Shown in pieces: positions 1-64,000 of a stretch of 64,000 nucleotides of DNA (the stretch's first letter is position 1; each line of letters starts with the position of its first letter). Source of the stretch: Planctomycetota bacterium (lineage in GTDB: Bacteria; Planctomycetota; Planctomycetia; JALXBF01); NCBI GenBank assembly GCA_026991575.1, contig JALXBF010000105.1, positions 62,001 to 126,000 of the forward strand. Direction: 5' to 3'. The notes under the pieces are model-generated. The model was not told the origin of the DNA. It did not search any database and worked only from the letters and a program-made list of their open reading frames with translations. A program made the position numbers and the translations under genes.

Positions 1-2
1 TC

Positions 3-812
3 GATGTCTGTACCGACAGCGCCGGCCAACTCTACGTCAGCGACAGCCGGCTGCATGCGGTCTGGATCCTAACCCAAGACGGCTACAAGCTCCTCTATCG
101 TGGCAGCGACCGGTACCGCACGCCCCTCTATCGCGCCTGGGACATCGCGCCGTTGGGCGAGGATGGCTTCGTGGTCTCCGATCCAGGCACGATGGACGTC
201 TGGCTGTTGCGTAAGGACGGCAGCATAAAGCCATTCACGGCTCGACTGATCCGGCCTGAGGAGGACAAGCAGTTGCCGGTGCGCGAGCAGCGGTTCGCGG
301 GTCTGTTTGACAAGCCGATGGCGTTGGCGGTAGCCGACGACGGCACCGTCTACGTCGCCGACCTCGGCCTGAACGGTGTTTACAGACTGAGCAAACCGGG
401 CACCGAACCCGAGCAGATCGGCACCGTGCCGGCGCCGCGCGGCATCGTGATCGATCGCGACGGTTCGCTGGTGATCGTTTCGCACGGCAAGCAGCAGCTC
501 GTGCGTCTCAGTGCCGACGGCAAGCTCAGCCCGATTGTCGACGGATTCATCGCCCCGTCTGATGTTGTCTCCTTCCCGCACCAGGTGGTGCTCTGGGGCG
601 AGGACGGCTACCTAGTCAGCGACGGGTACGCCCGTACTCTGTGGCACATCGATGCAAAAGGCAACGTGAAGCCGCTGGTGCAAGGCGATCCGCTGCGCAA
701 CCCGGTTGGCCTGTGGCGCTCCCCTGACGGTACCGTCTACCTGGCAGATCCCCATGCCCGCAAGATCTACCGGGTAGAATCCGACGGCAAACTACAGATT
801 GCGGGAGCGTAA
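3..812 (+). CDS. NHL/SMP-30-type beta-propeller protein, C-terminal part (5' end outside window)
   Basis: The frame is open from the left edge to a TAA at 810-812, so this is the end of a longer gene. About 270 residues are visible. They show repeated blade-like units in which a short DG(T/S)-type turn is followed by VYVADLG, YLVSDGY or VYLADPH-like strands, typical of NHL or gluconolactonase-like six-bladed propellers. Such proteins are often secreted or periplasmic, but the N-terminus that would show a signal peptide is missing. No catalytic residues can be assigned. The alcohol dehydrogenase gene starts only 6 bases downstream, so the two are probably co-transcribed. Substrate unknown. Confidence 0.75.
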   Translation, partial: DVCTDSAGQLYVSDSRLHAVWILTQDGYKLLYRGSDRYRTPLYRAWDIAPLGEDGFVVSDPGTMDVWLLRKDGSIKPFTARLIRPEEDKQLPVREQRFAGLFDKPMALAVADDGTVYVADLGLNGVYRLSKPGTEPEQIGTVPAPRGIVIDRDGSLVIVSHGKQQLVRLSADGKLSPIVDGFIAPSDVVSFPHQVVLWGEDGYLVSDGYARTLWHIDAKGNVKPLVQGDPLRNPVGLWRSPDGTVYLADPHARKIYRVESDGKLQIAGA

Positions 813-818
813 CCGGTC

Positions 819-2015
819 ATGAGCCACTGGTGGCGGTTCTCCGGCCCGGGCGAGCTGATCTTCGGCTGCGGGTGCTTGAGTGAACTGGGTGAGTTGATCG
901 AGCGGCACCACTGGTCGTACGTTCTGGTGGTAAGCGATCGGAAGTTGGCAGAGGTGGGCATCACGGACCGGGTGGTTGCCGCCTGTCGCCCCGCCCACCG
1001 GGTGGACGTGTTCGATCGAGGCCGGCCGGAGCCACCGATCAGTCTGGCAACCGAACTGGCCGATCTGGTCGCGGTCGAGCAGCCGGATGTGCTCATCGGT
1101 GTCGGCGGCGGCAGCAACATCGATCTGGCCAAGAGTGCCGCGTTGCTTGCGCGGTACGGCGCTCCGATCGACAACTACCTCGGTGACAGCAAGGTGCCCG
1201 GTCCCATCTTGCCGGTGATCGGGGTGCCGACGACGGCCGGCACAGGCAGCGAGGTGTCCTGCGCGGCCGTGCTCACCGACGAAGCCAAGCGGATGAAAGT
1301 GGCGATCCTCAGCCGCTACCTGCGGCCCGTGGCCGCCGTCGTTGACCCGGAGCTGACGCGCAGCTGCCCGCCGCGAGTCACCGGTGATGCTGGCATCGAC
1401 GCCCTGGCGCACGCCATCGAAGCCTACACGGCCATCGATTACCGCGACTTCACGCCCGAAGAACCCACCGTCTACCAGGGTGCGTTTCCGATGACAGATC
1501 TGCTGGCCGAGAAGGCCATCGAGCTCATCGGCCGGTACCTAGTACGGGCCTACCAGAACGGCGACGACATGGAAGCGCGCGAAGGGATGGCCCTGGCTGC
1601 GACGCTTGCCGGGTTAGCGTTCTCAAATGCATGCGTTGGTATCGTGCATGCGATGGAGTATCCGGTCGGCGGTGCCGTGCACTGCTCGCATGGCTGCGGC
1701 AACGGCATCCTGCTGCCGCATGCGATGCGGTTCAACCTGGAGGCCCGTCGCGAACGGTTTGCCAGAATCGCCCACCTGCTCGGTGCTGCCGGTCCAGACA
1801 CACCCGTTAACGAGGCTGCCGAAGCGGCGATCGCCGCGGTCGAAAAGCTGCGCGATGCCGTGGGCATTCCGGCTCGGTTGCGCGAGGTGGGCGTGAAGCG
1901 CGAACAGTTAAACGAGTTTGCGGTCAAAGCGTACGCCATCCAGCGCGTCATCCGGCTGAATCCCCGCCCGGTACGCGGCCAAGACCTGTTGGCCATCTAC
2001 CAGGCCGCCTACTAG
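819..2015 (+). CDS. Iron-containing alcohol dehydrogenase
   Basis: A 398-residue protein of the Fe-ADH family, which interconverts alcohols and aldehydes with NAD(P). The Rossmann-like N-terminal half carries GGGSN (residues 96-100) for nucleotide binding and a TTAGTGSEV segment near 138-146. The C-terminal helical half supplies the metal ligands, with D194 and H198 in DALAHAIEA and two later His residues in the stretch around 274-290. Length is normal for the family. The substrate cannot be read from sequence. Proximity to the C1-cofactor cluster makes a small alcohol or aldehyde conceivable, but that is only inference. The gene follows the propeller gene by 6 bases. Confidence 0.9.
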   Translation: MSHWWRFSGPGELIFGCGCLSELGELIERHHWSYVLVVSDRKLAEVGITDRVVAACRPAHRVDVFDRGRPEPPISLATELADLVAVEQPDVLIGVGGGSNIDLAKSAALLARYGAPIDNYLGDSKVPGPILPVIGVPTTAGTGSEVSCAAVLTDEAKRMKVAILSRYLRPVAAVVDPELTRSCPPRVTGDAGIDALAHAIEAYTAIDYRDFTPEEPTVYQGAFPMTDLLAEKAIELIGRYLVRAYQNGDDMEAREGMALAATLAGLAFSNACVGIVHAMEYPVGGAVHCSHGCGNGILLPHAMRFNLEARRERFARIAHLLGAAGPDTPVNEAAEAAIAAVEKLRDAVGIPARLREVGVKREQLNEFAVKAYAIQRVIRLNPRPVRGQDLLAIYQAAY

Positions 2016-2057
2016 CAGCCCCCCCGACAAGAGCAGCAGCAGCAGCAGGAGGTGACC

Positions 2058-2561
2058 GTGCAGCTTCTGTACTACGTCAGCATCTGGCTGCACCTGGTGG
2101 CCGCGACCACATGGATCGGCTCGATGATCTTCTTTGGCGCGGTGATCGTACCGGTGCTGAGGCGCTCGGAGTTTGAGCCGGTCCGCGCCGCGCTGATGGC
2201 CGCCATTGGCTACCAGTTTCGCCGTGCTGGCTGGATCTCGGTCGCCGTGCTCATCGTCACCGGCCTTGTTAATCTCGTCGGCCGCGACGTTGCCGGCGAG
2301 CTTCACACGGCAGCGTTCTGGCACAGCCGATGGGGGGCGGTGCTGGGGGCCAAGCTCGTGCTACTGGCGCTGACGATTGCAGTCAGCCTGTATCATGACC
2401 TCGTGCTCGGTCCCACCGTGACCACGCTGCTGCAACAGGACCCCGAAGCGCCCCAGCTGCAGCGGCTGCGTCGTGCAGCCAGCTACCTGGGCCGCTTCAG
2501 CCTCGTGCTGTCGCTTGCTATCCTCGCGCTGGCTGTGCATCTGGCCCGTACGGAGCCGTGA
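2058..2561 (+). CDS. CopD-like four-helix membrane protein
   Basis: Small integral membrane protein of about 167 residues with four hydrophobic segments. It begins with a helix containing WLHLVAATTWIGSM, a pattern seen in CopD/YphA-like proteins where His and Trp lie close to the membrane surface. The GTG at 2058 is chosen because an AGGAGG at 2047-2052 lies 5 bases before it; the in-frame GTG at 2052 overlaps that ribosome binding site. A short AGC repeat (2033-2047) precedes the site. CopD relatives have been linked to copper uptake, but most remain uncharacterised. It ends 3 bases before the deaminase gene, suggesting one operon. Confidence 0.75.
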   Translation: MQLLYYVSIWLHLVAATTWIGSMIFFGAVIVPVLRRSEFEPVRAALMAAIGYQFRRAGWISVAVLIVTGLVNLVGRDVAGELHTAAFWHSRWGAVLGAKLVLLALTIAVSLYHDLVLGPTVTTLLQQDPEAPQLQRLRRAASYLGRFSLVLSLAILALAVHLARTEP

Positions 2562-2564
2562 GCC

Positions 2565-3788
2565 GTGCACCGCTTCCGCGCCGACTGCATCATCGTTTCT
2601 GCCGACCGGTTTATCCGCGGGGGGACGCTGGTGGTTGACGACGGCCTGGTGCGCGACGTCGTCCACACACACCAGGCCACCGTAGACCGCGAATTCAGGG
2701 GCTGTATCATTGCCCCCGGCCTGGTCAACGCCCACTGCCATCTGGACCTGTCGCTCTTTCCCCCCGCGGCGCGCGTGAACCACCGTGGTGACTTCTTCGC
2801 GTGGCTTCGTGAAGTCATCGCCTACCGTCGCCGCGCTTCGCTCGATGAGCTCACCGAGGCGGTCCGTGCCGGGGTGAACGAGTGCTTGCGGTACGGGGTC
2901 GTGGCCGTCGGCGATGTCACAACTTTAGGACTCCCACCGGCCAGCTGGCACCCACTCCGTGGCGTGCTCTTCGGCGAGCTGCTGGGCACAACGGCTGCGC
3001 GCATCGAGGAGGTCAAACGCCGGGCACGTTGCTGGCTGGAAGCGGCCACCGCTGCGGCGAACCGCCGGCGCCATGACCGCCACATCAGCCTCTCGCCCCA
3101 CGCTCCATACAGCACGGCCACCGAGCTGTACCGCTGGGCAGCGCGGCAGTGCCCCACCGAACCGCTCACCACTCACCTGCTCGAACTGCCCGACGAGGCG
3201 GAGCTGCTGATCGATCCCCCCTCCACGCATAACTCTCTCGTCACCCTGCTCCAGCACTACGGCGCCTGGCATCCGGAACAGCTCTGGACGCTGCCGGCGC
3301 TGTTCCGTTTCCTGGCCGAAACGCCATCACGCTGGATCGCTGCCCACGCGAACTATGTCCAACCGGCTCAGTTGCGGCCACTGGCGGAACGGATCTGCGT
3401 CGCCTACTGCCCGCGCACGCATGCAGCTTTCGGACACGTGCGCCATCCATGCCGGGCATTGCTGGATGCGGGCATTGCCGTCGCCATCGCCACGGACAGC
3501 AAGGCGTCGGCTCCCAACCTGTCGCTGTTGGTCGAAGCACAGACGGCCCTGGTGCGCGACCGACTCGAACCGACCGCAGTCTTCCGCATGATCACACAGG
3601 TGCCGGCCGCGGCACTGGGCCTAAAACGCAGCGGGACGCTCGCACCCGGCGCCCACGCAGACTTCATCGTCGTTCAGCCTCCGGGCCCGATCGAGGACCC
3701 GATCCGCAGCCTACTGGAACCAGCCTCCCGAATCCTCGCTACGTTCATCGCAGGGCAGGCCGTCTACGACCTGGAAGCCGGCACATGA
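2565..3788 (+). CDS. mqnX: Amidohydrolase, probable aminodeoxyfutalosine deaminase
   Basis: A 407-residue member of the TRZ/ATZ-type amidohydrolase superfamily. Metal and catalytic residues are visible: H57 and H59 in NAHCHLD, H204 in THLLE, H261 in AAHANY and D311 in ATDSKAS. The CPRTHAAFGH segment and the SPHAPYS segment (H179) are characteristic of the branch that deaminates 6-amino-6-deoxyfutalosine in menaquinone synthesis. This assignment is strengthened by mqnC and mqnA about 0.7 kb away on the other strand. The start is GTG at 2565, directly after the preceding gene. An alternative would be a nucleoside or guanine-type deaminase; the context favours MqnX. Confidence 0.78.
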   Translation: MHRFRADCIIVSADRFIRGGTLVVDDGLVRDVVHTHQATVDREFRGCIIAPGLVNAHCHLDLSLFPPAARVNHRGDFFAWLREVIAYRRRASLDELTEAVRAGVNECLRYGVVAVGDVTTLGLPPASWHPLRGVLFGELLGTTAARIEEVKRRARCWLEAATAAANRRRHDRHISLSPHAPYSTATELYRWAARQCPTEPLTTHLLELPDEAELLIDPPSTHNSLVTLLQHYGAWHPEQLWTLPALFRFLAETPSRWIAAHANYVQPAQLRPLAERICVAYCPRTHAAFGHVRHPCRALLDAGIAVAIATDSKASAPNLSLLVEAQTALVRDRLEPTAVFRMITQVPAAALGLKRSGTLAPGAHADFIVVQPPGPIEDPIRSLLEPASRILATFIAGQAVYDLEAGT

Positions 3789-3811
3789 GCCCCGCCGGAA
3801 CCTCGCAACGG

Positions 3812-3841
3812 TTGAACTCACCCCCGAGAAGCTGGTACGAT
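3812..3841 (+). promoter_or_regulatory. Putative sigma-70-type promoter of the cytochrome c gene
   Basis: A TTGAAC box (3812-3817), an 18-base spacer and a TACGAT box (3836-3841) lie ahead of the cytochrome gene. This would place the transcript start near 3848 and leave a leader of about 90 bases before the ATG at 3937. Pattern match only. Confidence 0.45.
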
Positions 3842-3936
3842 ACTCACCCTGCCCAATCGGAAGTAAGCACGTGTGGATGCGTTTGGCCCGCCGTGGCCGT
3901 GGGGTTTCCGGGCGCAGTAACAGAAAGGAGGTGGTG

Positions 3937-4356
3937 ATGCGTCGTGTTGTTCTAGCTGGTGTCGGGATGCTTTCCGTCGCCGCGCTGGTCGGACTTGGTG
4001 CAACGCTGGCCAAGCCCGTGGCCGATGAGCGGGTTGCGAGCGTGGAGCATCTGATGGAGGGTATCTCCAAGCCGCACTGTAGCGCGCTGGGCAAACTGCT
4101 GAAAGCCGGCCCCAGCAGCGAACGGGACTGGAAACACGTCAAGTTGCATGCGGCGCTGCTGAACGAGCTGAGCTACATGTTGCTGCAAGATGGCCGCTGC
4201 CCCGATGCGACGTGGGCGAAGGCCGCTCAGCAGCTGCGTAGCGCTTCTGCCGAGGTCTTCAAAGCAGCCAGCTCTCAGGACACATCCACAGCCCGGGCAG
4301 CCTTCAAGAAGGTCACCGCTTCGTGTGCCACCTGCCACAAGGTGCATCGCAAGTAA
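3937..4356 (+). CDS. Small exported class II-like cytochrome c
   Basis: A 139-residue protein with an N-terminal signal sequence (RR followed by a hydrophobic stretch ending near residue 25) and a single haem c attachment motif CATCH at C130-H134, very close to the C-terminus. C-terminal placement of CxxCH on a helical domain is the arrangement of cytochrome c-prime/c556-type class II cytochromes. The start at 3937 is supported by AAAGGAGGTG just upstream; an upstream in-frame extension has no such signal. It is probably a periplasmic electron carrier or a haem protein responding to small ligands. It is separated from the deaminase by its own promoter. Confidence 0.85.
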   Translation: MRRVVLAGVGMLSVAALVGLGATLAKPVADERVASVEHLMEGISKPHCSALGKLLKAGPSSERDWKHVKLHAALLNELSYMLLQDGRCPDATWAKAAQQLRSASAEVFKAASSQDTSTARAAFKKVTASCATCHKVHRK

Positions 4357-4391
4357 CCAGCCCACGGCAGAAAGAGCGGTAGGAACGGAGC

Positions 4392-4423
4392 AGCGGGAGC
4401 CGACGGTGTACGCGGCTCCCGCT
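4392..4423. terminator. Inverted repeat between convergent genes
   Basis: An 11-bp perfect stem (AGCGGGAGCCG with CGGCTCCCGCT) around a 10-base loop lies between the cytochrome gene (+) and mqnC (-). Neither side has a strong T run, so it may act as a weak bidirectional terminator or as a 3'-end stabiliser. Confidence 0.5.
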
Positions 4424-4516
4424 GGTGTCTTCGTCAAGAACTGCGTAGCAGGTCGATACGGCTCCGGATCCGGCGCTGGCCTTTCCGTCCGCGTTGGGCC
4501 GGGAGACCTTGGAAGC

Positions 4517-5635
4517 TCAGCTGACGGCGGCCGTGACGGCCTGCTGCGGCGGCCGGTCGATCAACTCGTAGAACACGTTCCGCTGACGAGGCTCGTAGCC
4601 GGCTTCACGGATCGCCTCCTTGATCTCCTCCAGCGTCAGGTGATACACGGTGCCAGCGGAGGCGACGACGTTCTCTTCGATCATTAGGCTGCCCATGTCG
4701 TTGGCGCCGAAGAACAGCGCCATCTGACCGATCTGGCGCCCCTGCGTTACCCAGGAACTTTGCATGTTGGCGATGTTATCCAGGAACAGCCGCGACACAG
4801 CGAGCATGCGCAGGTACTCGAAGGAACCAACGGTAGGAACGTGCCCCATGCGGAAGTAGGGGCTGTTCTCATCGCCTTTGGACTTCTGGAAGGTCCAGCA
4901 GATGAACGCTGTGAAGCCTCCGGTCTCGTCCTGCAGATCCCGGATCCGTTGCAGGTGCTCGACCCGATCCTCCAAGGTCTCGACGTGGCCGAACATCATC
5001 GTGGCCGTGCTCCGTCCGCCCAGCTCGTGCCACGTGCGCATTACCTCAAGCCACTGGTCCGTCATGCACTTGCCCCGGGTGATCTGCTTGCGTACCCGAT
5101 CCACGAGGATCTCGGCACCACCGCCGGGCAACGAACCCAGCCCGGCCTCCTTCAGTCGCTGAAGCACCTCGCGTAGCGGCAGCTTGGAGATCCGATGGAA
5201 GTGCCAGATTTCCGGGGGGCTGAAGCCGTGGATATTTAGCTGCGGGTAGCGCGCTTTCAGATCCCGCAACAGATCCTCGTACCACTCCAGCGGCAGCGTC
5301 GGATGGAGGCCTCCTTGCAGCAGGATCTGGTCGCCGCCCAGAGCAAGGGTCTCGTCGATCTTGCGGTACAGCTCCTCCCGTTCCAGCAGGTAGGCGTCCG
5401 GGTCGCGCCGCTTACGGAAGAACGCGCAGAAATCGCACTCGGCGGCGCAGATGTTGGAGTAGTTGATGTTACGATCGATGTTGTACGTGCGGTAAGGCTC
5501 CGGGTGGAGCCGGCGGCATACCTCATCGGCCGCGCGTCCCAAGGCGTGCAGGTCCGGACAGCGCAGCAGTTCGAGCGCTTCGTCTGCTGAGATCCGCTCG
5601 CCGTCAACCGACTTCCGCAAGATTCGCTCGATCAT
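4517..5635 (-). CDS. mqnC: Cyclic dehypoxanthine futalosine synthase (radical SAM)
   Basis: A 372-residue radical SAM enzyme that cyclises dehypoxanthine futalosine in the futalosine pathway of menaquinone biosynthesis. The [4Fe-4S] motif CxxxCxxC is at C63, C67 and C70, preceded by YNIDRNINYSN as in the MqnC/MqnE/CofH group. The start is the ATG at 5635, whose product begins MIERIL as in known MqnC proteins. A longer frame up to 5725 would run deep into mqnA. The gene therefore overlaps the 3' end of mqnA by about 32 bases, suggesting translational coupling. Distinguishing MqnC from MqnE rests on overall similarity and the linkage to mqnA. Confidence 0.9.
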   Translation of the reverse strand: MIERILRKSVDGERISADEALELLRCPDLHALGRAADEVCRRLHPEPYRTYNIDRNINYSNICAAECDFCAFFRKRRDPDAYLLEREELYRKIDETLALGGDQILLQGGLHPTLPLEWYEDLLRDLKARYPQLNIHGFSPPEIWHFHRISKLPLREVLQRLKEAGLGSLPGGGAEILVDRVRKQITRGKCMTDQWLEVMRTWHELGGRSTATMMFGHVETLEDRVEHLQRIRDLQDETGGFTAFICWTFQKSKGDENSPYFRMGHVPTVGSFEYLRMLAVSRLFLDNIANMQSSWVTQGRQIGQMALFFGANDMGSLMIEENVVASAGTVYHLTLEEIKEAIREAGYEPRQRNVFYELIDRPPQQAVTAAVS

Positions 5636-6431
5636 AGAACCTAAGCTCCGCGGCATGCTCCAGCAGGCCCAGTTCAGCCGCCCATTGCGCAAAGAGGCAG
5701 AGGCCTTCGAGTTCTGCGTCGCCAAGGTCGTAGCAAATGTTCCGTGTCAGGTAGCTCAGGCAGTCCTCATAGGCCAGCCCCAGCTCGCAAGCGGCCGCAC
5801 GGGCAATCATGCTGGCATTGGCCAACCCCTGTTCCTTCGCCCGATAGAACGCCTGCTCGCTTTCGCCCAGGTCCACGTCGGGGGCCACGGCCCAGAGGGC
5901 AAAGACAAACGGCAGCCCCGTCAGCTCAAGCCACGCCTCCGCAAGGTCGACTTCGTGGGCGAACACACCCGGGGGAGCAGGCAACATGCCACGATCCCCG
6001 ATGGCCAACACGGCGTCGGTTGCCGTGGCCTCGGGCGGCCGCCCCAGTGGCAACGGCTCGACCCGGGGCCTGATCCCATAAAGCTTCTTCAACCACACCT
6101 GGACCAACGCCGCGCTGGTGCGGGACCCTTCGTCCAGAGCTAGCGTTCGGATTGACGGAAGGGGCACTCTGCTGTAGAGCTTGACGCTCCGCACCGGGCC
6201 GCGGGCGGCAATCGCAATGCCGGGCAGAATGCGGTAGTCGGAGCCGCGGAAGTACTCCACCGAAGGGATCAGCGCCACGTCCAGCGTACCGCCGCTGAGC
6301 CCGTCGGCCAGTCGACTGGGCACGTCGAGCAGCAGCTGAGCTTGGGGGGCCAGCTCCTGGAGCCGGTAGATCAAAGGCCGTGCATTCAGGTAGCGGACCG
6401 CACCGATCCGCAGCAGACGCGTCTGGTTCAT
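5604..6431 (-). CDS. mqnA: Chorismate dehydratase (menaquinone futalosine pathway)
   Basis: A 275-residue MqnA-family protein with a periplasmic-binding-protein-like fold that acts in the cytoplasm, dehydrating chorismate to 3-enolpyruvyl-benzoate, the first step of the futalosine pathway. The N-terminal RIGAVRYLNARPL and the later DVALIPSVEYFR segments are family hallmarks. It is the first gene of an mqnA-mqnC pair, with a TATAAT-like -10 box about 60 bases upstream and an AGGTGG just ahead of the ATG. The mqnB, mqnD and mqnE genes are not in this window. Confidence 0.92.
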   Translation of the reverse strand: MNQTRLLRIGAVRYLNARPLIYRLQELAPQAQLLLDVPSRLADGLSGGTLDVALIPSVEYFRGSDYRILPGIAIAARGPVRSVKLYSRVPLPSIRTLALDEGSRTSAALVQVWLKKLYGIRPRVEPLPLGRPPEATATDAVLAIGDRGMLPAPPGVFAHEVDLAEAWLELTGLPFVFALWAVAPDVDLGESEQAFYRAKEQGLANASMIARAAACELGLAYEDCLSYLTRNICYDLGDAELEGLCLFAQWAAELGLLEHAAELRFYDRANLAEVG

Positions 6432-6490
6432 GCCACCACCTGGCCAGGACTCGGCCGAACCGATCCGCTTCGCACCAGAAAAGGTTTGTC

Positions 6491-6496
6491 ATTATA
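6491..6496 (-). promoter_or_regulatory. Putative -10 box of mqnA-mqnC
   Basis: Reading on the minus strand there is a perfect TATAAT, about 60 bases before the mqnA ATG, within a locally AT-rich patch. No good -35 box is visible at the right distance, so the promoter may be weak or activator dependent. Confidence 0.4.
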
Positions 6497-6520
6497 ACCG
6501 GACAGCCTCTGGCGTGCGGC

Positions 6521-7327
6521 CTAGCGAACCGACTCGGCGCGGATCAACACCAGCATCTGACGCGGTGGCGTGCTGTTGCGGTCAACCAGGAACACTGCTC
6601 CGAGTTTCGACTCATCTTCTGGGTAGCAACCGATGAGCAGGTACTCGTCCGGTCGCAGTTGAACCGACCAGGTTACGTCGGCCAGTTTCTTCTCGTTAGG
6701 GGTGATCTCCAACGTCCACTGTCGCACGCCTCCCGGACCAAACTCCGGCACAAACCGCCGGCGCATGCTGCCGTACTGCACGGCCGGTGTCACGTACAGC
6801 TGCACCGAGCCATCGCTCTGGACGGTGGGCAAGACGCTGAAGAGGCACCGCGGCGCCTGAATCTGATCTGGTTCCGCGTCCAGGACTTCGGCCAGCGTTT
6901 CGGGGCATTCCTTGTAAGTGGCAACCATGACGGCCGTCGCCTTGCCGCTGACCGTGGAGAGCCGGTGGCCGTTCAGGATCCCCTCGGGCGTCTCACGCAG
7001 GATCATATCGATGGACTCGGGCGGTTGGCCGCTGAGGACGCCGACGCGAAAGCCGAGGGACCGAAGCCGCTCCTGAAGCTCAAGACTCAAGATCGCCTCG
7101 TCGGCCGTCTGCCAGGCGGCCTCGTTGATCGACCGGTCGCCAAGGGGACGCGACGCGAAGACGATCTCCAGCAGCACGCGAGGAGGACCGGCCGGCTGCT
7201 GCTCGTAAACCGCCGGCTTCACGACATGTGCCCGACCCGGCGGCTGCACAACGGAAGGCGTCAACGCGCGGCAACCGACGAGGGTCAGCAGGAGCAAACC
7301 GATCTGCGCCAGCCGACCGGACAACAT
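6521..7327 (-). CDS. Predicted lipoprotein of unknown function
   Basis: A 268-residue protein beginning with a lipoprotein signal peptide: positively charged start, hydrophobic core and lipobox LVGC with the lipidated Cys at residue 19. The mature part is a mixed alpha/beta sequence with no motif I recognise. The ATG at 7327 is preceded by GGAGGG at 11 bases; the longer frame would begin at a TTG. It lies 77 bases downstream of the dihydropteroate-synthase-like gene on the same strand, so it could be the last gene of that transcript. It has no obvious link to cofactor synthesis. Function unknown. Confidence 0.7.
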   Translation of the reverse strand: MLSGRLAQIGLLLLTLVGCRALTPSVVQPPGRAHVVKPAVYEQQPAGPPRVLLEIVFASRPLGDRSINEAAWQTADEAILSLELQERLRSLGFRVGVLSGQPPESIDMILRETPEGILNGHRLSTVSGKATAVMVATYKECPETLAEVLDAEPDQIQAPRCLFSVLPTVQSDGSVQLYVTPAVQYGSMRRRFVPEFGPGGVRQWTLEITPNEKKLADVTWSVQLRPDEYLLIGCYPEDESKLGAVFLVDRNSTPPRQMLVLIRAESVR

Positions 7328-7404
7328 CGTTACCAGAGCCCTCCGTGGCAAGTCTCGACGTGCTGCTGTTCAGCGGGGGACAATACCGGCCGGCGGCAGG
7401 GCTG

Positions 7405-8811
7405 TCAAGGTGAGTCGTCTGCGGTATCGCTCGATATCCCGTCGCTGTCCGGCTCCGCAGCCAACCCCCATCGCAACGGCTCATCCTGCACGTAGCGCTT
7501 GCCCAGCCGCAAGGCGATCTCCGCCTTGCACAGCTCATAGCCGAGATAGAACGCATGCGCCGGGTCGATCGGCTCCTCGCTCAACAAGCGGCGAAAGAGC
7601 CGGAACGGATCGTCATCACGCCGATGTCCGGAGCGGTTGATCGCGTGCAACTTGCCTCCCGCTGCGAACAGGCGAAAGTTCTTGTCACGCACCCGAGCGG
7701 CGACGTCACGCAGGTAATCTTCATCCGGCTCAACACAATCCGGATCGCGCAGCATGACCAGCAGCGGTTCCAGGTGCTTGGGCAACGTCCTGTGCCGGAG
7801 TGCGTACCAAACCAGGCGGCGGGCCACGTCGAGCTCACGCACTGCCGTGCGGCACCAGTTGATGACGCTGGTGGTCAGGACAGTGCGGATGCCAAGCTCC
7901 TGACAGATTGCAGCCAACAGCACGTTCACCCCTGCCGAATCAACATCGGTCAGCTCGGTGACATTCCCGACCCCCATTAACAGCTCCGCCTGTGGCCACC
8001 GGCGCCGTGCTTCGGCGTAGCGGAGCAGCGACGCGGTGAACCCGAAGCCGATCGGCTCCAGGATCGGATCGATCCGGTATGGTACCCCCGCCTGCTCGAG
8101 CCGCTCGACGGTGCGCTCCAGGCTGCGCCAGTCGCCCGGATGGGCGGGAATCGCAACAACGGCACAGCCCCAATCCAGCGCATGTTCGACCGTGCCCTCA
8201 TGCACGCTCAGCACCAGCTCGGCCCCGGCACGAGCGCCTTCGGCAGCCTCCTCGGGGTCAAGCGTGTCTACCGACACGCGCAGCCCCAACTCACGCAGAC
8301 GCCGCACGCAATCGCCCACGCCCCGCCAGCGGTAACCGGGCTCACAGCCGACGTCGATAATGTCGGCGCCCTGGCGCCGCAGCGCCATCGCTTGCCGGCG
8401 AATCTGCGGCCAGCTCAGCCGAGGGCAGTGGTTGATCTCCGCGATGATCTCGATGTCGTAACCCCCGTAGTCCTTGGGCCGTCGATTCTGGCCCCCGAAG
8501 TAATCGGGCAGCTGCCAGATCTCCTTAGGGCCCTTCTGGGTTCGGACGCCAAACCGCTCGGCCACCACCTCGGTAGGGCCTCGACACAGTCCGGGCAGCA
8601 GGATCAAGTCGACCGGTCGCGGCAGCTTCAGGTGGCGCGCCACCCACTCGGTGGTCATCAGCGCCGCAACGGAGATCTTCAGCACGCAGATCTCCGCTTC
8701 AAAACCGTGCTGGCGCTCGAGCTCGGCGACCGTGCGGCGCAACAACGGCTCGGCCAGCTTGCCGGTCACGAACGCAATGCGTCGGGGCAGATTGGGCGGC
8801 CGCGTGCTCAT
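7405..8811 (-). CDS. DUF6513 + dihydropteroate-synthase-like protein of H4MPT synthesis
   Basis: A 468-residue protein. The N-terminal part (about 1-125) matches the DUF6513 type of domain, starting with RIAFVTGKLAEPLL. The central part (about 150-400) is a TIM-barrel related to dihydropteroate synthase, with segments such as GADIIDVGCEPG and SVDTLDPEEAA. In C1-metabolising bacteria such fusions sit in tetrahydromethanopterin clusters and are thought to participate in joining the pterin to the ribofuranosyl-aniline moiety. The neighbours (pterin dehydratase, SDR and, further up, methanofuran genes) fit this. It is not a normal folate-pathway FolP, because of the extra N-terminal domain and the context. 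The exact reaction is inferred. Confidence 0.8.
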   Translation of the reverse strand: MSTRPPNLPRRIAFVTGKLAEPLLRRTVAELERQHGFEAEICVLKISVAALMTTEWVARHLKLPRPVDLILLPGLCRGPTEVVAERFGVRTQKGPKEIWQLPDYFGGQNRRPKDYGGYDIEIIAEINHCPRLSWPQIRRQAMALRRQGADIIDVGCEPGYRWRGVGDCVRRLRELGLRVSVDTLDPEEAAEGARAGAELVLSVHEGTVEHALDWGCAVVAIPAHPGDWRSLERTVERLEQAGVPYRIDPILEPIGFGFTASLLRYAEARRRWPQAELLMGVGNVTELTDVDSAGVNVLLAAICQELGIRTVLTTSVINWCRTAVRELDVARRLVWYALRHRTLPKHLEPLLVMLRDPDCVEPDEDYLRDVAARVRDKNFRLFAAGGKLHAINRSGHRRDDDPFRLFRRLLSEEPIDPAHAFYLGYELCKAEIALRLGKRYVQDEPLRWGLAAEPDSDGISSDTADDSP

Positions 8812-8819
8812 CGCGGCGT

Positions 8820-9182
8820 CTAACGGTTCTCAGGCCGAACCCAGTTCTTGGGATAGCCCGGCAGGGCGCTGCCCTCTGGTGGGCGCCACAGGGCGATCTC
8901 TTCGATGCGCCGGGCAAGCTCAAAGTCTTTGTCCGTGATCCCGCGGGCCGAGTGGGTCTGGAGTTTGACGGTAAGCTTGGCGTAGCCTAGGGTCAGATCC
9001 GGATGGTGCCACGCGGCTTCCGCCACATAGCCGATGGCGTTAGCCAGAAGCAAAGTATGGGCAAAACCGGGTGTGATGTACGTGCGACGAAGCCAACCGT
9101 CACGGTATTCCCAGCCGGGCAGTTCTTGCGCGAGCCGTTCCCGCACCTCCGCTTCGCTGTAAACTCGTTCTTCACGTGCCAT
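8820..9182 (-). CDS. Pterin-4a-carbinolamine dehydratase-like protein
   Basis: About 120 residues and a full-length match to the PCD/DCoH family. It contains the signature HHPDL...Y..L.VKLQTH..RGIT, in which the two adjacent His and the later His bind the pterin. In animals and Pseudomonas this enzyme recycles 4a-hydroxy-tetrahydrobiopterin. No aromatic amino acid hydroxylase is in this window. Homologues recur in bacterial H4MPT gene clusters, where a role on a methanopterin intermediate is suspected but not shown here. The ATG at 9182 gives the standard N-terminus; the longer frame adds 15 untypical residues. It ends 9 bases before the next gene. Confidence 0.88.
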   Translation of the reverse strand: MAREERVYSEAEVRERLAQELPGWEYRDGWLRRTYITPGFAHTLLLANAIGYVAEAAWHHPDLTLGYAKLTVKLQTHSARGITDKDFELARRIEEIALWRPPEGSALPGYPKNWVRPENR

Positions 9183-9236
9183 GGCTCCGATCTCCGTCGC
9201 GCCCGAGTTCACCGTTTGGCAGACCACGTTCGGGGA

Positions 9237-10004
9237 TCAGCCACGCACCGCGCCACCATTGACGCGCACGATCTGACCGGTGATGAACGCAGCGTCATCA
9301 CTGCAGAGGAATGCAACCGTGGCAGCCACATCCTCCGGCTCGCCCCAGCGCCGTAGCAATGCCTCCCGCTCCGCCCGTTCCTGCCAGGGCCGCGGAGCGG
9401 ACCGGCCCCAAGCGGTGCGAATCCACCCGGGGGCCACACAGTTGACGCGTACCTCCGGCGCCGCTTCGACTGCCAAGCTCTTGGTAAACGCCATGACCGC
9501 TCCTTTCGCGGCGGCGAACAGTTGCCCGCTGTCACCTTCCATACCGGTTTCGGCTTGGTCCCAGCCAATTGTGACAATTGCCCCTCGGCCCCGCCGTTTC
9601 ATTTTCCTGAGCACGTGGCGACAGACCAGTATGGTGGCGCGCACGTCGACCTGCCAGAGCAACTCCAGCTTGCGTTCGAACGACCACCGCTTCGCGTCAC
9701 CGGTCAGGATATCCGCACCAGCGATGTGGACCCAGGCTTCAAGCCCTCCCCAACGTTCCCAGCAGCGTTCGACCAGTTGGGCGGCGGCGTCGGTCCCTTG
9801 CAGATCCGCAGCCACCACGTCAGCCTCACGGCCAAGCGCGTGGATCCGGTCGGCGACCTCCCGAGCAGCGTCAACGCGGCAACGACAATGGACCAGCACG
9901 TCCCAACCGCACTGAGCCAGCCTCAGGGCCGTGGCCCGTCCGATTCCGCTGGACGCCCCTGTCACCACCACGCGGCGCCGGCGCGGCGTTCGTGTATCGC
10001 TCAT
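9237..10004 (-). CDS. Short-chain dehydrogenase/reductase homologue with defective active site
   Basis: A 255-residue SDR-fold protein. The NAD(P)-binding glycine motif TGASSGIG (residues 15-22) is intact and the C-terminal VNGGAVRG ending is typical. The catalytic tetrad is not intact: the YxxxK tyrosine is Phe (F163, with K167 kept), the usual serine region reads TIGWDQ (G147, W148), and the NNAG motif is HIAG. The fold may bind nucleotide and pterin without classical reductase chemistry, or use different chemistry. A GAGGAGG 12 bases upstream supports the start. Placement between PCD and a HEAT gene in the cofactor cluster suggests work on a pterin, which is inference. Confidence 0.85.
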   Translation of the reverse strand: MSDTRTPRRRRVVVTGASSGIGRATALRLAQCGWDVLVHCRCRVDAAREVADRIHALGREADVVAADLQGTDAAAQLVERCWERWGGLEAWVHIAGADILTGDAKRWSFERKLELLWQVDVRATILVCRHVLRKMKRRGRGAIVTIGWDQAETGMEGDSGQLFAAAKGAVMAFTKSLAVEAAPEVRVNCVAPGWIRTAWGRSAPRPWQERAEREALLRRWGEPEDVAATVAFLCSDDAAFITGQIVRVNGGAVRG

Positions 10005-10033
10005 GGATCGGCCGGACCTCCTCAGCGGGCTCG

Positions 10034-11368
10034 TCACCGCTGCGAGGCTTCCGCGCCCGCAGCGTGCGAAACATAGCGGGCAAACTCTTCGGCCTGCACC
10101 CGCTCCACGACACGCTGCGCAATACTACGCACGGCCGGGTCAGGATCGTCGCAAAGCGACTCAAGCACGTCGACGGCTTCGGTGTTGTGCTGGGCGACGA
10201 GAGCCAACGCCATGCACGCCGCCCGCCGAAGCAACGGGTCGCGGCTGCGCACTGCCGAATGAACGGTGTGAAACGCCGTTGGACTGGTCGCAGCCGGCGT
10301 CGCCAGCGCAATCAGCGCGCCGATTCGACGGTCAAGTTCCACGCGAAGGCCAGCTTCCAGGAATCGCAGCGCCGAGTACCAGTCCCCGGCATGCACCCCG
10401 ACAATCATCTTCCACGCCTCGCCCAGTGCAGTACCCCCGAGCTCGACCACTGCGTCGCGTCGTTTGTCCAGGGCAACCGCTTCCAACACACGGACGACAG
10501 CGGCGCGCTGCGAGCCATCTGGTCGACAGTGAGCCAGTGCCAGGGCGGCAGCCAGAGCCACCGTGTCTTCCTCGCCTTCCACGGCTCGAAGCAACGCTGG
10601 CAGCGCCGCCTCGGCGTCATCCTCAGCCAGGGCCAGCCCGACGGCAGCACCGAGCCGCTCTTCTCGCGTCTGGCCCGTCCGCAGCATATCCGCCAGCACG
10701 GGCACCGCCGGACCGCCAACTTTGCCCAGCGCGCAGTAGGCTGTGAACCGCAGCAGAGGCTGTTTGCCATGGGTCAGCGGCACCATGTACGGGACGGCGT
10801 CGGCGGCAGCTCGACCGAGCCGAGCGGCCGTCTGCAGGGCCGCGGTCTGCATTTGACGATCGGCGCTCTCCAGCGCGCGGATCAACAGAGGTACTGATCG
10901 CCGGCCGCCGCCGGCTAAGCCGCGTACCGCTTGCTCGCGCACAGCACTATCCGGATCGTTGAACGCAGCATGAACCTCGGGAAAGTCCGGAAACTCGTCA
11001 GGGGCAACCCGAGCCAGCGCGACAATCGCTTCGTGTCGAAGCAGGCTATTGCCGGAGCAGAGCTGCTCGCGGATACGCGGCACCAACGGACGAGCCGCCG
11101 GGCCGATTCGGCCGGCGCCCATGAGCGCCACGGCGCGCACATTCGGATCTCCGTGCGCCAGCAGCCGCTCCAGCCCGGGCACAGCGGCTGCGCCGAGTTT
11201 GACCATCTGCTCCACAGCCCGTAGCCGTTCCGATGGATCACCCGAGCTAGCCTGCGCGACCAGCACGTGAACGTCCAAACCAGAACGTTGCAGAGGACTT
11301 CGCAGCCAGGCCAGCACCGCCCCGGTCACACCTCCGGCAACAACCAAATAGACATGTCTTGCACTCAT
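10034..11368 (-). CDS. Membrane-anchored HEAT-repeat protein
   Basis: A 444-residue protein with one N-terminal hydrophobic helix (about residues 5-22, containing YLVVAGGVTGAVLAWL) followed almost entirely by paired amphipathic helices. Recurrent patterns such as GDPNVRAVALMGAGRIG and DPDSAVREQAVRGLAG are classic HEAT/PBS-lyase-like repeats. Such domains are protein-protein interaction scaffolds; no catalytic motif is seen. GGAG lies 7 bases before the chosen ATG; the longer frame reaches into the promoter region. It is the first gene of a HEAT-SDR-PCD-DHPS transcript driven from the promoter at 11431-11459. A link to C1 cofactor enzymes is positional only. Confidence 0.82.
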   Translation of the reverse strand: MSARHVYLVVAGGVTGAVLAWLRSPLQRSGLDVHVLVAQASSGDPSERLRAVEQMVKLGAAAVPGLERLLAHGDPNVRAVALMGAGRIGPAARPLVPRIREQLCSGNSLLRHEAIVALARVAPDEFPDFPEVHAAFNDPDSAVREQAVRGLAGGGRRSVPLLIRALESADRQMQTAALQTAARLGRAAADAVPYMVPLTHGKQPLLRFTAYCALGKVGGPAVPVLADMLRTGQTREERLGAAVGLALAEDDAEAALPALLRAVEGEEDTVALAAALALAHCRPDGSQRAAVVRVLEAVALDKRRDAVVELGGTALGEAWKMIVGVHAGDWYSALRFLEAGLRVELDRRIGALIALATPAATSPTAFHTVHSAVRSRDPLLRRAACMALALVAQHNTEAVDVLESLCDDPDPAVRSIAQRVVERVQAEEFARYVSHAAGAEASQR

Positions 11369-11430
11369 GTCGCGCCACTCCTGCGCACCGCCCGCCAGGC
11401 TCGCAAGCGGCACCCCGCCTAACGGTTTCC

Positions 11431-11459
11431 GATATATCAATTCAGCAGCCCGGAATCAA
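11431..11459 (-). promoter_or_regulatory. Promoter for the HEAT-SDR-PCD-DHPS transcript
   Basis: On the minus strand a TTGATT box (11454-11459), an exact 17-base spacer and TATATC (11431-11436) lie in a locally AT-rich patch, giving a start near 11424 and a leader of about 56 bases before the HEAT gene. This is one of the best sigma-70-type matches in the window. Confidence 0.55.
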
Positions 11460-11727
11460 GCCCCCAGACGCTTGGAAGCTGCAACTCGGCGCCCTCGCGA
11501 AACGCATCGCAGCCGATTCAAGGTGATCGCCTCTGCATGCCGGATCGTGCTAAGGAGCACCGGATAGTCAGGATTAGGCGTATGCCGAAGCCTCCCCTCC
11601 CCTGCGTCGCCTGCGATTCGGTCGGCGGCCTCGGGGCAGCGCCAACGCATGCCCATACGGAGCAGCTCGGCCCGCGAGTCAGGCCAGTGGCCCCTTCGGC
11701 TGGCGACCGGCGTCTCCGGTCGACGGC
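11460..11727. other. Gene-free spacer between mfnE-like and HEAT genes
   Basis: Together with the promoter next to it, this makes about 360 bases without a convincing gene. A 92-codon minus-strand frame overlapping the mfnE stop has no ribosome binding site and an Arg-rich, noncoding-looking translation. No hairpin with a T run is apparent. Confidence 0.5.
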
Positions 11728-12300
11728 TCAGCATGAGTCGACTTGCTGCATGAGCACTTCCACTGACGGGAATCGTTCCTGGAGCCAGCGGAAATACCCA
11801 TCGACAATCCCCTCACGGGCCGCTTCCGCGATGCTCCCGGCCACGCGCCGTTTCAGCAACACGAGCCGCCGTGCGCCACACGCGGCGGCGATCAGCAGTG
11901 CGATCGAATCAGAGGTCACATCCCAACTGGTCGGCAGCCTGATGCCCAAGCACTCCTCGCTCTCCCGAAGCAACGCCACCGGATCGGCCAGCATCACAGC
12001 GTGCTCGCCGCTGGCGACCTCTTCCAGCGCGGTCGCTAGCGGCCAGGTTGCCGGGGCAGCGGCCGCAGCGAGGATCTGCGTGTTGAACCGCATCGCCTCG
12101 ACGGCCAGCCAGTGTGCCGCTTCCTCCGACAGCTGCCACCATTGAGACCAGCGGCGCACCAGATCTGCCACCTCACCGCCGCCGACCACGATCAGCACGG
12201 ACTCCCCTCTGAGCAACTCGTCGACCGCTCGCCGAATGACCGGCACGCCGGCCGGCGTGCGCAACAGGCTACCACCGCACTTAAGCACCACGACCGCCAT
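11728..12300 (-). CDS. Amino-acid-kinase-fold protein, MfnE-like
   Basis: A 190-residue protein of the amino acid kinase (AAK) superfamily, starting VVVLKCGGSLL, the lysine and glycine loop that binds ATP phosphate in aspartokinase or uridylate kinase relatives. A second glycine-rich loop, IVVGGGEVAD, follows. It is shorter than aspartokinase and comparable with the small AAK MfnE, which phosphorylates 5-(aminomethyl)-3-furanmethanol phosphate in methanofuran synthesis. The start at 12300 overlaps the MfnF-like gene by 20 bases, a tight coupling that supports the same pathway. The MfnE role is inferred from fold plus neighbourhood. Confidence 0.78.
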   Translation of the reverse strand: MAVVVLKCGGSLLRTPAGVPVIRRAVDELLRGESVLIVVGGGEVADLVRRWSQWWQLSEEAAHWLAVEAMRFNTQILAAAAAPATWPLATALEEVASGEHAVMLADPVALLRESEECLGIRLPTSWDVTSDSIALLIAAACGARRLVLLKRRVAGSIAEAAREGIVDGYFRWLQERFPSVEVLMQQVDSC

Positions 12301-13357
12301 GTGCCGCTCCGCGCGCAAGCTGGACCAGTGCCCAGGCCGGCCCGCACCTGGAGATCATCTCGCCGGCCAGCTCACCGAGCGCCAGCACAGGCCGGCGCCA
12401 CCCGAGCTGGCTGAGTGCCTGCCGCGCCAGAAACTCCCCTTCGCCGGCCACGATTACCTGCTCGACTGCTGACCGTGCAGCACGCAGTCTGGTGGCGATC
12501 GCGCGGCAGAGCTCGGCGCAGGCGGCCGCGGCCACGTGCTCGGCAATCCGTGCCAGTTCCTGCGGCTCAAATCGGTCCGCGTCCAGACACATGGTGCGTG
12601 CCAGACGCTGTGCTGCGCAGAGGCGGGTCATGGGCCGGCCGTCGGCGGTCTCGCAACATGCGGGATCCTCGGGCAGATCGCCCGTCAGCAGGAACGCGTC
12701 ACCGACGGTCGCGAACAGCTCGCGGGCAACCGGGACCATTCGGCCACGCCAGGGAACGCTACCAACCAGCATGGCCACCGGTGTCCGGCGTACGCCCAAG
12801 TAGAGCAACTCCCGTGAGATCAGCCGCGTAACGTCTTCCAGACCGTCTGCCCGAACGGTGCCACGGTGCAACAGAACGATGTCCGTGGTGGTCGAGCCGA
12901 CATCGATCAGCAGCGCGGTAGCCGGCTCGATAAGACGTGCAGCCCATTGCGCCAGGGCCAGCCAGTTCGCGGCGGCGACGGAACTGGGCTCCAGCCGGGC
13001 ACGGGCCAACGGCACGAACTGACCGCGCGTCGTCCACACAAGCGTCCGGCAGTTGGCCCAGGCCAACGTCTCCAGCGCGTGCTCAACGGCCGCCAGGACC
13101 GCCTGGACCCCCTCATCCTTCGACACGAAGCAGTCGCACAGCTCCGCGGTCATCGTCACCGCCAGCTTCTCCGGCACCGGGCAAGCTGCCAAGAACGTGA
13201 CCAGTTCGTCCGCCAGCCGTTGCGGCGCACGCCAGACAGCAAAGGGCCTGCTGGCGGCTCTTCCTGAACTATCGGCCAGCTTGAGGTTTGCACCACCGAT
13301 ATCCAGGCCGACGATGTACGCGGTGTCCGAGTTGCGGTCCTCCTTCGCGCGGCCCAC
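12281..13357 (-). CDS. ASKHA/hydantoinase-fold protein, MfnF-like (methanofuran synthesis)
   Basis: A 358-residue protein related to the hydantoinase A/oxoprolinase fold. The phosphate-1 loop is GLDIGGANLKLAD near the N-terminus and the phosphate-2 loop is LIDVGSTTTDIVLL near the middle. Archaeal members of this H4MPT-linked family include MfnF, which couples the activated aminomethylfuran to glutamyl-tyramine. The adjacent MfnE-like kinase would provide the activated substrate and the nearby ATP-grasp protein the glutamyl partner. The start is a GTG at 13357; an AAGGAGG lies just inside this frame but no ATG, GTG or TTG follows it, so the exact start is uncertain. Confidence 0.8.
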   Translation of the reverse strand: MGRAKEDRNSDTAYIVGLDIGGANLKLADSSGRAASRPFAVWRAPQRLADELVTFLAACPVPEKLAVTMTAELCDCFVSKDEGVQAVLAAVEHALETLAWANCRTLVWTTRGQFVPLARARLEPSSVAAANWLALAQWAARLIEPATALLIDVGSTTTDIVLLHRGTVRADGLEDVTRLISRELLYLGVRRTPVAMLVGSVPWRGRMVPVARELFATVGDAFLLTGDLPEDPACCETADGRPMTRLCAAQRLARTMCLDADRFEPQELARIAEHVAAAACAELCRAIATRLRAARSAVEQVIVAGEGEFLARQALSQLGWRRPVLALGELAGEMISRCGPAWALVQLARGAAHGGRGA

Positions 13358-13425
13358 GGCTTCAACGTAACGCGCCGTCTGCGATTCTGGACGTCTTGTA
13401 GGTCATGGTCCGCGGTTGGGCCCTG

Positions 13426-14376
13426 CTAATGACACTCCGGCGTCAGTGGGCCAGCCAGTTCACGCAGGAAGAACAGCCTGCCAGGCTGCGTTGGCATGAA
13501 CGATGAGGGCACCCATGGGTCGGGGCCATACCGCAGCGTCATCCACAGGCTCATTCCCTGCCACTGCATGCCTCGACCAAGTACCCCATCGGCACCGCCA
13601 ATGATCCAATCAGCCCCCAGGAACAGGCCGGGGCCGATCGTGTTCGCATAGGCCGGGACCAGCGTGGTCCGACTCTTAAAGCTGGTGATTGCATTCTGTT
13701 CGATCGTCAGCGGGTGAAGTTTGGCAGCGATCCTGTACGGCTGGCTCTTCCAGTCGTCGACCGAGTCGAATTCCGCAGCGAAATGTGGCTCCCAGAATGC
13801 GATGTGGCAAACCCTGCCAATGCCAAAGATCACAACCAGCTCCGCGCCCTGCTTGCGCAGATCCGCGATGCGTGCGGGGTACTCCGGCAGGACATCCTTG
13901 GTCGCGAAATGCCGTTGCGAGGGCGGCACGGTTAGCTCACCCAAGGGCCCGTAGAAAGCCTCCTCCATCGCGTTTTGGAATGCCCCGGGGTTACTGGGCG
14001 GCAGCGTGTTGCCCTGCGCATCGCTCCACTCATCCATATTGAACCCCCACACGTGCTCGCAGGAAACGTTCCATTCCTTCAGGAAATAGACCGCCCACCT
14101 GTACATGCCCATCGGGCCGACCGGCAGGATGAGAGCAATCGGGCGGCCATCACGTCGTGCACGGTAGATAGCGCGTGCAATCTCGTGGCCCATCTTGACG
14201 TCGAACTCGGCCAGGTCGTCACACGGGATCGGTTCGAATCGCTCGTGCCACCAGGGCTGGCGTTCCGTGATCGCCTCAGGGGGGTTACTGCAGAGTTGGT
14301 CGATCTTGGCCAGGTCCCAGCCCGCCGGGAAGAACCCTTCCAGCATCGAGCCGGCAAGCGTGCTGACGAGATCCAT
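13426..14376 (-). CDS. Divergent glucosamine-6-phosphate deaminase (NagB)-fold protein
   Basis: A 316-residue protein of the NagB/6-phosphogluconolactonase superfamily. The NagB motif FNMDE is kept (D115, the catalytic base position). The second motif, normally G.G.DGHIAFNEP, reads [13 protein letters not shown], so the conserved Asp is Val189, whereas H191 and E196 remain. It is also longer than NagB (about 266) at its N-terminus. Classical GlcN6P deamination is therefore doubtful, and a related phosphosugar isomerisation is possible. GGGAGGTG lies 5 bases before the ATG. It sits between the MfnF-like and MfnD-like genes in the same direction, suggesting a cofactor-linked role, but none is known to me. 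Confidence 0.8.
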
Positions 14377-14419
14377 CTGGTCACCTCCCGCTGCATCGCC
14401 TGCTACAGTATCTGCCCGC

Positions 14420-15424
14420 TCACTGCATCGATCGTAGCGTGCCGTCGGGCCAAAAACAAACCGGGTCGGCTGCGGGAACGGCCTCGGACGCTGTTGTGTC
14501 CGTCAACAGAACGGCTGCCAGATTGATCCCGGTAGCAGCCGCCTGGGCCACGAACGAGGTGGTCAAGCGGGGGTTGACCTCCACGACCATCGGCTCTGCC
14601 AGCCCGCGGCCGGACGCCCGCCACGGGAAGACCAGATCGACGCCCACGAATCCCCGTTCGCCGCGGAACAGTTCGGTCAGCGGTCGTACGATTCGGTGGG
14701 CTTGCTCGGCGAGGTGAGCCGGCAACGGGATGGCGCCCCCCTCGTAGCGAAACCCGGCATCGTCACAGGCAATCCATTGGTAAGCCGGCGGCAGGAGCAC
14801 GATGCGGGTTTCGGCCAGAACCATCGCCACACTGGCACTCAAGCCGCAGCGCAGGGGGCTCACGCACAGCAGCCCAGCATCGCTCTGCGGTGCCTGCGCC
14901 GGAGAAGTCGTCAGCATGATCCCCTCACAGCCGGCACCGCAGCGCGGCTTGACGACCGCCAGTTCCGGGCCAATGGCACCGCTGCGCAGTGGCCGGTGCG
15001 GCACATGGGCCACCCCGAGTGACGCCAGCAGCTCACTGGTACGAACCTTGTCGCTGAACAGCGCCGTCCAGTACGGCGACAGGTTCAGCAGGCGGTGGCT
15101 GGCGGCAAACTGCCGCACAAGGCGGCTCAGCACACCGTCGCACTCAGGCGCGATCAACAGAAGCGTGTCGCAACGGTCCGCCAACTGCTCCAGCAACGCG
15201 TGCCAACGGTTGCCCACGAGCGGTTCGATCCCTTCCTCTAGCCGCACCCACTCCCGGAAGCACTCATGCACGGCGCAAAGACAAGAGGACACAGGTGGAC
15301 TGCATGCGCGAAGCTGCGCGGTTGCCCAGCGAAGCATCGCAGCGCCTTCGCGCGCCAGTCGCCGCGAAACCGTTGCCACCCCGCATCCCCCAGCCATGAC
15401 GTGTTCGTAGACAGCCACCTTCAT
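14420..15424 (-). CDS. ATP-grasp ligase, MfnD-like (glutamate ligase of methanofuran synthesis)
   Basis: A 334-residue ATP-grasp protein. It starts with [11 protein letters not shown], has the nucleotide-binding [14 protein letters not shown] segment mid-protein and ends with FVGVDLVF...[11 protein letters not shown], the acidic/Asn metal-binding motif of the fold. Archaeal MfnD ligates glutamate to tyramine, and bacterial methylofuran carries related glutamyl-amine or tyrosine groups. Linkage to MfnE- and MfnF-like genes supports this. The ATG at 15424 has GGAG 8 bases upstream and overlaps the stop of the small upstream ORF (ATGA). Whether the acceptor is tyramine or tyrosine cannot be decided. 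Confidence 0.78.
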
Positions 15425-15714
15425 CGGACTGCTCCGATCAACCGCCGTTTCCGGTCGCGGTTGCGTTGCACATCACGCAGCGCGAAACGGACAGGCGCGT
15501 CAGGAGCGCGCACCGGCGTCGCGTAAGCCCGACACTTGGTATCGTAGTGGGACCCAAGCAAGCTGCTTCGCGGTGGCTCAAGCGATTGCCACGCAGTTTC
15601 GCCAGACAAGGACACAGTAGCAAGGACCGGCACGTGCCCTGACGCACGGCTGAGGCGCACCGACCAGACGGCCTCCGGTACCGCGCGCGGACGGACCTGC
15701 CGCATGTTCTCCAT
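15421..15714 (-). CDS. Possible small ORF coupled to the ATP-grasp gene
   Basis: A 97-codon frame (or 94 from the ATG at 15705) whose TGA overlaps the ATG of the ATP-grasp gene as ATGA, the usual sign of translational coupling. GGGAG lies 9 bases ahead of the second ATG. The N-terminal half looks coding-like; the C-terminal end is very basic. I recognise no domain. It would be the first gene of the cofactor cluster on this strand. It could instead be chance, since the region is GC rich. Confidence 0.4.
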   Translation of the reverse strand: MENMRQVRPRAVPEAVWSVRLSRASGHVPVLATVSLSGETAWQSLEPPRSSLLGSHYDTKCRAYATPVRAPDAPVRFALRDVQRNRDRKRRLIGAVR

Positions 15715-15887
15715 CTCCCGTTCCCCGTGATGGGGGCGGACCGTCGGTGCAGACCGACCGGTCCGGCGTCGCAGGACCGCGGAGGGGATCGTGCATTCGG
15801 GGAATACCGTTCTGGTCGGCGAGGCGGTGGGCAGTCATAATTAGCGATAGTGTCAGGTTCCTGGCCCCCCAAGCGCAGGGAAGCATT

Positions 15888-16778
15888 ATGGGCGAACCGG
15901 TTTGCGACAGAGCGGCAATCGCCGAGACGACCTTGCGGCGCGAAACGATTGAGAAACTCCGCAACGTCATCGCAACGATCCGGCGTGGTTTTGAGATCAG
16001 CCGGCGCGCCGCCCGATCACATCGGCGACGAGCTGCGCAGCGACAGCTGTCCGGTATTCCGGTCCGGTTCGAGCGCGGCGAATGCCTGCAGATACGACGC
16101 TGCGCCACGCCCTTCCTGACCCGGCCAGCCGAACTGGTGCCCTGCAAACCCGACTGGCAACCTGGTCTGCTGCAGACGCGCCACCTGCACGAGCTCCACC
16201 TATTGCACGAAGCGCTGCCGCACCAGGTGCTCTACCTTGACCTGGAAACCTGCGGGCTCAAGTCCCGTCCCGTGTTCCTCGTGGGCGTGCTGCAGCACGA
16301 TCCGGTGGAAGGCTGGGTCGTTGAGCAGTACTTTGCACGGAATTACGAGGAGGAGGCAGCCATCCTGGAAGCTTTCTGGCACGTTCTGCGCCGGCACCGG
16401 GTACTGGTCACGTTCAACGGCAAAGCGTTCGACTTCCCGTACGTGCTGGATCGGTCCCGCTATCATCGGATCAAGGTCACGTCGGGCCGCTCGCGATCAC
16501 GGTCCAGCTTGACACATTGCGACGTTCTGCTGTACGCCCGCCGTCTGTGGAAGGAGCGGCGTGAGCTACCGGACTGTCGGCTCCAGACCCTGGAGTACTG
16601 TCTCTGCGGTCGTGAGCGTGAACAGGACATCCCGGGGTGGGAGATTCCGGCCGCGTATGACCGCTTCGTGCGTCAGGGCCGCACGGACGAGGTCAGCCGT
16701 ATTCTGGACCACAACTTCTACGACCTGATCACGCTTGCAGAGCTATCGTTTCGTGTGCTGCATGAGCTGGGCGGGTAA
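15888..16778 (+). CDS. RNase H-like (YprB-type) exonuclease domain protein
   Basis: A 296-residue protein containing a DEDD-family 3'-5' exonuclease core of the YprB/RNase_H_2 type. Motif I is YLDLET (about residues 117-122), motif II is FNGKAFDFP, and motif III is HNFYDLITL near the C-terminus with His-Asn and the last Asp. These acidic residues bind the two catalytic metals. The N-terminal 100 residues are basic and may bind nucleic acid. The ATG at 15888 is preceded by AGGGAAG; a longer open frame to 15747 has no ribosome binding site. The AT-rich CATAATTAG at 15836-15844 may belong to its promoter. DNA or RNA substrate not determinable. Confidence 0.8.
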   Translation: MGEPVCDRAAIAETTLRRETIEKLRNVIATIRRGFEISRRAARSHRRRAAQRQLSGIPVRFERGECLQIRRCATPFLTRPAELVPCKPDWQPGLLQTRHLHELHLLHEALPHQVLYLDLETCGLKSRPVFLVGVLQHDPVEGWVVEQYFARNYEEEAAILEAFWHVLRRHRVLVTFNGKAFDFPYVLDRSRYHRIKVTSGRSRSRSSLTHCDVLLYARRLWKERRELPDCRLQTLEYCLCGREREQDIPGWEIPAAYDRFVRQGRTDEVSRILDHNFYDLITLAELSFRVLHELGG

Positions 16779-16826
16779 ACGCATCAGGGCCTCCCTGTCT
16801 CCGGCGCTGGCCGGCGAGGTGCGAAC

Positions 16827-19046
16827 ATGAGCCAGGATGCATGGCGGGTCGAACGGTACAAGGACGACCTCCTGCTGGTCACGTTCGATTGTCCAGACCG
16901 CAGTGTGAACACGTTCTCGCGTGCGGTCCTCCAGCAACTGGACCAACTGCTCGACGAGCTGGCCAAGACGGCCAGTGCCTCCGGTGTGCTCATTCGAAGC
17001 GGTAAGCCGGGCAACTTTGCCGCCGGGGCCGACCTGGATGAGGTCGTCCAGATCGGAACTGCCCACGAGGCCGCCGAGTTGTCCGGGTTCGGTCAGAAGG
17101 TGTTTCGCAAGCTCGAACGCCTGCCGCTGACCACCGTCGCACTTGTTTCCGGAGCATGTCTCGGTGGCGGCCTGGAGTTCGCCTTGGCGTGCGACTATTT
17201 GATCGCCGATGAGGATCCGCGCACGCTGCTTGGTTTCCCGGAGGTGCTCATCGGACTGATCCCTGGCTGGGGGGGCACGGTGCGCGCCCGCAGGCGACTG
17301 GGCCTGCAGGCAGCCGTGCAGGCTGTCACCACGGCCACTCGATACAACGGCCGACAAGCCCGGCGGCTTGGCCTGGTGGACGACGTGGTTCCGACCGAGG
17401 CATTGCTTGCAGCAGGCGCCTGGTTCGTCCGGCACCGGCCACCGCACAAGAAAGGCTGGTTGAGACTGGCAACGGATAACCGCTGGGTCGGGAGGCTGAT
17501 CCTGCGTACTGCGCGGCAACGGATCCTGACCACCACCTATGGCCAGTACCCGGCCCCTTTGCACGTGGTGCGTGTGTTTCAGGTCGGCTTGGAACGGGGG
17601 GTAAGTGGGCAATATGAGGCGGAACGAACCGCCATCGCAGACCTCGCCACCCACCCGGTCACGCGGAAGCTGATGCGGATCTTCTTCCTGCAGGAAGAAG
17701 CCAAGAAACGCGCACGCGAGCGGACCGAGGAGGCCCGGACGGTACATCGCGTGGCGATCGTCGGCGCGGGGATCATGGGCGCGGGCATCGCGGCACTGTT
17801 CGCACAGCGCGGCGTTGAGGTCCGGCTCAAAGACATCCGTCCAGACCTCGTGGCCAAGGGAATGTACCGAATCCGCGAGCACGTGCGACGCCAGGTACGC
17901 CGCGGCCGGATGAACGCAAAGCAGGCCGAAGAACTCCTTCAGCGGATCTACCCGACGGTCGACTACACTGGCTTCAAGCTCGCCGAGCTTGTGATTGAGG
18001 CAGTCGTGGAGGACGCCGCGGTCAAGCGTCAGGTGTTTCGCGAGTTGTTCGAACGCATCGGTCCGGAAACCGTGGTGGCTACCAACACCAGCTCCTTCAG
18101 CCTAGCCAGCCTCGCCGGCGCGGATATCGACCAAGACCGCTTCCTGGCCATGCACTTCTTCAACCCCCCTCACCGGATGCGTCTGGTCGAAGTGGCCTGG
18201 ACCGAGCGCACCGCGCCCTGGGCACGAGCCACCGTGCTACAGATGGCGCTCCGCCTGGGCAAGACGCCGATCGTGGTGGGTGACTGCCACGGCTTTGTGG
18301 TCAACCGCTTGCTTACTGCTTATCTCAACCAGATCGGTTACCTCTTGCTGCTAGTCGACGATCCGCTGCAGCTGGAAGAAGCGATGAAGCGTTTCGGGTT
18401 CCCTATGGGGCCGCTGGAGCTGCTGGACCTGGTCGGACTGGGCGTGGCTCAAAAGGTGGCCGCTAACCTGTACGCCGCGTACGGTGGCCGCATGAAGCCA
18501 GCGCCGCTCTTCGAGCAGCTTGGCACGGCATCGGAGCGGTCAGGCCCCCGAAAACTGATTCAGCGTGCGTCGTGGTTCCGCAAGAAGTCCGCGGCGCGAG
18601 AGCTGATTGCGGCAATTGACACAGTCAGGCGGCAGCACGGTCGCCTCCCGCTCAGCTTGCCCGCCAATCCCGAAGCCATTGCTCAGTACGCCGTCGCCCC
18701 GATGCTTAACGAAGCAGTGCTCATGATCCAGGAAGGGCTCGTAGAGATCCCCGACCAGATCGACCTGGCCATGATCCTTGGCGCCGGCTTCCCGCCGTTC
18801 CGTGGCGGACCGGTGAGCTACGGGGACGACCTCGGCTGGGACCGGGTGCGCGAGATTCTGCAACGGCTCGCCGCTGCGCGCCCTGAGCTGGGCCCTTGCC
18901 GGCTGCTGCTGGAGCTGGCCCAGGAGGGTACACGGCTAACCCGTGATCGGACGCCGACAAGAACAGCCACCAGGCAGGCACAGCCGGGGGAAAAGGTGCC
19001 GGACGGTGGATCTGGCGATGAGCCGATTCCGCTGTCGGACATCTAG
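16827..19046 (+). CDS. FadB/FadJ-type enoyl-CoA hydratase / 3-hydroxyacyl-CoA dehydrogenase
   Basis: A 739-residue bifunctional fatty-acid beta-oxidation protein. The N-terminal crotonase domain (about 1-190) has the oxyanion-hole segment GACLGGGLEFALACDY and the ETLGFPEV-like segment RTLLGFPEVLIGLIPGWGG. The NAD-binding 3-hydroxyacyl-CoA dehydrogenase domain begins near 305 with VAIVGAGIMGAGIA and contains HFFNPPHRM. The C-terminal 3HCDH domains contain DLVGLGVAQKV. The order is that of FadB and FadJ alpha subunits. No thiolase gene is adjacent. The last 45 residues are a polar tail. GAGG lies about 8 bases before the ATG. It is 48 bases downstream of the exonuclease gene. Confidence 0.92.
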   Translation: MSQDAWRVERYKDDLLLVTFDCPDRSVNTFSRAVLQQLDQLLDELAKTASASGVLIRSGKPGNFAAGADLDEVVQIGTAHEAAELSGFGQKVFRKLERLPLTTVALVSGACLGGGLEFALACDYLIADEDPRTLLGFPEVLIGLIPGWGGTVRARRRLGLQAAVQAVTTATRYNGRQARRLGLVDDVVPTEALLAAGAWFVRHRPPHKKGWLRLATDNRWVGRLILRTARQRILTTTYGQYPAPLHVVRVFQVGLERGVSGQYEAERTAIADLATHPVTRKLMRIFFLQEEAKKRARERTEEARTVHRVAIVGAGIMGAGIAALFAQRGVEVRLKDIRPDLVAKGMYRIREHVRRQVRRGRMNAKQAEELLQRIYPTVDYTGFKLAELVIEAVVEDAAVKRQVFRELFERIGPETVVATNTSSFSLASLAGADIDQDRFLAMHFFNPPHRMRLVEVAWTERTAPWARATVLQMALRLGKTPIVVGDCHGFVVNRLLTAYLNQIGYLLLLVDDPLQLEEAMKRFGFPMGPLELLDLVGLGVAQKVAANLYAAYGGRMKPAPLFEQLGTASERSGPRKLIQRASWFRKKSAARELIAAIDTVRRQHGRLPLSLPANPEAIAQYAVAPMLNEAVLMIQEGLVEIPDQIDLAMILGAGFPPFRGGPVSYGDDLGWDRVREILQRLAAARPELGPCRLLLELAQEGTRLTRDRTPTRTATRQAQPGEKVPDGGSGDEPIPLSDI

Positions 19047-19127
19047 CTCACCAGCACGGCCGTCCAATCGGGGCAACACCGGCATGGTACGGCCGGCGAA
19101 GCACTGCGATGCTTGCCCGAGCTAACG

Positions 19128-19592
19128 TCACGACTGGGGAACGGATGTGACCGGCTGGGCAGCGGCGCGCTGGGCAAGCTCCCGAAGGGCCTCCAGCTGC
19201 TGCTGCTTCTGCTCGAGCATCGCTGCCAGCAGGTTGCGGGCTTCCGGGTCGTCGACCACTTCTTGGAGATCCTCCTTGAGCTGGGCAACGTTCTGTTCCT
19301 GGTAGGCCACCAGGCGCGGTACCAGTGCGTCCACGGCCAGGTAATGTGTATCGGTAAAGTCGCTCGGATACGGGGCCGGAAGCGGCACGCCACCCCGTGC
19401 CACGATCAGCTCGGCCAGCCGTTCCAGCCAGCGATCCTCCTCGGCAACCATCCGCTGAACCAGCTCGTAGACCTCCTGATCCAGCGGGTCGCGACGGTCG
19501 ACCCAGGGGTGCGCATCGCGCAGGTAATGCGGCAACGAAGCCGCTTCGCGGCTGAACACTCGTTCCAACACCCGTAGTACCTTCGTCGACAT
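19128..19592 (-). CDS. Ferritin-like helical protein of unknown function
   Basis: A 154-residue, almost wholly alpha-helical protein with Glu- and His-rich helices (VAEEDRWLERL, THYLAVDALVPRLVAYQEQN, a Gln-rich stretch near the C-terminus). It resembles ferritin-like or hemerythrin-like four-helix bundles, but a complete di-iron EXXH pair is not evident. It follows nuoN by about 60 bases on the same strand and could be the last cistron of the nuo transcript. A role near respiration is only positional. No signal peptide or membrane segment. Confidence 0.7.
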   Translation of the reverse strand: MSTKVLRVLERVFSREAASLPHYLRDAHPWVDRRDPLDQEVYELVQRMVAEEDRWLERLAELIVARGGVPLPAPYPSDFTDTHYLAVDALVPRLVAYQEQNVAQLKEDLQEVVDDPEARNLLAAMLEQKQQQLEALRELAQRAAAQPVTSVPQS

Positions 19593-19653
19593 CGTGCCGC
19601 CGTCTCCAGTTCGTTTCGTTCGCGCCCCCCTACAGTCTTAGTCGACCAATCGC

Positions 19654-21216
19654 CTAGGGTAGCAACAGCGTGGCTACGGCCCCAGTCGTGATGTCCTGCA
19701 ACCCGTTCCAGACGCCGGGTATGAGCAGCGCAAAGTTGGCAACGATCAGCAGCACGTGGAAAGCCACCGCCAACGCGTTGGACTGCCACGCCGGCGTCTC
19801 AGGCACGGGCTCGTCGATGATCATCACCCGGAGCACCTTCACGTAATAGAACAGGCTAAAGACCGTGTTGGCCAGGCCAACGGCCAGCAGCCAGTAGAAA
19901 CCGGTCTGGTACAGCACCACGAAGATGCGGAACTTTGCAACAAAGCCCGCCAGTGGGGGGATTCCCGTAAGGCTGAGCAGGAACACCGCCATGGCTACCG
20001 TCAGCAGCGGGTTGCGGTGGATCAACCCGCCGTAGTGGCTGAGGTCCTCAGAGCCGATAGCATTGCGGATGAGCGCCACCACGGCAAACGCGCCTAGGTT
20101 CATGAAAAGATAGACCACCAGGTAGAACAGAACCACGTCCACTGCCGTTGCGAAATTGGGTCGGCCGCTGGATCCAATCGCGGCAGCAATCGGCATGAGC
20201 ATGTAGCCGGCGTGGGCAATGGTGGAATAAGCCAAGAGGCGTTTGAGGTTGGTCTGGGCGTATGCTGCCAGGTTGCCGTAGGTTGCCGTGACGGCTGCCA
20301 GAACGGCGAGCGTCAGGGCGAGAGCTTGCGTAAGCGAGACTTGGGCAAAGCCGAACGCCTGCAGCACCGGGTAGGCAAGGGTCAGAACGAAGCGGGACAA
20401 TAACGCAAGCGCAGCCCCCTTGGAAGCAACGGACAGAAACCCGGCCACCTCGGCCGCGGCACCGTGGAAGACGTCCGGGCACCAGAAATGGAACGGCACG
20501 GCCGAGACTTTGAACGCGATCCCGACCAGCACGAGCAAGACGCCCGCGACCAGAATTGGCTCGATCACGACGCCGTGTTCGGTCGCCACCGACTGCGCGA
20601 TCCGTTCGGCCAGCGTCGGCAGATGGGCGGTCCCGAAGCGGCCGGCCAGCAGGCTCATGCCGTAGAGCATGATCCCTGATGCCCCGGCACCAAAGACAAC
20701 GTACTTCAGCGAAGCCTCCCCCGCACGCCGGCTCTCTTTCAGAAAGCCCGCCAGGCCATAGCTGGGTAAGCTGGCCATTTCCACCGCCATGAACAGCATC
20801 AGCAGGTGGATCGACGAGCTCATCAGGATCATGCCAAGTGTGGCACCGAGCAACAACACGAAAAAGTCCGCGGCATCTTCCGGCTCGGGCATGTTCGTCA
20901 GCATCGTGAGCCAGACCATAAGCACGGCGAAAGCCAGCAGGAACAGCCGGAAGAAATGCGTGTAGCCGTCGACAGCAAGCATCCCGCCGAAGATTTCGCG
21001 GTGTAGCCCTGCCCCGTACTGTTCCAGCGCCAGCAGCAACGCGACGATGCTACCGATCAGTGCCAGGGCGCGTGAGACGTAGGTGCCCTGGCGCTGGAAC
21101 AGCCGCACCAGCAGCAGGACCAGGATGGTGGCCACGAGAGCCAGCTCGGGCAGAAACGCCCTGAGCGAACTCCCGATGTCCGATCGCACAACCTCGAAGA
21201 CTTCCGTCAGGTTCAT
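19654..21216 (-). CDS. nuoN: NADH-quinone oxidoreductase subunit N
   Basis: A 520-residue polytopic membrane protein (about 14 helices) of the antiporter-like complex I subunits. The central charged helices include LLMLFMAVEMASLPSYGLAGF with the conserved Glu, a CPDVFHGA segment and a YAQTNLKRLLAYSTIAHAGY segment with the conserved Lys used in proton translocation. Smaller and lacking the long C-terminal amphipathic helix of NuoL, it is the NuoN type. Last nuo gene of the cluster. Confidence 0.94.
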   Translation of the reverse strand: MNLTEVFEVVRSDIGSSLRAFLPELALVATILVLLLVRLFQRQGTYVSRALALIGSIVALLLALEQYGAGLHREIFGGMLAVDGYTHFFRLFLLAFAVLMVWLTMLTNMPEPEDAADFFVLLLGATLGMILMSSSIHLLMLFMAVEMASLPSYGLAGFLKESRRAGEASLKYVVFGAGASGIMLYGMSLLAGRFGTAHLPTLAERIAQSVATEHGVVIEPILVAGVLLVLVGIAFKVSAVPFHFWCPDVFHGAAAEVAGFLSVASKGAALALLSRFVLTLAYPVLQAFGFAQVSLTQALALTLAVLAAVTATYGNLAAYAQTNLKRLLAYSTIAHAGYMLMPIAAAIGSSGRPNFATAVDVVLFYLVVYLFMNLGAFAVVALIRNAIGSEDLSHYGGLIHRNPLLTVAMAVFLLSLTGIPPLAGFVAKFRIFVVLYQTGFYWLLAVGLANTVFSLFYYVKVLRVMIIDEPVPETPAWQSNALAVAFHVLLIVANFALLIPGVWNGLQDITTGAVATLLLP

Positions 21217-21264
21217 GGCGGGACTACCGTTTCGGTCTCGGCAGCACTGGATCTCTGCGGCCTC

Positions 21265-22926
21265 TTAACGAGCCTGCGCCAGTGTCTGGGTCAGGTCCTG
21301 GATCAGTTGCGTGACGGACGGTTCCATGAAGCGGAACACCAAGTCGGGATAAACGCCCAGGACAACGGCCATGATCACCATCGGCACCGCAATAACCCAC
21401 TCACGCACGGACAGATCCGGCAGGGCGTTGGGGTCTCCATGGTGGCCCTCACCGAACATCTCCGGGCTGGGCCTGCCCAGGAAGACGCGCTGGAGCGTCC
21501 AGAGGATGTATCCGGCCGTCAGGATCACACCGCTGGCCGCTAGCACTGCCAGCAGTCGGCTGAACTGCCAGCTGCCAAGTACCGTGAACACCTCACCGAT
21601 GAAGCCGCACAAGCCGGGCAAACCCATACCGGCAAAGAAGATGATTGCCGAGATGCCCGCGTAGTAGGGCATGATGTTGGCGAGCCCGCCCATGCGGTTC
21701 AGATCGCGGTGGTGGATGCGATCGTAGATCACGCCCACTGCGAAGAACATCGCAGGCGAGCTGATGCCGTGGGCAATCATCTGGAACATCGCTCCGTTCA
21801 TCGCCATGGACCACTTGTCCGGATCGCCCATCAGGGTCCAGACACCGAAGCCCAGCATCACATAGCCCATGTGGCTGATGGAGCTGTAGGCAACCAGCTT
21901 TTTGAAATCAGTCTGGGCCATGGCGGCCAGCGCGCCGTAGAGGATGTTCCAGACGCCGATGCCGGCGATGAACCAGGCCAGGTAATGGGCGGCCTCGGGA
22001 GCAATCGGATACGCTAGACGGATGAAGCCGTAACCGCCCATCTTCAGCAGGATTCCGGCCAGGATCATGCTGATCGGCGTGGGCGCCTCGACGTGAGCGT
22101 CAGGCAACCAGGTGTGGAACGGGAATACCGGCACCTTGATCGCAAACCCAATGTACAGCAGGACGAAGATCAACAGCTGGAAGCCAAGGCTGTAGACCCC
22201 GGCTTGCTGTGCAATGGAGTGCAGCCGCATGATGTCGAACGTGTAGGCCGGCCCGGCTCCCGGCTCAGCCGGATGGAAGTACAGCGCAAGGATTGCCACG
22301 AGGATGAGCACGCTGCCGACCAGCGTGTAGATGAAGAACTTGATCGCCGCGTACGGGCCGCCGCGCACCCGGCCGTCGGCTTCAACCCGAGACGGGGCCC
22401 CCCAGATACCGATCAAGAAGTACATCGGTAACAGCATCAGCTCCCAGAAGACATAGAAGAGGAAGAAATCCAGCGCAACGAACGTGCCCATCATGCCGGT
22501 AACGAGCAGCAGAAACAGTATGCAGTAGCCACGGACATACTTATCGATGCCCCAGCTGGCCAGCATCGCCAGCATGCTGATGAAGCCGGTCAGCACCACC
22601 AGCGGCAGACTGATGCCATCTACGCCCAGGTAGTACTCGACACCAAAAGCGGAAATCCACGGGTAGCGGACGACCAGGTCGTTGGGAAGGTCCTGCTCAC
22701 GGGCCGCCGCGGCACGCTCCGCCAGCGTGGGCCAGCTGCCGGTGGCCGGATCGCGCAGCTCGAAGTATTGCGCAAGCAGGACCAGTGTCAGCAAGAATAC
22801 CAGCACGGTGGTGGCGAAGCTGATCTGCTTGATCAGCTCCTTCTGCCTTCCCGGCACAGCCACCAGAATCAGCGCGGCCACAGCCGGCAGGAACACAATG
22901 GCCGATAACAGGATGGTGTCACTCAT
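21265..22926 (-). CDS. nuoM: NADH-quinone oxidoreductase subunit M
   Basis: A 553-residue antiporter-like membrane subunit of complex I. The DGISLPLVVLTGF segment, FYVFWELMLLPMYFLIG with the conserved Glu in TM5, HTWLPDAHVEAPTPISMILAG and AQTDFKKLVAYSSISHMGY are NuoM hallmarks. It pumps protons in the distal membrane arm. It begins 3 bases after the nuoL stop and is followed by nuoN after a short gap, so translation is probably coupled. Length is a little above the E. coli protein. Confidence 0.95.
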   Translation of the reverse strand: MSDTILLSAIVFLPAVAALILVAVPGRQKELIKQISFATTVLVFLLTLVLLAQYFELRDPATGSWPTLAERAAAAREQDLPNDLVVRYPWISAFGVEYYLGVDGISLPLVVLTGFISMLAMLASWGIDKYVRGYCILFLLLVTGMMGTFVALDFFLFYVFWELMLLPMYFLIGIWGAPSRVEADGRVRGGPYAAIKFFIYTLVGSVLILVAILALYFHPAEPGAGPAYTFDIMRLHSIAQQAGVYSLGFQLLIFVLLYIGFAIKVPVFPFHTWLPDAHVEAPTPISMILAGILLKMGGYGFIRLAYPIAPEAAHYLAWFIAGIGVWNILYGALAAMAQTDFKKLVAYSSISHMGYVMLGFGVWTLMGDPDKWSMAMNGAMFQMIAHGISSPAMFFAVGVIYDRIHHRDLNRMGGLANIMPYYAGISAIIFFAGMGLPGLCGFIGEVFTVLGSWQFSRLLAVLAASGVILTAGYILWTLQRVFLGRPSPEMFGEGHHGDPNALPDLSVREWVIAVPMVIMAVVLGVYPDLVFRFMEPSVTQLIQDLTQTLAQAR

Positions 22927-22929
22927 GGC

Positions 22930-25107
22930 TTACCGTGCAAACAGTGTCGTTACATAGAACAGCAACGCGAGAACCGCTACCGTCCCGACCACAAGGAAGA
23001 CGATATACTGGCGGATCCTTCCGGTCTGGAGCCACCGGAGCCGTTCACCGCACCAGTAAGTCACTTCGCCCACAAGGTTCACGATGCCATCGATGATCCA
23101 GAAGTCGAACCGCCCGTCAGCCGAGGCAAGCCGGGCGGTCCAGTACGCCACGCCATCCACAATCCCGTCGATGATGTTCCAGTCGAATGCCCGCACCTTC
23201 CGGGAAAACGCCAAAACGGGCCGCACCAGCGCAGCCGCGTAGAGCTCATCGAAGTACCACTTGTGCCACAGGAAGCGGTACAGCCGCGGAAACTGGGCAG
23301 CCACCTCATCGGGCGACAACAACCGTACGCCGTAGAAGATGACCGCCAGGACCACGCCCACGATCACAGCACCGAGAGCGAATGTACCGGCCAGCTCGTG
23401 CGTGGCGTGTGGTGGATGCGCCGTGAAGCCCTGGCCTGCCGGGCCGTTCTGCAAGGCCAGCTCAATGACTGGCTGACCAAGCCCGAAGCTGTAGCCGGCG
23501 CACCAGCTCAGCACCGCCAGGACAATGAGCGGCACGGTCATGGTCGGGGGCGACTCATGGGCATGCTCGTACACATGGTGGTCACGCGGTTTCCCAACGA
23601 ACGTCATGAACCACAGCCGGAACATGTAGAACGCCGTGATGGCAGCACCGCCAACAGCCAGCACGAATAGCGTCGGCGCGATCACCCCGTACAGGCCGGT
23701 CTGCGGTGCCTGCTGCCAGAAATGGAGTGCGTATGCCAGGATCGCGTCCTTCGAGTAATAGCCCGAGAAGAAGGGAATGCCGGCTATTGCCAGCGTACCG
23801 ACAAGCATGGTGATCGCCGTAATCGGCATCTTCTTCAGCAGGCCCCCCATCTGCGGCATCTCCTGCGTGCCCGCAGCATGGATGACGCTGCCAGAGCACA
23901 TGAACAACAGCGCCTTGAAGAACGCGTGTGTGATCAGATGAAACAGGCCGGCCAACCAACCTCCGACTCCCAGCCCAAGCATCATGTAGCCAAGCTGGCT
24001 GATGGTCGAATAGGCCAGCACCCGCTTGATGTCCGTTTGCACGATTGCGATGGTACCTGCCATGAACAGGGTAATCGCCCCAACCATGGCAATGATCAAC
24101 AGAGCCGTCGGCGAGAAGAGGAAGAAGAAACGGCCGACGAGGTACACACCGGCGGCAACCATCGTTGCCGCGTGAATCAGCGCGCTGACGGGCGTCGGCC
24201 CTTCCATCGCATCGGGCAACCAGACGTGCAGCGGAAACTGTGCCGACTTGCCCACGCAGCCGCAGAAGATCCCAAGCCCTGCTACGGTCAACAGCGCCCC
24301 GGTCAGCTTCCCGTCAGCGAGCGCTGCCCGGATCTCCTCAAAGTTGAACGTTCCCAGCGTGGTCCAGATGATGGCTAGCCCGATCAGGAAACCGAAGTCG
24401 CCGACCCGGTTCGTGACAAACGCCTTAATCGCAGCACGGTACGCCGACCGTCGCTCGTAGTAGAACCCGATAAGCAGGTAACTGCAGACGCCGACCAGCT
24501 CCCAGAACACGAACACCAAGAAGATGTTGTCCGATAGCACCAGCCCGAGCATCGAGAAGCAAAACAACGACAGGTACGTGAAGAAACGCGGGAACCTGCC
24601 CGGCCGCTCCAACGGTGGTTCGCCCGGCTCCACGGCGAGCGGATCGTGGACCGGCTCGTGCAACTCCTCGTGCATGTAACCGATCGAATAGATGTGAATC
24701 AGTGTGGCCACCAGGGTGACCATCGCGAACATGACCACGGTGAGATTGTCTACGGCGTAGCCGAGCCGAATTACATCGTGACCAAATGCTGCCCACCGGA
24801 TCTGGCCCTTCCAGACGAGTGTGCCGTCCTTCGTGCCGTGCCCCCCGGACGGTTCCTCAGCGGGGGCGGCCGCTCCGTGACCGTGATCTTGCCCGGCAGC
24901 CGGTTCGTGGTGTGAAGCGGTAAAGAGGTCGCCTTCTCGGGCGTAGCGCACCAGGCCGATGGCGCTGAGCACGAACGCACCACCGATGGCTGCCGTCGCG
25001 ATGTACGCAGCCACGATGCCCAGCCGCTTGCCACCGAGCAGCAAGATCAGAAACGATGCCAGCGGTAGCAGGACGGCGATAACGTAAAGCAGGCCTGGGT
25101 CTTGCAT
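22930..25107 (-). CDS. nuoL: NADH-quinone oxidoreductase subunit L
   Basis: A 725-residue NuoL, the most distal antiporter-like subunit, with the long C-terminal lateral helix. Typical segments are VFVFWELVGVCSYLLIGFYYER, HVWLPDAMEGPTPVSALIHAATM and VQTDIKRVLAYSTISQLGYM. It is longer than usual (about 610-660), mainly because of a polar insertion at about residues 55-105. That insertion is rich in His, Gly, Ala and Pro (ASHHEP, DHGHGA, EEPSGGHG), lies between the first membrane helices and is predicted to face outward. It is coupled to nuoM by a 3-base gap. Confidence 0.95.
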   Translation of the reverse strand: MQDPGLLYVIAVLLPLASFLILLLGGKRLGIVAAYIATAAIGGAFVLSAIGLVRYAREGDLFTASHHEPAAGQDHGHGAAAPAEEPSGGHGTKDGTLVWKGQIRWAAFGHDVIRLGYAVDNLTVVMFAMVTLVATLIHIYSIGYMHEELHEPVHDPLAVEPGEPPLERPGRFPRFFTYLSLFCFSMLGLVLSDNIFLVFVFWELVGVCSYLLIGFYYERRSAYRAAIKAFVTNRVGDFGFLIGLAIIWTTLGTFNFEEIRAALADGKLTGALLTVAGLGIFCGCVGKSAQFPLHVWLPDAMEGPTPVSALIHAATMVAAGVYLVGRFFFLFSPTALLIIAMVGAITLFMAGTIAIVQTDIKRVLAYSTISQLGYMMLGLGVGGWLAGLFHLITHAFFKALLFMCSGSVIHAAGTQEMPQMGGLLKKMPITAITMLVGTLAIAGIPFFSGYYSKDAILAYALHFWQQAPQTGLYGVIAPTLFVLAVGGAAITAFYMFRLWFMTFVGKPRDHHVYEHAHESPPTMTVPLIVLAVLSWCAGYSFGLGQPVIELALQNGPAGQGFTAHPPHATHELAGTFALGAVIVGVVLAVIFYGVRLLSPDEVAAQFPRLYRFLWHKWYFDELYAAALVRPVLAFSRKVRAFDWNIIDGIVDGVAYWTARLASADGRFDFWIIDGIVNLVGEVTYWCGERLRWLQTGRIRQYIVFLVVGTVAVLALLFYVTTLFAR

Positions 25108-25159
25108 GGGCGTCCCGTGTCTTCCGTGGTGCTGTTGCCGCGATCGCAGCGGGGTTCGG

Positions 25160-25477
25160 CTACAGCTTCAGCTCGCTTGCTCGATCGACGTCCACCGTAA
25201 GGTGGGTATTATAGAAAGCCAAAATAATCGCCAAAGCGATGGCCGCCTCGGCAGCCGGCATCACGATGCCGAACAGGGCGAACATTTGGCCGTCGAGTCC
25301 AAAGGGCGTGTAGCGTGCAAAGGCGACAAAGTTCAGGTTGCTGGCATTCAGCACCAGCTCAACGCCCATCAGAATGCCCACGGCATTCCGCTTGGTCGCC
25401 ATGCACAGCGTGCCGCACACGAACATCGCGGCACTGACCAGAAGAACACCTTCCAACGGAATGGCCGCTTCGCTCAT
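25160..25477 (-). CDS. nuoK: NADH-quinone oxidoreductase subunit K
   Basis: A 105-residue protein with three membrane helices, homologous to NuoK/ND4L. The two conserved membrane glutamates are visible in GVELVLNASNLNFVAFAR and AAEAAIALAIILAFY. Its ATG overlaps the nuoJ stop as ATGA. Complex I proton pathway subunit at the start of the antiporter chain. Confidence 0.95.
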   Translation of the reverse strand: MSEAAIPLEGVLLVSAAMFVCGTLCMATKRNAVGILMGVELVLNASNLNFVAFARYTPFGLDGQMFALFGIVMPAAEAAIALAIILAFYNTHLTVDVDRASELKL

Positions 25478-26130
25478 GCCTGCCTATTCCTCCTCCTGCG
25501 GTGACGCTCCGCTCGGGCCAGGTAAGCAGCCCCGATGAGCACCACCAGAAAGTGGACGGAGACGATTTCAAAGGGCAGTAAGTAGCCGATAACTCGTTTC
25601 TGCTCGGTGGTCTCTTGCTGCTTGTTCGCTTCAGCTTGCAGCAGCTCCCGGTTTACCGCATCCATGTGCTGTTCTTCGGGCGCCGGTATGCCCAGCAGGT
25701 ACAGGCCAATCCGGCGGGTGTTGGGCGACCGTGCGGCCAGTTCGTACGAGTCCATCTTCGTCTTCGGCGACTCCACTGTCGGCCAACTGGCACTGACCAG
25801 CAAACTCGACAGCACCGCAAAGACGATCGCGCCCACCGTGACGCCGATGACCCAGTCGCCGCCTTTGGTGTCCATCTTCAAGAACGGCCGCCGTGCCGTC
25901 AGCATCACGCCGAAGACCAGCAGCACAGCGGTCCCCCCCGCATACACCAGCAACTGGGCGGCGCCAATGAGATCTGCCCCCAGCAGGAAGTAGACGCCTG
26001 CTGTGCTACCCAGTGCAAGAAGCAGCCAGACGGCGGCTCGGACGATGTCCCGGGTTACAAGGACACCGACGGAGCAAAACACGATTGCGCCGCCAAAAAG
26101 CCAAAACAGCAGATTCGGCCACCAGCTCAC
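25474..26130 (-). CDS. nuoJ: NADH-quinone oxidoreductase subunit J
   Basis: A 218-residue NuoJ/ND6 membrane protein with five helices. The conserved AAQLLVYAGGTAVLLVFGVML segment (TM3 with the pi-bulge) is clear. A hydrophilic loop of about 70 residues (roughly 115-185, rich in Glu and Gln) separates the last helices and is longer than average. In most operons nuoI lies between nuoH and nuoJ; here nuoJ begins only 33 bases after the nuoH stop. It overlaps nuoK by 4 bases. Confidence 0.93.
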   Translation of the reverse strand: MSWWPNLLFWLFGGAIVFCSVGVLVTRDIVRAAVWLLLALGSTAGVYFLLGADLIGAAQLLVYAGGTAVLLVFGVMLTARRPFLKMDTKGGDWVIGVTVGAIVFAVLSSLLVSASWPTVESPKTKMDSYELAARSPNTRRIGLYLLGIPAPEEQHMDAVNRELLQAEANKQQETTEQKRVIGYLLPFEIVSVHFLVVLIGAAYLARAERHRRRRNRQA

Positions 26131-26163
26131 CGGTCTCTCCCTGTCGCTGCCAGGTTGGGCAAC

Positions 26164-27297
26164 TTAGAACCGCTCAGCAGGCAAGCTGTTCGGCGTCGTG
26201 CGGGCTACCCACACGAAGAACAGGACGGTCACTGCGCCGAGCGTCAGGCCGGCCGCACGGCCCGCCCACTCCGTGGGCACCACCAGCGGCCACACAGCCG
26301 CTCCGAGCAACAGCGCCGAACTGATCGGCAGGAAGTACTTCAAGCACGTCTTCATCACCTGGTCGATCCGCAACCGCGGTAGCGTCCACCGCAGCCACAT
26401 CATGACGAAGACCAGGAAGTAGCCCTTAGCGATAAAGTTGACGCAACCGAGGACTGGCCGTAGCACCGATTCCTGCGCGACGCCCAGCAGGTCACAGACC
26501 GGAATGGGGCCGTTCCAGCCGCCGAGAAACAGCGTGGCACAGATGCCACTTACGGCAAACATGCTGCCGTACTCGGCCATGAAAAAGAACGACCACCGCA
26601 GCCCGCTGTACTCGGTGTGGAACCCGGCCACCAACTCGCTTTCGGCCTCAGCCAGGTCAAACGGCGCCCGCTTCACGCTTGCCGTCGCAACGATGAAGTA
26701 CACCCATCCGGCCAGGAATGTGAACGGGTCGTTGAACAGGTACCAGTTCCAGAACCACCCGGCCTGGTCTCGGGCAATCTGGTATAGGTTCAACGTGCCG
26801 GCAGACATCAGGGGGATCACCACGCAGATGGCCATCGGCACCTCGTAACTGACCATCTGGGCCGCCTCGCGCATGCCTCCGTACAGGCTCCACTTCGACC
26901 CGGACGACCAGCCCGCCAACAGGACACCGAAGACCTCGGTGCTCATGACCGCCAGCATGTAGAAGATCCCGATCGCCAGCTCGTGCGGTACCAGTGACGG
27001 CGCAAACGGCAGAGCCAGGTAGGCGAGAAAGGAACCGATGAAGACGATGTAGGGGGCCATCAAGAAGAGCCAGCGGTCGGCGTGAGCCGGCACGATGTCC
27101 TCTTTTTGGAGCAGCTTCAGGCCGTCGGCCAGCGTCTGCAACCAACCGAACTTGCCACCGACCCGCGTCGGCCCAAGCCGGTCCTGGATGCGCCCCGCCA
27201 CCTTGCGCTCCATCCAGATGAACACCAGCGCGCTGAGGCCGACGAACAGCAAGGGCAACAGCAGAGCCAGGATCGCTCGCAGAATCACCCAACTCAT
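26164..27297 (-). CDS. nuoH: NADH-quinone oxidoreductase subunit H
   Basis: A 377-residue NuoH/ND1 protein with about eight membrane helices, forming the quinone entry site at the junction with the peripheral arm. Conserved stretches are VFIWMERKVAGRIQDRLGP at the N-terminus, the FDLAEAESELVAGFHTEYSG loop with the quinone-channel carboxylates, and MWLRWTLPRLRIDQVM at the C-terminus. The ATG at 27297 has GGAG 9 bases upstream and gives the normal N-terminus; the frame could be extended 68 codons without support. First gene of the H-J-K-L-M-N operon. A possible TAAAAT -10 box is at 27362-27367. Confidence 0.94.
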   Translation of the reverse strand: MSWVILRAILALLLPLLFVGLSALVFIWMERKVAGRIQDRLGPTRVGGKFGWLQTLADGLKLLQKEDIVPAHADRWLFLMAPYIVFIGSFLAYLALPFAPSLVPHELAIGIFYMLAVMSTEVFGVLLAGWSSGSKWSLYGGMREAAQMVSYEVPMAICVVIPLMSAGTLNLYQIARDQAGWFWNWYLFNDPFTFLAGWVYFIVATASVKRAPFDLAEAESELVAGFHTEYSGLRWSFFFMAEYGSMFAVSGICATLFLGGWNGPIPVCDLLGVAQESVLRPVLGCVNFIAKGYFLVFVMMWLRWTLPRLRIDQVMKTCLKYFLPISSALLLGAAVWPLVVPTEWAGRAAGLTLGAVTVLFFVWVARTTPNSLPAERF

Positions 27298-27984
27298 CTG
27301 GTAGGTCTCCGGGCCGCGTGTGCCGACGCCGAACCGCGCGCCACCCCGGGGGTGGTTCACCATTTTATCGGCCCGGTCCAGGTAGAACAGGGGCTTTGCG
27401 CTGGCCTCCGGCGGGCCAGGCCGGCACCGCTTGCTGGAGCCGGTCACCGCCACGGTACGCTGCCGCTGCCCAGTCCGGCCCGTCCGCACCGGCCCGGACA
27501 TTTGCAGAAGCGGCGCAAGCCCCGAAGCAACGGCGCCTCAGCCCGTTCCGCCACGCTGCCGGAGTCCCGTCCGAACTCCCGCCACAAACGGTAGACGCAA
27601 CGGGGTGATGGACCTTTCCCGGCTGGACTTACCCCCCTTCAGCACGTCAACTTCCGCCGCGCCCGGCACCCAGCTGTCCGGCACCGTGCCCGAACCTCGC
27701 CAGGCTGCAGCGGCCGGCTCCCGGACCTTGCGCCACCAGCACCATGCAACACGGTCTCGACTGCCGGCCGCGATGCCGGCTGGCAAGGCTAGCGTGCAGT
27801 GCCGTCGACGGCGGCCGACCCTGCGGGCGTTGCAACGTCGGCGTGGTCCACTGGAGGCCCCCGTCTGCGACTGCCAAACCGCGAACGTCGGTTGGCGACA
27901 CGGCGCAATGACGCGGCCCGACCGCAGGCGGGCGATCGTCACCTGCGGTCGGGCCTTTCTGCCGGATTGGCGGTGGCAGGCAGG
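27298..27984. other. Gene-free stretch between nuoH and clpB
   Basis: About 690 bases without a credible gene. All open frames here are Arg/Ala-rich shadows without ribosome binding sites. It must contain the nuo promoter (possible -10 TAAAAT on the minus strand at 27362-27367) and the clpB 3' end. The strongest structural element is the long hairpin at 27915-27955. Confidence 0.5.
27915..27958 (+). terminator. 14-bp perfect hairpin with T run
   Basis: GGCCCGACCGCAGG (27915-27928) pairs perfectly with CCTGCGGTCGGGCC (27942-27955) across a 13-base loop and is followed on the plus strand by TTTCT. On the minus strand it lies about 30 bases past the clpB stop, where it would form the same stem without a T run. 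It either ends clpB transcripts as a T-poor hairpin or stops plus-strand transcription running toward clpB. Confidence 0.6.
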
Positions 27985-30630
<2,646 letters not shown>

Positions 30631-30689
30631 GTGTGTCACTCCTGGTTTGCGAAGGTTCCCTCCGCCGGCATCTGCCGGGAGCCGAAATT

Positions 30690-30714
30690 AAACCCCCCGA
30701 TCGGCGGGGGGTTT
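30690..30714 (-). terminator. Rho-independent terminator after dnaK
   Basis: A perfect 10-bp stem (AAACCCCCCG / CGGGGGGTTT) with a 5-base loop lies about 70 bases beyond the dnaK stop. Read on the minus strand it is followed by TTTAATTT, giving a standard terminator. It should largely separate dnaK from clpB transcription. Confidence 0.75.
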
Positions 30715-30786
30715 GCCTGTGCTGCCACCGGCATCCGGGCAGAGGGTGGCAGCTGCCCGAAGCCGGCTCCTTGTGGTGGTCTGAGG

Positions 30787-32721
30787 TTACTCTTTCACCT
30801 CGTATTCCGCGTCGATGACATCGTCACCCCCGCCGCCGCTGCCAGATCCGGATGAGCTGGCGCCGGCGCCAGTGGTCGTCGTCGATTCAGCTGTCGTACC
30901 GGCTGCTCCAGCACCGGTCCGCTCATACAGGTGTCTGGCCAGCGCGTGACTGGCCTGCTGCAGTTCCTCGATCGCCTGGCGGATCGCGGCTGCATCGTCA
31001 CCCTTCATCCGTTCCCGCAACCGGTCGATTGCCGACTGGATCGCGTTCTTGTCTGCGTCGCTGAGCTTGTCGCCGTGCTCCTTCAGCACCTTTTCGGTCT
31101 CGTAGATCAACGAGTCGGCCATGTTGCGGGTCTCGGCCAGCTCACGCCGCTTGCGGTCCTGCTCGGCGTACTCCTCCGCCTCGCGCCGCATGCGTTCGAT
31201 CTCTTCCTTGGTCAGGCCCGAACCGGCCTCGATCCGGACCTTCTGCTCCTTACCCGTCCCCAGGTCCTTGGCCGTCACGTGCAGGATTCCATTGGCATCA
31301 ATGCTGAAGGTGACCTCGATCTTCGGCACACCACGAGGTGCCGGCGGGATGCCTTCCAGGTTGAACTGAGCCAGCAGCCGGTTGTCCGCTGCCATCGGCC
31401 GCTCGCCCTGATAGACCTTCACCGTCACGGCCGTCTGGTTGTCCTCTGCCGTCGTGAAGATCTCCTTCTTCTCTGTCGGAATCGTCGTGTTCCGCGGGAT
31501 CAAGACCGTCATCACGCCGCCCAGTGTTTCAATACCGAGCGACAACGGGGTCACGTCCAGCAACAGCACATCCTTGACCTCACCGGCCAGCACCGCACCC
31601 TGGATCGCAGCACCAACCGCCACGACCTCGTCCGGATTGATTCCCTTGTGCGGCTCCTTGCCGAAGTACTCGGCCACAAACCGCTGGATCTTCGGCGTTC
31701 GGGTCTGGCCACCGACCAAGATCACCTCATCGATGTCCTTCGGCGACAACTTCGCGTCAGCCAGTGCCTGGTCCATCGGCTTCTTCAGGCGCGGGATGTA
31801 CTTGTCAATGAGCTGCTCAAACTTGGCCCGCGTGATCGTCATCATCAGATGCTTCGGGCCGGAAGCGTCCGCCGTGATGAACGGCAGATTGATGTCCGCC
31901 TGCGTCTGGAACGACAGCTCCTTCTTGGCCTTCTCGCACGCCTCCTTCAGCCGCTGCAACGCCATCGGATCGTTGCGGATGTCAATGCCACTTTCCTTCT
32001 TGAACTCCTCCGCCACGTAGTTGACCAGCTCCTCGTCGAAGTTGTCGCCGCCCAGGTGCGTGTCACCGTTGGTGGCAAGCACCTCGAAGACGCCTTCGCC
32101 AACGTCCAGAATCGAAATATCGAACGTACCACCACCCAGGTCAAAGACAGCGATCTTCTCGTTCTTCTTCTTGTCCAGGCCGTACGCGAGCGCAGCCGCT
32201 GTCGGCTCGTTGATGATCCGGACCACTTCCAGACCGGCAATCTCACCGGCATCCTTCGTGGCCTGACGCTGGGCATCGTTGAAGTACGCAGGTACGGTGA
32301 TGACCGCCTTCCGAACCCGATGGCCCAGGTACGCCTCCGCAGCCTGCTTGAGCTTCATGAGGATCTGAGCCGAAATCTCCTGCGGCGTGTACTCCTTGTC
32401 GCCCACCTTCACGCGCACGTATTCATCCGGGCCGCCGACGATCTCGTACGGCACCATCGTCTCCTCTTCCTTGACCTCACCACGACGGCGGCCCATGAAC
32501 CGCTTGATCGAGTAGATCGTGCGCTTCGGGTTCGTGACGCGCTGGCGTTTAGCGGGCTCGCCGACCAGGATTTCGCCCTGCTCGGTAAACGCGACAACGC
32601 TGGGCGTGATGTTGCTGCCTTCCTGGTTCGGGATCACCTTCGGCTGCCCGCCTTCCACGACGGCCACCACCGAGTTGGTTGTTCCCAGGTCGATGCCGAT
32701 GATCTTTTCGCCCTCAGCCAC
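30787..32721 (-). CDS. dnaK: Molecular chaperone DnaK (Hsp70)
   Basis: A 644-residue Hsp70. The nucleotide-binding domain (1-385) has [26 protein letters not shown] and [11 protein letters not shown]. The linker [13 protein letters not shown] and substrate-binding domain follow, and a lid ends in a Gly/Ser/Thr-rich tail with the acidic DAEYEVKE-like terminus. The start codon is GTG with GAGGAG about 10 bases upstream. No dnaJ, grpE or hrcA is adjacent, and no CIRCE element is visible upstream, so heat-shock control must be different or absent. A TTGAAC-N17-AGAATA promoter candidate is about 60 bases upstream. Confidence 0.97.
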
Positions 32722-32783
32722 GGCTCTTTCTCCTCGCTACGGTTGCTGCTTGCCTGCTCGCGTCTACCTGATCCCACAACACC

Positions 32784-32812
32784 TATTCTGACCAGAACGC
32801 CGTCGAGTTCAA
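32784..32812 (-). promoter_or_regulatory. Putative dnaK promoter
   Basis: On the minus strand TTGAAC (32807-32812), a 17-base spacer and AGAATA (32784-32789) would start transcription near 32777, about 56 bases before the dnaK GTG. The -10 box is imperfect. Confidence 0.4.
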
Positions 32813-33014
32813 CACCTGCAAAGCATGCCACTTGCAAAAACGGTGCCACAGCTGCGCGGCACCGTGGACGGGCTCAAAAGGCCGTTATCGCGCCAGCCCG
32901 CCGCCAGAGGGGACGACAAGCTGCCGCCAACATGCCAATGTGGCAATCTGACGTGCAGCCTCTGGAGCATGGGGCGGTGCTCCCAGCAACAGCAGCCCGG
33001 TCGGGGCCGGTCGC

Positions 33015-33045
33015 TTGACCCGCTGCCCCGTTTTGGAACTATACA
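33015..33045 (+). promoter_or_regulatory. Putative pheA promoter
   Basis: TTGACC at 33015-33020 and TATACA at 33040-33045 are separated by 19 bases (17 to the overlapping ACTATA). The patch around the -10 box is the most AT-rich of the intergenic region. Leader about 75 bases. Confidence 0.4.
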
Positions 33046-33126
33046 TAAGTGGTTTTGTTCCCGAGCTGCGGATAGCCCGGGGCCGTGGCCGAGTGAGAAT
33101 GGTTTGCGTAACGGGCTGCGAGGAGC

Positions 33127-34251
33127 ATGGCGAAGAAACGAGCTGCCAGGAGCACGCGGCGGCGGGCGGGTGGCGAGGCGACCCTGGCACAACTGCGTGC
33201 TCGCATCGACAAGTTGGACCGCGAAATCCTGGCCCTGCTCAACGAACGCGCTCGGTTGGCTGCCCAGATCGGCAGTCTCAAGAACGAGCATGGCCTGACG
33301 GTCTACTCGCCCGCACGGGAGGAGGAAGTCATCCAGAATGTGCTAGCCCGCAACAGCGGGCCTCTTAGCGACACCTGCGTGCGGGCAATCTTCCGGGAGC
33401 TGATGAGTGGCTCCCGCGCACTCCAGCGTGCGGTGCGTGTCGCCTACCTGGGACCGGAGTACAGCTTCAGCTACATCGCGGCCCATGAACGCTTCGGTTC
33501 GCCCACCGAATACGTGGGCGTCAACAGCATCGCAGCGGTCTTCGAGGAAGTGGCCCGGCGACAAGCCGACTATGGCGTGGTGCCGCTGGAGAATACCACC
33601 GACGGCGGCATCTCTGAGACACTGGACATGCTCGTGCGCCGGCCGCTACGCATCTGCGGGGAGATCCGCTTGCGTATACATCACTATTTGCTAGCACGTT
33701 GTGAGCAGAGCGCGATCCAGCGGGTCTACAGCAAACCGCAGGCTCTGTCCCAGTGCCGCCGCTGGCTGGCCGAACACCTGCCTCAGGCGCAACTGGTCGA
33801 AGTCGCCAGCACGACCGCAGCCGCTCAACTGGCACAGACCGAGCCCTACGCGGCGGCGGTGGCCAGTCGCCAAGCAGGCGTGCGCTACGGGTTGAACGTC
33901 GTGGCCGAGCGGATCGAGGACTACACCAACAACATCACCAGATTTGCCGTCATCGGCGACCTGCAGGAAAAGCCTACCGGCAACGACCGGACGACGATCC
34001 TGTTCAAGGTACCGCACAAGCCCGGGTCGCTGGCTGACGCGCTGGCAATCTTCAAGCGCAATGGCGTCAATCTGACCTGGATCGAGTCGTTCCCGTTGCA
34101 CGACACCGATCAGGAATACGTCTTCTTCGCCGACCTGGCCGGACACGTGGAACAGACTCGCGTGCGGCGGGCGTTGACGACGCTGGCCAAGCGGGCTGAA
34201 GCCCTGCACGTGCTCGGTTCGTACCCGGTCTCGCCCGTCTACGACGAATGA
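33127..34251 (+). CDS. pheA: Bifunctional chorismate mutase / prephenate dehydratase (P-protein)
   Basis: A 374-residue enzyme for phenylalanine synthesis. The AroQ-type chorismate mutase domain is about residues 18-100 (RIDKLDREILALLNERARLA). The prephenate dehydratase domain is about 108-285, with PLENTTDGG and the TRFAVIG motif. A C-terminal ACT domain (about 295-370, FKVPHKPGSLADAL and TWIESFPL) normally mediates feedback inhibition by Phe. The first 17 residues are basic. AGGAG lies only 1-2 bases before the ATG, shorter than ideal, but no other start fits. First gene of a plus-strand run through tpiA. Confidence 0.95.
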   Translation: MAKKRAARSTRRRAGGEATLAQLRARIDKLDREILALLNERARLAAQIGSLKNEHGLTVYSPAREEEVIQNVLARNSGPLSDTCVRAIFRELMSGSRALQRAVRVAYLGPEYSFSYIAAHERFGSPTEYVGVNSIAAVFEEVARRQADYGVVPLENTTDGGISETLDMLVRRPLRICGEIRLRIHHYLLARCEQSAIQRVYSKPQALSQCRRWLAEHLPQAQLVEVASTTAAAQLAQTEPYAAAVASRQAGVRYGLNVVAERIEDYTNNITRFAVIGDLQEKPTGNDRTTILFKVPHKPGSLADALAIFKRNGVNLTWIESFPLHDTDQEYVFFADLAGHVEQTRVRRALTTLAKRAEALHVLGSYPVSPVYDE

Positions 34252-34271
34252 CTTCAGTGAGGAGGCTCTCG

Positions 34272-35045
34272 ATGCGACCGTACTTCGTGGCCGGCAACTG
34301 GAAGATGCATGGGACGTTGGAGGAGTCCGTTGCCCGCGCCCGCGCTTTGGTGGAATCGATCCGGCCGTCCGCCGGTCTGATTGTTGCCGTCTGCCCTCCG
34401 TTCCCGTACCTGCAGGCTGTCGGCCAGGTGCTGGCCGGCTCACCGATTGCCCTCGGGGCCCAGAACGCCTACTGCGAGCGGCAGGGCGCGTACACCGGGG
34501 AGGTAAGCCCGGCGATGCTCCGCGACGTGGGCTGCGAGTACGTGATCCTCGGTCACAGCGAACGGCGGCACATCCTGGGCGAAAGTGATGAGTTGATTCG
34601 GCGTAAGGTCGAGGCCGCCGTAGCCGAAGGCCTACGCGTGATCCTTTGCGTGGGCGAGACGTTGCAGGAGCGAGAAGCCGGCCGGACGCTGTCCGTTATC
34701 GAACGACAGGTGCGGACCGGCTTGGAGGGATTCAGCCGCAGCGTACTGCAGCAGCTGGTGCTTGCCTACGAGCCGGTCTGGGCCATCGGCACCGGCCACA
34801 CGGCAACGCCCGAGCAAGCTCAGGAGGTGCACGAGGCGGTGCGCAGGCTCGTCGCTGAACTGTTTGACCGCGACCTGGCTGAGCAGCTGATCATTCAGTA
34901 CGGCGGCAGCGTGAAACCGGAGAATGCCGCCGCGCTTCTGGCCCAGCCCGACGTCGACGGCGCGCTGGTCGGAGGTGCCAGCCTGAAGGCGGACCAGTTT
35001 GCCCGGATCGTGGCTACCGCCGCTGAGCTGGCCGCCAAGCGATGA
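34272..35045 (+). CDS. tpiA: Triosephosphate isomerase
   Basis: A 257-residue TIM barrel that interconverts dihydroxyacetone phosphate and glyceraldehyde 3-phosphate. Family motifs are present: GNWKMHG with the catalytic Lys near residue 11, LGHSERR with the catalytic His, AYEPVWAIGTG with the catalytic Glu, and the phosphate loop QYGGSVKPENA. GAGGAGG lies 6 bases before the ATG at 34272, which follows pheA by 20 bases. Confidence 0.97.
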   Translation: MRPYFVAGNWKMHGTLEESVARARALVESIRPSAGLIVAVCPPFPYLQAVGQVLAGSPIALGAQNAYCERQGAYTGEVSPAMLRDVGCEYVILGHSERRHILGESDELIRRKVEAAVAEGLRVILCVGETLQEREAGRTLSVIERQVRTGLEGFSRSVLQQLVLAYEPVWAIGTGHTATPEQAQEVHEAVRRLVAELFDRDLAEQLIIQYGGSVKPENAAALLAQPDVDGALVGGASLKADQFARIVATAAELAAKR

Positions 35046-35158
35046 AGACCGCGCGATCCCGTTGCCCGGCATTGCGGTTGAACTGACTCATACGATTAGA
35101 TACCCCTAGCACAACGGCACCCGTACGGATCGAGCACGGCCTCAGGGAGTCCCCGGCC

Positions 35159-35554
35159 ATGGGCATCTTGTCGGTGATTCTTTGCATCCTAATGGCCTTA
35201 GTCAGCCTGTTCATGGTCCTGCTGGTCTTGATCCAGCGGGGCCGCGGCGGTGGTCTGATCGGCGCCTTAGGCGGTCCGGGCGGCTCCAGTGCGCTGGGGA
35301 CCCGCGCCGGTGACATCTTCACGCGGATCACGATCGTCACCGCTTGCATCTGGTTCCTGTTGGCCATCCTGCTTGTGAAGCTGCACGGGTTGGCCGAGTC
35401 GCCCTACCAGCCTCAGATCACGCCGGCTCCAGCAGGCGAGCAATCACCCAGCTTGGCGCCGCCTAGCGAAAGCGGGGAACAACCGAGTTCCGCCGAGGGG
35501 GGCACTGGATCGCCCCGTCCACCGGCATCCTCGTCGGAAGACAGCGACTTTTAG
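35159..35554 (+). CDS. secG: Preprotein translocase subunit SecG
   Basis: A 131-residue SecG with two membrane helices (about 3-25 and 58-78) and the conserved connecting loop LIQRGRGGGLIGALGG...GTRAGDIFTRIT. It assists SecYE in protein export. After the second helix there is an extended, Pro/Ser/Gly-rich low-complexity tail of about 50 residues, not needed for the family core. It stands 113 bases after tpiA; TTGCGG and TAGATA (35072, 35097) make only a poor promoter. Confidence 0.93.
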   Translation: MGILSVILCILMALVSLFMVLLVLIQRGRGGGLIGALGGPGGSSALGTRAGDIFTRITIVTACIWFLLAILLVKLHGLAESPYQPQITPAPAGEQSPSLAPPSESGEQPSSAEGGTGSPRPPASSSEDSDF

Positions 35555-35655
35555 CCGACCGCACCGGGCGGTTGTCTGATCGGACAGACCGTCCCGAGCG
35601 CATCCGGGCAAGGGGGGCGCTGGACCGGGAACCCTGTGTGCATGTGGAGTGGGCA

Positions 35656-36597
35656 ATGTCAGCGGAGACGGCGGACCGAGAAGCTACCCCGAGCCCGTCC
35701 GATTCGACAGCACCCGGCCGACCGATGAGCATGACTGGCTTTGGAATCGGTCGGTTCGAGAGTCCTGAGTTCACGGCCACGGTGGAGGTTCGTACCGTCA
35801 ACCACCGATTCCTGAAGGTGGTGGTGCGTGCGTCGGATCCGTATTCAGTGTTCGAGGGGGAGATCGAGCGTGAGGTACGCAAGCGGATCTCACGGGGCAC
35901 GGTGCACGTGACGTTGCGGATCGAACGCCAGCCGACCGCCGCCGACGCGGCCGTCAACACCGAGTTGCTCCGCGGCTATCTGGACCGTCTGCTGCCGCTG
36001 TCGGTGGAGTACAACCTGCCCCTGACCCTGGGTGACCTGGTTAGCCTGCCCGGGGTGGTGGCCGACGCAACCGGCGCGGGCTACGACCCGATGGAGGACT
36101 GGCCCAAGGTGCGGCACGCGCTGCTGGAAGCCCTCCAACGCGTCAACCTCATGCGTAGCCAGGAGGGCCAGGCAATGGCGTTGGAACTGCGCCGGCTGGC
36201 AGCGTCGATCCGCGATGAGATCGCAGCCATCGAGCAGCGGGCGCCCTTGGTGGTCGAGCATTATCGCCAGCGCTTGGAAGAGCGACTGCGTCAGTGGTTC
36301 GGTGCGGAGGGTCCGGAGCTGGGCAGCGACGAGATCGCGCGCGAGGTCGCGCTGTTTGCCGATCGCGCCGACATTCGCGAAGAGATCGTGCGGCTGCGCA
36401 GCCACCTGGACCAGGTCTGCCGCCTCCTGGACAGCGCAGACCCGGCGGGCAGGCGGCTGGAGTTCCTGGGTCAGGAGATGCTCCGCGAAGCGAACACGAT
36501 TGCTGCCAAGGCGAATGACTCGGAGATCAGTCAGCGGGTGGTGAACATCAAGAGCACGATCGAACAGATCCGGGAGCTGGTTCAGAATATCGAATGA
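35656..36597 (+). CDS. YicC/YloC-family endoribonuclease
   Basis: A 313-residue YicC protein. The hallmark MSMTGFG begins about 24 residues in, followed by VEVRTVNHRFL and, at the C-terminus, FLGQEMLREANTIAAKAND and KSTIEQIRELVQNIE. YicC of E. coli has been described as an endoribonuclease affecting small-RNA stability. Its gene is often next to gmk, as here. The ATG at 35656 has GGAG 6 bases upstream and adds a short polar N-terminal extension; the internal ATG at MSMTGFG has no ribosome binding site. The stop overlaps the gmk start as ATGA. Confidence 0.93.
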   Translation: MSAETADREATPSPSDSTAPGRPMSMTGFGIGRFESPEFTATVEVRTVNHRFLKVVVRASDPYSVFEGEIEREVRKRISRGTVHVTLRIERQPTAADAAVNTELLRGYLDRLLPLSVEYNLPLTLGDLVSLPGVVADATGAGYDPMEDWPKVRHALLEALQRVNLMRSQEGQAMALELRRLAASIRDEIAAIEQRAPLVVEHYRQRLEERLRQWFGAEGPELGSDEIAREVALFADRADIREEIVRLRSHLDQVCRLLDSADPAGRRLEFLGQEMLREANTIAAKANDSEISQRVVNIKSTIEQIRELVQNIE

Positions 36598-37187
36598 CCC
36601 AGGCAAAGCGGGGCAAACTGATCGTAATCTCCGGGCCCAGTGGCAGCGGCAAGAACACCGTGATCAACCGTCTGCTCCAGCGCACCAAGTGGCCTCTCGT
36701 GCTGTCCGTCTCGGCAACCACTCGGCCGCCGCGGCCTGGCGAGCGGGACGGGGTTGATTATTTTTTCGTGACCCCGGAACAATTTGAACGCATGAAGCAA
36801 GCGGGCGAGTTCGTCGAGTACGCCGAGTATGTCGGCCACTGGTATGGCACCCCACGCCGCTGGCTCGAAGAACAGCTCCAACAGGGCCGCTGGGTGTTGT
36901 TGGAGATCGACGTTCAGGGCGCCCTGCAGATCAAGCGGTTGTTTCCCGATGCGGTGCTCATTTTCCTGCGTACGCCATCGCTGCAGGAATACGAACGGCG
37001 GCTGAGACGTAGAGGGACCGAGGACGAGGCGACCATCCAGCGGCGACTGGCTCAAGCAAAACAGGAGCTGGCTTACGCACGCCACTACGACTACGAGGTC
37101 GTCAACGACGAGGTCGACCGAGCGGTAGCAGAGATCGAGGGCATCCTGGACCGATTGGGAGGTGAGCAGGCGTGTACGAAGAACTGA
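36594..37187 (+). CDS. gmk: Guanylate kinase
   Basis: A 197-residue P-loop kinase that phosphorylates GMP to GDP. The P-loop is SGPSGSGKNT (residues 13-22; Asn replaces the commoner Ser/Thr). The GMP-binding segment SVSATTRPPRPGE and the VDYFFV and VLLEIDVQGALQIK segments are diagnostic. Translation is probably coupled to yicC (4-base overlap) and to rpoZ (16-base overlap). Confidence 0.96.
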   Translation: MTQAKRGKLIVISGPSGSGKNTVINRLLQRTKWPLVLSVSATTRPPRPGERDGVDYFFVTPEQFERMKQAGEFVEYAEYVGHWYGTPRRWLEEQLQQGRWVLLEIDVQGALQIKRLFPDAVLIFLRTPSLQEYERRLRRRGTEDEATIQRRLAQAKQELAYARHYDYEVVNDEVDRAVAEIEGILDRLGGEQACTKN

Positions 37188-37429
37188 AAGACGATGCCAT
37201 CTTCAAGAAAGTGGGCGGGCGGTTCAAGCTGTCCGCATTGCTGCAGAAGCGAGTCGCTGCGCTGTTGGCCGGGGCCAAGCCGACCGTCAACATGAAGACC
37301 AAGGATGTCATCGCGATTGCGATCCGAGAGATCATGGAAGACCGGATCTATCTGGAACCGGGTGGTGAGGTGCGGGAGCGAGAGCAATCGACAACGTCAA
37401 CGCCCTCTAGCGACCTGACCCTGCCATAA
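37172..37429 (+). CDS. rpoZ: DNA-directed RNA polymerase subunit omega
   Basis: An 85-residue omega subunit, which helps RNA polymerase assembly. The core contains GGRFKLSALLQKRVAALL followed by a helical segment ending DVIAIAIREIMEDRI, matching the omega fold, and a Ser/Thr-rich tail. The GTG start overlaps the gmk end; GGGAGGTG 7 bases upstream supports it. The gmk-rpoZ-coa order is widely conserved and confirms the call. Confidence 0.9.
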   Translation: MYEELKDDAIFKKVGGRFKLSALLQKRVAALLAGAKPTVNMKTKDVIAIAIREIMEDRIYLEPGGEVREREQSTTSTPSSDLTLP

Positions 37430-37529
37430 CGTTCGTGCCAATGCCGCCATCGTCGCTGTCCCCCTGAGGCACGTGCCGGGGGAGTACACTGTTTGCCGGT
37501 TCCGGGCCCCTGGTGCATGGTAATGGCAC

Positions 37530-38078
37530 ATGCACGCTCGTGAATTGCTTATTGGCGTCACCGGCAGCGTGGCGGCCTACAAGGCCGCCGAGCTGGTGTC
37601 GCGCTGTGTTCAGGCTGGAGCCCATGTCACGGTCATCCTCACCCGGGCCGCGCTTCGCTTCATCGGCACAACGACGTTCGAAGCCCTCACCGGGCGCCCG
37701 GCCTACGTCGATCTGTTCCAACCCAGAGAACACTTCCTGGGCGAGCACATCGGGCTGGCCCGCCGGGCCGAGCTCTTCTGCATTGCACCAGCGACCGCCC
37801 AGACGCTGGCACGACTGGCCCACGGCATGGCCGACGATCTGCTCTGCTGCACCGCCCTGGCCTTCGAGGGGCCTATCGTATTGGCCCCGGCGATGAACCC
37901 GACCATGTGGGCCAAACCGGCAGTGCAACGTAACGTCGCTCAACTCCGCGCCGACGGCTACCACATTGTTGAGCCTGCCGAGGGGTGGGCAAGCTGTCGG
38001 GAAGCTGGAGTTGGTAGAATGGCGGAGCCTGAAGAGATCATCGCCGTGTGCCAGCGTCTGCTGAGCCACACGACTTAG
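37530..38078 (+). CDS. coaC: Phosphopantothenoylcysteine decarboxylase (stand-alone CoaC)
   Basis: A 182-residue flavoprotein of the HFCD family that decarboxylates 4'-phosphopantothenoylcysteine in CoA synthesis. It begins [17 protein letters not shown] (FMN-binding), has the active-site His in [11 protein letters not shown] and the substrate motif PAMNPTMW. In most bacteria this is the N-terminal half of CoaBC; here it ends after the decarboxylase domain, and the synthetase is a separate gene 34 bases downstream. Confidence 0.92.
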
Positions 38079-38112
38079 CCGTGCCCACCCGCCCCGGACG
38101 GACACCGCCGCA

Positions 38113-38754
38113 ATGAGAGTGCTGATCACTGCTGGTCCAACCCGCGAATACCTCGACGACGTCCGTTTCATCACCAACGCTTCCAGTGGCCAGATGGGCT
38201 ATGCCCTGGCCTTGGCAGCCCAGGCGGCCGGTTGGGACGTGGTGCTCGTCTCAGGACCGGTGTCACTGGAACCACCTCGAGGCGTCGAGCTGCATAAGGT
38301 GATCTCGGCGCTGGAGATGTACGAGACAGTCATGGAGCTGGTCGACGGCGTGCAGGGGGTCATTGGCGCGGCCGCCGTGGCGGATTACCGGCCGAAGTTC
38401 CGTCACGAAGGCAAGATCCGTCGGAGCGCCGACCCGCTCGTCGTTGAACTCGTCCCCAACCCGGACATCCTGGCCGAGGTCGGTAGGCGGAAGCGGGCCG
38501 ATCAGTGGATCGTCGGCTTCGCCCTGGAACCGTCACTGGCAGATCTTGAAGCCCCCCGGCGAAAGCTTCAGACCAAGAACTGCGATGCCCTCTGCATTAA
38601 CCCCTCCAGCGTGTTGGACGAAGCGTGGACGGAGGTCTACCTGATGGACCGCTCTGGCGAGCTGCGCAGCCGCTGGAAGGGCCCCAAACTGAACGTGGCC
38701 GCGGAAATCGTCGGCTGGATCGTTGAAAACCTTGCCCGGTCCAACACCGCCTGA
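38113..38754 (+). CDS. coaB: Phosphopantothenate-cysteine ligase (stand-alone CoaB)
   Basis: A 213-residue synthetase domain of CoaBC. It begins VLITAGPTREYLDDVRFITNASSGQMGYALA, the family nucleotide-binding start, and contains AAAVADYRPK and KLQTKNCDALCIN, matching the NDIS/K-loop region. It activates 4'-phosphopantothenate (with CTP in most bacteria) for coupling with cysteine. It lies 34 bases after coaC. The split from coaC looks genuine, as there is a clean stop and a separate start. Confidence 0.92.
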   Translation: MRVLITAGPTREYLDDVRFITNASSGQMGYALALAAQAAGWDVVLVSGPVSLEPPRGVELHKVISALEMYETVMELVDGVQGVIGAAAVADYRPKFRHEGKIRRSADPLVVELVPNPDILAEVGRRKRADQWIVGFALEPSLADLEAPRRKLQTKNCDALCINPSSVLDEAWTEVYLMDRSGELRSRWKGPKLNVAAEIVGWIVENLARSNTA

Positions 38755-38755
38755 G

Positions 38756-39751
38756 ATGACTGCCGCACTGGATCGCCGTACATTCCTCGGCCTGCTGCCG
38801 GCCGTGCTAATCACTCGGCAAACCGCTACCGACGCGCCTGCCATCGGCGCCCCCCAGAACGTCGGACCGCGTGGCCGGCCCAAGGTCGTCTCCCGCCTGG
38901 TGATCACCAGACCGGGAGTCTACGAGAACTACGTGGTCGACTGCCAGTGGCAGGGCGGCAACCGCGTCAAAATCACCGCCGACAACGTCATCCTGAGGCA
39001 CTGTGAGATCCGCAACGCTTCCGGTAACGGCATCGGGGTCTTCGGCCGTAACGTCCGGATCGAGCATTGCCACATCCACCACATGCTAGCCGGAACCTTC
39101 TCGAACCAGCGCGACGCCCACGGCATCACCGGCGGCTGGTACCAGGTGGTCATCCGCCACTGCAACATCCACCACGTTTCGGGTGATTGCATCCAGTTCG
39201 ATCCGGACCGCACAAGCCGCGGTCGGGTGCTGATCGAAAACTGCACGCTCTGGACCGGGCCGCTGCCTGAGGCTGCTGCGGGCTTTCAAGCCGGCGAACG
39301 TCCCGGAGAGAACGCCGTCGATACCAAGACACCCCCTCCCACCGTCGACAGCCCTCGCTGCGAACTCGTCATCCGCCGCTGCTACTGCCACGGCTGGAAC
39401 CAGCCGGCTCAGATCACCAACTGCGCGGCGCTCAACATTAAGGAACACGTGCGCGCGCTGATCGAAGAATGCGTCTTCCGCAACAACGAAATCTGCTTCC
39501 GGCTACGTGGCCCGGGCAAACGCGGCGGCGCCCTGGTCACCATCCGCCGCTGTGCCGTCTACGATTCGAAGATCGCGATTCGCATGGAAGACCGTCTCCG
39601 TAACCTGACCGTCACTGACCTCTATGTGGGGCCGGGCGTCCGCCGGCTGGTGCAGCAGGCCGGCAAGCGGCCCTTTCCCGGGTTCCGAATGAGTCGCCCA
39701 CGAAAAGCGCCCCCAATCGATGAGTTGCTGCGCCGCGGCTTCGGCCACTGA
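38756..39751 (+). CDS. Exported right-handed beta-helix protein
   Basis: A 331-residue protein. The N-terminus has a Tat-like signal (RRTFLG followed by a hydrophobic stretch). The mature part shows periodic rungs such as VILRHCEIRNASGNGIGV, VRIEHCHIHHM and VVIRHCNIHHVSGDCI, typical of parallel beta-helices of the pectate-lyase type, many with His and Cys in the turns. It may bind or cleave polysaccharide, but no catalytic residues are assigned. The ATG at 38756 starts one base after the coaB stop; the frame could extend 11 codons further back into coaB. The neighbouring GH2 gene suggests glycan use. Confidence 0.78.
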   Translation: MTAALDRRTFLGLLPAVLITRQTATDAPAIGAPQNVGPRGRPKVVSRLVITRPGVYENYVVDCQWQGGNRVKITADNVILRHCEIRNASGNGIGVFGRNVRIEHCHIHHMLAGTFSNQRDAHGITGGWYQVVIRHCNIHHVSGDCIQFDPDRTSRGRVLIENCTLWTGPLPEAAAGFQAGERPGENAVDTKTPPPTVDSPRCELVIRRCYCHGWNQPAQITNCAALNIKEHVRALIEECVFRNNEICFRLRGPGKRGGALVTIRRCAVYDSKIAIRMEDRLRNLTVTDLYVGPGVRRLVQQAGKRPFPGFRMSRPRKAPPIDELLRRGFGH

Positions 39752-39807
39752 GTCTCGAGAGGCTGCGGAGCTCCAGCTCGTGACGAGCCTTAGGGAGTCA
39801 GGGAGCA

Positions 39808-41637
39808 ATGGTGCGACACTATTCCTTGAGCGTGCTGAGCGTACTCAGCCTGTCGCTGACAATCCAGGCCGCCGACTGGAAACCCGTCGGCGGTCAGATC
39901 ATGACACCGTGGGCTGCCAAGGTCCGTCCCCACAACGTCTGGGCTGAGTATCCACGGCCACAAATGGTCCGCGACTCGTGGATCAACCTGAACGGCCTCT
40001 GGGACTACGCGATTGTCCCGGCCGATGCCGACCGTCCCAGCAGCTACGACGGCAAGATCCTTGTCCCCTTCCCCGTCGAAAGCGCCCTGTCGGGCGTCAA
40101 GAAACCGGTCCGGCCCGATCAAGCCGTCTGGTACCGGCGCACATTCCGGATCCCGCCCGACTGGCAGGGCACGCGGGTGCTGCTGCACTTCGAAGCCGTT
40201 GATTGGCATACCCGGGTATGGCTCAACGGCGAATTCGTCGGTGAGCACAAGGGCGGCTATGATCCGTTCAGCTTCGAGGTCACCGAACAACTCATGCGCG
40301 AAGGTGACAACGAACTGGTCGTCCGCGTCTGGGATCCAACCGACCAGGGCTGGCAGCCACGCGGGAAGCAGGTACTGCGGCCCCATGGCATCTGGTATAC
40401 GGCCGTCACTGGCATCTGGCAGACGGTCTGGCTGGAGGCGGTTCCGCGGAGTTTCATCAGCAGCTTCCGCGTGTACCCGAAGGCTGCTACGGGCGAGGCA
40501 ACCTTTGTGGTGCGAACGCATGGTGCAACGAACACCGCCAGGCTGGAGCTGATCGTCCACCGCGTCAGCTGCCGCGATACGGAAGAACGGATCAAGACCG
40601 TGCACGCGCGCGCCGGTGTCGGAGAACCGCTGCGTATCAGAATACCTGAGCCCCGCCTCTGGAGCCCGCAAACCCCCTGGCTCTACCACGGTCAACTGCG
40701 GCTGCTGACCGATCAGGGAGCCATCGTCGATGAGGTCTCCCTTTACTTTGGCCTGCGCGACGTGGCGGTACGCAAGGCAAGCGATGGCTTTAACCGGCTG
40801 TTCCTCAACGGCAAGCCTGTCTTCCACTTCGGTCCGCTCGACCAGGGCTGGTGGCCCGACGGTCTGTACACAGCACCAAGCGATGAGGCGTTGCGGTTCG
40901 ACGTGGAGACGATGAAGAAGTTCCAGTACAACGCGGTGCGCAAGCACGTCAAAGTCGAACCACGTCGCTGGTACTACTGGTGCGATCGCCTGGGACTGAT
41001 GGTCTGGCAGGATATGCCCAGCGGGGACCGCTTCGTGCGCCGCGGTCAGCCGGACATCGTGCGCAGTAAGGAGTCAGCCGAGAACTTCTACCGAGAATAC
41101 GAGGCGCTGATCGAGACCCACTTCAACCATCCGTCCATCGTGATGTGGGTCCCGTTCAACGAAGGCTGGGGCCAGTTCGAGACGGAAAAGGTAGTCGCGT
41201 TCACGAAGCAGCAGGATCCGACCCGGCTCGTCAACAACGCCAGCGGCTGGGAAGACCGCGGTGTCGGTGACGTGATCGATATCCACCGCTATCCCGGCCC
41301 GGCGATGCCACAGCCAGAACCGAAACGCGCCGCCGTGTTGGGCGAGTTTGGGGGACTGGGATTGCCGCTGCCAGGCCATCTCTGGGTCCAGCGCGAGAAC
41401 TGGGGATACCGCACGTACAGGAGCCGGGCCGAGCTGGAACGGGCCTACTTGGAGTTGATGGCGAAGCTGAAGCCGCTCATCCGTAACGGCCTGGCCGCTG
41501 CCATCTACACCCAGCTCAGCGACGTTGAGCGTGAGGTCAACGGCGTGCTGACCTACGATCGGAAGGTGATCAAGTTCGATCTGCCGCGCATCACTCCGGT
41601 GCACGATTCGTTCTACGAACTAGGAAGCCCGAAGTAG
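39808..41637 (+). CDS. Secreted glycoside hydrolase family 2 protein
   Basis: A 609-residue enzyme with an N-terminal signal peptide (to about residue 22), a jelly-roll sugar-binding domain (VWYRRTFRIP, VWLNGEFVGEHKGGYDPFSFEVT), an Ig-like domain and a TIM barrel. The catalytic acid/base is E452 in FNEGWGQ and the nucleophile is probably E513 in GEFGG. This is the GH2 layout shared by beta-galactosidases, glucuronidases and mannosidases; specificity cannot be read. AGGGAG lies 10 bases before the ATG. It may act with the beta-helix protein on polysaccharides. Confidence 0.9.
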   Translation: MVRHYSLSVLSVLSLSLTIQAADWKPVGGQIMTPWAAKVRPHNVWAEYPRPQMVRDSWINLNGLWDYAIVPADADRPSSYDGKILVPFPVESALSGVKKPVRPDQAVWYRRTFRIPPDWQGTRVLLHFEAVDWHTRVWLNGEFVGEHKGGYDPFSFEVTEQLMREGDNELVVRVWDPTDQGWQPRGKQVLRPHGIWYTAVTGIWQTVWLEAVPRSFISSFRVYPKAATGEATFVVRTHGATNTARLELIVHRVSCRDTEERIKTVHARAGVGEPLRIRIPEPRLWSPQTPWLYHGQLRLLTDQGAIVDEVSLYFGLRDVAVRKASDGFNRLFLNGKPVFHFGPLDQGWWPDGLYTAPSDEALRFDVETMKKFQYNAVRKHVKVEPRRWYYWCDRLGLMVWQDMPSGDRFVRRGQPDIVRSKESAENFYREYEALIETHFNHPSIVMWVPFNEGWGQFETEKVVAFTKQQDPTRLVNNASGWEDRGVGDVIDIHRYPGPAMPQPEPKRAAVLGEFGGLGLPLPGHLWVQRENWGYRTYRSRAELERAYLELMAKLKPLIRNGLAAAIYTQLSDVEREVNGVLTYDRKVIKFDLPRITPVHDSFYELGSPK

Positions 41638-41735
41638 TGGCATCGGAACCGCACTGGTCATGTAGAACCGGTCCGGTGGCGGCCGTTGGTCCGCGGGCGT
41701 GCGTGCGACGCTTAGCTTGCCAGAGCCCGTATTCT

Positions 41736-43298
41736 TCAGAATTCGACCATGGCCGTGACCACGTGGACGACCAGCGCAGCAAGCGTCGCAAGGAGGACCG
41801 TTCGGGTGACGGCCCCGGTCACCTCGCGCTCGGTCCGCTTGGGCCCGTGTGAGCAGTGGTATGCGATCAATCCGGTCAGCCAACCGCACGTGGCCAGCTT
41901 GAAAGCCGCCCACGTGCTCGCCACCGACCAGCCCCCGTGTTGTGTGGCCAGCTGTTCGTGAATCCAGCGGGACCAGAACAGGGCGCCCAACTCCGGGTAG
42001 CGTCCGCAGAAGGTCAACAGGCTCGCTACCAGAGCGGCCCCGTAGGCAATCGCCCCCATCAAGACGCTGCCCACGGCCAGGACCCACAACAGCGGCGTCA
42101 GCAGGTACCGCTCGGGTGCTGCACCGACCGTGCGCAGCGCGTCGATCTGGCCGGTGTGGCTCTTGACTGCGATGTCCGCCGCAGCGGCCGCGCCACACCG
42201 GGCGGCAATCAGGATCGTCGTGAGCACGGGCACAATGACGCGAAAGAGCGTAAAACCGATGCCGGCAAGCACGTCTTCAACAACAAAAGGCTCGAGCACC
42301 TTGCGATAAGGCAAGTGCTCGAACGTGAAGTGCGTACTCACAAAGCCCGCGATTAGACCCGCGGTCAGGATGTACACGATCGCTCCCTTACCCATCAGCA
42401 GCCGAACGTCATGCCGCAGCAGCGGGATCACCCAGCGGATTCTCACAGGCCAGGCCAGCAACTGCGCGAGGCCCAACACGACGCGTTCGCCGGCCAGACC
42501 GACGGCTGCAATCGGCCAGGCTAACCGCCGCAGCCACGGTGTCGGTTCAACCTCGTCGTCCGCTCCGGCTGTCTCGTCCGCACCGCATTGGACGATCCGC
42601 TCGATCTCGCGGACTAGCTCGTCCCGGTCCTCCGAGGCCATGCGTCTCAATTCACCACGTGCCGAATCGAGCACGTAGACCTCGTCGGCCACCGAGAGGA
42701 ACGATTCGTAATCGTGCGTGACGATGATGGTCGTCGCGCCCGGTTGGCGATCGTGCTGGTCCCGGATAACGCGTGCAACGTCCTTAGCCGTGACCGGATC
42801 CAAGCCGGCGGTCGGTTCGTCGTAAAGGACGATTGGTGCGTGCGCGGCGAGCGCGCGCGCCACGGCGCAACGACGTGCTTCGCCACCGCTCAACGCTGCC
42901 GTCGGCCGGTCCAGCGGCACCCGCAGCTGGGTCAGCAGCTCGGCAGCGTCCGGCCCATGGCTCCCAGAGGCGTGCTCCGCCGCGAACCGGACGTTGTCCA
43001 ACGGGCTGAACTCCAACAGTAACCCCCCTTGCTGCGGAACCAGGACCGCCTGCAGCGGCCCGTCCTGCGCGCTCAACACCTGTCCCTGAACCGTGATGCC
43101 GTCGCGCCGGGTCGGCCCAAGCAGACCAGCCAGGGCGCGCAGCAACAAGGACTTGCCCGCCCCGCTCGGCCCAATCACCACGTGGACCCGGCCACGGCGG
43201 AACTCCAGTGACGTTGGCCGCAGCACCGTTCGGCCACCCGCCCGGATCGTCAGCTCCCGTAGCCGAACGCCACCCTCATTCGCTGCTTCAGATGACAT
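41736..43298 (-). CDS. MlaF-MlaE fusion: ABC ATPase joined to lipid-transport permease
   Basis: A 520-residue fusion. The ATPase domain (1-230) has Walker A GPSGAGKS (43-50), signature LSGGE (136-140), Walker B VLYDEP (157-162) and H-loop THD. After a short linker comes a five- to six-helix MlaE-type permease (about 250-520) with segments such as VLAGIGFTLFRVIVPVLTTILIAARCGAAAAADI and a central Gly/Ala-rich core. These functions are normally two genes (mlaF, mlaE) of the phospholipid importer/exporter. The ATG at 43298 is taken as start; a TTG ten codons earlier overlaps the end of the upstream gene. It is the second gene after the membrane-anchored partner. Confidence 0.88.
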   Translation of the reverse strand: MSSEAANEGGVRLRELTIRAGGRTVLRPTSLEFRRGRVHVVIGPSGAGKSLLLRALAGLLGPTRRDGITVQGQVLSAQDGPLQAVLVPQQGGLLLEFSPLDNVRFAAEHASGSHGPDAAELLTQLRVPLDRPTAALSGGEARRCAVARALAAHAPIVLYDEPTAGLDPVTAKDVARVIRDQHDRQPGATTIIVTHDYESFLSVADEVYVLDSARGELRRMASEDRDELVREIERIVQCGADETAGADDEVEPTPWLRRLAWPIAAVGLAGERVVLGLAQLLAWPVRIRWVIPLLRHDVRLLMGKGAIVYILTAGLIAGFVSTHFTFEHLPYRKVLEPFVVEDVLAGIGFTLFRVIVPVLTTILIAARCGAAAAADIAVKSHTGQIDALRTVGAAPERYLLTPLLWVLAVGSVLMGAIAYGAALVASLLTFCGRYPELGALFWSRWIHEQLATQHGGWSVASTWAAFKLATCGWLTGLIAYHCSHGPKRTEREVTGAVTRTVLLATLAALVVHVVTAMVEF

Positions 43299-43324
43299 CC
43301 TCTCGCACCCCCACACGTTCTGCC

Positions 43325-44632
43325 TCAAAACCCTTCGGCAACCGTCGTACTCGTCGCTCCCCGATCACGCTCTTCCACCGGTTCGAGCAAGACGAATCGT
43401 TCGCCATGCCGGACCGCCGTGACTTTCAACACGAACGCGACTGCCGGTCGGATGTGGCCGCGCCGATCGAACAACGCCATCTTCAGCTGGTCCCGAATCG
43501 GCGTGCGGAGTCGCTTGACAAGAGCCATCAGATCCGTCTGAAACGCTGGCGAATTCAACTGCTCGGCCACCACCTGCCGCAGCTGCCTCGAGTGAGCAAC
43601 GTCCAGGCACGCCTCCTCCACAATCGCGCGTAGCCGAGGCAGGAACTCTCCCATTTTCCGCCGGAACACGCGGCCAATGACCTGCTGGAGCCGCCTGTCC
43701 GTTGTTACCGCCCGCGCTATGCCGGCAAACGCCTCCTCCAACTGCCTGACGGTCGCCGGCTCGTCGATCACCCTGCTGACTTCCTTGACCATCGCCGCCA
43801 CCAGGTCCTCGCGGTTTGGCACCCATGTGCCGGCCGCGATCCGTTGGAGCGACTCGAGAAGCTCCTCCCCCCGGATTCGACTGACTGCTCGCCTAAGCAC
43901 GTCCACGAGAACATTACGCACCGATATCTGATTTGCCACCTCCAGCATTACCGGTTCTAGCCGCTCTTGGAGCACGGCCTTTAGCTGTTGCCGCGTGCGC
44001 TCGTCGCGGGCAACCTCCTGTGCGACCGCGGCTGCAAACTCCGCGGCGATAGCCCGCAACTCGTCGGCACGTCTACTTAGACTAGCCTCCAGCGTGGCCA
44101 TCACCACTTCAAGCACCGGCTGCCCGTGCCTGGCCATCAGCGCCGGCAGCTCCCCCCAAGCCTGCTCCGTTACCTGCGACAACCCCTGCTTAAGAGCCGC
44201 CAACACTTCGGGATCCGACAAGAGCCATTCGGACAGCCGGTCTAGCGGTACGAGACCCGCGTAAGCGTACGCGACCAGCTTGCGGTGCCCGGTCACGGAA
44301 CCCGTCGCAAGAATAAGCTCAAGTTGCGAACTGCCTTGGGTATCACCACCGCTGCTCCGAACGCGAACGTAGCCAGCCCACCGGAACGAGCTTCCGTCGC
44401 GGTAGTAGACCGGAGCCCCCTGCCATGCTGACAGCGAAGCGACCGGCGGCGGCTGCCCCCAGACGACCTCGTAGCGACGATCCGTGCCATCCGATAGCCA
44501 GTTCAGCGCACCACGGCCAACTCGGCCCGGCACCTGCCGAACCACACGTCCGGCTGGTACAAACACCACGAAAACTGCCACCAAAGCGATCGTGGCCAGG
44601 CCGAAGATCAGGTGGCGTAGTTCGAACTGCAT
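43325..44632 (-). CDS. Membrane-anchored helical protein, possible divergent MCE/MlaD-like partner
   Basis: A 435-residue protein with one N-terminal membrane helix (about 7-27). A short beta-rich part follows (about 60-110) in which GAPVYYRDGSSFRWAGYVRV is reminiscent of the MCE-domain pattern seen in MlaD, and then a long, mostly helical region (about 130-400). The gene directly precedes the MlaF-MlaE fusion on the same strand, the usual place of the MCE subunit. AGAGGA lies 8 bases before the ATG at 44632. The MCE relationship is a weak-similarity guess; the helical part would be an elongated periplasmic channel or coiled region. Confidence 0.6.
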   Translation of the reverse strand: MQFELRHLIFGLATIALVAVFVVFVPAGRVVRQVPGRVGRGALNWLSDGTDRRYEVVWGQPPPVASLSAWQGAPVYYRDGSSFRWAGYVRVRSSGGDTQGSSQLELILATGSVTGHRKLVAYAYAGLVPLDRLSEWLLSDPEVLAALKQGLSQVTEQAWGELPALMARHGQPVLEVVMATLEASLSRRADELRAIAAEFAAAVAQEVARDERTRQQLKAVLQERLEPVMLEVANQISVRNVLVDVLRRAVSRIRGEELLESLQRIAAGTWVPNREDLVAAMVKEVSRVIDEPATVRQLEEAFAGIARAVTTDRRLQQVIGRVFRRKMGEFLPRLRAIVEEACLDVAHSRQLRQVVAEQLNSPAFQTDLMALVKRLRTPIRDQLKMALFDRRGHIRPAVAFVLKVTAVRHGERFVLLEPVEERDRGATSTTVAEGF

Positions 44633-44975
44633 GGCCACATTCCTCTAGATAACGGTTTGCGGTGCCGCCCGCCGCTGGCTCACAGACTCGGCCTCCGCCG
44701 TGCTGTCCGCCAAACGTATTCGTGCGCCGCCGGCACGCTTTGAGCTGAGGCTTGTGGGCGGTTCAAATAACCGCCGGCATCGAATGACCGACCTACCAAC
44801 CACAGCATGGCTGCACGCTAGGAAGCCCCCTTGAAAAACCCTGTGGCACTGCCCGTCCGAGACGCTCACCCACGCTTTCGCCCACAGCTTGCGTGCCTTC
44901 TGCATCGACTCGCGGGCCCTGTTCGGAAGGCAACCCCGCGTGCTGAGGAACATGCTTGCCGGCGGAACACCCCGG
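44633..44975. other. Spacer upstream of the MCE-like gene
   Basis: About 340 bases. Long minus-strand frames cross it, but their translations are Arg/Ser/Cys rich and carry no recognisable motif. It may include 3' remnants of the broken gene next to it. No tRNA or terminator is seen. Confidence 0.4.
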
Positions 44976-45514
44976 CTATGGTAGCAGTTCGGTGAGATCT
45001 CTTGCCGAAGCTTCGCCAGCTCCCCTCGATGCGCGCGACACCGCCTCCAGCACCGAGTTGAACAGCGCCAACAGATTGGATTGCGACAATGCCGCGCGCT
45101 CCCTGCCCGCCGCCCGAAACCGGAGACGGTGGTGGCGACCGCAACCAGATGCCCCCCGGCCCAGCCACGTCCTGCAACTGCACCCCTAGCATCCCCCACA
45201 CACACACCTCGGCCGTCACGCCGCGCGGCCGCTCTGCGCGGTCCTCTGCTGGGTACGCGCCCATGTCGCCGGTGGCTAAGCAAGCCAACTGGCGCAAGAA
45301 CTGCCAGATGGGGCCGACGCGGGACCAAGCACAACACGCTCGCCGCTCGCCTCCGCTCCGGTGCCCGTGCCCATGGACAACGCGCGTACAGTTTAAGCTC
45401 GCCCCAGGACGTCTTCTTGGACTCGAATCCGCGCACTCCTTGGCCGCTCGCTGATGAACCCAGCGCCAGAGCGGCGACGAGGACCGGCGTCGCGCAGACC
45501 AGCAACCGCTGCAT
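44976..45514 (-). pseudogene. Frameshifted secreted-protein gene remnant
   Basis: At 45514 an ATG starts a clear signal peptide (MQRLLVCATPVLVAALALG...ASGQ) followed by FESKKTSWGELKLYA. Beyond about 45390 the frame loses coding character. Coding-like sequence then appears in another frame (about 45300-45150: ATGDMGAYPAEDRAER, TAEVCVWGMLGVQLQD), and in the third frame from about 45119 to a TAG at 44976 (ALSQSNLLALFNSVLEAVSR, ARDLTELLP). A single intact product is impossible without at least two indels, so this is a decayed gene or contains sequencing errors. No homologue recognised. Confidence 0.45.
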
Positions 45515-45644
45515 AGAGTGGCAGCCTTTGGCACCCGCCCGCATACCCGGGCGGACAGCACCTACGTATGCTGCCGTGGTGCCGACGGTTGCAACGGAGC
45601 TGCTGCAGGCGGAACGCGCCCAGCAACGCTGCGTGCAAGGGACC

Positions 45645-46541
45645 ATGACAGAAGCCGACGGTTTCTTGTTGGTCGACAAACCGAGCCACATAACATCGCG
45701 CCGCGTGGTAGACGCGGCCGAGCGACTCTTTCCCGGCAAGAAGGTCGGTCACTGCGGAACGCTTGATCCGCTGGCCGAGGGCCTGCTGGTAATAGCCGTC
45801 GGTAAAGCATGCCGCCTCACGGAGATCGTCCACGACCATCCGAAGAGTTACTTGGCGACATTCCAGCTTGGGGTGACCAGCGACACGGACGATGTTACCG
45901 CACCGCTCAGGCCGTCGGGCGATCCGAGTCGCATCAGTGAAATGCAGCTTCGAGAAGCAATCCGGAGGCTAACCGGCGAACTGGACCAGGTGCCCCCGGT
46001 CTACTCGGCCCATCGAGTCGCCGGTCGCCGCGCCTACAGGCTTGCCCGGGCAGGCAAGAAGGTCGAACTGAAGCCGAAGCGCGTCACGGTCTACCGGTTT
46101 GAGCTCCTGCGGTGGCAGTCCCCAGAGGCAGACGTCTTCATCGAGTGCAGCCGCGGTACGTACATTCGCTCCCTGGCCCGAGACCTTGGTCGCCTGCTTG
46201 GCTGCGGCGCAGTGATGAAATCGTTGCGGCGAACGGCCATCGGTCCATTCCATCTGGAAGAGGCCATCCGGTACGCGGAACTGGTTGACGCCGACCGCCC
46301 CCCTGAGCTGAAGCCGATGGGACTGGCCGTCGGCCATCTGCCACGCGTCGCGTTACCTGACGAATTGCTTCGCAAGCTCACGCACGGACAGAGGATCACG
46401 TGGCCGGTGGCCGAACTGAGTGAGCTGACCCGAGTGGCCGTCTTTGATCGCGCCGGCTCCCTGGTTGCGATTGCCTGGTACGAGCCGAGTGGGGCCGAGT
46501 TGAGGCCCAGGTTAGTGTTGCGGAGCGGGTTTTCCGACTGA
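45645..46541 (+). CDS. truB: tRNA pseudouridine(55) synthase
   Basis: A 298-residue TruB that makes pseudouridine 55 in the T loop of tRNAs. It has the N-terminal FLLVDKPSHITS, the catalytic Asp41 in GHCGTLDPLAEGLL, PPVYSAHRVAGRRAY and the SRGTYIRSLARDLG motif, with a short C-terminal extension. Start ATG at 45645 with AAGGGA close upstream; the frame is open far upstream but that part is not coding. It is not in the usual rbfA-truB-rpsO context. Confidence 0.95.
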   Translation: MTEADGFLLVDKPSHITSRRVVDAAERLFPGKKVGHCGTLDPLAEGLLVIAVGKACRLTEIVHDHPKSYLATFQLGVTSDTDDVTAPLRPSGDPSRISEMQLREAIRRLTGELDQVPPVYSAHRVAGRRAYRLARAGKKVELKPKRVTVYRFELLRWQSPEADVFIECSRGTYIRSLARDLGRLLGCGAVMKSLRRTAIGPFHLEEAIRYAELVDADRPPELKPMGLAVGHLPRVALPDELLRKLTHGQRITWPVAELSELTRVAVFDRAGSLVAIAWYEPSGAELRPRLVLRSGFSD

Positions 46542-46735
46542 GTCCCAGTGGCAAGCATCTGAGGCATGCACGGCGAGCCGTGGATCTGCCCACATGTCTG
46601 ACACGCTGTGACCGTTGACGCGCCACGGGAATCCAAGACGCTACACTGGAACAGGTACCCCGCTGACCAGCTGTACCTGCTTCCGGCCCAACCGTTGGTC
46701 CCTCCAGTGCGGCGTCGTAGTTACGAGGAGCTGTC

Positions 46736-48163
46736 ATGCACCGCTGGTTGATGGTACTCTTGGGACTGTTGCCAGCCACCGGCTGGGCTAGCGAGCCGGC
46801 GACACGCCCCAACATCCTGTTCATCATGGCCGACGACCACGGTCCATGGGCAGCCGGTCTTGCCGGTGATCCACAGGCAGTAACCCCCGTGCTGGATCAG
46901 CTTGCCCGTGACGGCTGTTACTTCCCCAATGCGTTCTCGGTGACGCCGGTCTGCAGCCCGAGCCGGGCGGAGCTGATGACGAGCCGCTACGGCACGGAGC
47001 TGGGTATCACCGAGTGGTTGCACCCTCGGAAGGACCGAGGCATCGGGCTGGATCCTGCGTTGCCCACGTGGCCGAAGCTGCTGCAGCAAGCAGGCTACCG
47101 AACTGCACTCATCGGCAAGTGGCACCTGGGCTTGGAGGACCAGTACCACCCGTCGCGGCACGGCTACGAGTACTTTATGGGGTTCCGCGGTGGTGGCAAC
47201 CGACCGGTAAACCCGACCCTGGAAAAAGAGGGGGTCGTGCGCCGGTTCGAAGGTTATCTGCCCGAGATCCTGGCCGACGAGGCGATCGCCTTCATGAGCA
47301 GGCACCGTGACGAACCTTTCCTGATCTCGCTTCACTTCCGCGCCCCACACGCACCGTGGCTGCCGGTCCCGGAAGAGGCGTGGCAACCATTCGAAGGGCT
47401 CGATCCCGCATTACCCCATCCCGACTACCCGGGGCTCGATGTAGCGCGGGCGAAGCGGATGATGCGCGAGTATCTGGCCAGCATACGTAGCCTGGATCTG
47501 GCCGTCGGCCGCGTGCTTCGCGCGCTGGATGAACTGGGCCTAGCCCGGAGAACGGTGGTCATCTACACGTCCGACCACGGCTACAACATGGCACACAACG
47601 GCATCTGGCATAAGGGCAACGGTCACTGGTTGCTGCGGACACCCCCTCCGGCAACCAAGAACATCCCTCGCGGCCAACGGCCCAACATGTACGACAACTC
47701 GTTGAAAGTACCGTTCATCGTCCGCTGGCCGGGCAAAGTGGCGGCGGGCTCGAAGGTCACGCAAACCATCACCCATCTGGACGTCTTCCCCACGATGCTC
47801 GCCATCGCCGGTGTTACCCTGCCAAAGGACGTCACCATTCGCGGCCGCAATTTCCTGCCGCTTCTTTTGGGTGAGCAGATCCCGTGGGACAACGACGTCT
47901 ATGCCGAGTACAGCACGCGTCACCAGTCGCGAACACACATGCGATGCTATCGGACGCCTCAGTGGAAGCTGGTGCGCGATTTCCTGAACCCGGACCGGGA
48001 CGAGCTGTATGATCTCGTGCGCGATCCGGAGGAGAAGGTGAACCTGATCCGGTCGACCGATCCCGCCGTGCGTGACGTGATCCGCAGACTGCATGAGAAG
48101 ATCATCGAGCGGATGCGGGCGATCGGTGACCCGGTCCTGCAACGAACCGGGGAGGCCGCCTGA
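46736..48163 (+). CDS. Secreted sulfatase
   Basis: A 475-residue type I sulfatase with a signal peptide (cleavage near ASE, residue 18-20). The metal-binding pair D33-D34 lies in FIMADDHG. The formylglycine motif CSPSR (C73-R77) requires maturation of Cys73, and GKWHLG contributes further active-site residues. The C-terminal domain (RTPQWKLVRD, ELYDLVRDPEE) is typical. Planctomycetes use many such enzymes to desulfate algal or animal polysaccharides; the substrate is unknown. Maturase not in the window. Downstream hydrolase is 87 bases away. Confidence 0.93.
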   Translation: MHRWLMVLLGLLPATGWASEPATRPNILFIMADDHGPWAAGLAGDPQAVTPVLDQLARDGCYFPNAFSVTPVCSPSRAELMTSRYGTELGITEWLHPRKDRGIGLDPALPTWPKLLQQAGYRTALIGKWHLGLEDQYHPSRHGYEYFMGFRGGGNRPVNPTLEKEGVVRRFEGYLPEILADEAIAFMSRHRDEPFLISLHFRAPHAPWLPVPEEAWQPFEGLDPALPHPDYPGLDVARAKRMMREYLASIRSLDLAVGRVLRALDELGLARRTVVIYTSDHGYNMAHNGIWHKGNGHWLLRTPPPATKNIPRGQRPNMYDNSLKVPFIVRWPGKVAAGSKVTQTITHLDVFPTMLAIAGVTLPKDVTIRGRNFLPLLLGEQIPWDNDVYAEYSTRHQSRTHMRCYRTPQWKLVRDFLNPDRDELYDLVRDPEEKVNLIRSTDPAVRDVIRRLHEKIIERMRAIGDPVLQRTGEAA

Positions 48164-48249
48164 AGCGCCGGGGCCGACCAGTGCCTGGGTTTGGCCGTTT
48201 CCTGTCGCGACCCGGAAGGGCGTGTGCCGTCCAGAGTGGGGAGAGTGCC

Positions 48250-49032
48250 ATGAGAAGAGCATACCGGTTCCTGCCCGCGTTCCTTGGCATCGTGGTACTT
48301 GCTGGGGCTCAACAGGCGCCGGAGCCAGGCAAGCAGGTGCCAGGCACATTCGAGCGTGAGATAACGATCCGCGTCCGGCTGCGCTACCTGTTGTACCTAC
48401 CCCCGGAGTACAAAGCGGACGGCAAGCCGTGGCCGCTGTTGGTCTTCTTGCATGGGGCTGGCGAAGTCGGCGACAACCTGGAGCTGGTCAAGAAACACGG
48501 CCCGCCCAAGCTGATCGCCCAGGGCAAGCACTTTCCGTTCATCGTGGTTTCGCCGCAGAGTCCCCAGCGTGGCTGGAATCCTCATGCCGTGGCTGCTCTG
48601 GTGGACGAGATTGTCCGTCGGTACAACGTGGACCGCAGCCGCGTGTACCTGACCGGCCTGAGCATGGGCGGCTTTGGTACATGGCAGACCGCGGCCCTGT
48701 ACCCGGAAAAGTTCGCAGCGATCGCGCCGATTTGTGGCGGCGGTGACCCAAGGTGGGCAAAACGGCTAAAGGAAATCCCAACCTGGGTGTTCCACGGCGC
48801 GAAGGACCGTGTCGTGCCGATCCGATTCTCGCGGGTGATGGTCGACGCGCTAAAGGCAGCTGGCGGTAACGTGAAGTTCACGATCTATCCGGAAGCAGGC
48901 CACGACGCCTGGACGGAAACGTACAAGAACCCCAAGCTGTACGAGTGGTTCTTACGCCATCGCAAGCAAGCCGGCCGTACGAGCAGGTCGGAAGGCCGTG
49001 CCACGCAGGAACGTGGCGGAACGGGCCGCTAG
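48250..49032 (+). CDS. Exported alpha/beta hydrolase (esterase, PHB-depolymerase/dienelactone-hydrolase-like)
   Basis: A 260-residue protein with an N-terminal signal sequence and an alpha/beta hydrolase fold. The nucleophile elbow is GLSMGGFG (Ser), and the acid and base are in HGAKDRVVP (Asp) and EAGHDAW (His). The strand LLYLPPEYKADGKPWPLLVFLHGAGE is typical of exported carbohydrate or feruloyl-type esterases. GGAGAG 4 bases before the ATG at 48250 supports the start; the frame extends 23 codons further without support. It may work with the sulfatase on decorated polysaccharide. Confidence 0.85.
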   Translation: MRRAYRFLPAFLGIVVLAGAQQAPEPGKQVPGTFEREITIRVRLRYLLYLPPEYKADGKPWPLLVFLHGAGEVGDNLELVKKHGPPKLIAQGKHFPFIVVSPQSPQRGWNPHAVAALVDEIVRRYNVDRSRVYLTGLSMGGFGTWQTAALYPEKFAAIAPICGGGDPRWAKRLKEIPTWVFHGAKDRVVPIRFSRVMVDALKAAGGNVKFTIYPEAGHDAWTETYKNPKLYEWFLRHRKQAGRTSRSEGRATQERGGTGR

Positions 49033-49041
49033 TCGATCTGG

Positions 49042-50202
49042 TTAGCGGGCGTCGCGCGGTAGGCGCACGGGCCGTGGGAAACCATGGCCCGTGCTCTGGC
49101 GCGGAGGATTCGCCTCCCAGACCCCCGGAATCTCCTTCTTGCAGTTGTAGCAGCGATTGCCTTCCATGGCATTCAACAGTACGTAAAACCCATAACGCTT
49201 GATGAGTACGACGTCACAGAACGGACAGAACGTGTGCTCCCAATCGCCCACCTGCCCAGGCAAGTTCCCCGCGTACACGAACCACAACCCCTCTTCTTTG
49301 CCGATCTCACAGGCGCGGATCAGCGTTTCCACGGGCGTTCTCGACGTGTACCCGTTTTCCTCGTTCATCTTGTAGTCCGGATGAAACGCCGTCACATGCC
49401 ATGGAATCTCACGGGACACACCGGCGATAAACCGCGCGATGGAGCGCAACTCATCTTCGCTGTCATTGAACCCCGGCACTACCAGCGTAACGATCTCCGT
49501 CCAGAAGCCCATCTCCTTGACCATCTCAATCGTCTTGAGCACGTTCTTCAGCACACCGCCCAGCTGACGGTACTTCTTGTCGTCGAAGCCCTTTAGATCG
49601 ATCTTGTAGATCTCAGCGTGCGGCCGGAGGAATTCCAGCACCTCGCGGGTCGCATTGCCGTTGGAGACATAGCCGCACACGAACCGCCGCCGTTTGCGTG
49701 CCTCCTGGAAGACGGCGACCGCCCATTCACTGGTGATCAGTGGTTCGTTGTACGAGCTGACTACCGCGCCTGCGCCGTACTGGACTGCCAGCTCGGCCAG
49801 CTCCTCGGCCGTGCAGAACCGCGGGGGAGCAATCGCGCGCGGGTCGCGCAGTGCCTGACTGGTCACCCAGTTCTGGCAGTAGGGGCAGTGGTAGTCACAG
49901 CCCAGCATCCCGAACGTGAACGCATCGCGTCCGGGTAGCACATGGAAGAATGGTTTCTTCTCGATCGGATCGCACTGGACCGACGCCACATAGCCCCAGG
50001 GCACCATCAGCGTGCCGTCGCGGTTAAACCGCACACGGCAAATGCCCGAGCGGCCCGGCCGGATCAGGCAGCGATGACCGCAGGCCACGCAGCGGATCGC
50101 TCCGTCCTCGACGTGAGCAAGCTCCGGAGCGGCCGGCTTCGTGTACCGCTCGAGTAGCTCTCGCAGCGTCAGGGCTGGCTGTTGGCCTGTGCTCGCAGAC
50201 AT
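49042..50202 (-). CDS. amrS: AmrS-type radical SAM protein (AmmeMemoRadiSam system)
   Basis: A 386-residue radical SAM enzyme. The SAM cluster motif CxxxCxxC is C102, C106, C109 in GCDYHCPYC. N-terminal cysteines (C38, C41, C45, C55) and two C-terminal CxxC pairs (FCPFC, CYNC) surround it, as in the AmmeMemoRadiSam radical SAM family. The usual partners, Memo and AMMECR1, are absent from this window. The start at 50202 follows AGGAGAG. The reaction is not firmly established in the family; a PflA-like glycyl-radical activase is the main lookalike. Confidence 0.88.
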   Translation of the reverse strand: MSASTGQQPALTLRELLERYTKPAAPELAHVEDGAIRCVACGHRCLIRPGRSGICRVRFNRDGTLMVPWGYVASVQCDPIEKKPFFHVLPGRDAFTFGMLGCDYHCPYCQNWVTSQALRDPRAIAPPRFCTAEELAELAVQYGAGAVVSSYNEPLITSEWAVAVFQEARKRRRFVCGYVSNGNATREVLEFLRPHAEIYKIDLKGFDDKKYRQLGGVLKNVLKTIEMVKEMGFWTEIVTLVVPGFNDSEDELRSIARFIAGVSREIPWHVTAFHPDYKMNEENGYTSRTPVETLIRACEIGKEEGLWFVYAGNLPGQVGDWEHTFCPFCDVVLIKRYGFYVLLNAMEGNRCYNCKKEIPGVWEANPPRQSTGHGFPRPVRLPRDAR

Positions 50203-50303
50203 GATCGAGTTCGCTCTCCTGGAGGCTTCCCGGCCGACGCCCTTGATGCCTCTCCTCGCTTGATTATATCGCCAGCGCAGGGGGCCTGAACCGCAACGCA
50301 GTG

Positions 50304-50912
50304 TTAATCGCGGTATAGTCCCTGCTCCTCGATGTAGCACTCCACGGCACGCGGAACCAGGTACCGGATCGATCGCCCTGCCCGTACCCTGCCCCGGATG
50401 TCTGTAGCCGAGATCCCTATGTCCGGTATCTGGATGAACCGCACCCGATCGCGAAGCCGGTCAACGAAGCTCAGCGGACGGCCACGCTCCAGCTCAACCA
50501 CATTGCCCGGACGATTGCACGCGAGAATCTCTGCCAACTCCAGAATCCGTACCGGCTCGCGCCACGTCGGGAAGTCCGCCAGCATGTCAGCGCCCATGAT
50601 CAGCACCAACTGGTCCTCAGGCATCCGCTCACGAAACACCTCCAGCGTCTCCACCGTGTAGCTTGGACCGCTGCGGTCAAGCTCGACCGTCGAGACGTCG
50701 AAAGCGTCGTGACCGGCAATGGCCAACCGGATCATCGCCAGCCGGTGCCGGCCTTCAGCAAGTGGTCGGGCCAGCTTGTGCGGTGGCTGGCCCGCCGGGA
50801 CAAAGAGCACTCGGTCCAACCGCCCCTGCTCGCGACATTGTTCGGCTACGATCAGGTGCCCCAGGTGAACCGGATCGAAGCTTCCGCCGAAGATGCCGAT
50901 TCTGCGCGACAT
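50304..50912 (-). CDS. nadD: Nicotinate-nucleotide adenylyltransferase
   Basis: A 202-residue NadD that adenylates nicotinate mononucleotide in NAD synthesis. The N-terminal GIFGGSFDPVHLGHL contains the GSFDPxHxGH nucleotide-binding motif, VPAGQPPHK follows, and the C-terminal ISATDIRGRVRAGRSIRYLVP carries the ISSTxxR-type motif. The ATG at 50912 is the natural start; a further 68 codons are open upstream without homology. Divergently oriented to priA. Confidence 0.95.
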   Translation of the reverse strand: MSRRIGIFGGSFDPVHLGHLIVAEQCREQGRLDRVLFVPAGQPPHKLARPLAEGRHRLAMIRLAIAGHDAFDVSTVELDRSGPSYTVETLEVFRERMPEDQLVLIMGADMLADFPTWREPVRILELAEILACNRPGNVVELERGRPLSFVDRLRDRVRFIQIPDIGISATDIRGRVRAGRSIRYLVPRAVECYIEEQGLYRD

Positions 50913-51123
50913 CCGCGCCAGCCCTCCACCAACAGGCAAGAATCCAACCGGCCCTGCCATCACCAGCAGTCTGAACGCCCATAATACCGGGACGACAGCG
51001 ACAGACGCGATTAGAAGCTGGCGGTGGGGTCGTCGACGTATCGCGTGCGACCCGTCACCGACGGCCAGCGTGCGATCGATCCGCTCGATCGACGCCTTGT
51101 GCACGGCGGGACGCAACGTCAGG

Positions 51124-53502
51124 ATGAGGCAGAAGGCACTGTTTGGCCAAGAAACAGCACGGGACGATGCATCAGGCCAAAGGCTCTATGCCGACGTTGC
51201 GCTTAACTTTGCCCGGAACGACATCTGGACCTACCTTGTTCCGGACTCGCTGCGCGGGCGGCTGAAGCCCGGAATGCGCGTGAAGGTACCGTTTGGCCGA
51301 CGACGGCTGCCCCTGGTGGGCTACGTGGTCCGGACCCATCACCGACCGCCGCCGGTCAAGGCTCGACCGCTATTTGAGATCCTCGATGAGGAGCCGCTGC
51401 TGGATGAGACGATGCTCGCTTTGGCCAGTGCCGTCGCTCGGCATTACCTCTGTTCGCTCGGCCAGACGCTGGAAGCGATGTTGCCGGCCGGAGTGCGACT
51501 CGGGGTCGGTAGCCGGCGCGTGCGGCTCATCGCGTTGGCCGAGGACTACGCTGATCGGGTAGAGCACCACCGCGTCGGCCCTGCGCAGAAACGGCTGCTG
51601 CAGGCCCTGGCGGACGCTGGTGGTCCGCTGCGCGAAACCGATCTGCTGAATGCCGCGCGAACCTCGCGGGAACCGCTGCGAAAGCTGTTAGCGGCTGGTT
51701 TGGTCACCGAGCGGTTGATCACGGAACATCCCGGGCTGGTCGGTTCCCCGAGGTTGCGCCCACGGAGCTCGCCACATCGGCTGACGGCTGCCCAACAGCA
51801 GGCGCTGTCGCTGATCCTGGATGCGGTGCGCAAGAACCGCCACCAGGTGGTCCTGCTGCACGGGGTCACCGGAAGCGGGAAGACGGAGGTTTACATGAGG
51901 GCGATCGAGGAGGTGGTGCGGGCGGGCAAACAGGCGATTGTGCTTGTGCCGGAAATCAGCCTCACTCCCCAGACTCACGCGCGCTTCGCCGAGCGGTTCG
52001 GCACCGTGGCGCTCTTGCACAGTCACATGAGCCCGGTGGAACGACACGCGGCGTGGCGCCAGATCAAAGCGGGGCGGGTACCCGTAGTCGTCGGCGCGCG
52101 GAGTGCCATCTTCGCGCCATGCCCACGGCTGGGACTGATTGTGGTGGACGAAGAGCACGAGACGTCGTTTAAGCAGGAAACGCCACCACGGTACCACGCG
52201 CGCCATGTCGCTCGGCTCCGGGGACAACTGGAGAACGTTCCGCTCGTGCTCGGTTCCGCAACCCCTTCGCTCGAATCGTGGGCCGCTGCTCTAGCGGGCC
52301 ACTACGCCCTGGCCCGTTTGCCGGAACGCGTCGGCAAGCGGCCTCTGCCCACCGTCAAGATCATCGACCTCCGGCACGAGAAGGAACACTGGAAGAAGTC
52401 CCGTGCCATCAGCGAGCCGCTGCGCCATGCCATTCGGGAGGCACTGGACGCGGGGGGTCAAGTCATCCTGTTCCTGAACCGTCGTGGCTTCGCAACGATC
52501 GTCCAGTGTCGAGGGTGCGGTGAGGTGGTGGCGTGCCGCTACTGCGCGACGAGCCTGGTGTATCACCGCGCCGACGGCATGCTGCTGTGCCACATGTGTG
52601 ACTATCGGGAACCGCCGCCGCAAGCCTGCCCACTCTGCCGTGCTCCGTCGCTGCGGTACGTCGGCACGGGCACGGAGCGCCTCGAAGCCGAGCTCCAGGA
52701 GCTGTTCCCGGACGCACCGCTGGCCCGCATGGATGCCGACACGATGAGACGCCGCGGCGCGCACGCCGAGACGCTTCAGGCCTTTCGCGAAGGGAAAGCC
52801 AAAATTCTGCTAGGCACTCAGATGGTCACCAAAGGGCTCGACTTCCCCAACGTCCTCCTGGTCGGCGTGGTGCACGCCGACGTGGCCCTGCACCTGCCCG
52901 ATTTTCGGTCCGCCGAGCGTACGTTCCAGCTCATCACCCAAGTGGCAGGCCGTACCGGCCGCGGAGACCGCGCGGGCCTCGTGTTGGTGCAAACCTACCG
53001 CCCGGAGCATCCGGCAATCCGCTACGCGGCAACTCATGACTACGTCGGCTTCGCCCGCGAGGAACTGGCTGTACGCCGAAGGCTGCGCTATCCGCCGTTC
53101 TCGCGGTTGATCCGTATCGTGGCCCGCAGTTCCGAGCGGAACCTGGCCGCCCAAGCGGCCGACGAGCTAACCCGCCGCCTCAAGCAGCAGGTGGACAGCC
53201 ATCTCACGGCCGAACGCAGTGCTCCGAACGATGAGCAAACAATGGCCAAGAGGCACTACGAGTACCGCATCCTTGGTCCGGCACCGGCCCCGCTGGCGCG
53301 TCTGAAAGGTGAATACCGGTTCCATGTCCAGCTCTTCGCCTGGCCACGCCGCGCGGTGCCGGCCACGCGGGCAGAGCGGCCCAATCCCGAGGAACCGCTG
53401 CTGTACGTTCCGATCGACCTGGTCGCCACGACGCTTGCCGGGCTGGACTTACCCCCCAACGTCCACCTGACCGTGGATGTCGACCCCGTCTCGGTGCTGT
53501 AG
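51124..53502 (+). CDS. priA: Primosomal replication restart helicase PriA
   Basis: A 792-residue superfamily 2 helicase that reloads the replisome at stalled forks. The N-terminal 3'-binding and winged-helix domains (about 20-220) precede the helicase core, with Walker A HGVTGSGKTE, the DEEH box (VVDEEHETSFK) and motif VI QVAGRTGRGD. Between them is the zinc region (CRGCGEVVACRYC, CHMCDY, CPLC) holding eight cysteines. The ATG at 51124 gives MRQKALFG; upstream codons do not resemble PriA. Overlapping frames on the other strand are shadows. Confidence 0.95.
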   Translation: MRQKALFGQETARDDASGQRLYADVALNFARNDIWTYLVPDSLRGRLKPGMRVKVPFGRRRLPLVGYVVRTHHRPPPVKARPLFEILDEEPLLDETMLALASAVARHYLCSLGQTLEAMLPAGVRLGVGSRRVRLIALAEDYADRVEHHRVGPAQKRLLQALADAGGPLRETDLLNAARTSREPLRKLLAAGLVTERLITEHPGLVGSPRLRPRSSPHRLTAAQQQALSLILDAVRKNRHQVVLLHGVTGSGKTEVYMRAIEEVVRAGKQAIVLVPEISLTPQTHARFAERFGTVALLHSHMSPVERHAAWRQIKAGRVPVVVGARSAIFAPCPRLGLIVVDEEHETSFKQETPPRYHARHVARLRGQLENVPLVLGSATPSLESWAAALAGHYALARLPERVGKRPLPTVKIIDLRHEKEHWKKSRAISEPLRHAIREALDAGGQVILFLNRRGFATIVQCRGCGEVVACRYCATSLVYHRADGMLLCHMCDYREPPPQACPLCRAPSLRYVGTGTERLEAELQELFPDAPLARMDADTMRRRGAHAETLQAFREGKAKILLGTQMVTKGLDFPNVLLVGVVHADVALHLPDFRSAERTFQLITQVAGRTGRGDRAGLVLVQTYRPEHPAIRYAATHDYVGFAREELAVRRRLRYPPFSRLIRIVARSSERNLAAQAADELTRRLKQQVDSHLTAERSAPNDEQTMAKRHYEYRILGPAPAPLARLKGEYRFHVQLFAWPRRAVPATRAERPNPEEPLLYVPIDLVATTLAGLDLPPNVHLTVDVDPVSVL

Positions 53503-53645
53503 ACGCGGTCGCGCGCCGTTTGAGCCCAGGTTCGCGCACCGGATGCCCGAAGCACCGGATGTAGCCGGGGCAGCGGACGCTGAGCGGCAGCCTGAGTCTG
53601 CTGGGCCGGGTAAGCGACGGAAGCCGGAACCGCGGAGGCCGGAGC

Positions 53646-54920
53646 TCAGCGCAGCCGGAACAGTTTCTCGAGAGCCTCGAGCAGGCCGTGAGGGGCACCG
53701 TTGCGGCCCTCGTCGCGCAGCGCCGCCGAGGGCAGATGCAGGAGTCGGTTCTCGTAACGGCGGAATGCGTGAGCGATCTTCTCACGCTCCTCGTCACTTA
53801 ACTCGGGCAGCGAACGGAACAGGCGCCGAAGCTCTTCTTCGCGGATCGCGTCGAACTGAGCGCGTAGCCGCGTCACCACCGGCCCCATGCGCTGGTGATA
53901 CTGAAGCCGTGTCCAGCACTCCTCAGCAGCCCGGTCCACAATCAACCACGCCGCCTCCAACTCACGCTCTCGCGCCGCCAGGTTCTTGTCCCGCTGCTGC
54001 TCCAGGTCGTCGATGTTGTACAGGTAGACGTTCTCCAGGTCCGCAACGTCGGAGGCAAAGTCGCGCGGCACTGCAATATCGATGATGACCACCGGACGCC
54101 ACTGCCGGCGTTCCATGACCCGGCCAAACCGCTGCCGATCCACGATCGGTTCCGCAGACGCGGTCGTGCTCAGGATGAGGTCCGCTTCGGCAAGCCAGTC
54201 GTCCAGCTGCTCAAACGGAACGGCCCGCCCGCCGAAACGCTCCGCCAACTGCCGTGCCTTCTCGGCGCTACGATTCGTGACCAGCAGGCGGCCCGGTTTC
54301 AGCTCCAGCAGATGCTCCAGCGTCAGTTCGGCCATCTTGCCGGCACCGATGACCAGGACCGTCTTCGTTCCAAAGTGACCGGCATCGAACACCTCGCAAG
54401 CAAACTCGACGGCCACGCTGGAGACCGAAACCCTCCCCCTGGTGATTGCCGTGTCACGGTGCACCTGCTTGGCCGCCGCAACTGCCGCCTGGAACAGCTG
54501 GTTCAGGGTTGCGGCCACCGTCCCGGCTGATCGGGCCAGCTCGTAGGCCTGCTTGACCTGGGCCAGGATCTGTGTTTCGCCCAGTACCATGCTGTCCAGA
54601 CTGGCTGCCACAGCAAACAGGTGGCGCACCGCGTCCCGCCCCTCGTAGCGGTAGAAGTGCGCTCGGGCCGCCTCTGGCTCCAGCCCGCGCAGTCGGCAGA
54701 GCCAACCGGCCGGGTCGAACAGCGAACAGGCAGCCTGCTCATTGGATGCAACGTAAAGCTCGACGCGGTTACACGTGCTCAGCAGTGCCGTCTCGGCATC
54801 GGGCAGTTCCTGACGCAGCAGGGTGAGGACCTCGCTAACCTGCTGGCGGTCAAAGCTGAGCCGCTCACGCAACGCCACGGGCGCCGTCTTGTGGTTGCAG
54901 CCGACCACAAGGAGCCTCAC
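53646..54920 (-). CDS. hemA: Glutamyl-tRNA reductase
   Basis: A 424-residue HemA, the first enzyme of C5-pathway haem synthesis, reducing glutamyl-tRNA(Glu) to glutamate-1-semialdehyde. The catalytic nucleophile is C50 in LSTCNRVELY, exactly at the family position when the GTG at 54920 is used. The NADPH-binding VLVIGAGKMAEL follows and a helical dimerisation domain ends the protein. That GTG overlaps the ccsA stop (GTGA) and has GGGAGG 6 bases upstream. HemA with CcsA/HemX is a frequent bacterial pair. Confidence 0.96.
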   Translation of the reverse strand: MRLLVVGCNHKTAPVALRERLSFDRQQVSEVLTLLRQELPDAETALLSTCNRVELYVASNEQAACSLFDPAGWLCRLRGLEPEAARAHFYRYEGRDAVRHLFAVAASLDSMVLGETQILAQVKQAYELARSAGTVAATLNQLFQAAVAAAKQVHRDTAITRGRVSVSSVAVEFACEVFDAGHFGTKTVLVIGAGKMAELTLEHLLELKPGRLLVTNRSAEKARQLAERFGGRAVPFEQLDDWLAEADLILSTTASAEPIVDRQRFGRVMERRQWRPVVIIDIAVPRDFASDVADLENVYLYNIDDLEQQRDKNLAARERELEAAWLIVDRAAEECWTRLQYHQRMGPVVTRLRAQFDAIREEELRRLFRSLPELSDEEREKIAHAFRRYENRLLHLPSAALRDEGRNGAPHGLLEALEKLFRLR

Positions 54921-55771
54921 GAGACGCCTCCCAGCCGCGCCCGGTGCCACGTGTCCAGAAACATCTCGACACCGACCATGGTGAACATCAGCAGCACGAA
55001 GGCGATCGTGGTCAGGTAGGCAACACGGCGGCCCCGCAGCCGCGGTTCACGCTGCAGCAACACCGCCGCCCCGAGTACGAACCAGGTCAAGATTGCCGAG
55101 ACCACCTTAGGATCCAGCAGACTGCCCCACATGCTCGCGCCCGGCTTGACCGCCGTGGCCAGCACCAAGCCGATCAGCAGGCCGACCGTTAGCATGGGAA
55201 AGCCCAACACCAGACCGCGGCGGTTCACTCGCTCGAGCGTCTCAAGGCTCGGCAGCTTCCAGCCAGAACGCGGCAGTTTCTTGGCCTTCAGCCGGCGCAC
55301 CTGGACCAGGTACATGAGGCCGGCGATGAAGCTGACACCGACGCAGAACGCACCTACCGTCAGCAGGGCAGCGTGCGTCATCGCCCAGAAACGGCCCATG
55401 CCCTCGGGCAGCTCGCGGGTTTGTTCCTCCCCGAGCAAGGCCGCAGCCGCCACAAGCACGACGATCATGGGCAGCAGGAACGCACCGAGAGCCTGCTCCG
55501 GGTACTCGATGTCGAGCACGACATAGACCAGTGCCAGCGCCCAGATCAGCACAAGCAGGGCCTCGTACAGCGTGCTCAGCGGCACCACGCCCTGCTGATA
55601 GCGCAGCACCATGTAGATCGTCTGCGCCAACAAGCCGGCCAGCGCAAAGCCGACCGTGCCGATCCGCCGCCAGTGCACGTTGATGCGGCTGGCAAGGAAG
55701 TAGAGCACGGCCGCCGAAACATAGCTGGCGGCAAAGCAGAAGAACCTTACCCCTTCGAGGTTCAGGGTCAT
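54917..55771 (-). CDS. CcsA/HemX-like cytochrome biogenesis membrane protein
   Basis: A 284-residue protein with eight predicted membrane helices, related to CcsA/CcmC haem-handling proteins. The haem-binding tryptophan-rich motif is incomplete: MWGSLLDPKVV keeps WG and DPK but lacks the second half of WGxYWxWDPKE. That is more like HemX, which is thought to modulate HemA levels. The gene precedes hemA with a GTGA overlap, consistent with the HemX role. A true cytochrome c assembly function is less likely here. Confidence 0.82.
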   Translation of the reverse strand: MTLNLEGVRFFCFAASYVSAAVLYFLASRINVHWRRIGTVGFALAGLLAQTIYMVLRYQQGVVPLSTLYEALLVLIWALALVYVVLDIEYPEQALGAFLLPMIVVLVAAAALLGEEQTRELPEGMGRFWAMTHAALLTVGAFCVGVSFIAGLMYLVQVRRLKAKKLPRSGWKLPSLETLERVNRRGLVLGFPMLTVGLLIGLVLATAVKPGASMWGSLLDPKVVSAILTWFVLGAAVLLQREPRLRGRRVAYLTTIAFVLLMFTMVGVEMFLDTWHRARLGGVS

Positions 55772-55987
55772 GGCGGTAAGCGTGTGGCGAGGCTTGTTCT
55801 AGGGAATTCTAAGCCACGGTCTCCACGCAGGCAGGACCGGTCAGACCAACCGGCGATCCGCACGCTCTGGTAGCGGCCGCCTGCCGGCTCCGACCAGCTG
55901 CGCAGAAGAGCTGAGCTGGAGCGGCGAAGCCGCCTGCGGCTAGGAATTCCGGTCGAACCTCGTGCTTGCCGGAACAGCGATCCCGGC

Positions 55988-56428
55988 TCAGACTCCGAGT
56001 TCTAGCGACCTTAGTTCCGCGCCCTCCGGCCCGAACTCGATCTGTAACCGGCACTGATCCGTTTCCAGCGTGACCAGGTAGGTGCATGGTGAAACGAGCG
56101 AGACGTTCATCTGTTGCAGCGCCTGCCCTTGTAGGCCGGCCAACGCGCCGCTCAGCCGACGGAGCTGCTCTTGGAGCTGTCTGGCCGGCGGCAGGCGGCG
56201 GTAGAGTTGTCGGACGGCCGCTTCGGTGTGCGGGCCGTGCAGCCGACGGACATGGCCGCTGTGCAGTGATTCGGTAACGAGCCGCGCTAGGGGTTCAAGC
56301 AGCGCGTCGGATAGGGTCCCCGTGCGGAGCCCTTCTTCCAGGGCCTCCCGCTGCCCCGGATCGAAGGTCAATGGTAGGACCCGCAGCGCATTGAGCAATA
56401 CGTCTCGCAACTCACGTGGCAGATCCAT
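55988..56428 (-). CDS. Conserved-looking protein of unknown function
   Basis: A 146-residue protein. The first 100 residues are mainly helical and rich in Leu, Arg and Gln (LPRELRDVLLNALRVLPL, RQLQEQLRRLSGALAGLQGQALQQ), and the end is beta-rich (CTYLVTLETDQCRLQIEFG). GGGAG lies 6 bases before the ATG. No domain recognised. It lies downstream of the cysH terminator and about 220 bases before the ccsA start, so it is likely transcribed by itself. Confidence 0.65.
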   Translation of the reverse strand: MDLPRELRDVLLNALRVLPLTFDPGQREALEEGLRTGTLSDALLEPLARLVTESLHSGHVRRLHGPHTEAAVRQLYRRLPPARQLQEQLRRLSGALAGLQGQALQQMNVSLVSPCTYLVTLETDQCRLQIEFGPEGAELRSLELGV

Positions 56429-56497
56429 GGCTTGCTCCCGCAGCCGGAAGTGCACATGGGCCGAGGCACGATCGCAGCCCCGCGGACCGCTGCAGCG

Positions 56498-56535
56498 AAA
56501 AAAGGCCGACCGCGTACGAGTATACGCGGACGGCC
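56498..56535 (-). terminator. Rho-independent terminator after cysH
   Basis: A 13-bp stem with one mismatch (GGCCGACCGCGTA with TACGCGGACGGCC) and a 6-base loop is followed on the minus strand by six T, about 85 bases beyond the cysH stop. It is the strongest terminator in the window and would end the sulfite reductase-cysH transcript. Confidence 0.85.
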
Positions 56536-56617
56536 ACGGACCGTATCGGAGGACAGAAGGCGTTGCTAGAAGCGGTGTCGGCAGTCGAGCGTAGCGGTCC
56601 AGGGGAAGCGGGGCGCT

Positions 56618-57463
56618 TCAGTTGCTCGAGCCGGCCACCGTCGGTTTGTCGTATCGGTGTGCTTCCTTGCCCAGGATGGCCTCGACTTCGTGTTCGAAGC
56701 CGCCCGTCTCGATCGGGCAATGCATGCCGCATTCCTTCGGCGCGTTGGTTTCCCACCACCAGCGGCCTGCGCGCGGATCCTCATCGGGACGGACCGGTCG
56801 GCAGCAGGGGGCGCAGCCAATGCTCTTGTAGCCCTTGTCGTACAGCTCGTTGTACGGCACGTCAAACTCGCGGATGTACTGCCAAACGTCCTCGGCAGTC
56901 CAGTCCGCCAGCGGGTTCAACTTCACAATGCCGCCATGATCGTGGTCGATTTCCACCTTGCGGATGTTGGCCCGAGTCGCCCACTGATCGCGACGCAGGC
57001 CGGTGATCCAGGCGTCCAGCCCTTTGAGAGCCCGCGTCAGCGGCAGCACCTTGCGAATGTGACAACACAGTAGCCGCAACGGCACACTCTTGCGGAACAG
57101 ATTCACGCCGTGCCGCCGCACCATCGCCTCCACCTGCGCCGCCTCCGGAAAGAGCACTTCGATCTTGATCCCGTAGCGCTCGCGCACGCGATCCATCAAC
57201 TCGTACGTTTCCTGCGGCAGCCGGCCCGTATCGACTGTGATCACCCGCACGTCCGGGTTGATGTGGTAGGCCATGTCAATCAGCACCATACTGTCGGCCT
57301 GGAAACTGGTCACGATCGCCAGCCGCGGATGGAACCGCTCAAAAGCCCACTCCAGCAGGTCCTCCGGCTCGCGATCGTCGAAGTACGTGGCCAGTTCGCC
57401 GGCCTCGTAATCGTCCATCACGAACCGCTGCTCTTCGGATTCCTGATGCCGAGCAACTGCCAT
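56618..57463 (-). CDS. cysH: Phosphoadenylyl/adenylyl-sulfate reductase (assimilatory)
   Basis: A 281-residue CysH. The double cysteine LCCHIRKV and the SIGCAPCC motif provide the cysteines of a [4Fe-4S] cluster, which points to the APS-reducing type. The terminal ECGMHC contains the nucleophilic Cys. Note the extra Cys in CAPCC, where Thr is common, and CGMHC in place of CGIH. Reduces activated sulfate to sulfite. GGAGGA lies 9 bases before the ATG at 57463. It follows the sulfite reductase gene by 49 bases in one transcript; thioredoxin would be the donor. Confidence 0.92.
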   Translation of the reverse strand: MAVARHQESEEQRFVMDDYEAGELATYFDDREPEDLLEWAFERFHPRLAIVTSFQADSMVLIDMAYHINPDVRVITVDTGRLPQETYELMDRVRERYGIKIEVLFPEAAQVEAMVRRHGVNLFRKSVPLRLLCCHIRKVLPLTRALKGLDAWITGLRRDQWATRANIRKVEIDHDHGGIVKLNPLADWTAEDVWQYIREFDVPYNELYDKGYKSIGCAPCCRPVRPDEDPRAGRWWWETNAPKECGMHCPIETGGFEHEVEAILGKEAHRYDKPTVAGSSN

Positions 57464-57512
57464 CGTGCCAAGTCCTCCGTCGGCTCTGGTCGCGTGAACA
57501 GCGCGTCGGGAT

Positions 57513-59180
57513 TCAAGCAGCAGGCTGACTGATGGGCTGCTCGCCACGGGCCAGCGCATCAAGCGTCTCATCGTCCAGGCGGCGGAAGAACTCCTGGGGC
57601 GTCTCGCCCTCGCGCCGCTGCGTCAGATAAGCCCGCACGAGCCGCTCCACACAGTACTTCACCTCATCGAACCGCACCCGGCGGACGACCGCTTTGGCAA
57701 TCCCTTTCTGAGGGCCAAGCCCGCCGCGAAGCAAGATGTCATAAGCCGGGACCTTGCCCTCCGGCGTACTCAGCGTCGTCCCCTGAATCCCAATGTCACC
57801 AACCCAGTGCTGACCGCACGCATGCGGGCAGCCATCCAGATAGATCCGCAAGTCGGCTGCCGCCTCGCCAAAGGTCGCCTCCAGGTGCTCGACGATCTCG
57901 ATCAGCTTCTGCTTGGTCTGCCCCACAGCGAAGTTGCAGTAGGGATCGCCCGTGCAGCCGATGCTGTGGCCGCGCAGCGGGTTGACGTCCAGCCGCAGTC
58001 CCACCTCATCAGCCATCCGACCAACTACCTCGTCCGCCCGCTCCGCGGGTACGTTGACCAGGATCAGATTCTGCTCACGGGTCAACCGGATCTCGGCGGC
58101 CACCGTCTCAGCGATCTCAGCCACCCGCACCATCTGCTCACCGCTCAACACACCAGGGAAGACCGGAAAACCGATGTACCGCCGACCATCCTTTTGAACA
58201 TGAACGCCCATGTGATCGGTCCGGCCGCGCGGCACTGGGTCTGCGGCCAGGTCCGCCAGTCGCCGGCCGAGCCGCTCTTCGAGCATCTGGCGAATCTTCT
58301 CAGGTCCATAGTCGTCGACCATGAACTTGAAGCGAGCCTTGGCGCGGGACATCCGGTAGCGGAGATCATCACGCCACAGTTGCATCAACGTCTCAGCGAC
58401 CTCCAACGCCTCATCGCAGGTCACGAACACACCCAGCGACCGCGCAATGCGGGGCACAGTCGACAGCCCCCCGCCAACCCAGACCGCAAAGCCGTGCTGG
58501 CCATCCTGCACGGTGCCCACCAGGGCAATGTCATGGATCTCCGGGGCATTGCAGTGGTAGGCACAAGCGGAGATGGTCCATTTGTGCTTGCGCGGCAGGT
58601 CGCCGTAGTCAGGATTGCCCGAGTAGCGGCGGTGAGCCTCCTGCACCAGCGGGCGCACGTCAAAGAGTTCGTCCGCATCAACGCCTGCCACCGGGCAGCT
58701 GGTGATGTTCCGGAGTACATCGCCGCAGCCCCCCTTAGTGGTCAGCCCCGCCGCCGCAAGCGTCTGGAAGATCTCCGGCAAGGCCTCCAGACGAATCCAA
58801 TGCAACTGGATATCCTGTCGCGTGGTCAGTTCGCCGCGGTTTTGGCCATAGCGTTGGGCTAGCTCGCCAATGGTGCGGAGTTTGGCCGGCGTGAGGATGC
58901 CACCGGGGATCTTGATCCGCATCATGAAGTAGCCGACCTTCGGCTTGTCGTGATACAGGCCGTGCCATTGCAGCCGAAGGACGTCCTCTTCGGGAATCTC
59001 CTCATAAGGCGTCGTGCTGATGCGGTCCAGGTCATCGATGATGGTCAGCGGAGCGCGCTGCTTCTTGATCCGTTCCACGTAGTTGCGGCGCAGCACCTCC
59101 TCAAGCGTCACCGGGCGGGTGGCCCGCTGCCGACGCCGCCGTTTCCGCAACGCTCTGGCACGCTCCGCTGCATCCGACAC
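57513..59180 (-). CDS. Ferredoxin-type sulfite (or nitrite) reductase
   Basis: A 555-residue sirohaem protein of the nitrite/sulfite reductase family with two ferredoxin-like halves. The C-terminal half has the cluster/sirohaem cysteines in GCTGDPYCNFAVGQ and DGCPHACGQHWVGDIG. Coupling to cysH strongly favours sulfite reduction to sulfide. The first 30 residues are Arg/Lys rich. The GTG at 59180 has GGAGAGG 6 bases upstream and is preferred over the ATG 18 codons earlier. Preceded by a recognisable promoter. Confidence 0.9.
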   Translation of the reverse strand: MSDAAERARALRKRRRRQRATRPVTLEEVLRRNYVERIKKQRAPLTIIDDLDRISTTPYEEIPEEDVLRLQWHGLYHDKPKVGYFMMRIKIPGGILTPAKLRTIGELAQRYGQNRGELTTRQDIQLHWIRLEALPEIFQTLAAAGLTTKGGCGDVLRNITSCPVAGVDADELFDVRPLVQEAHRRYSGNPDYGDLPRKHKWTISACAYHCNAPEIHDIALVGTVQDGQHGFAVWVGGGLSTVPRIARSLGVFVTCDEALEVAETLMQLWRDDLRYRMSRAKARFKFMVDDYGPEKIRQMLEERLGRRLADLAADPVPRGRTDHMGVHVQKDGRRYIGFPVFPGVLSGEQMVRVAEIAETVAAEIRLTREQNLILVNVPAERADEVVGRMADEVGLRLDVNPLRGHSIGCTGDPYCNFAVGQTKQKLIEIVEHLEATFGEAAADLRIYLDGCPHACGQHWVGDIGIQGTTLSTPEGKVPAYDILLRGGLGPQKGIAKAVVRRVRFDEVKYCVERLVRAYLTQRREGETPQEFFRRLDDETLDALARGEQPISQPAA

Positions 59181-59279
59181 GACCGACCTCTCCGTTTGCG
59201 TTGCTGCCTTGCTCCCGATCACCCCACGACTCAAGACCGCTACGGCATCTATCGGCCATCGTGAGCAAGGTCATTAACT

Positions 59280-59307
59280 ATGTTAGGAAACCCAAAAGAG
59301 AAGTCAA
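59280..59307 (-). promoter_or_regulatory. Promoter of the sulfite reductase-cysH transcript
   Basis: On the minus strand TTGACT (59302-59307), a 16-base spacer and TAACAT (59280-59285) lie in a distinctly AT-rich patch (about 59260-59335). Transcription would begin near 59273, giving a leader of about 93 bases before the GTG start. No obvious operator or riboswitch in the leader. Confidence 0.5.
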
Positions 59308-59385
59308 GCAACCAATTTGATGACATTTAACGATACAGCGGACGTGCCATGCGGCTCCTGCAGGTCGTACGGATGTTGCCGGGAG

Positions 59386-61725
59386 CTACGGCTCGTCACC
59401 GACCGAGCGCATGCGGAACGGCTCGCTCAGCACGATCCCCTCAATGACCGCCGAGAACCGATAGTCCCGCTCGGCAACGTACTGCACGATCTCGTCCACG
59501 GCACACTGGTCCTGAGGCGTCAGTCCGCGGCCGATCGCGTAGGTCAGCAGCTTCTTGACAAGCGTTTCGACAAACTGTTCTTTCCGATCCAGCAGCACCC
59601 GCTTCAGGTCAGCCGGACCAGCAACGGAGACGCCTCCAGGAAGCGTCCCGCTGGGGTCGATCGGCAGTCCGTTGTCCTCTTCCCGCCACTTGCCGATCGG
59701 ATCGAAGTTCTCTAGCACGAAGCCCAGCGTGTCCATTTCCTCGTGGCACACCGCACACGCCGGGTTCTCGCGGTGCTTCTGCAGTCGCTCCTTGAGCGTC
59801 TTACCCTTGACCGGCTCCTCGCCCAGCGGTGGTGCGCCCGGTGGCGGCGGCGGTGGCGGGGAGCCAAGGATTGTCTCCAGAATCCACTTGCCTCGTTTCA
59901 CCGGGCTGGTACGGGTCGGGTTCGACGTGACCGTGAGCACGCTGGCTTGCGTGATGACCCCACCACGGTTCGGATCGTTCAGCTTCACGCGTCGGAATTG
60001 CTCCCCGTGTACGCCGTCGATGCCGTACAGCTTCGCCAGCGGTTCGTTCACCCAGGTGTAATCGGCGTCCAGAAATTCCAGCACGCTGCGGTCTTCGCGA
60101 AGAATCGTCTCGAAGAACAGCCGCGTCTCCTGCCACATAGCCTGCCGCAGCGCGTCGTTGAACTCCGGAAACTGCTGTGGGTCTGGATTCACCTGGGCCA
60201 GGTTCCGCAGTTGCAGCCACTGATCGCCGAAATTCTGAACCAACTGACTGGCTCGCGGGTCGCGGAGCATGCGGCGCACCTGTTCGAGGAGCACTTCCGG
60301 CTTAGTCAACTCCCCGCGCTTGGCCAGCTCGAACAACTGTTCGTCCGGCATCGTGCTCCAGAGGAAATAGCTCAGCCGCGTCGCGAGCTCATAGCCGTTC
60401 AGCGGCCGCACGTCGCCCTGGCGCTCATCGCCCGGAGCGGCTCGGTCAAGCTCGATGCGGTACAGGAAGTGTGGCGAGACCAATACTGCGCTCATCGCCA
60501 CCTGAATGCCCACTTCAAACGGCTGGCCGTCGGCCAGTGCCTGGTCCACCAGCCGCAGCAGCCTCCGGAGTTCGTCATGCGTTACCGGCCGCCGAAACGC
60601 TCGGCTGGCGAAGCGTCGCAGGATCTGACGCGCGCACTCCAGATCGTGCGGCTCCTCACCCTCGTGGCCCCGGCAGGCAAGCAGCCGGCGGTACGCACCA
60701 GGCAGCTTCCCCAATCCGGCCGGACGTCGCGGCCCTACAAGCGAAATCGATCCAACGATCAGGTTGCGATCCCGTTCTCCGGGGTCCGGCGCGGTGGGGG
60801 CATAGTAATCGTTGAGGAACCGAACAGCGACCGAATGACGCCCGGGCGACAACCTGATTCTCACACGGAATCGCTCCAGCGGCTCCCCCTCGCCCTGGAC
60901 CGCCACCGTCCGGAGCGGCTTGCCGTCCAGCTGCAATTTGGCTTTCGCCTTCTCGGCACCCGCCTGGTCGGCCGTCAGCTCAAACACCAGGTCGTACCAG
61001 CCGGCCGTCTTGACGGTGAACTCCGTCTGCACCGCTCCGCTGCTGGTCAGGATTCGCCCCAACCGGTGGCGGCCACCGCCGCGAAGCCGACCGCCGGAGT
61101 GGACGATCACAGGTGGCGGCTGAGGTGCAGGGATTGCCCGCTCGACTGCGATTAGGGCGCAGTCCAGATACTTTTCCAGCAGCAGCGGGGAAACGGACAA
61201 CACGTCGGCGATGTTGTCGAAACCATAGCCGACCTCGTCGGCGGGCAGCCGGTCGGTGAAGTCCACGTCGATATACAGTAGGTCACGGATGGTGTTGTTG
61301 TATTCGACCCGGTTGAGCCGCCGGACCGTGACTCGTCCAGGCCGCGGTTCGCCACACTCGACGCCAAAAACATACCGCTCAATCCATTCCAGGATGACCC
61401 GTGCCTCTTCACGCGTCGGTTGCGGAGACTTCGCCGGCGGCATCCGCTGGGCTTCGACCATGTCATAGACCAGCTCCCATGTATCCACGTCCCGGATCGC
61501 ATCGGCCGCGGACCGGTAACGGCTCAGGTCGATATCCGCCTTCGCCTCTGGCCCTTCGTGGCATTCATTGCAGTACTTCTGCATCAGCGGCCGCACTTGT
61601 CGCACGAACGCGCCTGCGTCCGGGTCGCCTTTGGCCTGCCCGCTCACCTGCGCAACGGCCGACCCCGACAGCGGAACAAGCAGGCAGCAGACGGTCACAA
61701 GCACGGCAAAGGGCTGCTTGGCCAT
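59386..61725 (-). CDS. Planctomycete multi-domain cytochrome-c protein (DUF1587/1592/1588/1585 type)
   Basis: A 779-residue exported protein. The signal peptide covers residues 1-25. A haem c site CNECH lies near residues 53-57 in the planctomycete cytochrome-c-like domain. The next parts match the DUF1587 (LNRVEYNNTIRDLL), a carbohydrate-binding-like insert (about 210-310), DUF1592 (ATRLSYFLWSTMPDEQL) and DUF1588 (NRGGVITQASVLTVTSNPTRTSPVKRG) regions. The C-terminal part (FVETLVKKLLTYAIGRGLTPQD) matches DUF1585. Such proteins are abundant in Planctomycetota and their function is unknown; extracellular redox or polymer degradation has been proposed. GGAG lies 7 bases before the ATG. Confidence 0.92.
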   Translation of the reverse strand: MAKQPFAVLVTVCCLLVPLSGSAVAQVSGQAKGDPDAGAFVRQVRPLMQKYCNECHEGPEAKADIDLSRYRSAADAIRDVDTWELVYDMVEAQRMPPAKSPQPTREEARVILEWIERYVFGVECGEPRPGRVTVRRLNRVEYNNTIRDLLYIDVDFTDRLPADEVGYGFDNIADVLSVSPLLLEKYLDCALIAVERAIPAPQPPPVIVHSGGRLRGGGRHRLGRILTSSGAVQTEFTVKTAGWYDLVFELTADQAGAEKAKAKLQLDGKPLRTVAVQGEGEPLERFRVRIRLSPGRHSVAVRFLNDYYAPTAPDPGERDRNLIVGSISLVGPRRPAGLGKLPGAYRRLLACRGHEGEEPHDLECARQILRRFASRAFRRPVTHDELRRLLRLVDQALADGQPFEVGIQVAMSAVLVSPHFLYRIELDRAAPGDERQGDVRPLNGYELATRLSYFLWSTMPDEQLFELAKRGELTKPEVLLEQVRRMLRDPRASQLVQNFGDQWLQLRNLAQVNPDPQQFPEFNDALRQAMWQETRLFFETILREDRSVLEFLDADYTWVNEPLAKLYGIDGVHGEQFRRVKLNDPNRGGVITQASVLTVTSNPTRTSPVKRGKWILETILGSPPPPPPPGAPPLGEEPVKGKTLKERLQKHRENPACAVCHEEMDTLGFVLENFDPIGKWREEDNGLPIDPSGTLPGGVSVAGPADLKRVLLDRKEQFVETLVKKLLTYAIGRGLTPQDQCAVDEIVQYVAERDYRFSAVIEGIVLSEPFRMRSVGDEP

Positions 61726-62551
61726 CGTGATGCTCCGGATACAGGCAATCGGGGATGGTCTTGCGGCGGGCGGATCAAGAACGGATTAGGGTCCTTGACG
61801 GATCAAGGCTTGCTTACGTCTACATCATGCTAAGCGATCGCAACACCGCGAGCAACCCAAACGGGAATGCGGCACCTACGAGCCACTAACCGCCGGCAGT
61901 AGCACGCACGTTCCCCCCAGACGGTCACCCCCTCAACCTGATTACGGCCATCGACCATGACGGCGGCGTCTTGTGAATATCACATGTGTGCAGAGACAGG
62001 CAGTCACCCGGCTACTTTATCCGCGACGATCGCTGCCAGAGCAGGGTTCGGGTCGTAGCGTGGCACGTTCTTCCGACCCCCATGGAGCACCGCGGGTGGC
62101 AGCGGTGGCTGCGCGACCACTGTCGCCACATGCTGACCCGTTACGGTCGCTGCGGGCGTTTCTGCACCGGAGCGGCGGTCGAACCCGCTTACAGCTCGGC
62201 GGCGCGTACGGTCTGATCAGCAGTCCCCGGCGTGACAGCAACCGCAGCACTACAACGAGCCGAACGTCTGCCCCCGACCTCCTGTGATCGGCCCTCGGCC
62301 TGGCTTCCGAACGTAGCACGGGTTCCAACTGAGCCTGCGTGTAGGCGGGCGGGGTGGCGGGCGGGCCAGGCGAGCAGCCGGCAGGTGTGCTTCCCGGCGA
62401 ATCAGGTGGGGTGATGCGCGCCCTGCGCGCGCAGCCTCGGTAGACGGCTAGTCCGGTGGTTTGGGTTTCGCCACGGAAGGTCGATTCAGAGCGTTCGCGT
62501 AGCCATGCTGGTCTTGCCCACCCCGGCCCCAGACGTCGTGTTGGCGACGGG
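61726..62551. other. Gene-free stretch upstream of the cytochrome-c protein
   Basis: About 825 bases without a credible gene. The open frames present are Arg/Ser-rich, lack ribosome binding sites and have no recognisable motif. No tRNA, terminator with T run or repeat is seen. The palindrome at 61793-61808 is the only notable element. It lies between the 5' end of one minus-strand gene and the 3' end of another. Confidence 0.5.
61793..61808. promoter_or_regulatory. Operator-like palindrome upstream of the cytochrome-c protein
   Basis: CCTTGACGGATCAAGG has a perfect 6-base inverted repeat (CCTTGA/TCAAGG) around a 4-base centre, about 70 bases before the ATG at 61725. A second GGATCAAG-like half lies at 61771-61779. 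It could bind a dimeric regulator; chance is possible. Confidence 0.3.
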
Positions 62552-63637
62552 CTATGCAGCGCTGGGATCGTTCGATTCTAGGAGTCCCAGGTCGCGGAGC
62601 TTGCGGTAGAGCGTGTTGCGGTTGATCCCGAGCCGCTCGGCCGCTTTGGTCTGTGTCCCGCCGCATTCGCGCATCACCTGCCGGATCAACTCGCGCTCCA
62701 CCACCTCGATCGCCCGCTCGTACAGATCGCCGGCCAACGGGCCTGCCGTCTCGATCACCAACGACGCCAGGTCGCGGGCCAGCTGCGTGAGCTCCTGTTC
62801 GTGGGCCGGCCGGCGTCCGATGCGGAACGCCTGTTCGCCCCGCACCCTGGCCGGCAGGTCTTCCGGCGTGATCTCCTTGCCTTGCGCCAGCACGACGGCC
62901 CGGGCGATGGCATTCTGCAATTCGCGGACGTTGCCCGGCCAGTCGTACGCGAGCAAGACCTCCATTGTCGCGCGCCCGATTCTGAGCGGGGGCCGGTCGT
63001 AGTCGGCGCAGAATTGACGCACGAAGTAGCGTGCCAGCAGTGGGATATCCTCACGGCGTTCTCGGAGCGGGGGCAGATCGATCTGGACGACATTCAGTCG
63101 GTAGTAAAGGTCTTCACGAAACCGACCTTCGCGAATGAGCTGTTCCAGGTCGTGGTTCGTTGCGGCTACAACGCGCACGTCGACACGGATCGTCTGCGTG
63201 TCGCCCACCCGCTCAAATTCCCCCTCCTGCAACACCCTCAACAGCTTTACCTGAAGCTGCAGGCTGGTGCTGCTGATCTCGTCCAGGAAGATCGATCCGG
63301 TATGGGCGGCTTCGAACCGGCCGGTCCGGTTGGCAATGGCTCCGGTGAACGCGCCTTTGACGTGTCCGAACAATTCGCTCTCCAGCAGCCCCTCGCTGAG
63401 CGCACCACAGTTGACGCGGATGAACGGGCCGGTCCGTCGCGGGCTCAGCGTGTGAATGGCCCGTGCCACAAGCTCTTTGCCCGTCCCGGTCTCACCCACC
63501 AGCAGCACGCTAGCGGAGCTGCGCGCGACGCAGCGGGTGATCTCAGCCACCTGCCGCATGGACCGACTGCGCGCAATGACACCTGGCAAAACCTCGTCGG
63601 TCTGCTCAACCTCGTCGAACCAATCAGCACTGGCCAT
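62552..63637 (-). CDS. Sigma-54-dependent transcriptional activator (AAA+ plus Fis HTH)
   Basis: A 361-residue enhancer-binding protein. The AAA+ domain has Walker A GETGTGKE (48-55), the sigma-54 contact loop GAFTGA (95-100), a GSIFLDEI Walker B and the sensor segments WPGNVREL and RLNVV. A Fis-type helix-turn-helix ends the protein ([17 protein letters not shown]). Only about 20 residues precede the AAA+ domain, so there is no receiver or other sensory domain. Activity may be set by a partner, expression level or a one-component role. The preceding minus-strand gene is 35 bases upstream. Confidence 0.93.
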
Positions 63638-63671
63638 GAAACCAAACCACCCCCGCCTCCCTCAGCTCCTC

Positions 63672-64000
63672 TCACTCAGCCTGCTGCTCGGCAGCGCGTG
63701 CCGCCGCCGTTGCGTTCTGAGCCGGAGCGTGGTAGCGAGGCACGGTAAACCGGAGAAGCACCTCCCGCTGGAATGACGGCTCACCGCCCAACGCGGCAGC
63801 CAACAACACTAGCTCGCGATAAAGCGGGGCGCCCAGCTCCTGGCGGCCACGCAACAGTTGCGTGAGTCGGTCCGTTGGCGCCGGCTCGACCAGCAGCCCG
63901 TGTCGGCGGATCGAGAACCGGGCCGCTCGGGCAGCTGCCGTGCGCAACGCGTCGCTGGCCGAACTGTCCACCACCAGTTCCAACAGCGCCGCCTGAGCCC
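63672..64000 (-). CDS. Unknown protein, C-terminal part (5' end beyond the window)
   Basis: The frame is open from the right edge to a TGA at 63672, giving at least 109 residues. It is helical, rich in Ala, Arg and Leu (ALLELVVDSSASDALRTAAARAARF, LYRELVLLAAALGGE), compatible with a repeat-type protein such as HEAT but not assignable. It ends with a basic-to-acidic polar tail. It lies 34 bases upstream of the sigma-54 activator and may share its transcript. Confidence 0.6.
   Translation of the reverse strand, partial: AQAALLELVVDSSASDALRTAAARAARFSIRRHGLLVEPAPTDRLTQLLRGRQELGAPLYRELVLLAAALGGEPSFQREVLLRFTVPRYHAPAQNATAAARAAEQQAE

Follow-up and report, generated by a model that had tools for sequence, protein, structure and literature searches.

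Genes of the tetrahydromethanopterin (H4MPT) pathway occur in planctomycetes. The gene usually responsible for the last step of H4MPT synthesis, Afp, is reported as not recognised in planctomycete genomes in the part of PMC5020050 cited here. Another route to this step is known from Methylobacterium extorquens, where activity has been reported for DmrA, a DHFR homologue which, according to the excerpt of PMC6193120 used here, occurs almost exclusively in alpha-proteobacteria. According to the same source, AfpA rescues a dmrA deletion of this species on methanol. Excerpts of PMC1971073 leave open a missing-DHFR gap of similar kind for ThyX bacteria and describe a Helicobacter pylori DHPS that is fused to a flavin-dependent dihydropteroate reductase. 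Within the short-chain dehydrogenase (SDR) proteins, PTR1 and FolM are defined by the motifs TGX3RXG and YX3K (excerpts of PMC1971073 and PMC13259868). In the open-access library searched we found no paper on dihydromethanopterin reductase together with a short-chain dehydrogenase, nor on planctomycete methanopterin together with an SDR.

Here we describe an SDR gene in the window, the 64,000-nucleotide stretch of planctomycete DNA that was analysed. The protein is a concrete candidate for the planctomycete gap at the last H4MPT synthesis step (as described in the cited part of PMC5020050). Its family probably supplies the missing enzyme that finishes this coenzyme for one-carbon compounds.

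Sequence and structure of the SDR protein

The SDR is encoded on the minus strand at 9237..10004, where the initial annotation had placed it (255 aa; ATG at 10004, with GAGGAGG upstream; stop codon ending at 9237). It belongs to the SDR superfamily, with matches to PF13561 (169.3 bits) and PF00106 (129.8 bits). From this ORF and its Pfam matches, together with conservation, clade and co-occurrence with Mch, we regard it as an SDR with a rebuilt active site and a candidate dihydromethanopterin/dihydropterin reductase.

Residues are numbered from M1 at 10004, following the initial annotation. Translation and alignment with E. coli FabG and FolM bear out its reading of the active site: F163 stands in the column of the catalytic Tyr, K167 is kept, and the Ser region reads TIGW (T145-I146-G147-W148) with W148 in the Ser column. 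The alignment adds a third tetrad replacement absent from that annotation, D120 in the Asn column. The Asn-Ser-Tyr-Lys tetrad is therefore D120, W148, F163 and K167, with Lys alone kept, and the whole active-site set consists of D120, W148, D149, Q150, F163 and K167. The loop before F163 is two residues longer than in FabG. The nucleotide-binding glycine motif TGX3GXG is intact (TGASSGIG), as had been noted.

An AlphaFold2 model of the protein (pLDDT 93.4) had its best structural match in FabG (2ph3; Z 33.5, 2.3 A over 240 residues), and a fold other than SDR was rejected by the structure matches. PTR1 is absent from the structure matches listed, and nothing was concluded from this. No NCBIfam model reached its cut-off among the best 25 of 224 families listed, and annotation will therefore probably stay at the generic 'SDR family oxidoreductase'. 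The curated PTR1/FolM models scored 138 bits against a cut-off of 288 (NF006598) and 129.6 bits against 325 (NF012208); instead of the PTR1/FolM motifs the protein has TGASSGIG and FAAAK. The models matched in those 25 families and in all three Pfam matches are SDR models and not those of the DmrB/AfpA flavoproteins, and DHFR_1, the family of DmrA and DHFR, is absent among the Pfam matches.

The genome of the window encodes a second, FolM/PTR1-like SDR directly downstream of mch (L130:9874-10725; G000:C60:19877-20725, minus strand). This protein has TGAARRVG, an Asp at the Ser position and the Tyr; its highest-scoring NCBIfam model is that of pteridine reductase, with 179.8 bits against a cut-off of 288. 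In a tree of 44 proteins, 24 members of the window family form one clade (100/99), and the second SDR with its orthologues forms a separate one (99/99). FabG groups with ordinary paralogues, and the window family also stands apart from E. coli FolM, which has a very long branch and an unsure placement.

Conservation among orthologues

The orthologue set comprised 110 sequences, namely the window protein and those of 109 loci (L009-L117; 29 listed and the best 80 named loci). Most titles of the named loci are planctomycete, a few read only 'bacterium' and four Candidatus Kuenenia. These last contigs, titled Candidatus Kuenenia stuttgartiensis (L039, L084, L110, L114), carry the SDR; the titles may be wrong. 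Removal of duplicates left 104 distinct sequences, the window's included, with one truncated row.

Position 163 is Phe in 103 of the 104 sequences and Tyr in one, and Ser is found at position 148 in none of them. D120, W148, D149 and K167 are invariant. Among the 36 positions tabulated, those identical in all 104 sequences also include D98, L100, T101, K112, G147, G154, G157, W194, T197 and W199. Q150 is Gln in 101. The three Gly of TGX3GXG are kept in 103 sequences, the remaining row being the truncated one. All seven paralogues from the same genome (L002-L008) have Tyr at position 163. The single orthologue with Tyr comes from Singulisphaera acidiphila (L042:8001-8732) and carries it within an otherwise standard motif, which indicates that the position tolerates Tyr.

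The initial annotation had proposed to align orthologues and reasoned that a return of Tyr and Ser in other genomes would make the changes a mutation or an error. The substitutions are conserved, and with Phe in 103/104 and Trp in 104/104 sequences, mutation or sequencing error as their source is ruled out. Its view that the protein is unlikely to be a normal reductase agrees with the same counts (Tyr in 1/104, Ser in 0/104): the family probably does not consist of ordinary ketoreductases. The motif HIAG, which it had listed as a departure from NNAG, is present at positions 93-96 of the window protein but varies within the family. Of the 104 sequences, 48 begin this motif with N, 26 with H, 11 with L, 9 with C and 6 with Q, and HIAG was rejected as a functional feature.

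Gene neighbourhood

In the window, the SDR gene is followed on the minus strand after 9 bp by a PCD gene (pterin-4a-carbinolamine dehydratase-like; 8820..9227, GTG start; PF01329 with 93.6 bits, NF002017 above cut-off) and, 8 bp further, by a DUF6513/TIGR00284 DHPS-like gene (dihydropteroate synthase-like; 7405..8811, minus strand). The DHPS-like protein matches PF20123 and PF00809 above cut-off and TIGR00284 with 232.5 bits, below the cut-off of 256.65. Directly upstream of the SDR, across a gap of 29 bp, lies a gene for a HEAT-repeat protein (10034..11440, minus strand; PF13646). Three further minus-strand genes encode an amino-acid-kinase-family protein that resembles the methanofuran kinase MfnE (11728..12318; PF00696; NF040622 with E 2.2e-12, below cut-off), an MfnF-like, H4MPT-linked C1 transfer pathway protein whose gene overlaps the MfnE-like gene (12281..13357; TIGR03123 with 273.6 bits, above cut-off), and an ATP-grasp protein that resembles MfnD, a tyramine-glutamate ligase (14420..15424; PF02655; NF040722 with 33.1 bits, far below cut-off). 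The stretch 13426-14376 (minus strand), flanked by the MfnD- and MfnF-like genes, presumably encodes a glucosamine-6-phosphate deaminase relative. Just downstream, the region 4517-6431 (minus strand) includes a VitK2_biosynth (PF02621) gene and an ORF that resembles MqnE/MqnC of futalosine menaquinone synthesis.

Comparison of 80 named loci, of which 71 have at least 1.5 kb downstream, placed the DHPS-like gene directly downstream of the SDR and on the same strand in 32/71; this arrangement, with the SDR directly upstream of DUF6513 in a DmrB-like slot, is not found in the other 39, and in the window PCD intervenes. The compared flanks contain beta-RFAP synthase in 23 and PabB in 20 of the 80 loci; at least one probed gene is present in 45 and none in 35. 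In G020, the surroundings of the SDR contain no probed gene. The initial annotation had linked the SDR to the pterin dehydratase next to it. PCD does adjoin the SDR in the window, but it lies beside the SDR in 3/110 loci, the window among them, and in G165 and G150, and it was rejected as the main SDR partner. The more general links are those to the DHPS-like gene and to the presence of Mch.

Three genomes were inspected because their SDR and mch genes are close together. The gene order is mch, MptN-like ligase, CitG-like and PTPS-like parts in one ORF, SDR, PCD, DHPS-like and PabB in G165, where a small unassigned ORF precedes the CitG-like ORF. It is mch, MptN-like, CitG-like, SDR, PCD, DHPS-like and PabB in G150, with no PTPS, and mch, MptN-like, CitG-like, PTPS-like, SDR, DHPS-like and PabB in G100. 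A single ORF with CitG-like and 6-pyruvoyltetrahydropterin-synthase-like parts inside an H4MPT cluster was observed at L132:8517-9938.

Co-occurrence with Mch

The distribution of the SDR was compared with that of Mch, a marker of H4MPT, in one draw of 236 genomes of the phylum, using a profile for the SDR and PF02289 for Mch. The profile detected the SDR in 20 genomes at 338 bits or more (next match 180 bits), and Mch was present in 21, the same 20 and G213. This gives 20 genomes with both, none with the SDR only, one with Mch only and 215 with neither; across the phylum the association is largely one of shared ancestry. Within the class (397 genomes; SDR at E 1e-60 or better), the SDR was found in 365 and Mch in 369 genomes, with 350 carrying both, 15 the SDR only, 19 Mch only and 13 neither (Fisher p 8e-9 in a test that ignores kinship); some absences were deduced from gaps in the genome numbering, and the totals agree with the search tallies. 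A hand count of the assemblies with 60 contigs or fewer gave 101 genomes with both genes, six with neither (G010, G338, G358, G386, G402, G417) and no discordant one. Fragmented assemblies may explain most of the 34 discordant genomes, except those of family f7.

Two genomes with the SDR only, G442 and G572, carry DUF6513, and G572 has a beta-RFAP-synthase-like gene near the SDR. Four f7 genomes from two genera (G279, G394, G495, G602) and G398 have the SDR without Mch and without DUF6513. Q150 is gone from the four f7 proteins, and one of the four lacks D149 too, so the f7 SDRs may have another role and D149 is not required throughout the family; G398 keeps the full motif. G010, an f7 genome in which Mch and this SDR were not found, has a DUF6513 DHPS-like gene, 36% identical to that of the window, beside PabB (L160, G010:C1:4276000-4289000). 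G213 has Mch and a DHPS-like gene; among this SDR, AfpA/DmrX above cut-off, second-SDR orthologues and DHFR, only a DHFR was found in it. Its cluster (L131, G213:C49:16001-36000) contains mch, MptN-like, CitG-like and MfnD/F/E-like genes, PCD and the DHPS-like gene.

AfpA/DmrX and the proteobacterial clusters

Among the 21 genomes with Mch in the phylum draw, none has a match above the cut-off of TIGR02700 or TIGR02699 (AfpA/DmrX); weak partial matches to TIGR02700 occur in 20 and to TIGR02699 in 7 of them. Mch was also found on 36 plasmid records, of which six were examined (Paraburkholderia, Azoarcus, Aquabacterium, Azospirillum, Thiodictyon, Cupriavidus). A flavoprotein gene overlaps the start of the DUF6513 gene in the first three, and the only PDB relative of the flavoprotein is 3wis/4mwg, 'putative dihydromethanopterin reductase (AfpA)'. 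The slot before DUF6513 is not always that of a reductase, since in Azospirillum it is occupied by a kinase-like protein (sole PDB relative a kinase), with a DHFR-family gene nearby. The Thiodictyon stretch examined has no annotated DUF6513 gene, and the Cupriavidus record is unannotated.

Proposed reaction

The tie to Mch and the DHPS-like neighbourhood suggest that the SDR is probably a pterin-pathway enzyme, in line with the noncanonical pterin enzyme considered in the initial annotation. We propose, with a probability of roughly 55%, that the window SDR is a dihydromethanopterin reductase that replaced DmrB/AfpA by non-orthologous displacement and that may, in certain lineages, act on dihydrofolate as well. 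Reduction of a dihydropterin C=N bond is suggested jointly by the persistent absence of Tyr alongside retention of Lys and nucleotide binding, the two invariant acidic and three invariant Trp residues, the tie to H4MPT and the DmrB slot. Unlike a ketone, a C=N bond can be reduced without a Tyr hydroxyl, as in DHFR and in the second PTR1 step; this would account for the lasting loss of Tyr.

The proposed reaction would be 7,8-H2MPT + NAD(P)H -> H4MPT. NAD(P)H would bind to the intact Rossmann fold, with K167 holding the nicotinamide ribose, and the pterin would lie over the nicotinamide, helped by the invariant W148, W194 and W199. Hydride would be transferred to C6, and the proton for N5 would come from an aspartate (D120 or D149) or from water. 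The substitutions and their conservation, the tie to Mch, the gene context and the lack of AfpA/DmrX matches above cut-off in the 21 Mch genomes are observed; substrate, cofactor and proton donor are inferred. In the excerpt of PMC7540600 cited here, imine-reducing enzymes of other folds can have Asp or Glu as proton donor; the SDRs described there that reduce imines still rely on Tyr, which counts against the proposal. Further points against it are G213, which has Mch but lacks the SDR, the four f7 genomes and G398 with the SDR but no Mch, the discordant genomes of the class, the loci without a DHPS-like gene directly downstream or without any probed gene, the second PF00186 copies in three Mch genomes described below, and the kinase-like protein in the Azospirillum slot.

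A broader reading, which we put forward only tentatively, is that of a new dihydropterin reductase class. This would be a FabG-like SDR lineage in which Asn, Ser and Tyr became Asp, Trp-Asp and Phe, and which would reduce C=N bonds for H4MPT and folate alike in planctomycetes that have no recognised DHFR, DmrA or DmrB.

Other reductases and alternative functions

The SDR could instead be the dihydrofolate or general dihydropterin reductase of the cell, with a FolM-like function and an incidental link to H4MPT. We consider this unlikely. We examined 43 hand-picked, non-random genomes for DHFR by PF00186 alone and for second-SDR orthologues at E 1e-42 or better; the former was found in 18 and the latter in 20. 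All 14 genomes without either have this SDR, and all 12 genomes without this SDR have a PF00186 DHFR or the second SDR (p = 0.003, only a guide because the choice was not random). These 14 genomes also count in favour of the main proposal. G495 and G602 retain the SDR, and neither Mch nor DUF6513, PF00186 or the second SDR was detected in them. PF00186 was likewise not found in the other two of the four f7 genomes (G279, G394) or in G398, and PabB lies near the SDR in G279, G495, G602 and G398, not in G394. The pattern in f7 and G398 fits, but does not prove, a shift to folate or another pterin after loss of H4MPT. A general role in folate reduction agrees poorly, however, with the close tie of the SDR to Mch in the phylum, with its presence where DHFR exists (e.g. 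G005, G100, G287) and with the H4MPT-type genes, such as beta-RFAP synthase, at its loci. A second PF00186 copy is present in three Mch genomes (G015, G287, G299), where it could be DmrA-like, and also in the Mch-less G402 and G417.

Slightly less probable still is a role in another reductive step of H4MPT synthesis, for instance the step that turns the ribofuranosyl ring into the ribitol of methanopterin, for which we know of no assigned enzyme. The tie to Mch and the position near DHPS-like and beta-RFAP synthase genes in many loci would fit such a role, but the Tyr of SDRs would be expected to take part in such a carbonyl-type reduction, and a step confined to H4MPT does not predict the SDR in the four f7 genomes and G398 without Mch and DUF6513. 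The corresponding slot is, moreover, occupied by DmrB in three beta-proteobacterial clusters.

The replacement of three of the four tetrad residues and the gene spacing of 8-9 bp in the window could also be read as signs that the SDR has lost catalysis and acts as a subunit, structural or regulatory, of the DHPS-like protein or of PCD. The initial annotation had mentioned a subunit role, for which we found no evidence. We hold the dead-subunit reading to be quite improbable: K167 and the new polar and aromatic set are invariant in 104/104 sequences and the glycines are kept in 103, which is more than a scaffold should need, and the SDR gene is often away from the DHPS-like gene. The least probable explanation is that the second SDR is the dihydromethanopterin reductase and the window SDR does something else; its TGX3RXG motif, its best NCBIfam score and its place beside mch in the window's genome speak for it, but its distribution does not follow Mch, as 10 of 11 f3 genomes, all of which carry Mch, lack an orthologue (E 1e-42 or better; next match 4e-34), Mch-less f7 genomes have one, and in the five other genomes compared (G005, G015, G162, G242, G405) it lies on another contig or far from mch.

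Comparison with known systems

If the SDR is a dihydromethanopterin reductase as proposed, this reaction arose at least three times in bacteria from unrelated folds (DHFR, flavoprotein and SDR), and loss of the Tyr can turn an SDR to a new use instead of inactivating it. The protein is also a candidate for the DHFR activity of planctomycetes without PF00186. The tentative new class, if real, would be a third unrelated bacterial dihydromethanopterin reductase that also fills in for the missing DHFR.

The putative, FMN-dependent DmrB/AfpA of beta-proteobacteria is encoded in the same slot, directly ahead of the DUF6513 DHPS-like gene, in three H4MPT clusters and shares the proposed reaction, whereas its fold and cofactor are unrelated to those of the window protein. 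DmrA resembles the window protein in the proposed reaction and in a mechanism that uses NAD(P)H without flavin, but belongs to the unrelated DHFR family. The Helicobacter pylori fusion resembles the window in coupling a dihydropterin reductase to a DHPS-type protein; it is fused and flavin-dependent, whereas the window has separate genes and an SDR. PTR1, FolM and PruA are likewise SDR folds that reduce dihydropterins, yet they have TGX3RXG and the Tyr of YX3K, whereas the window clade, a branch of its own, carries TGX3GXG and Phe. Closest in fold and sequence among the PDB matches listed is FabG, the 3-oxoacyl-ACP reductase, whose tetrad residues Asn, Ser and Tyr correspond to D120, W148 and F163 in the window SDR.
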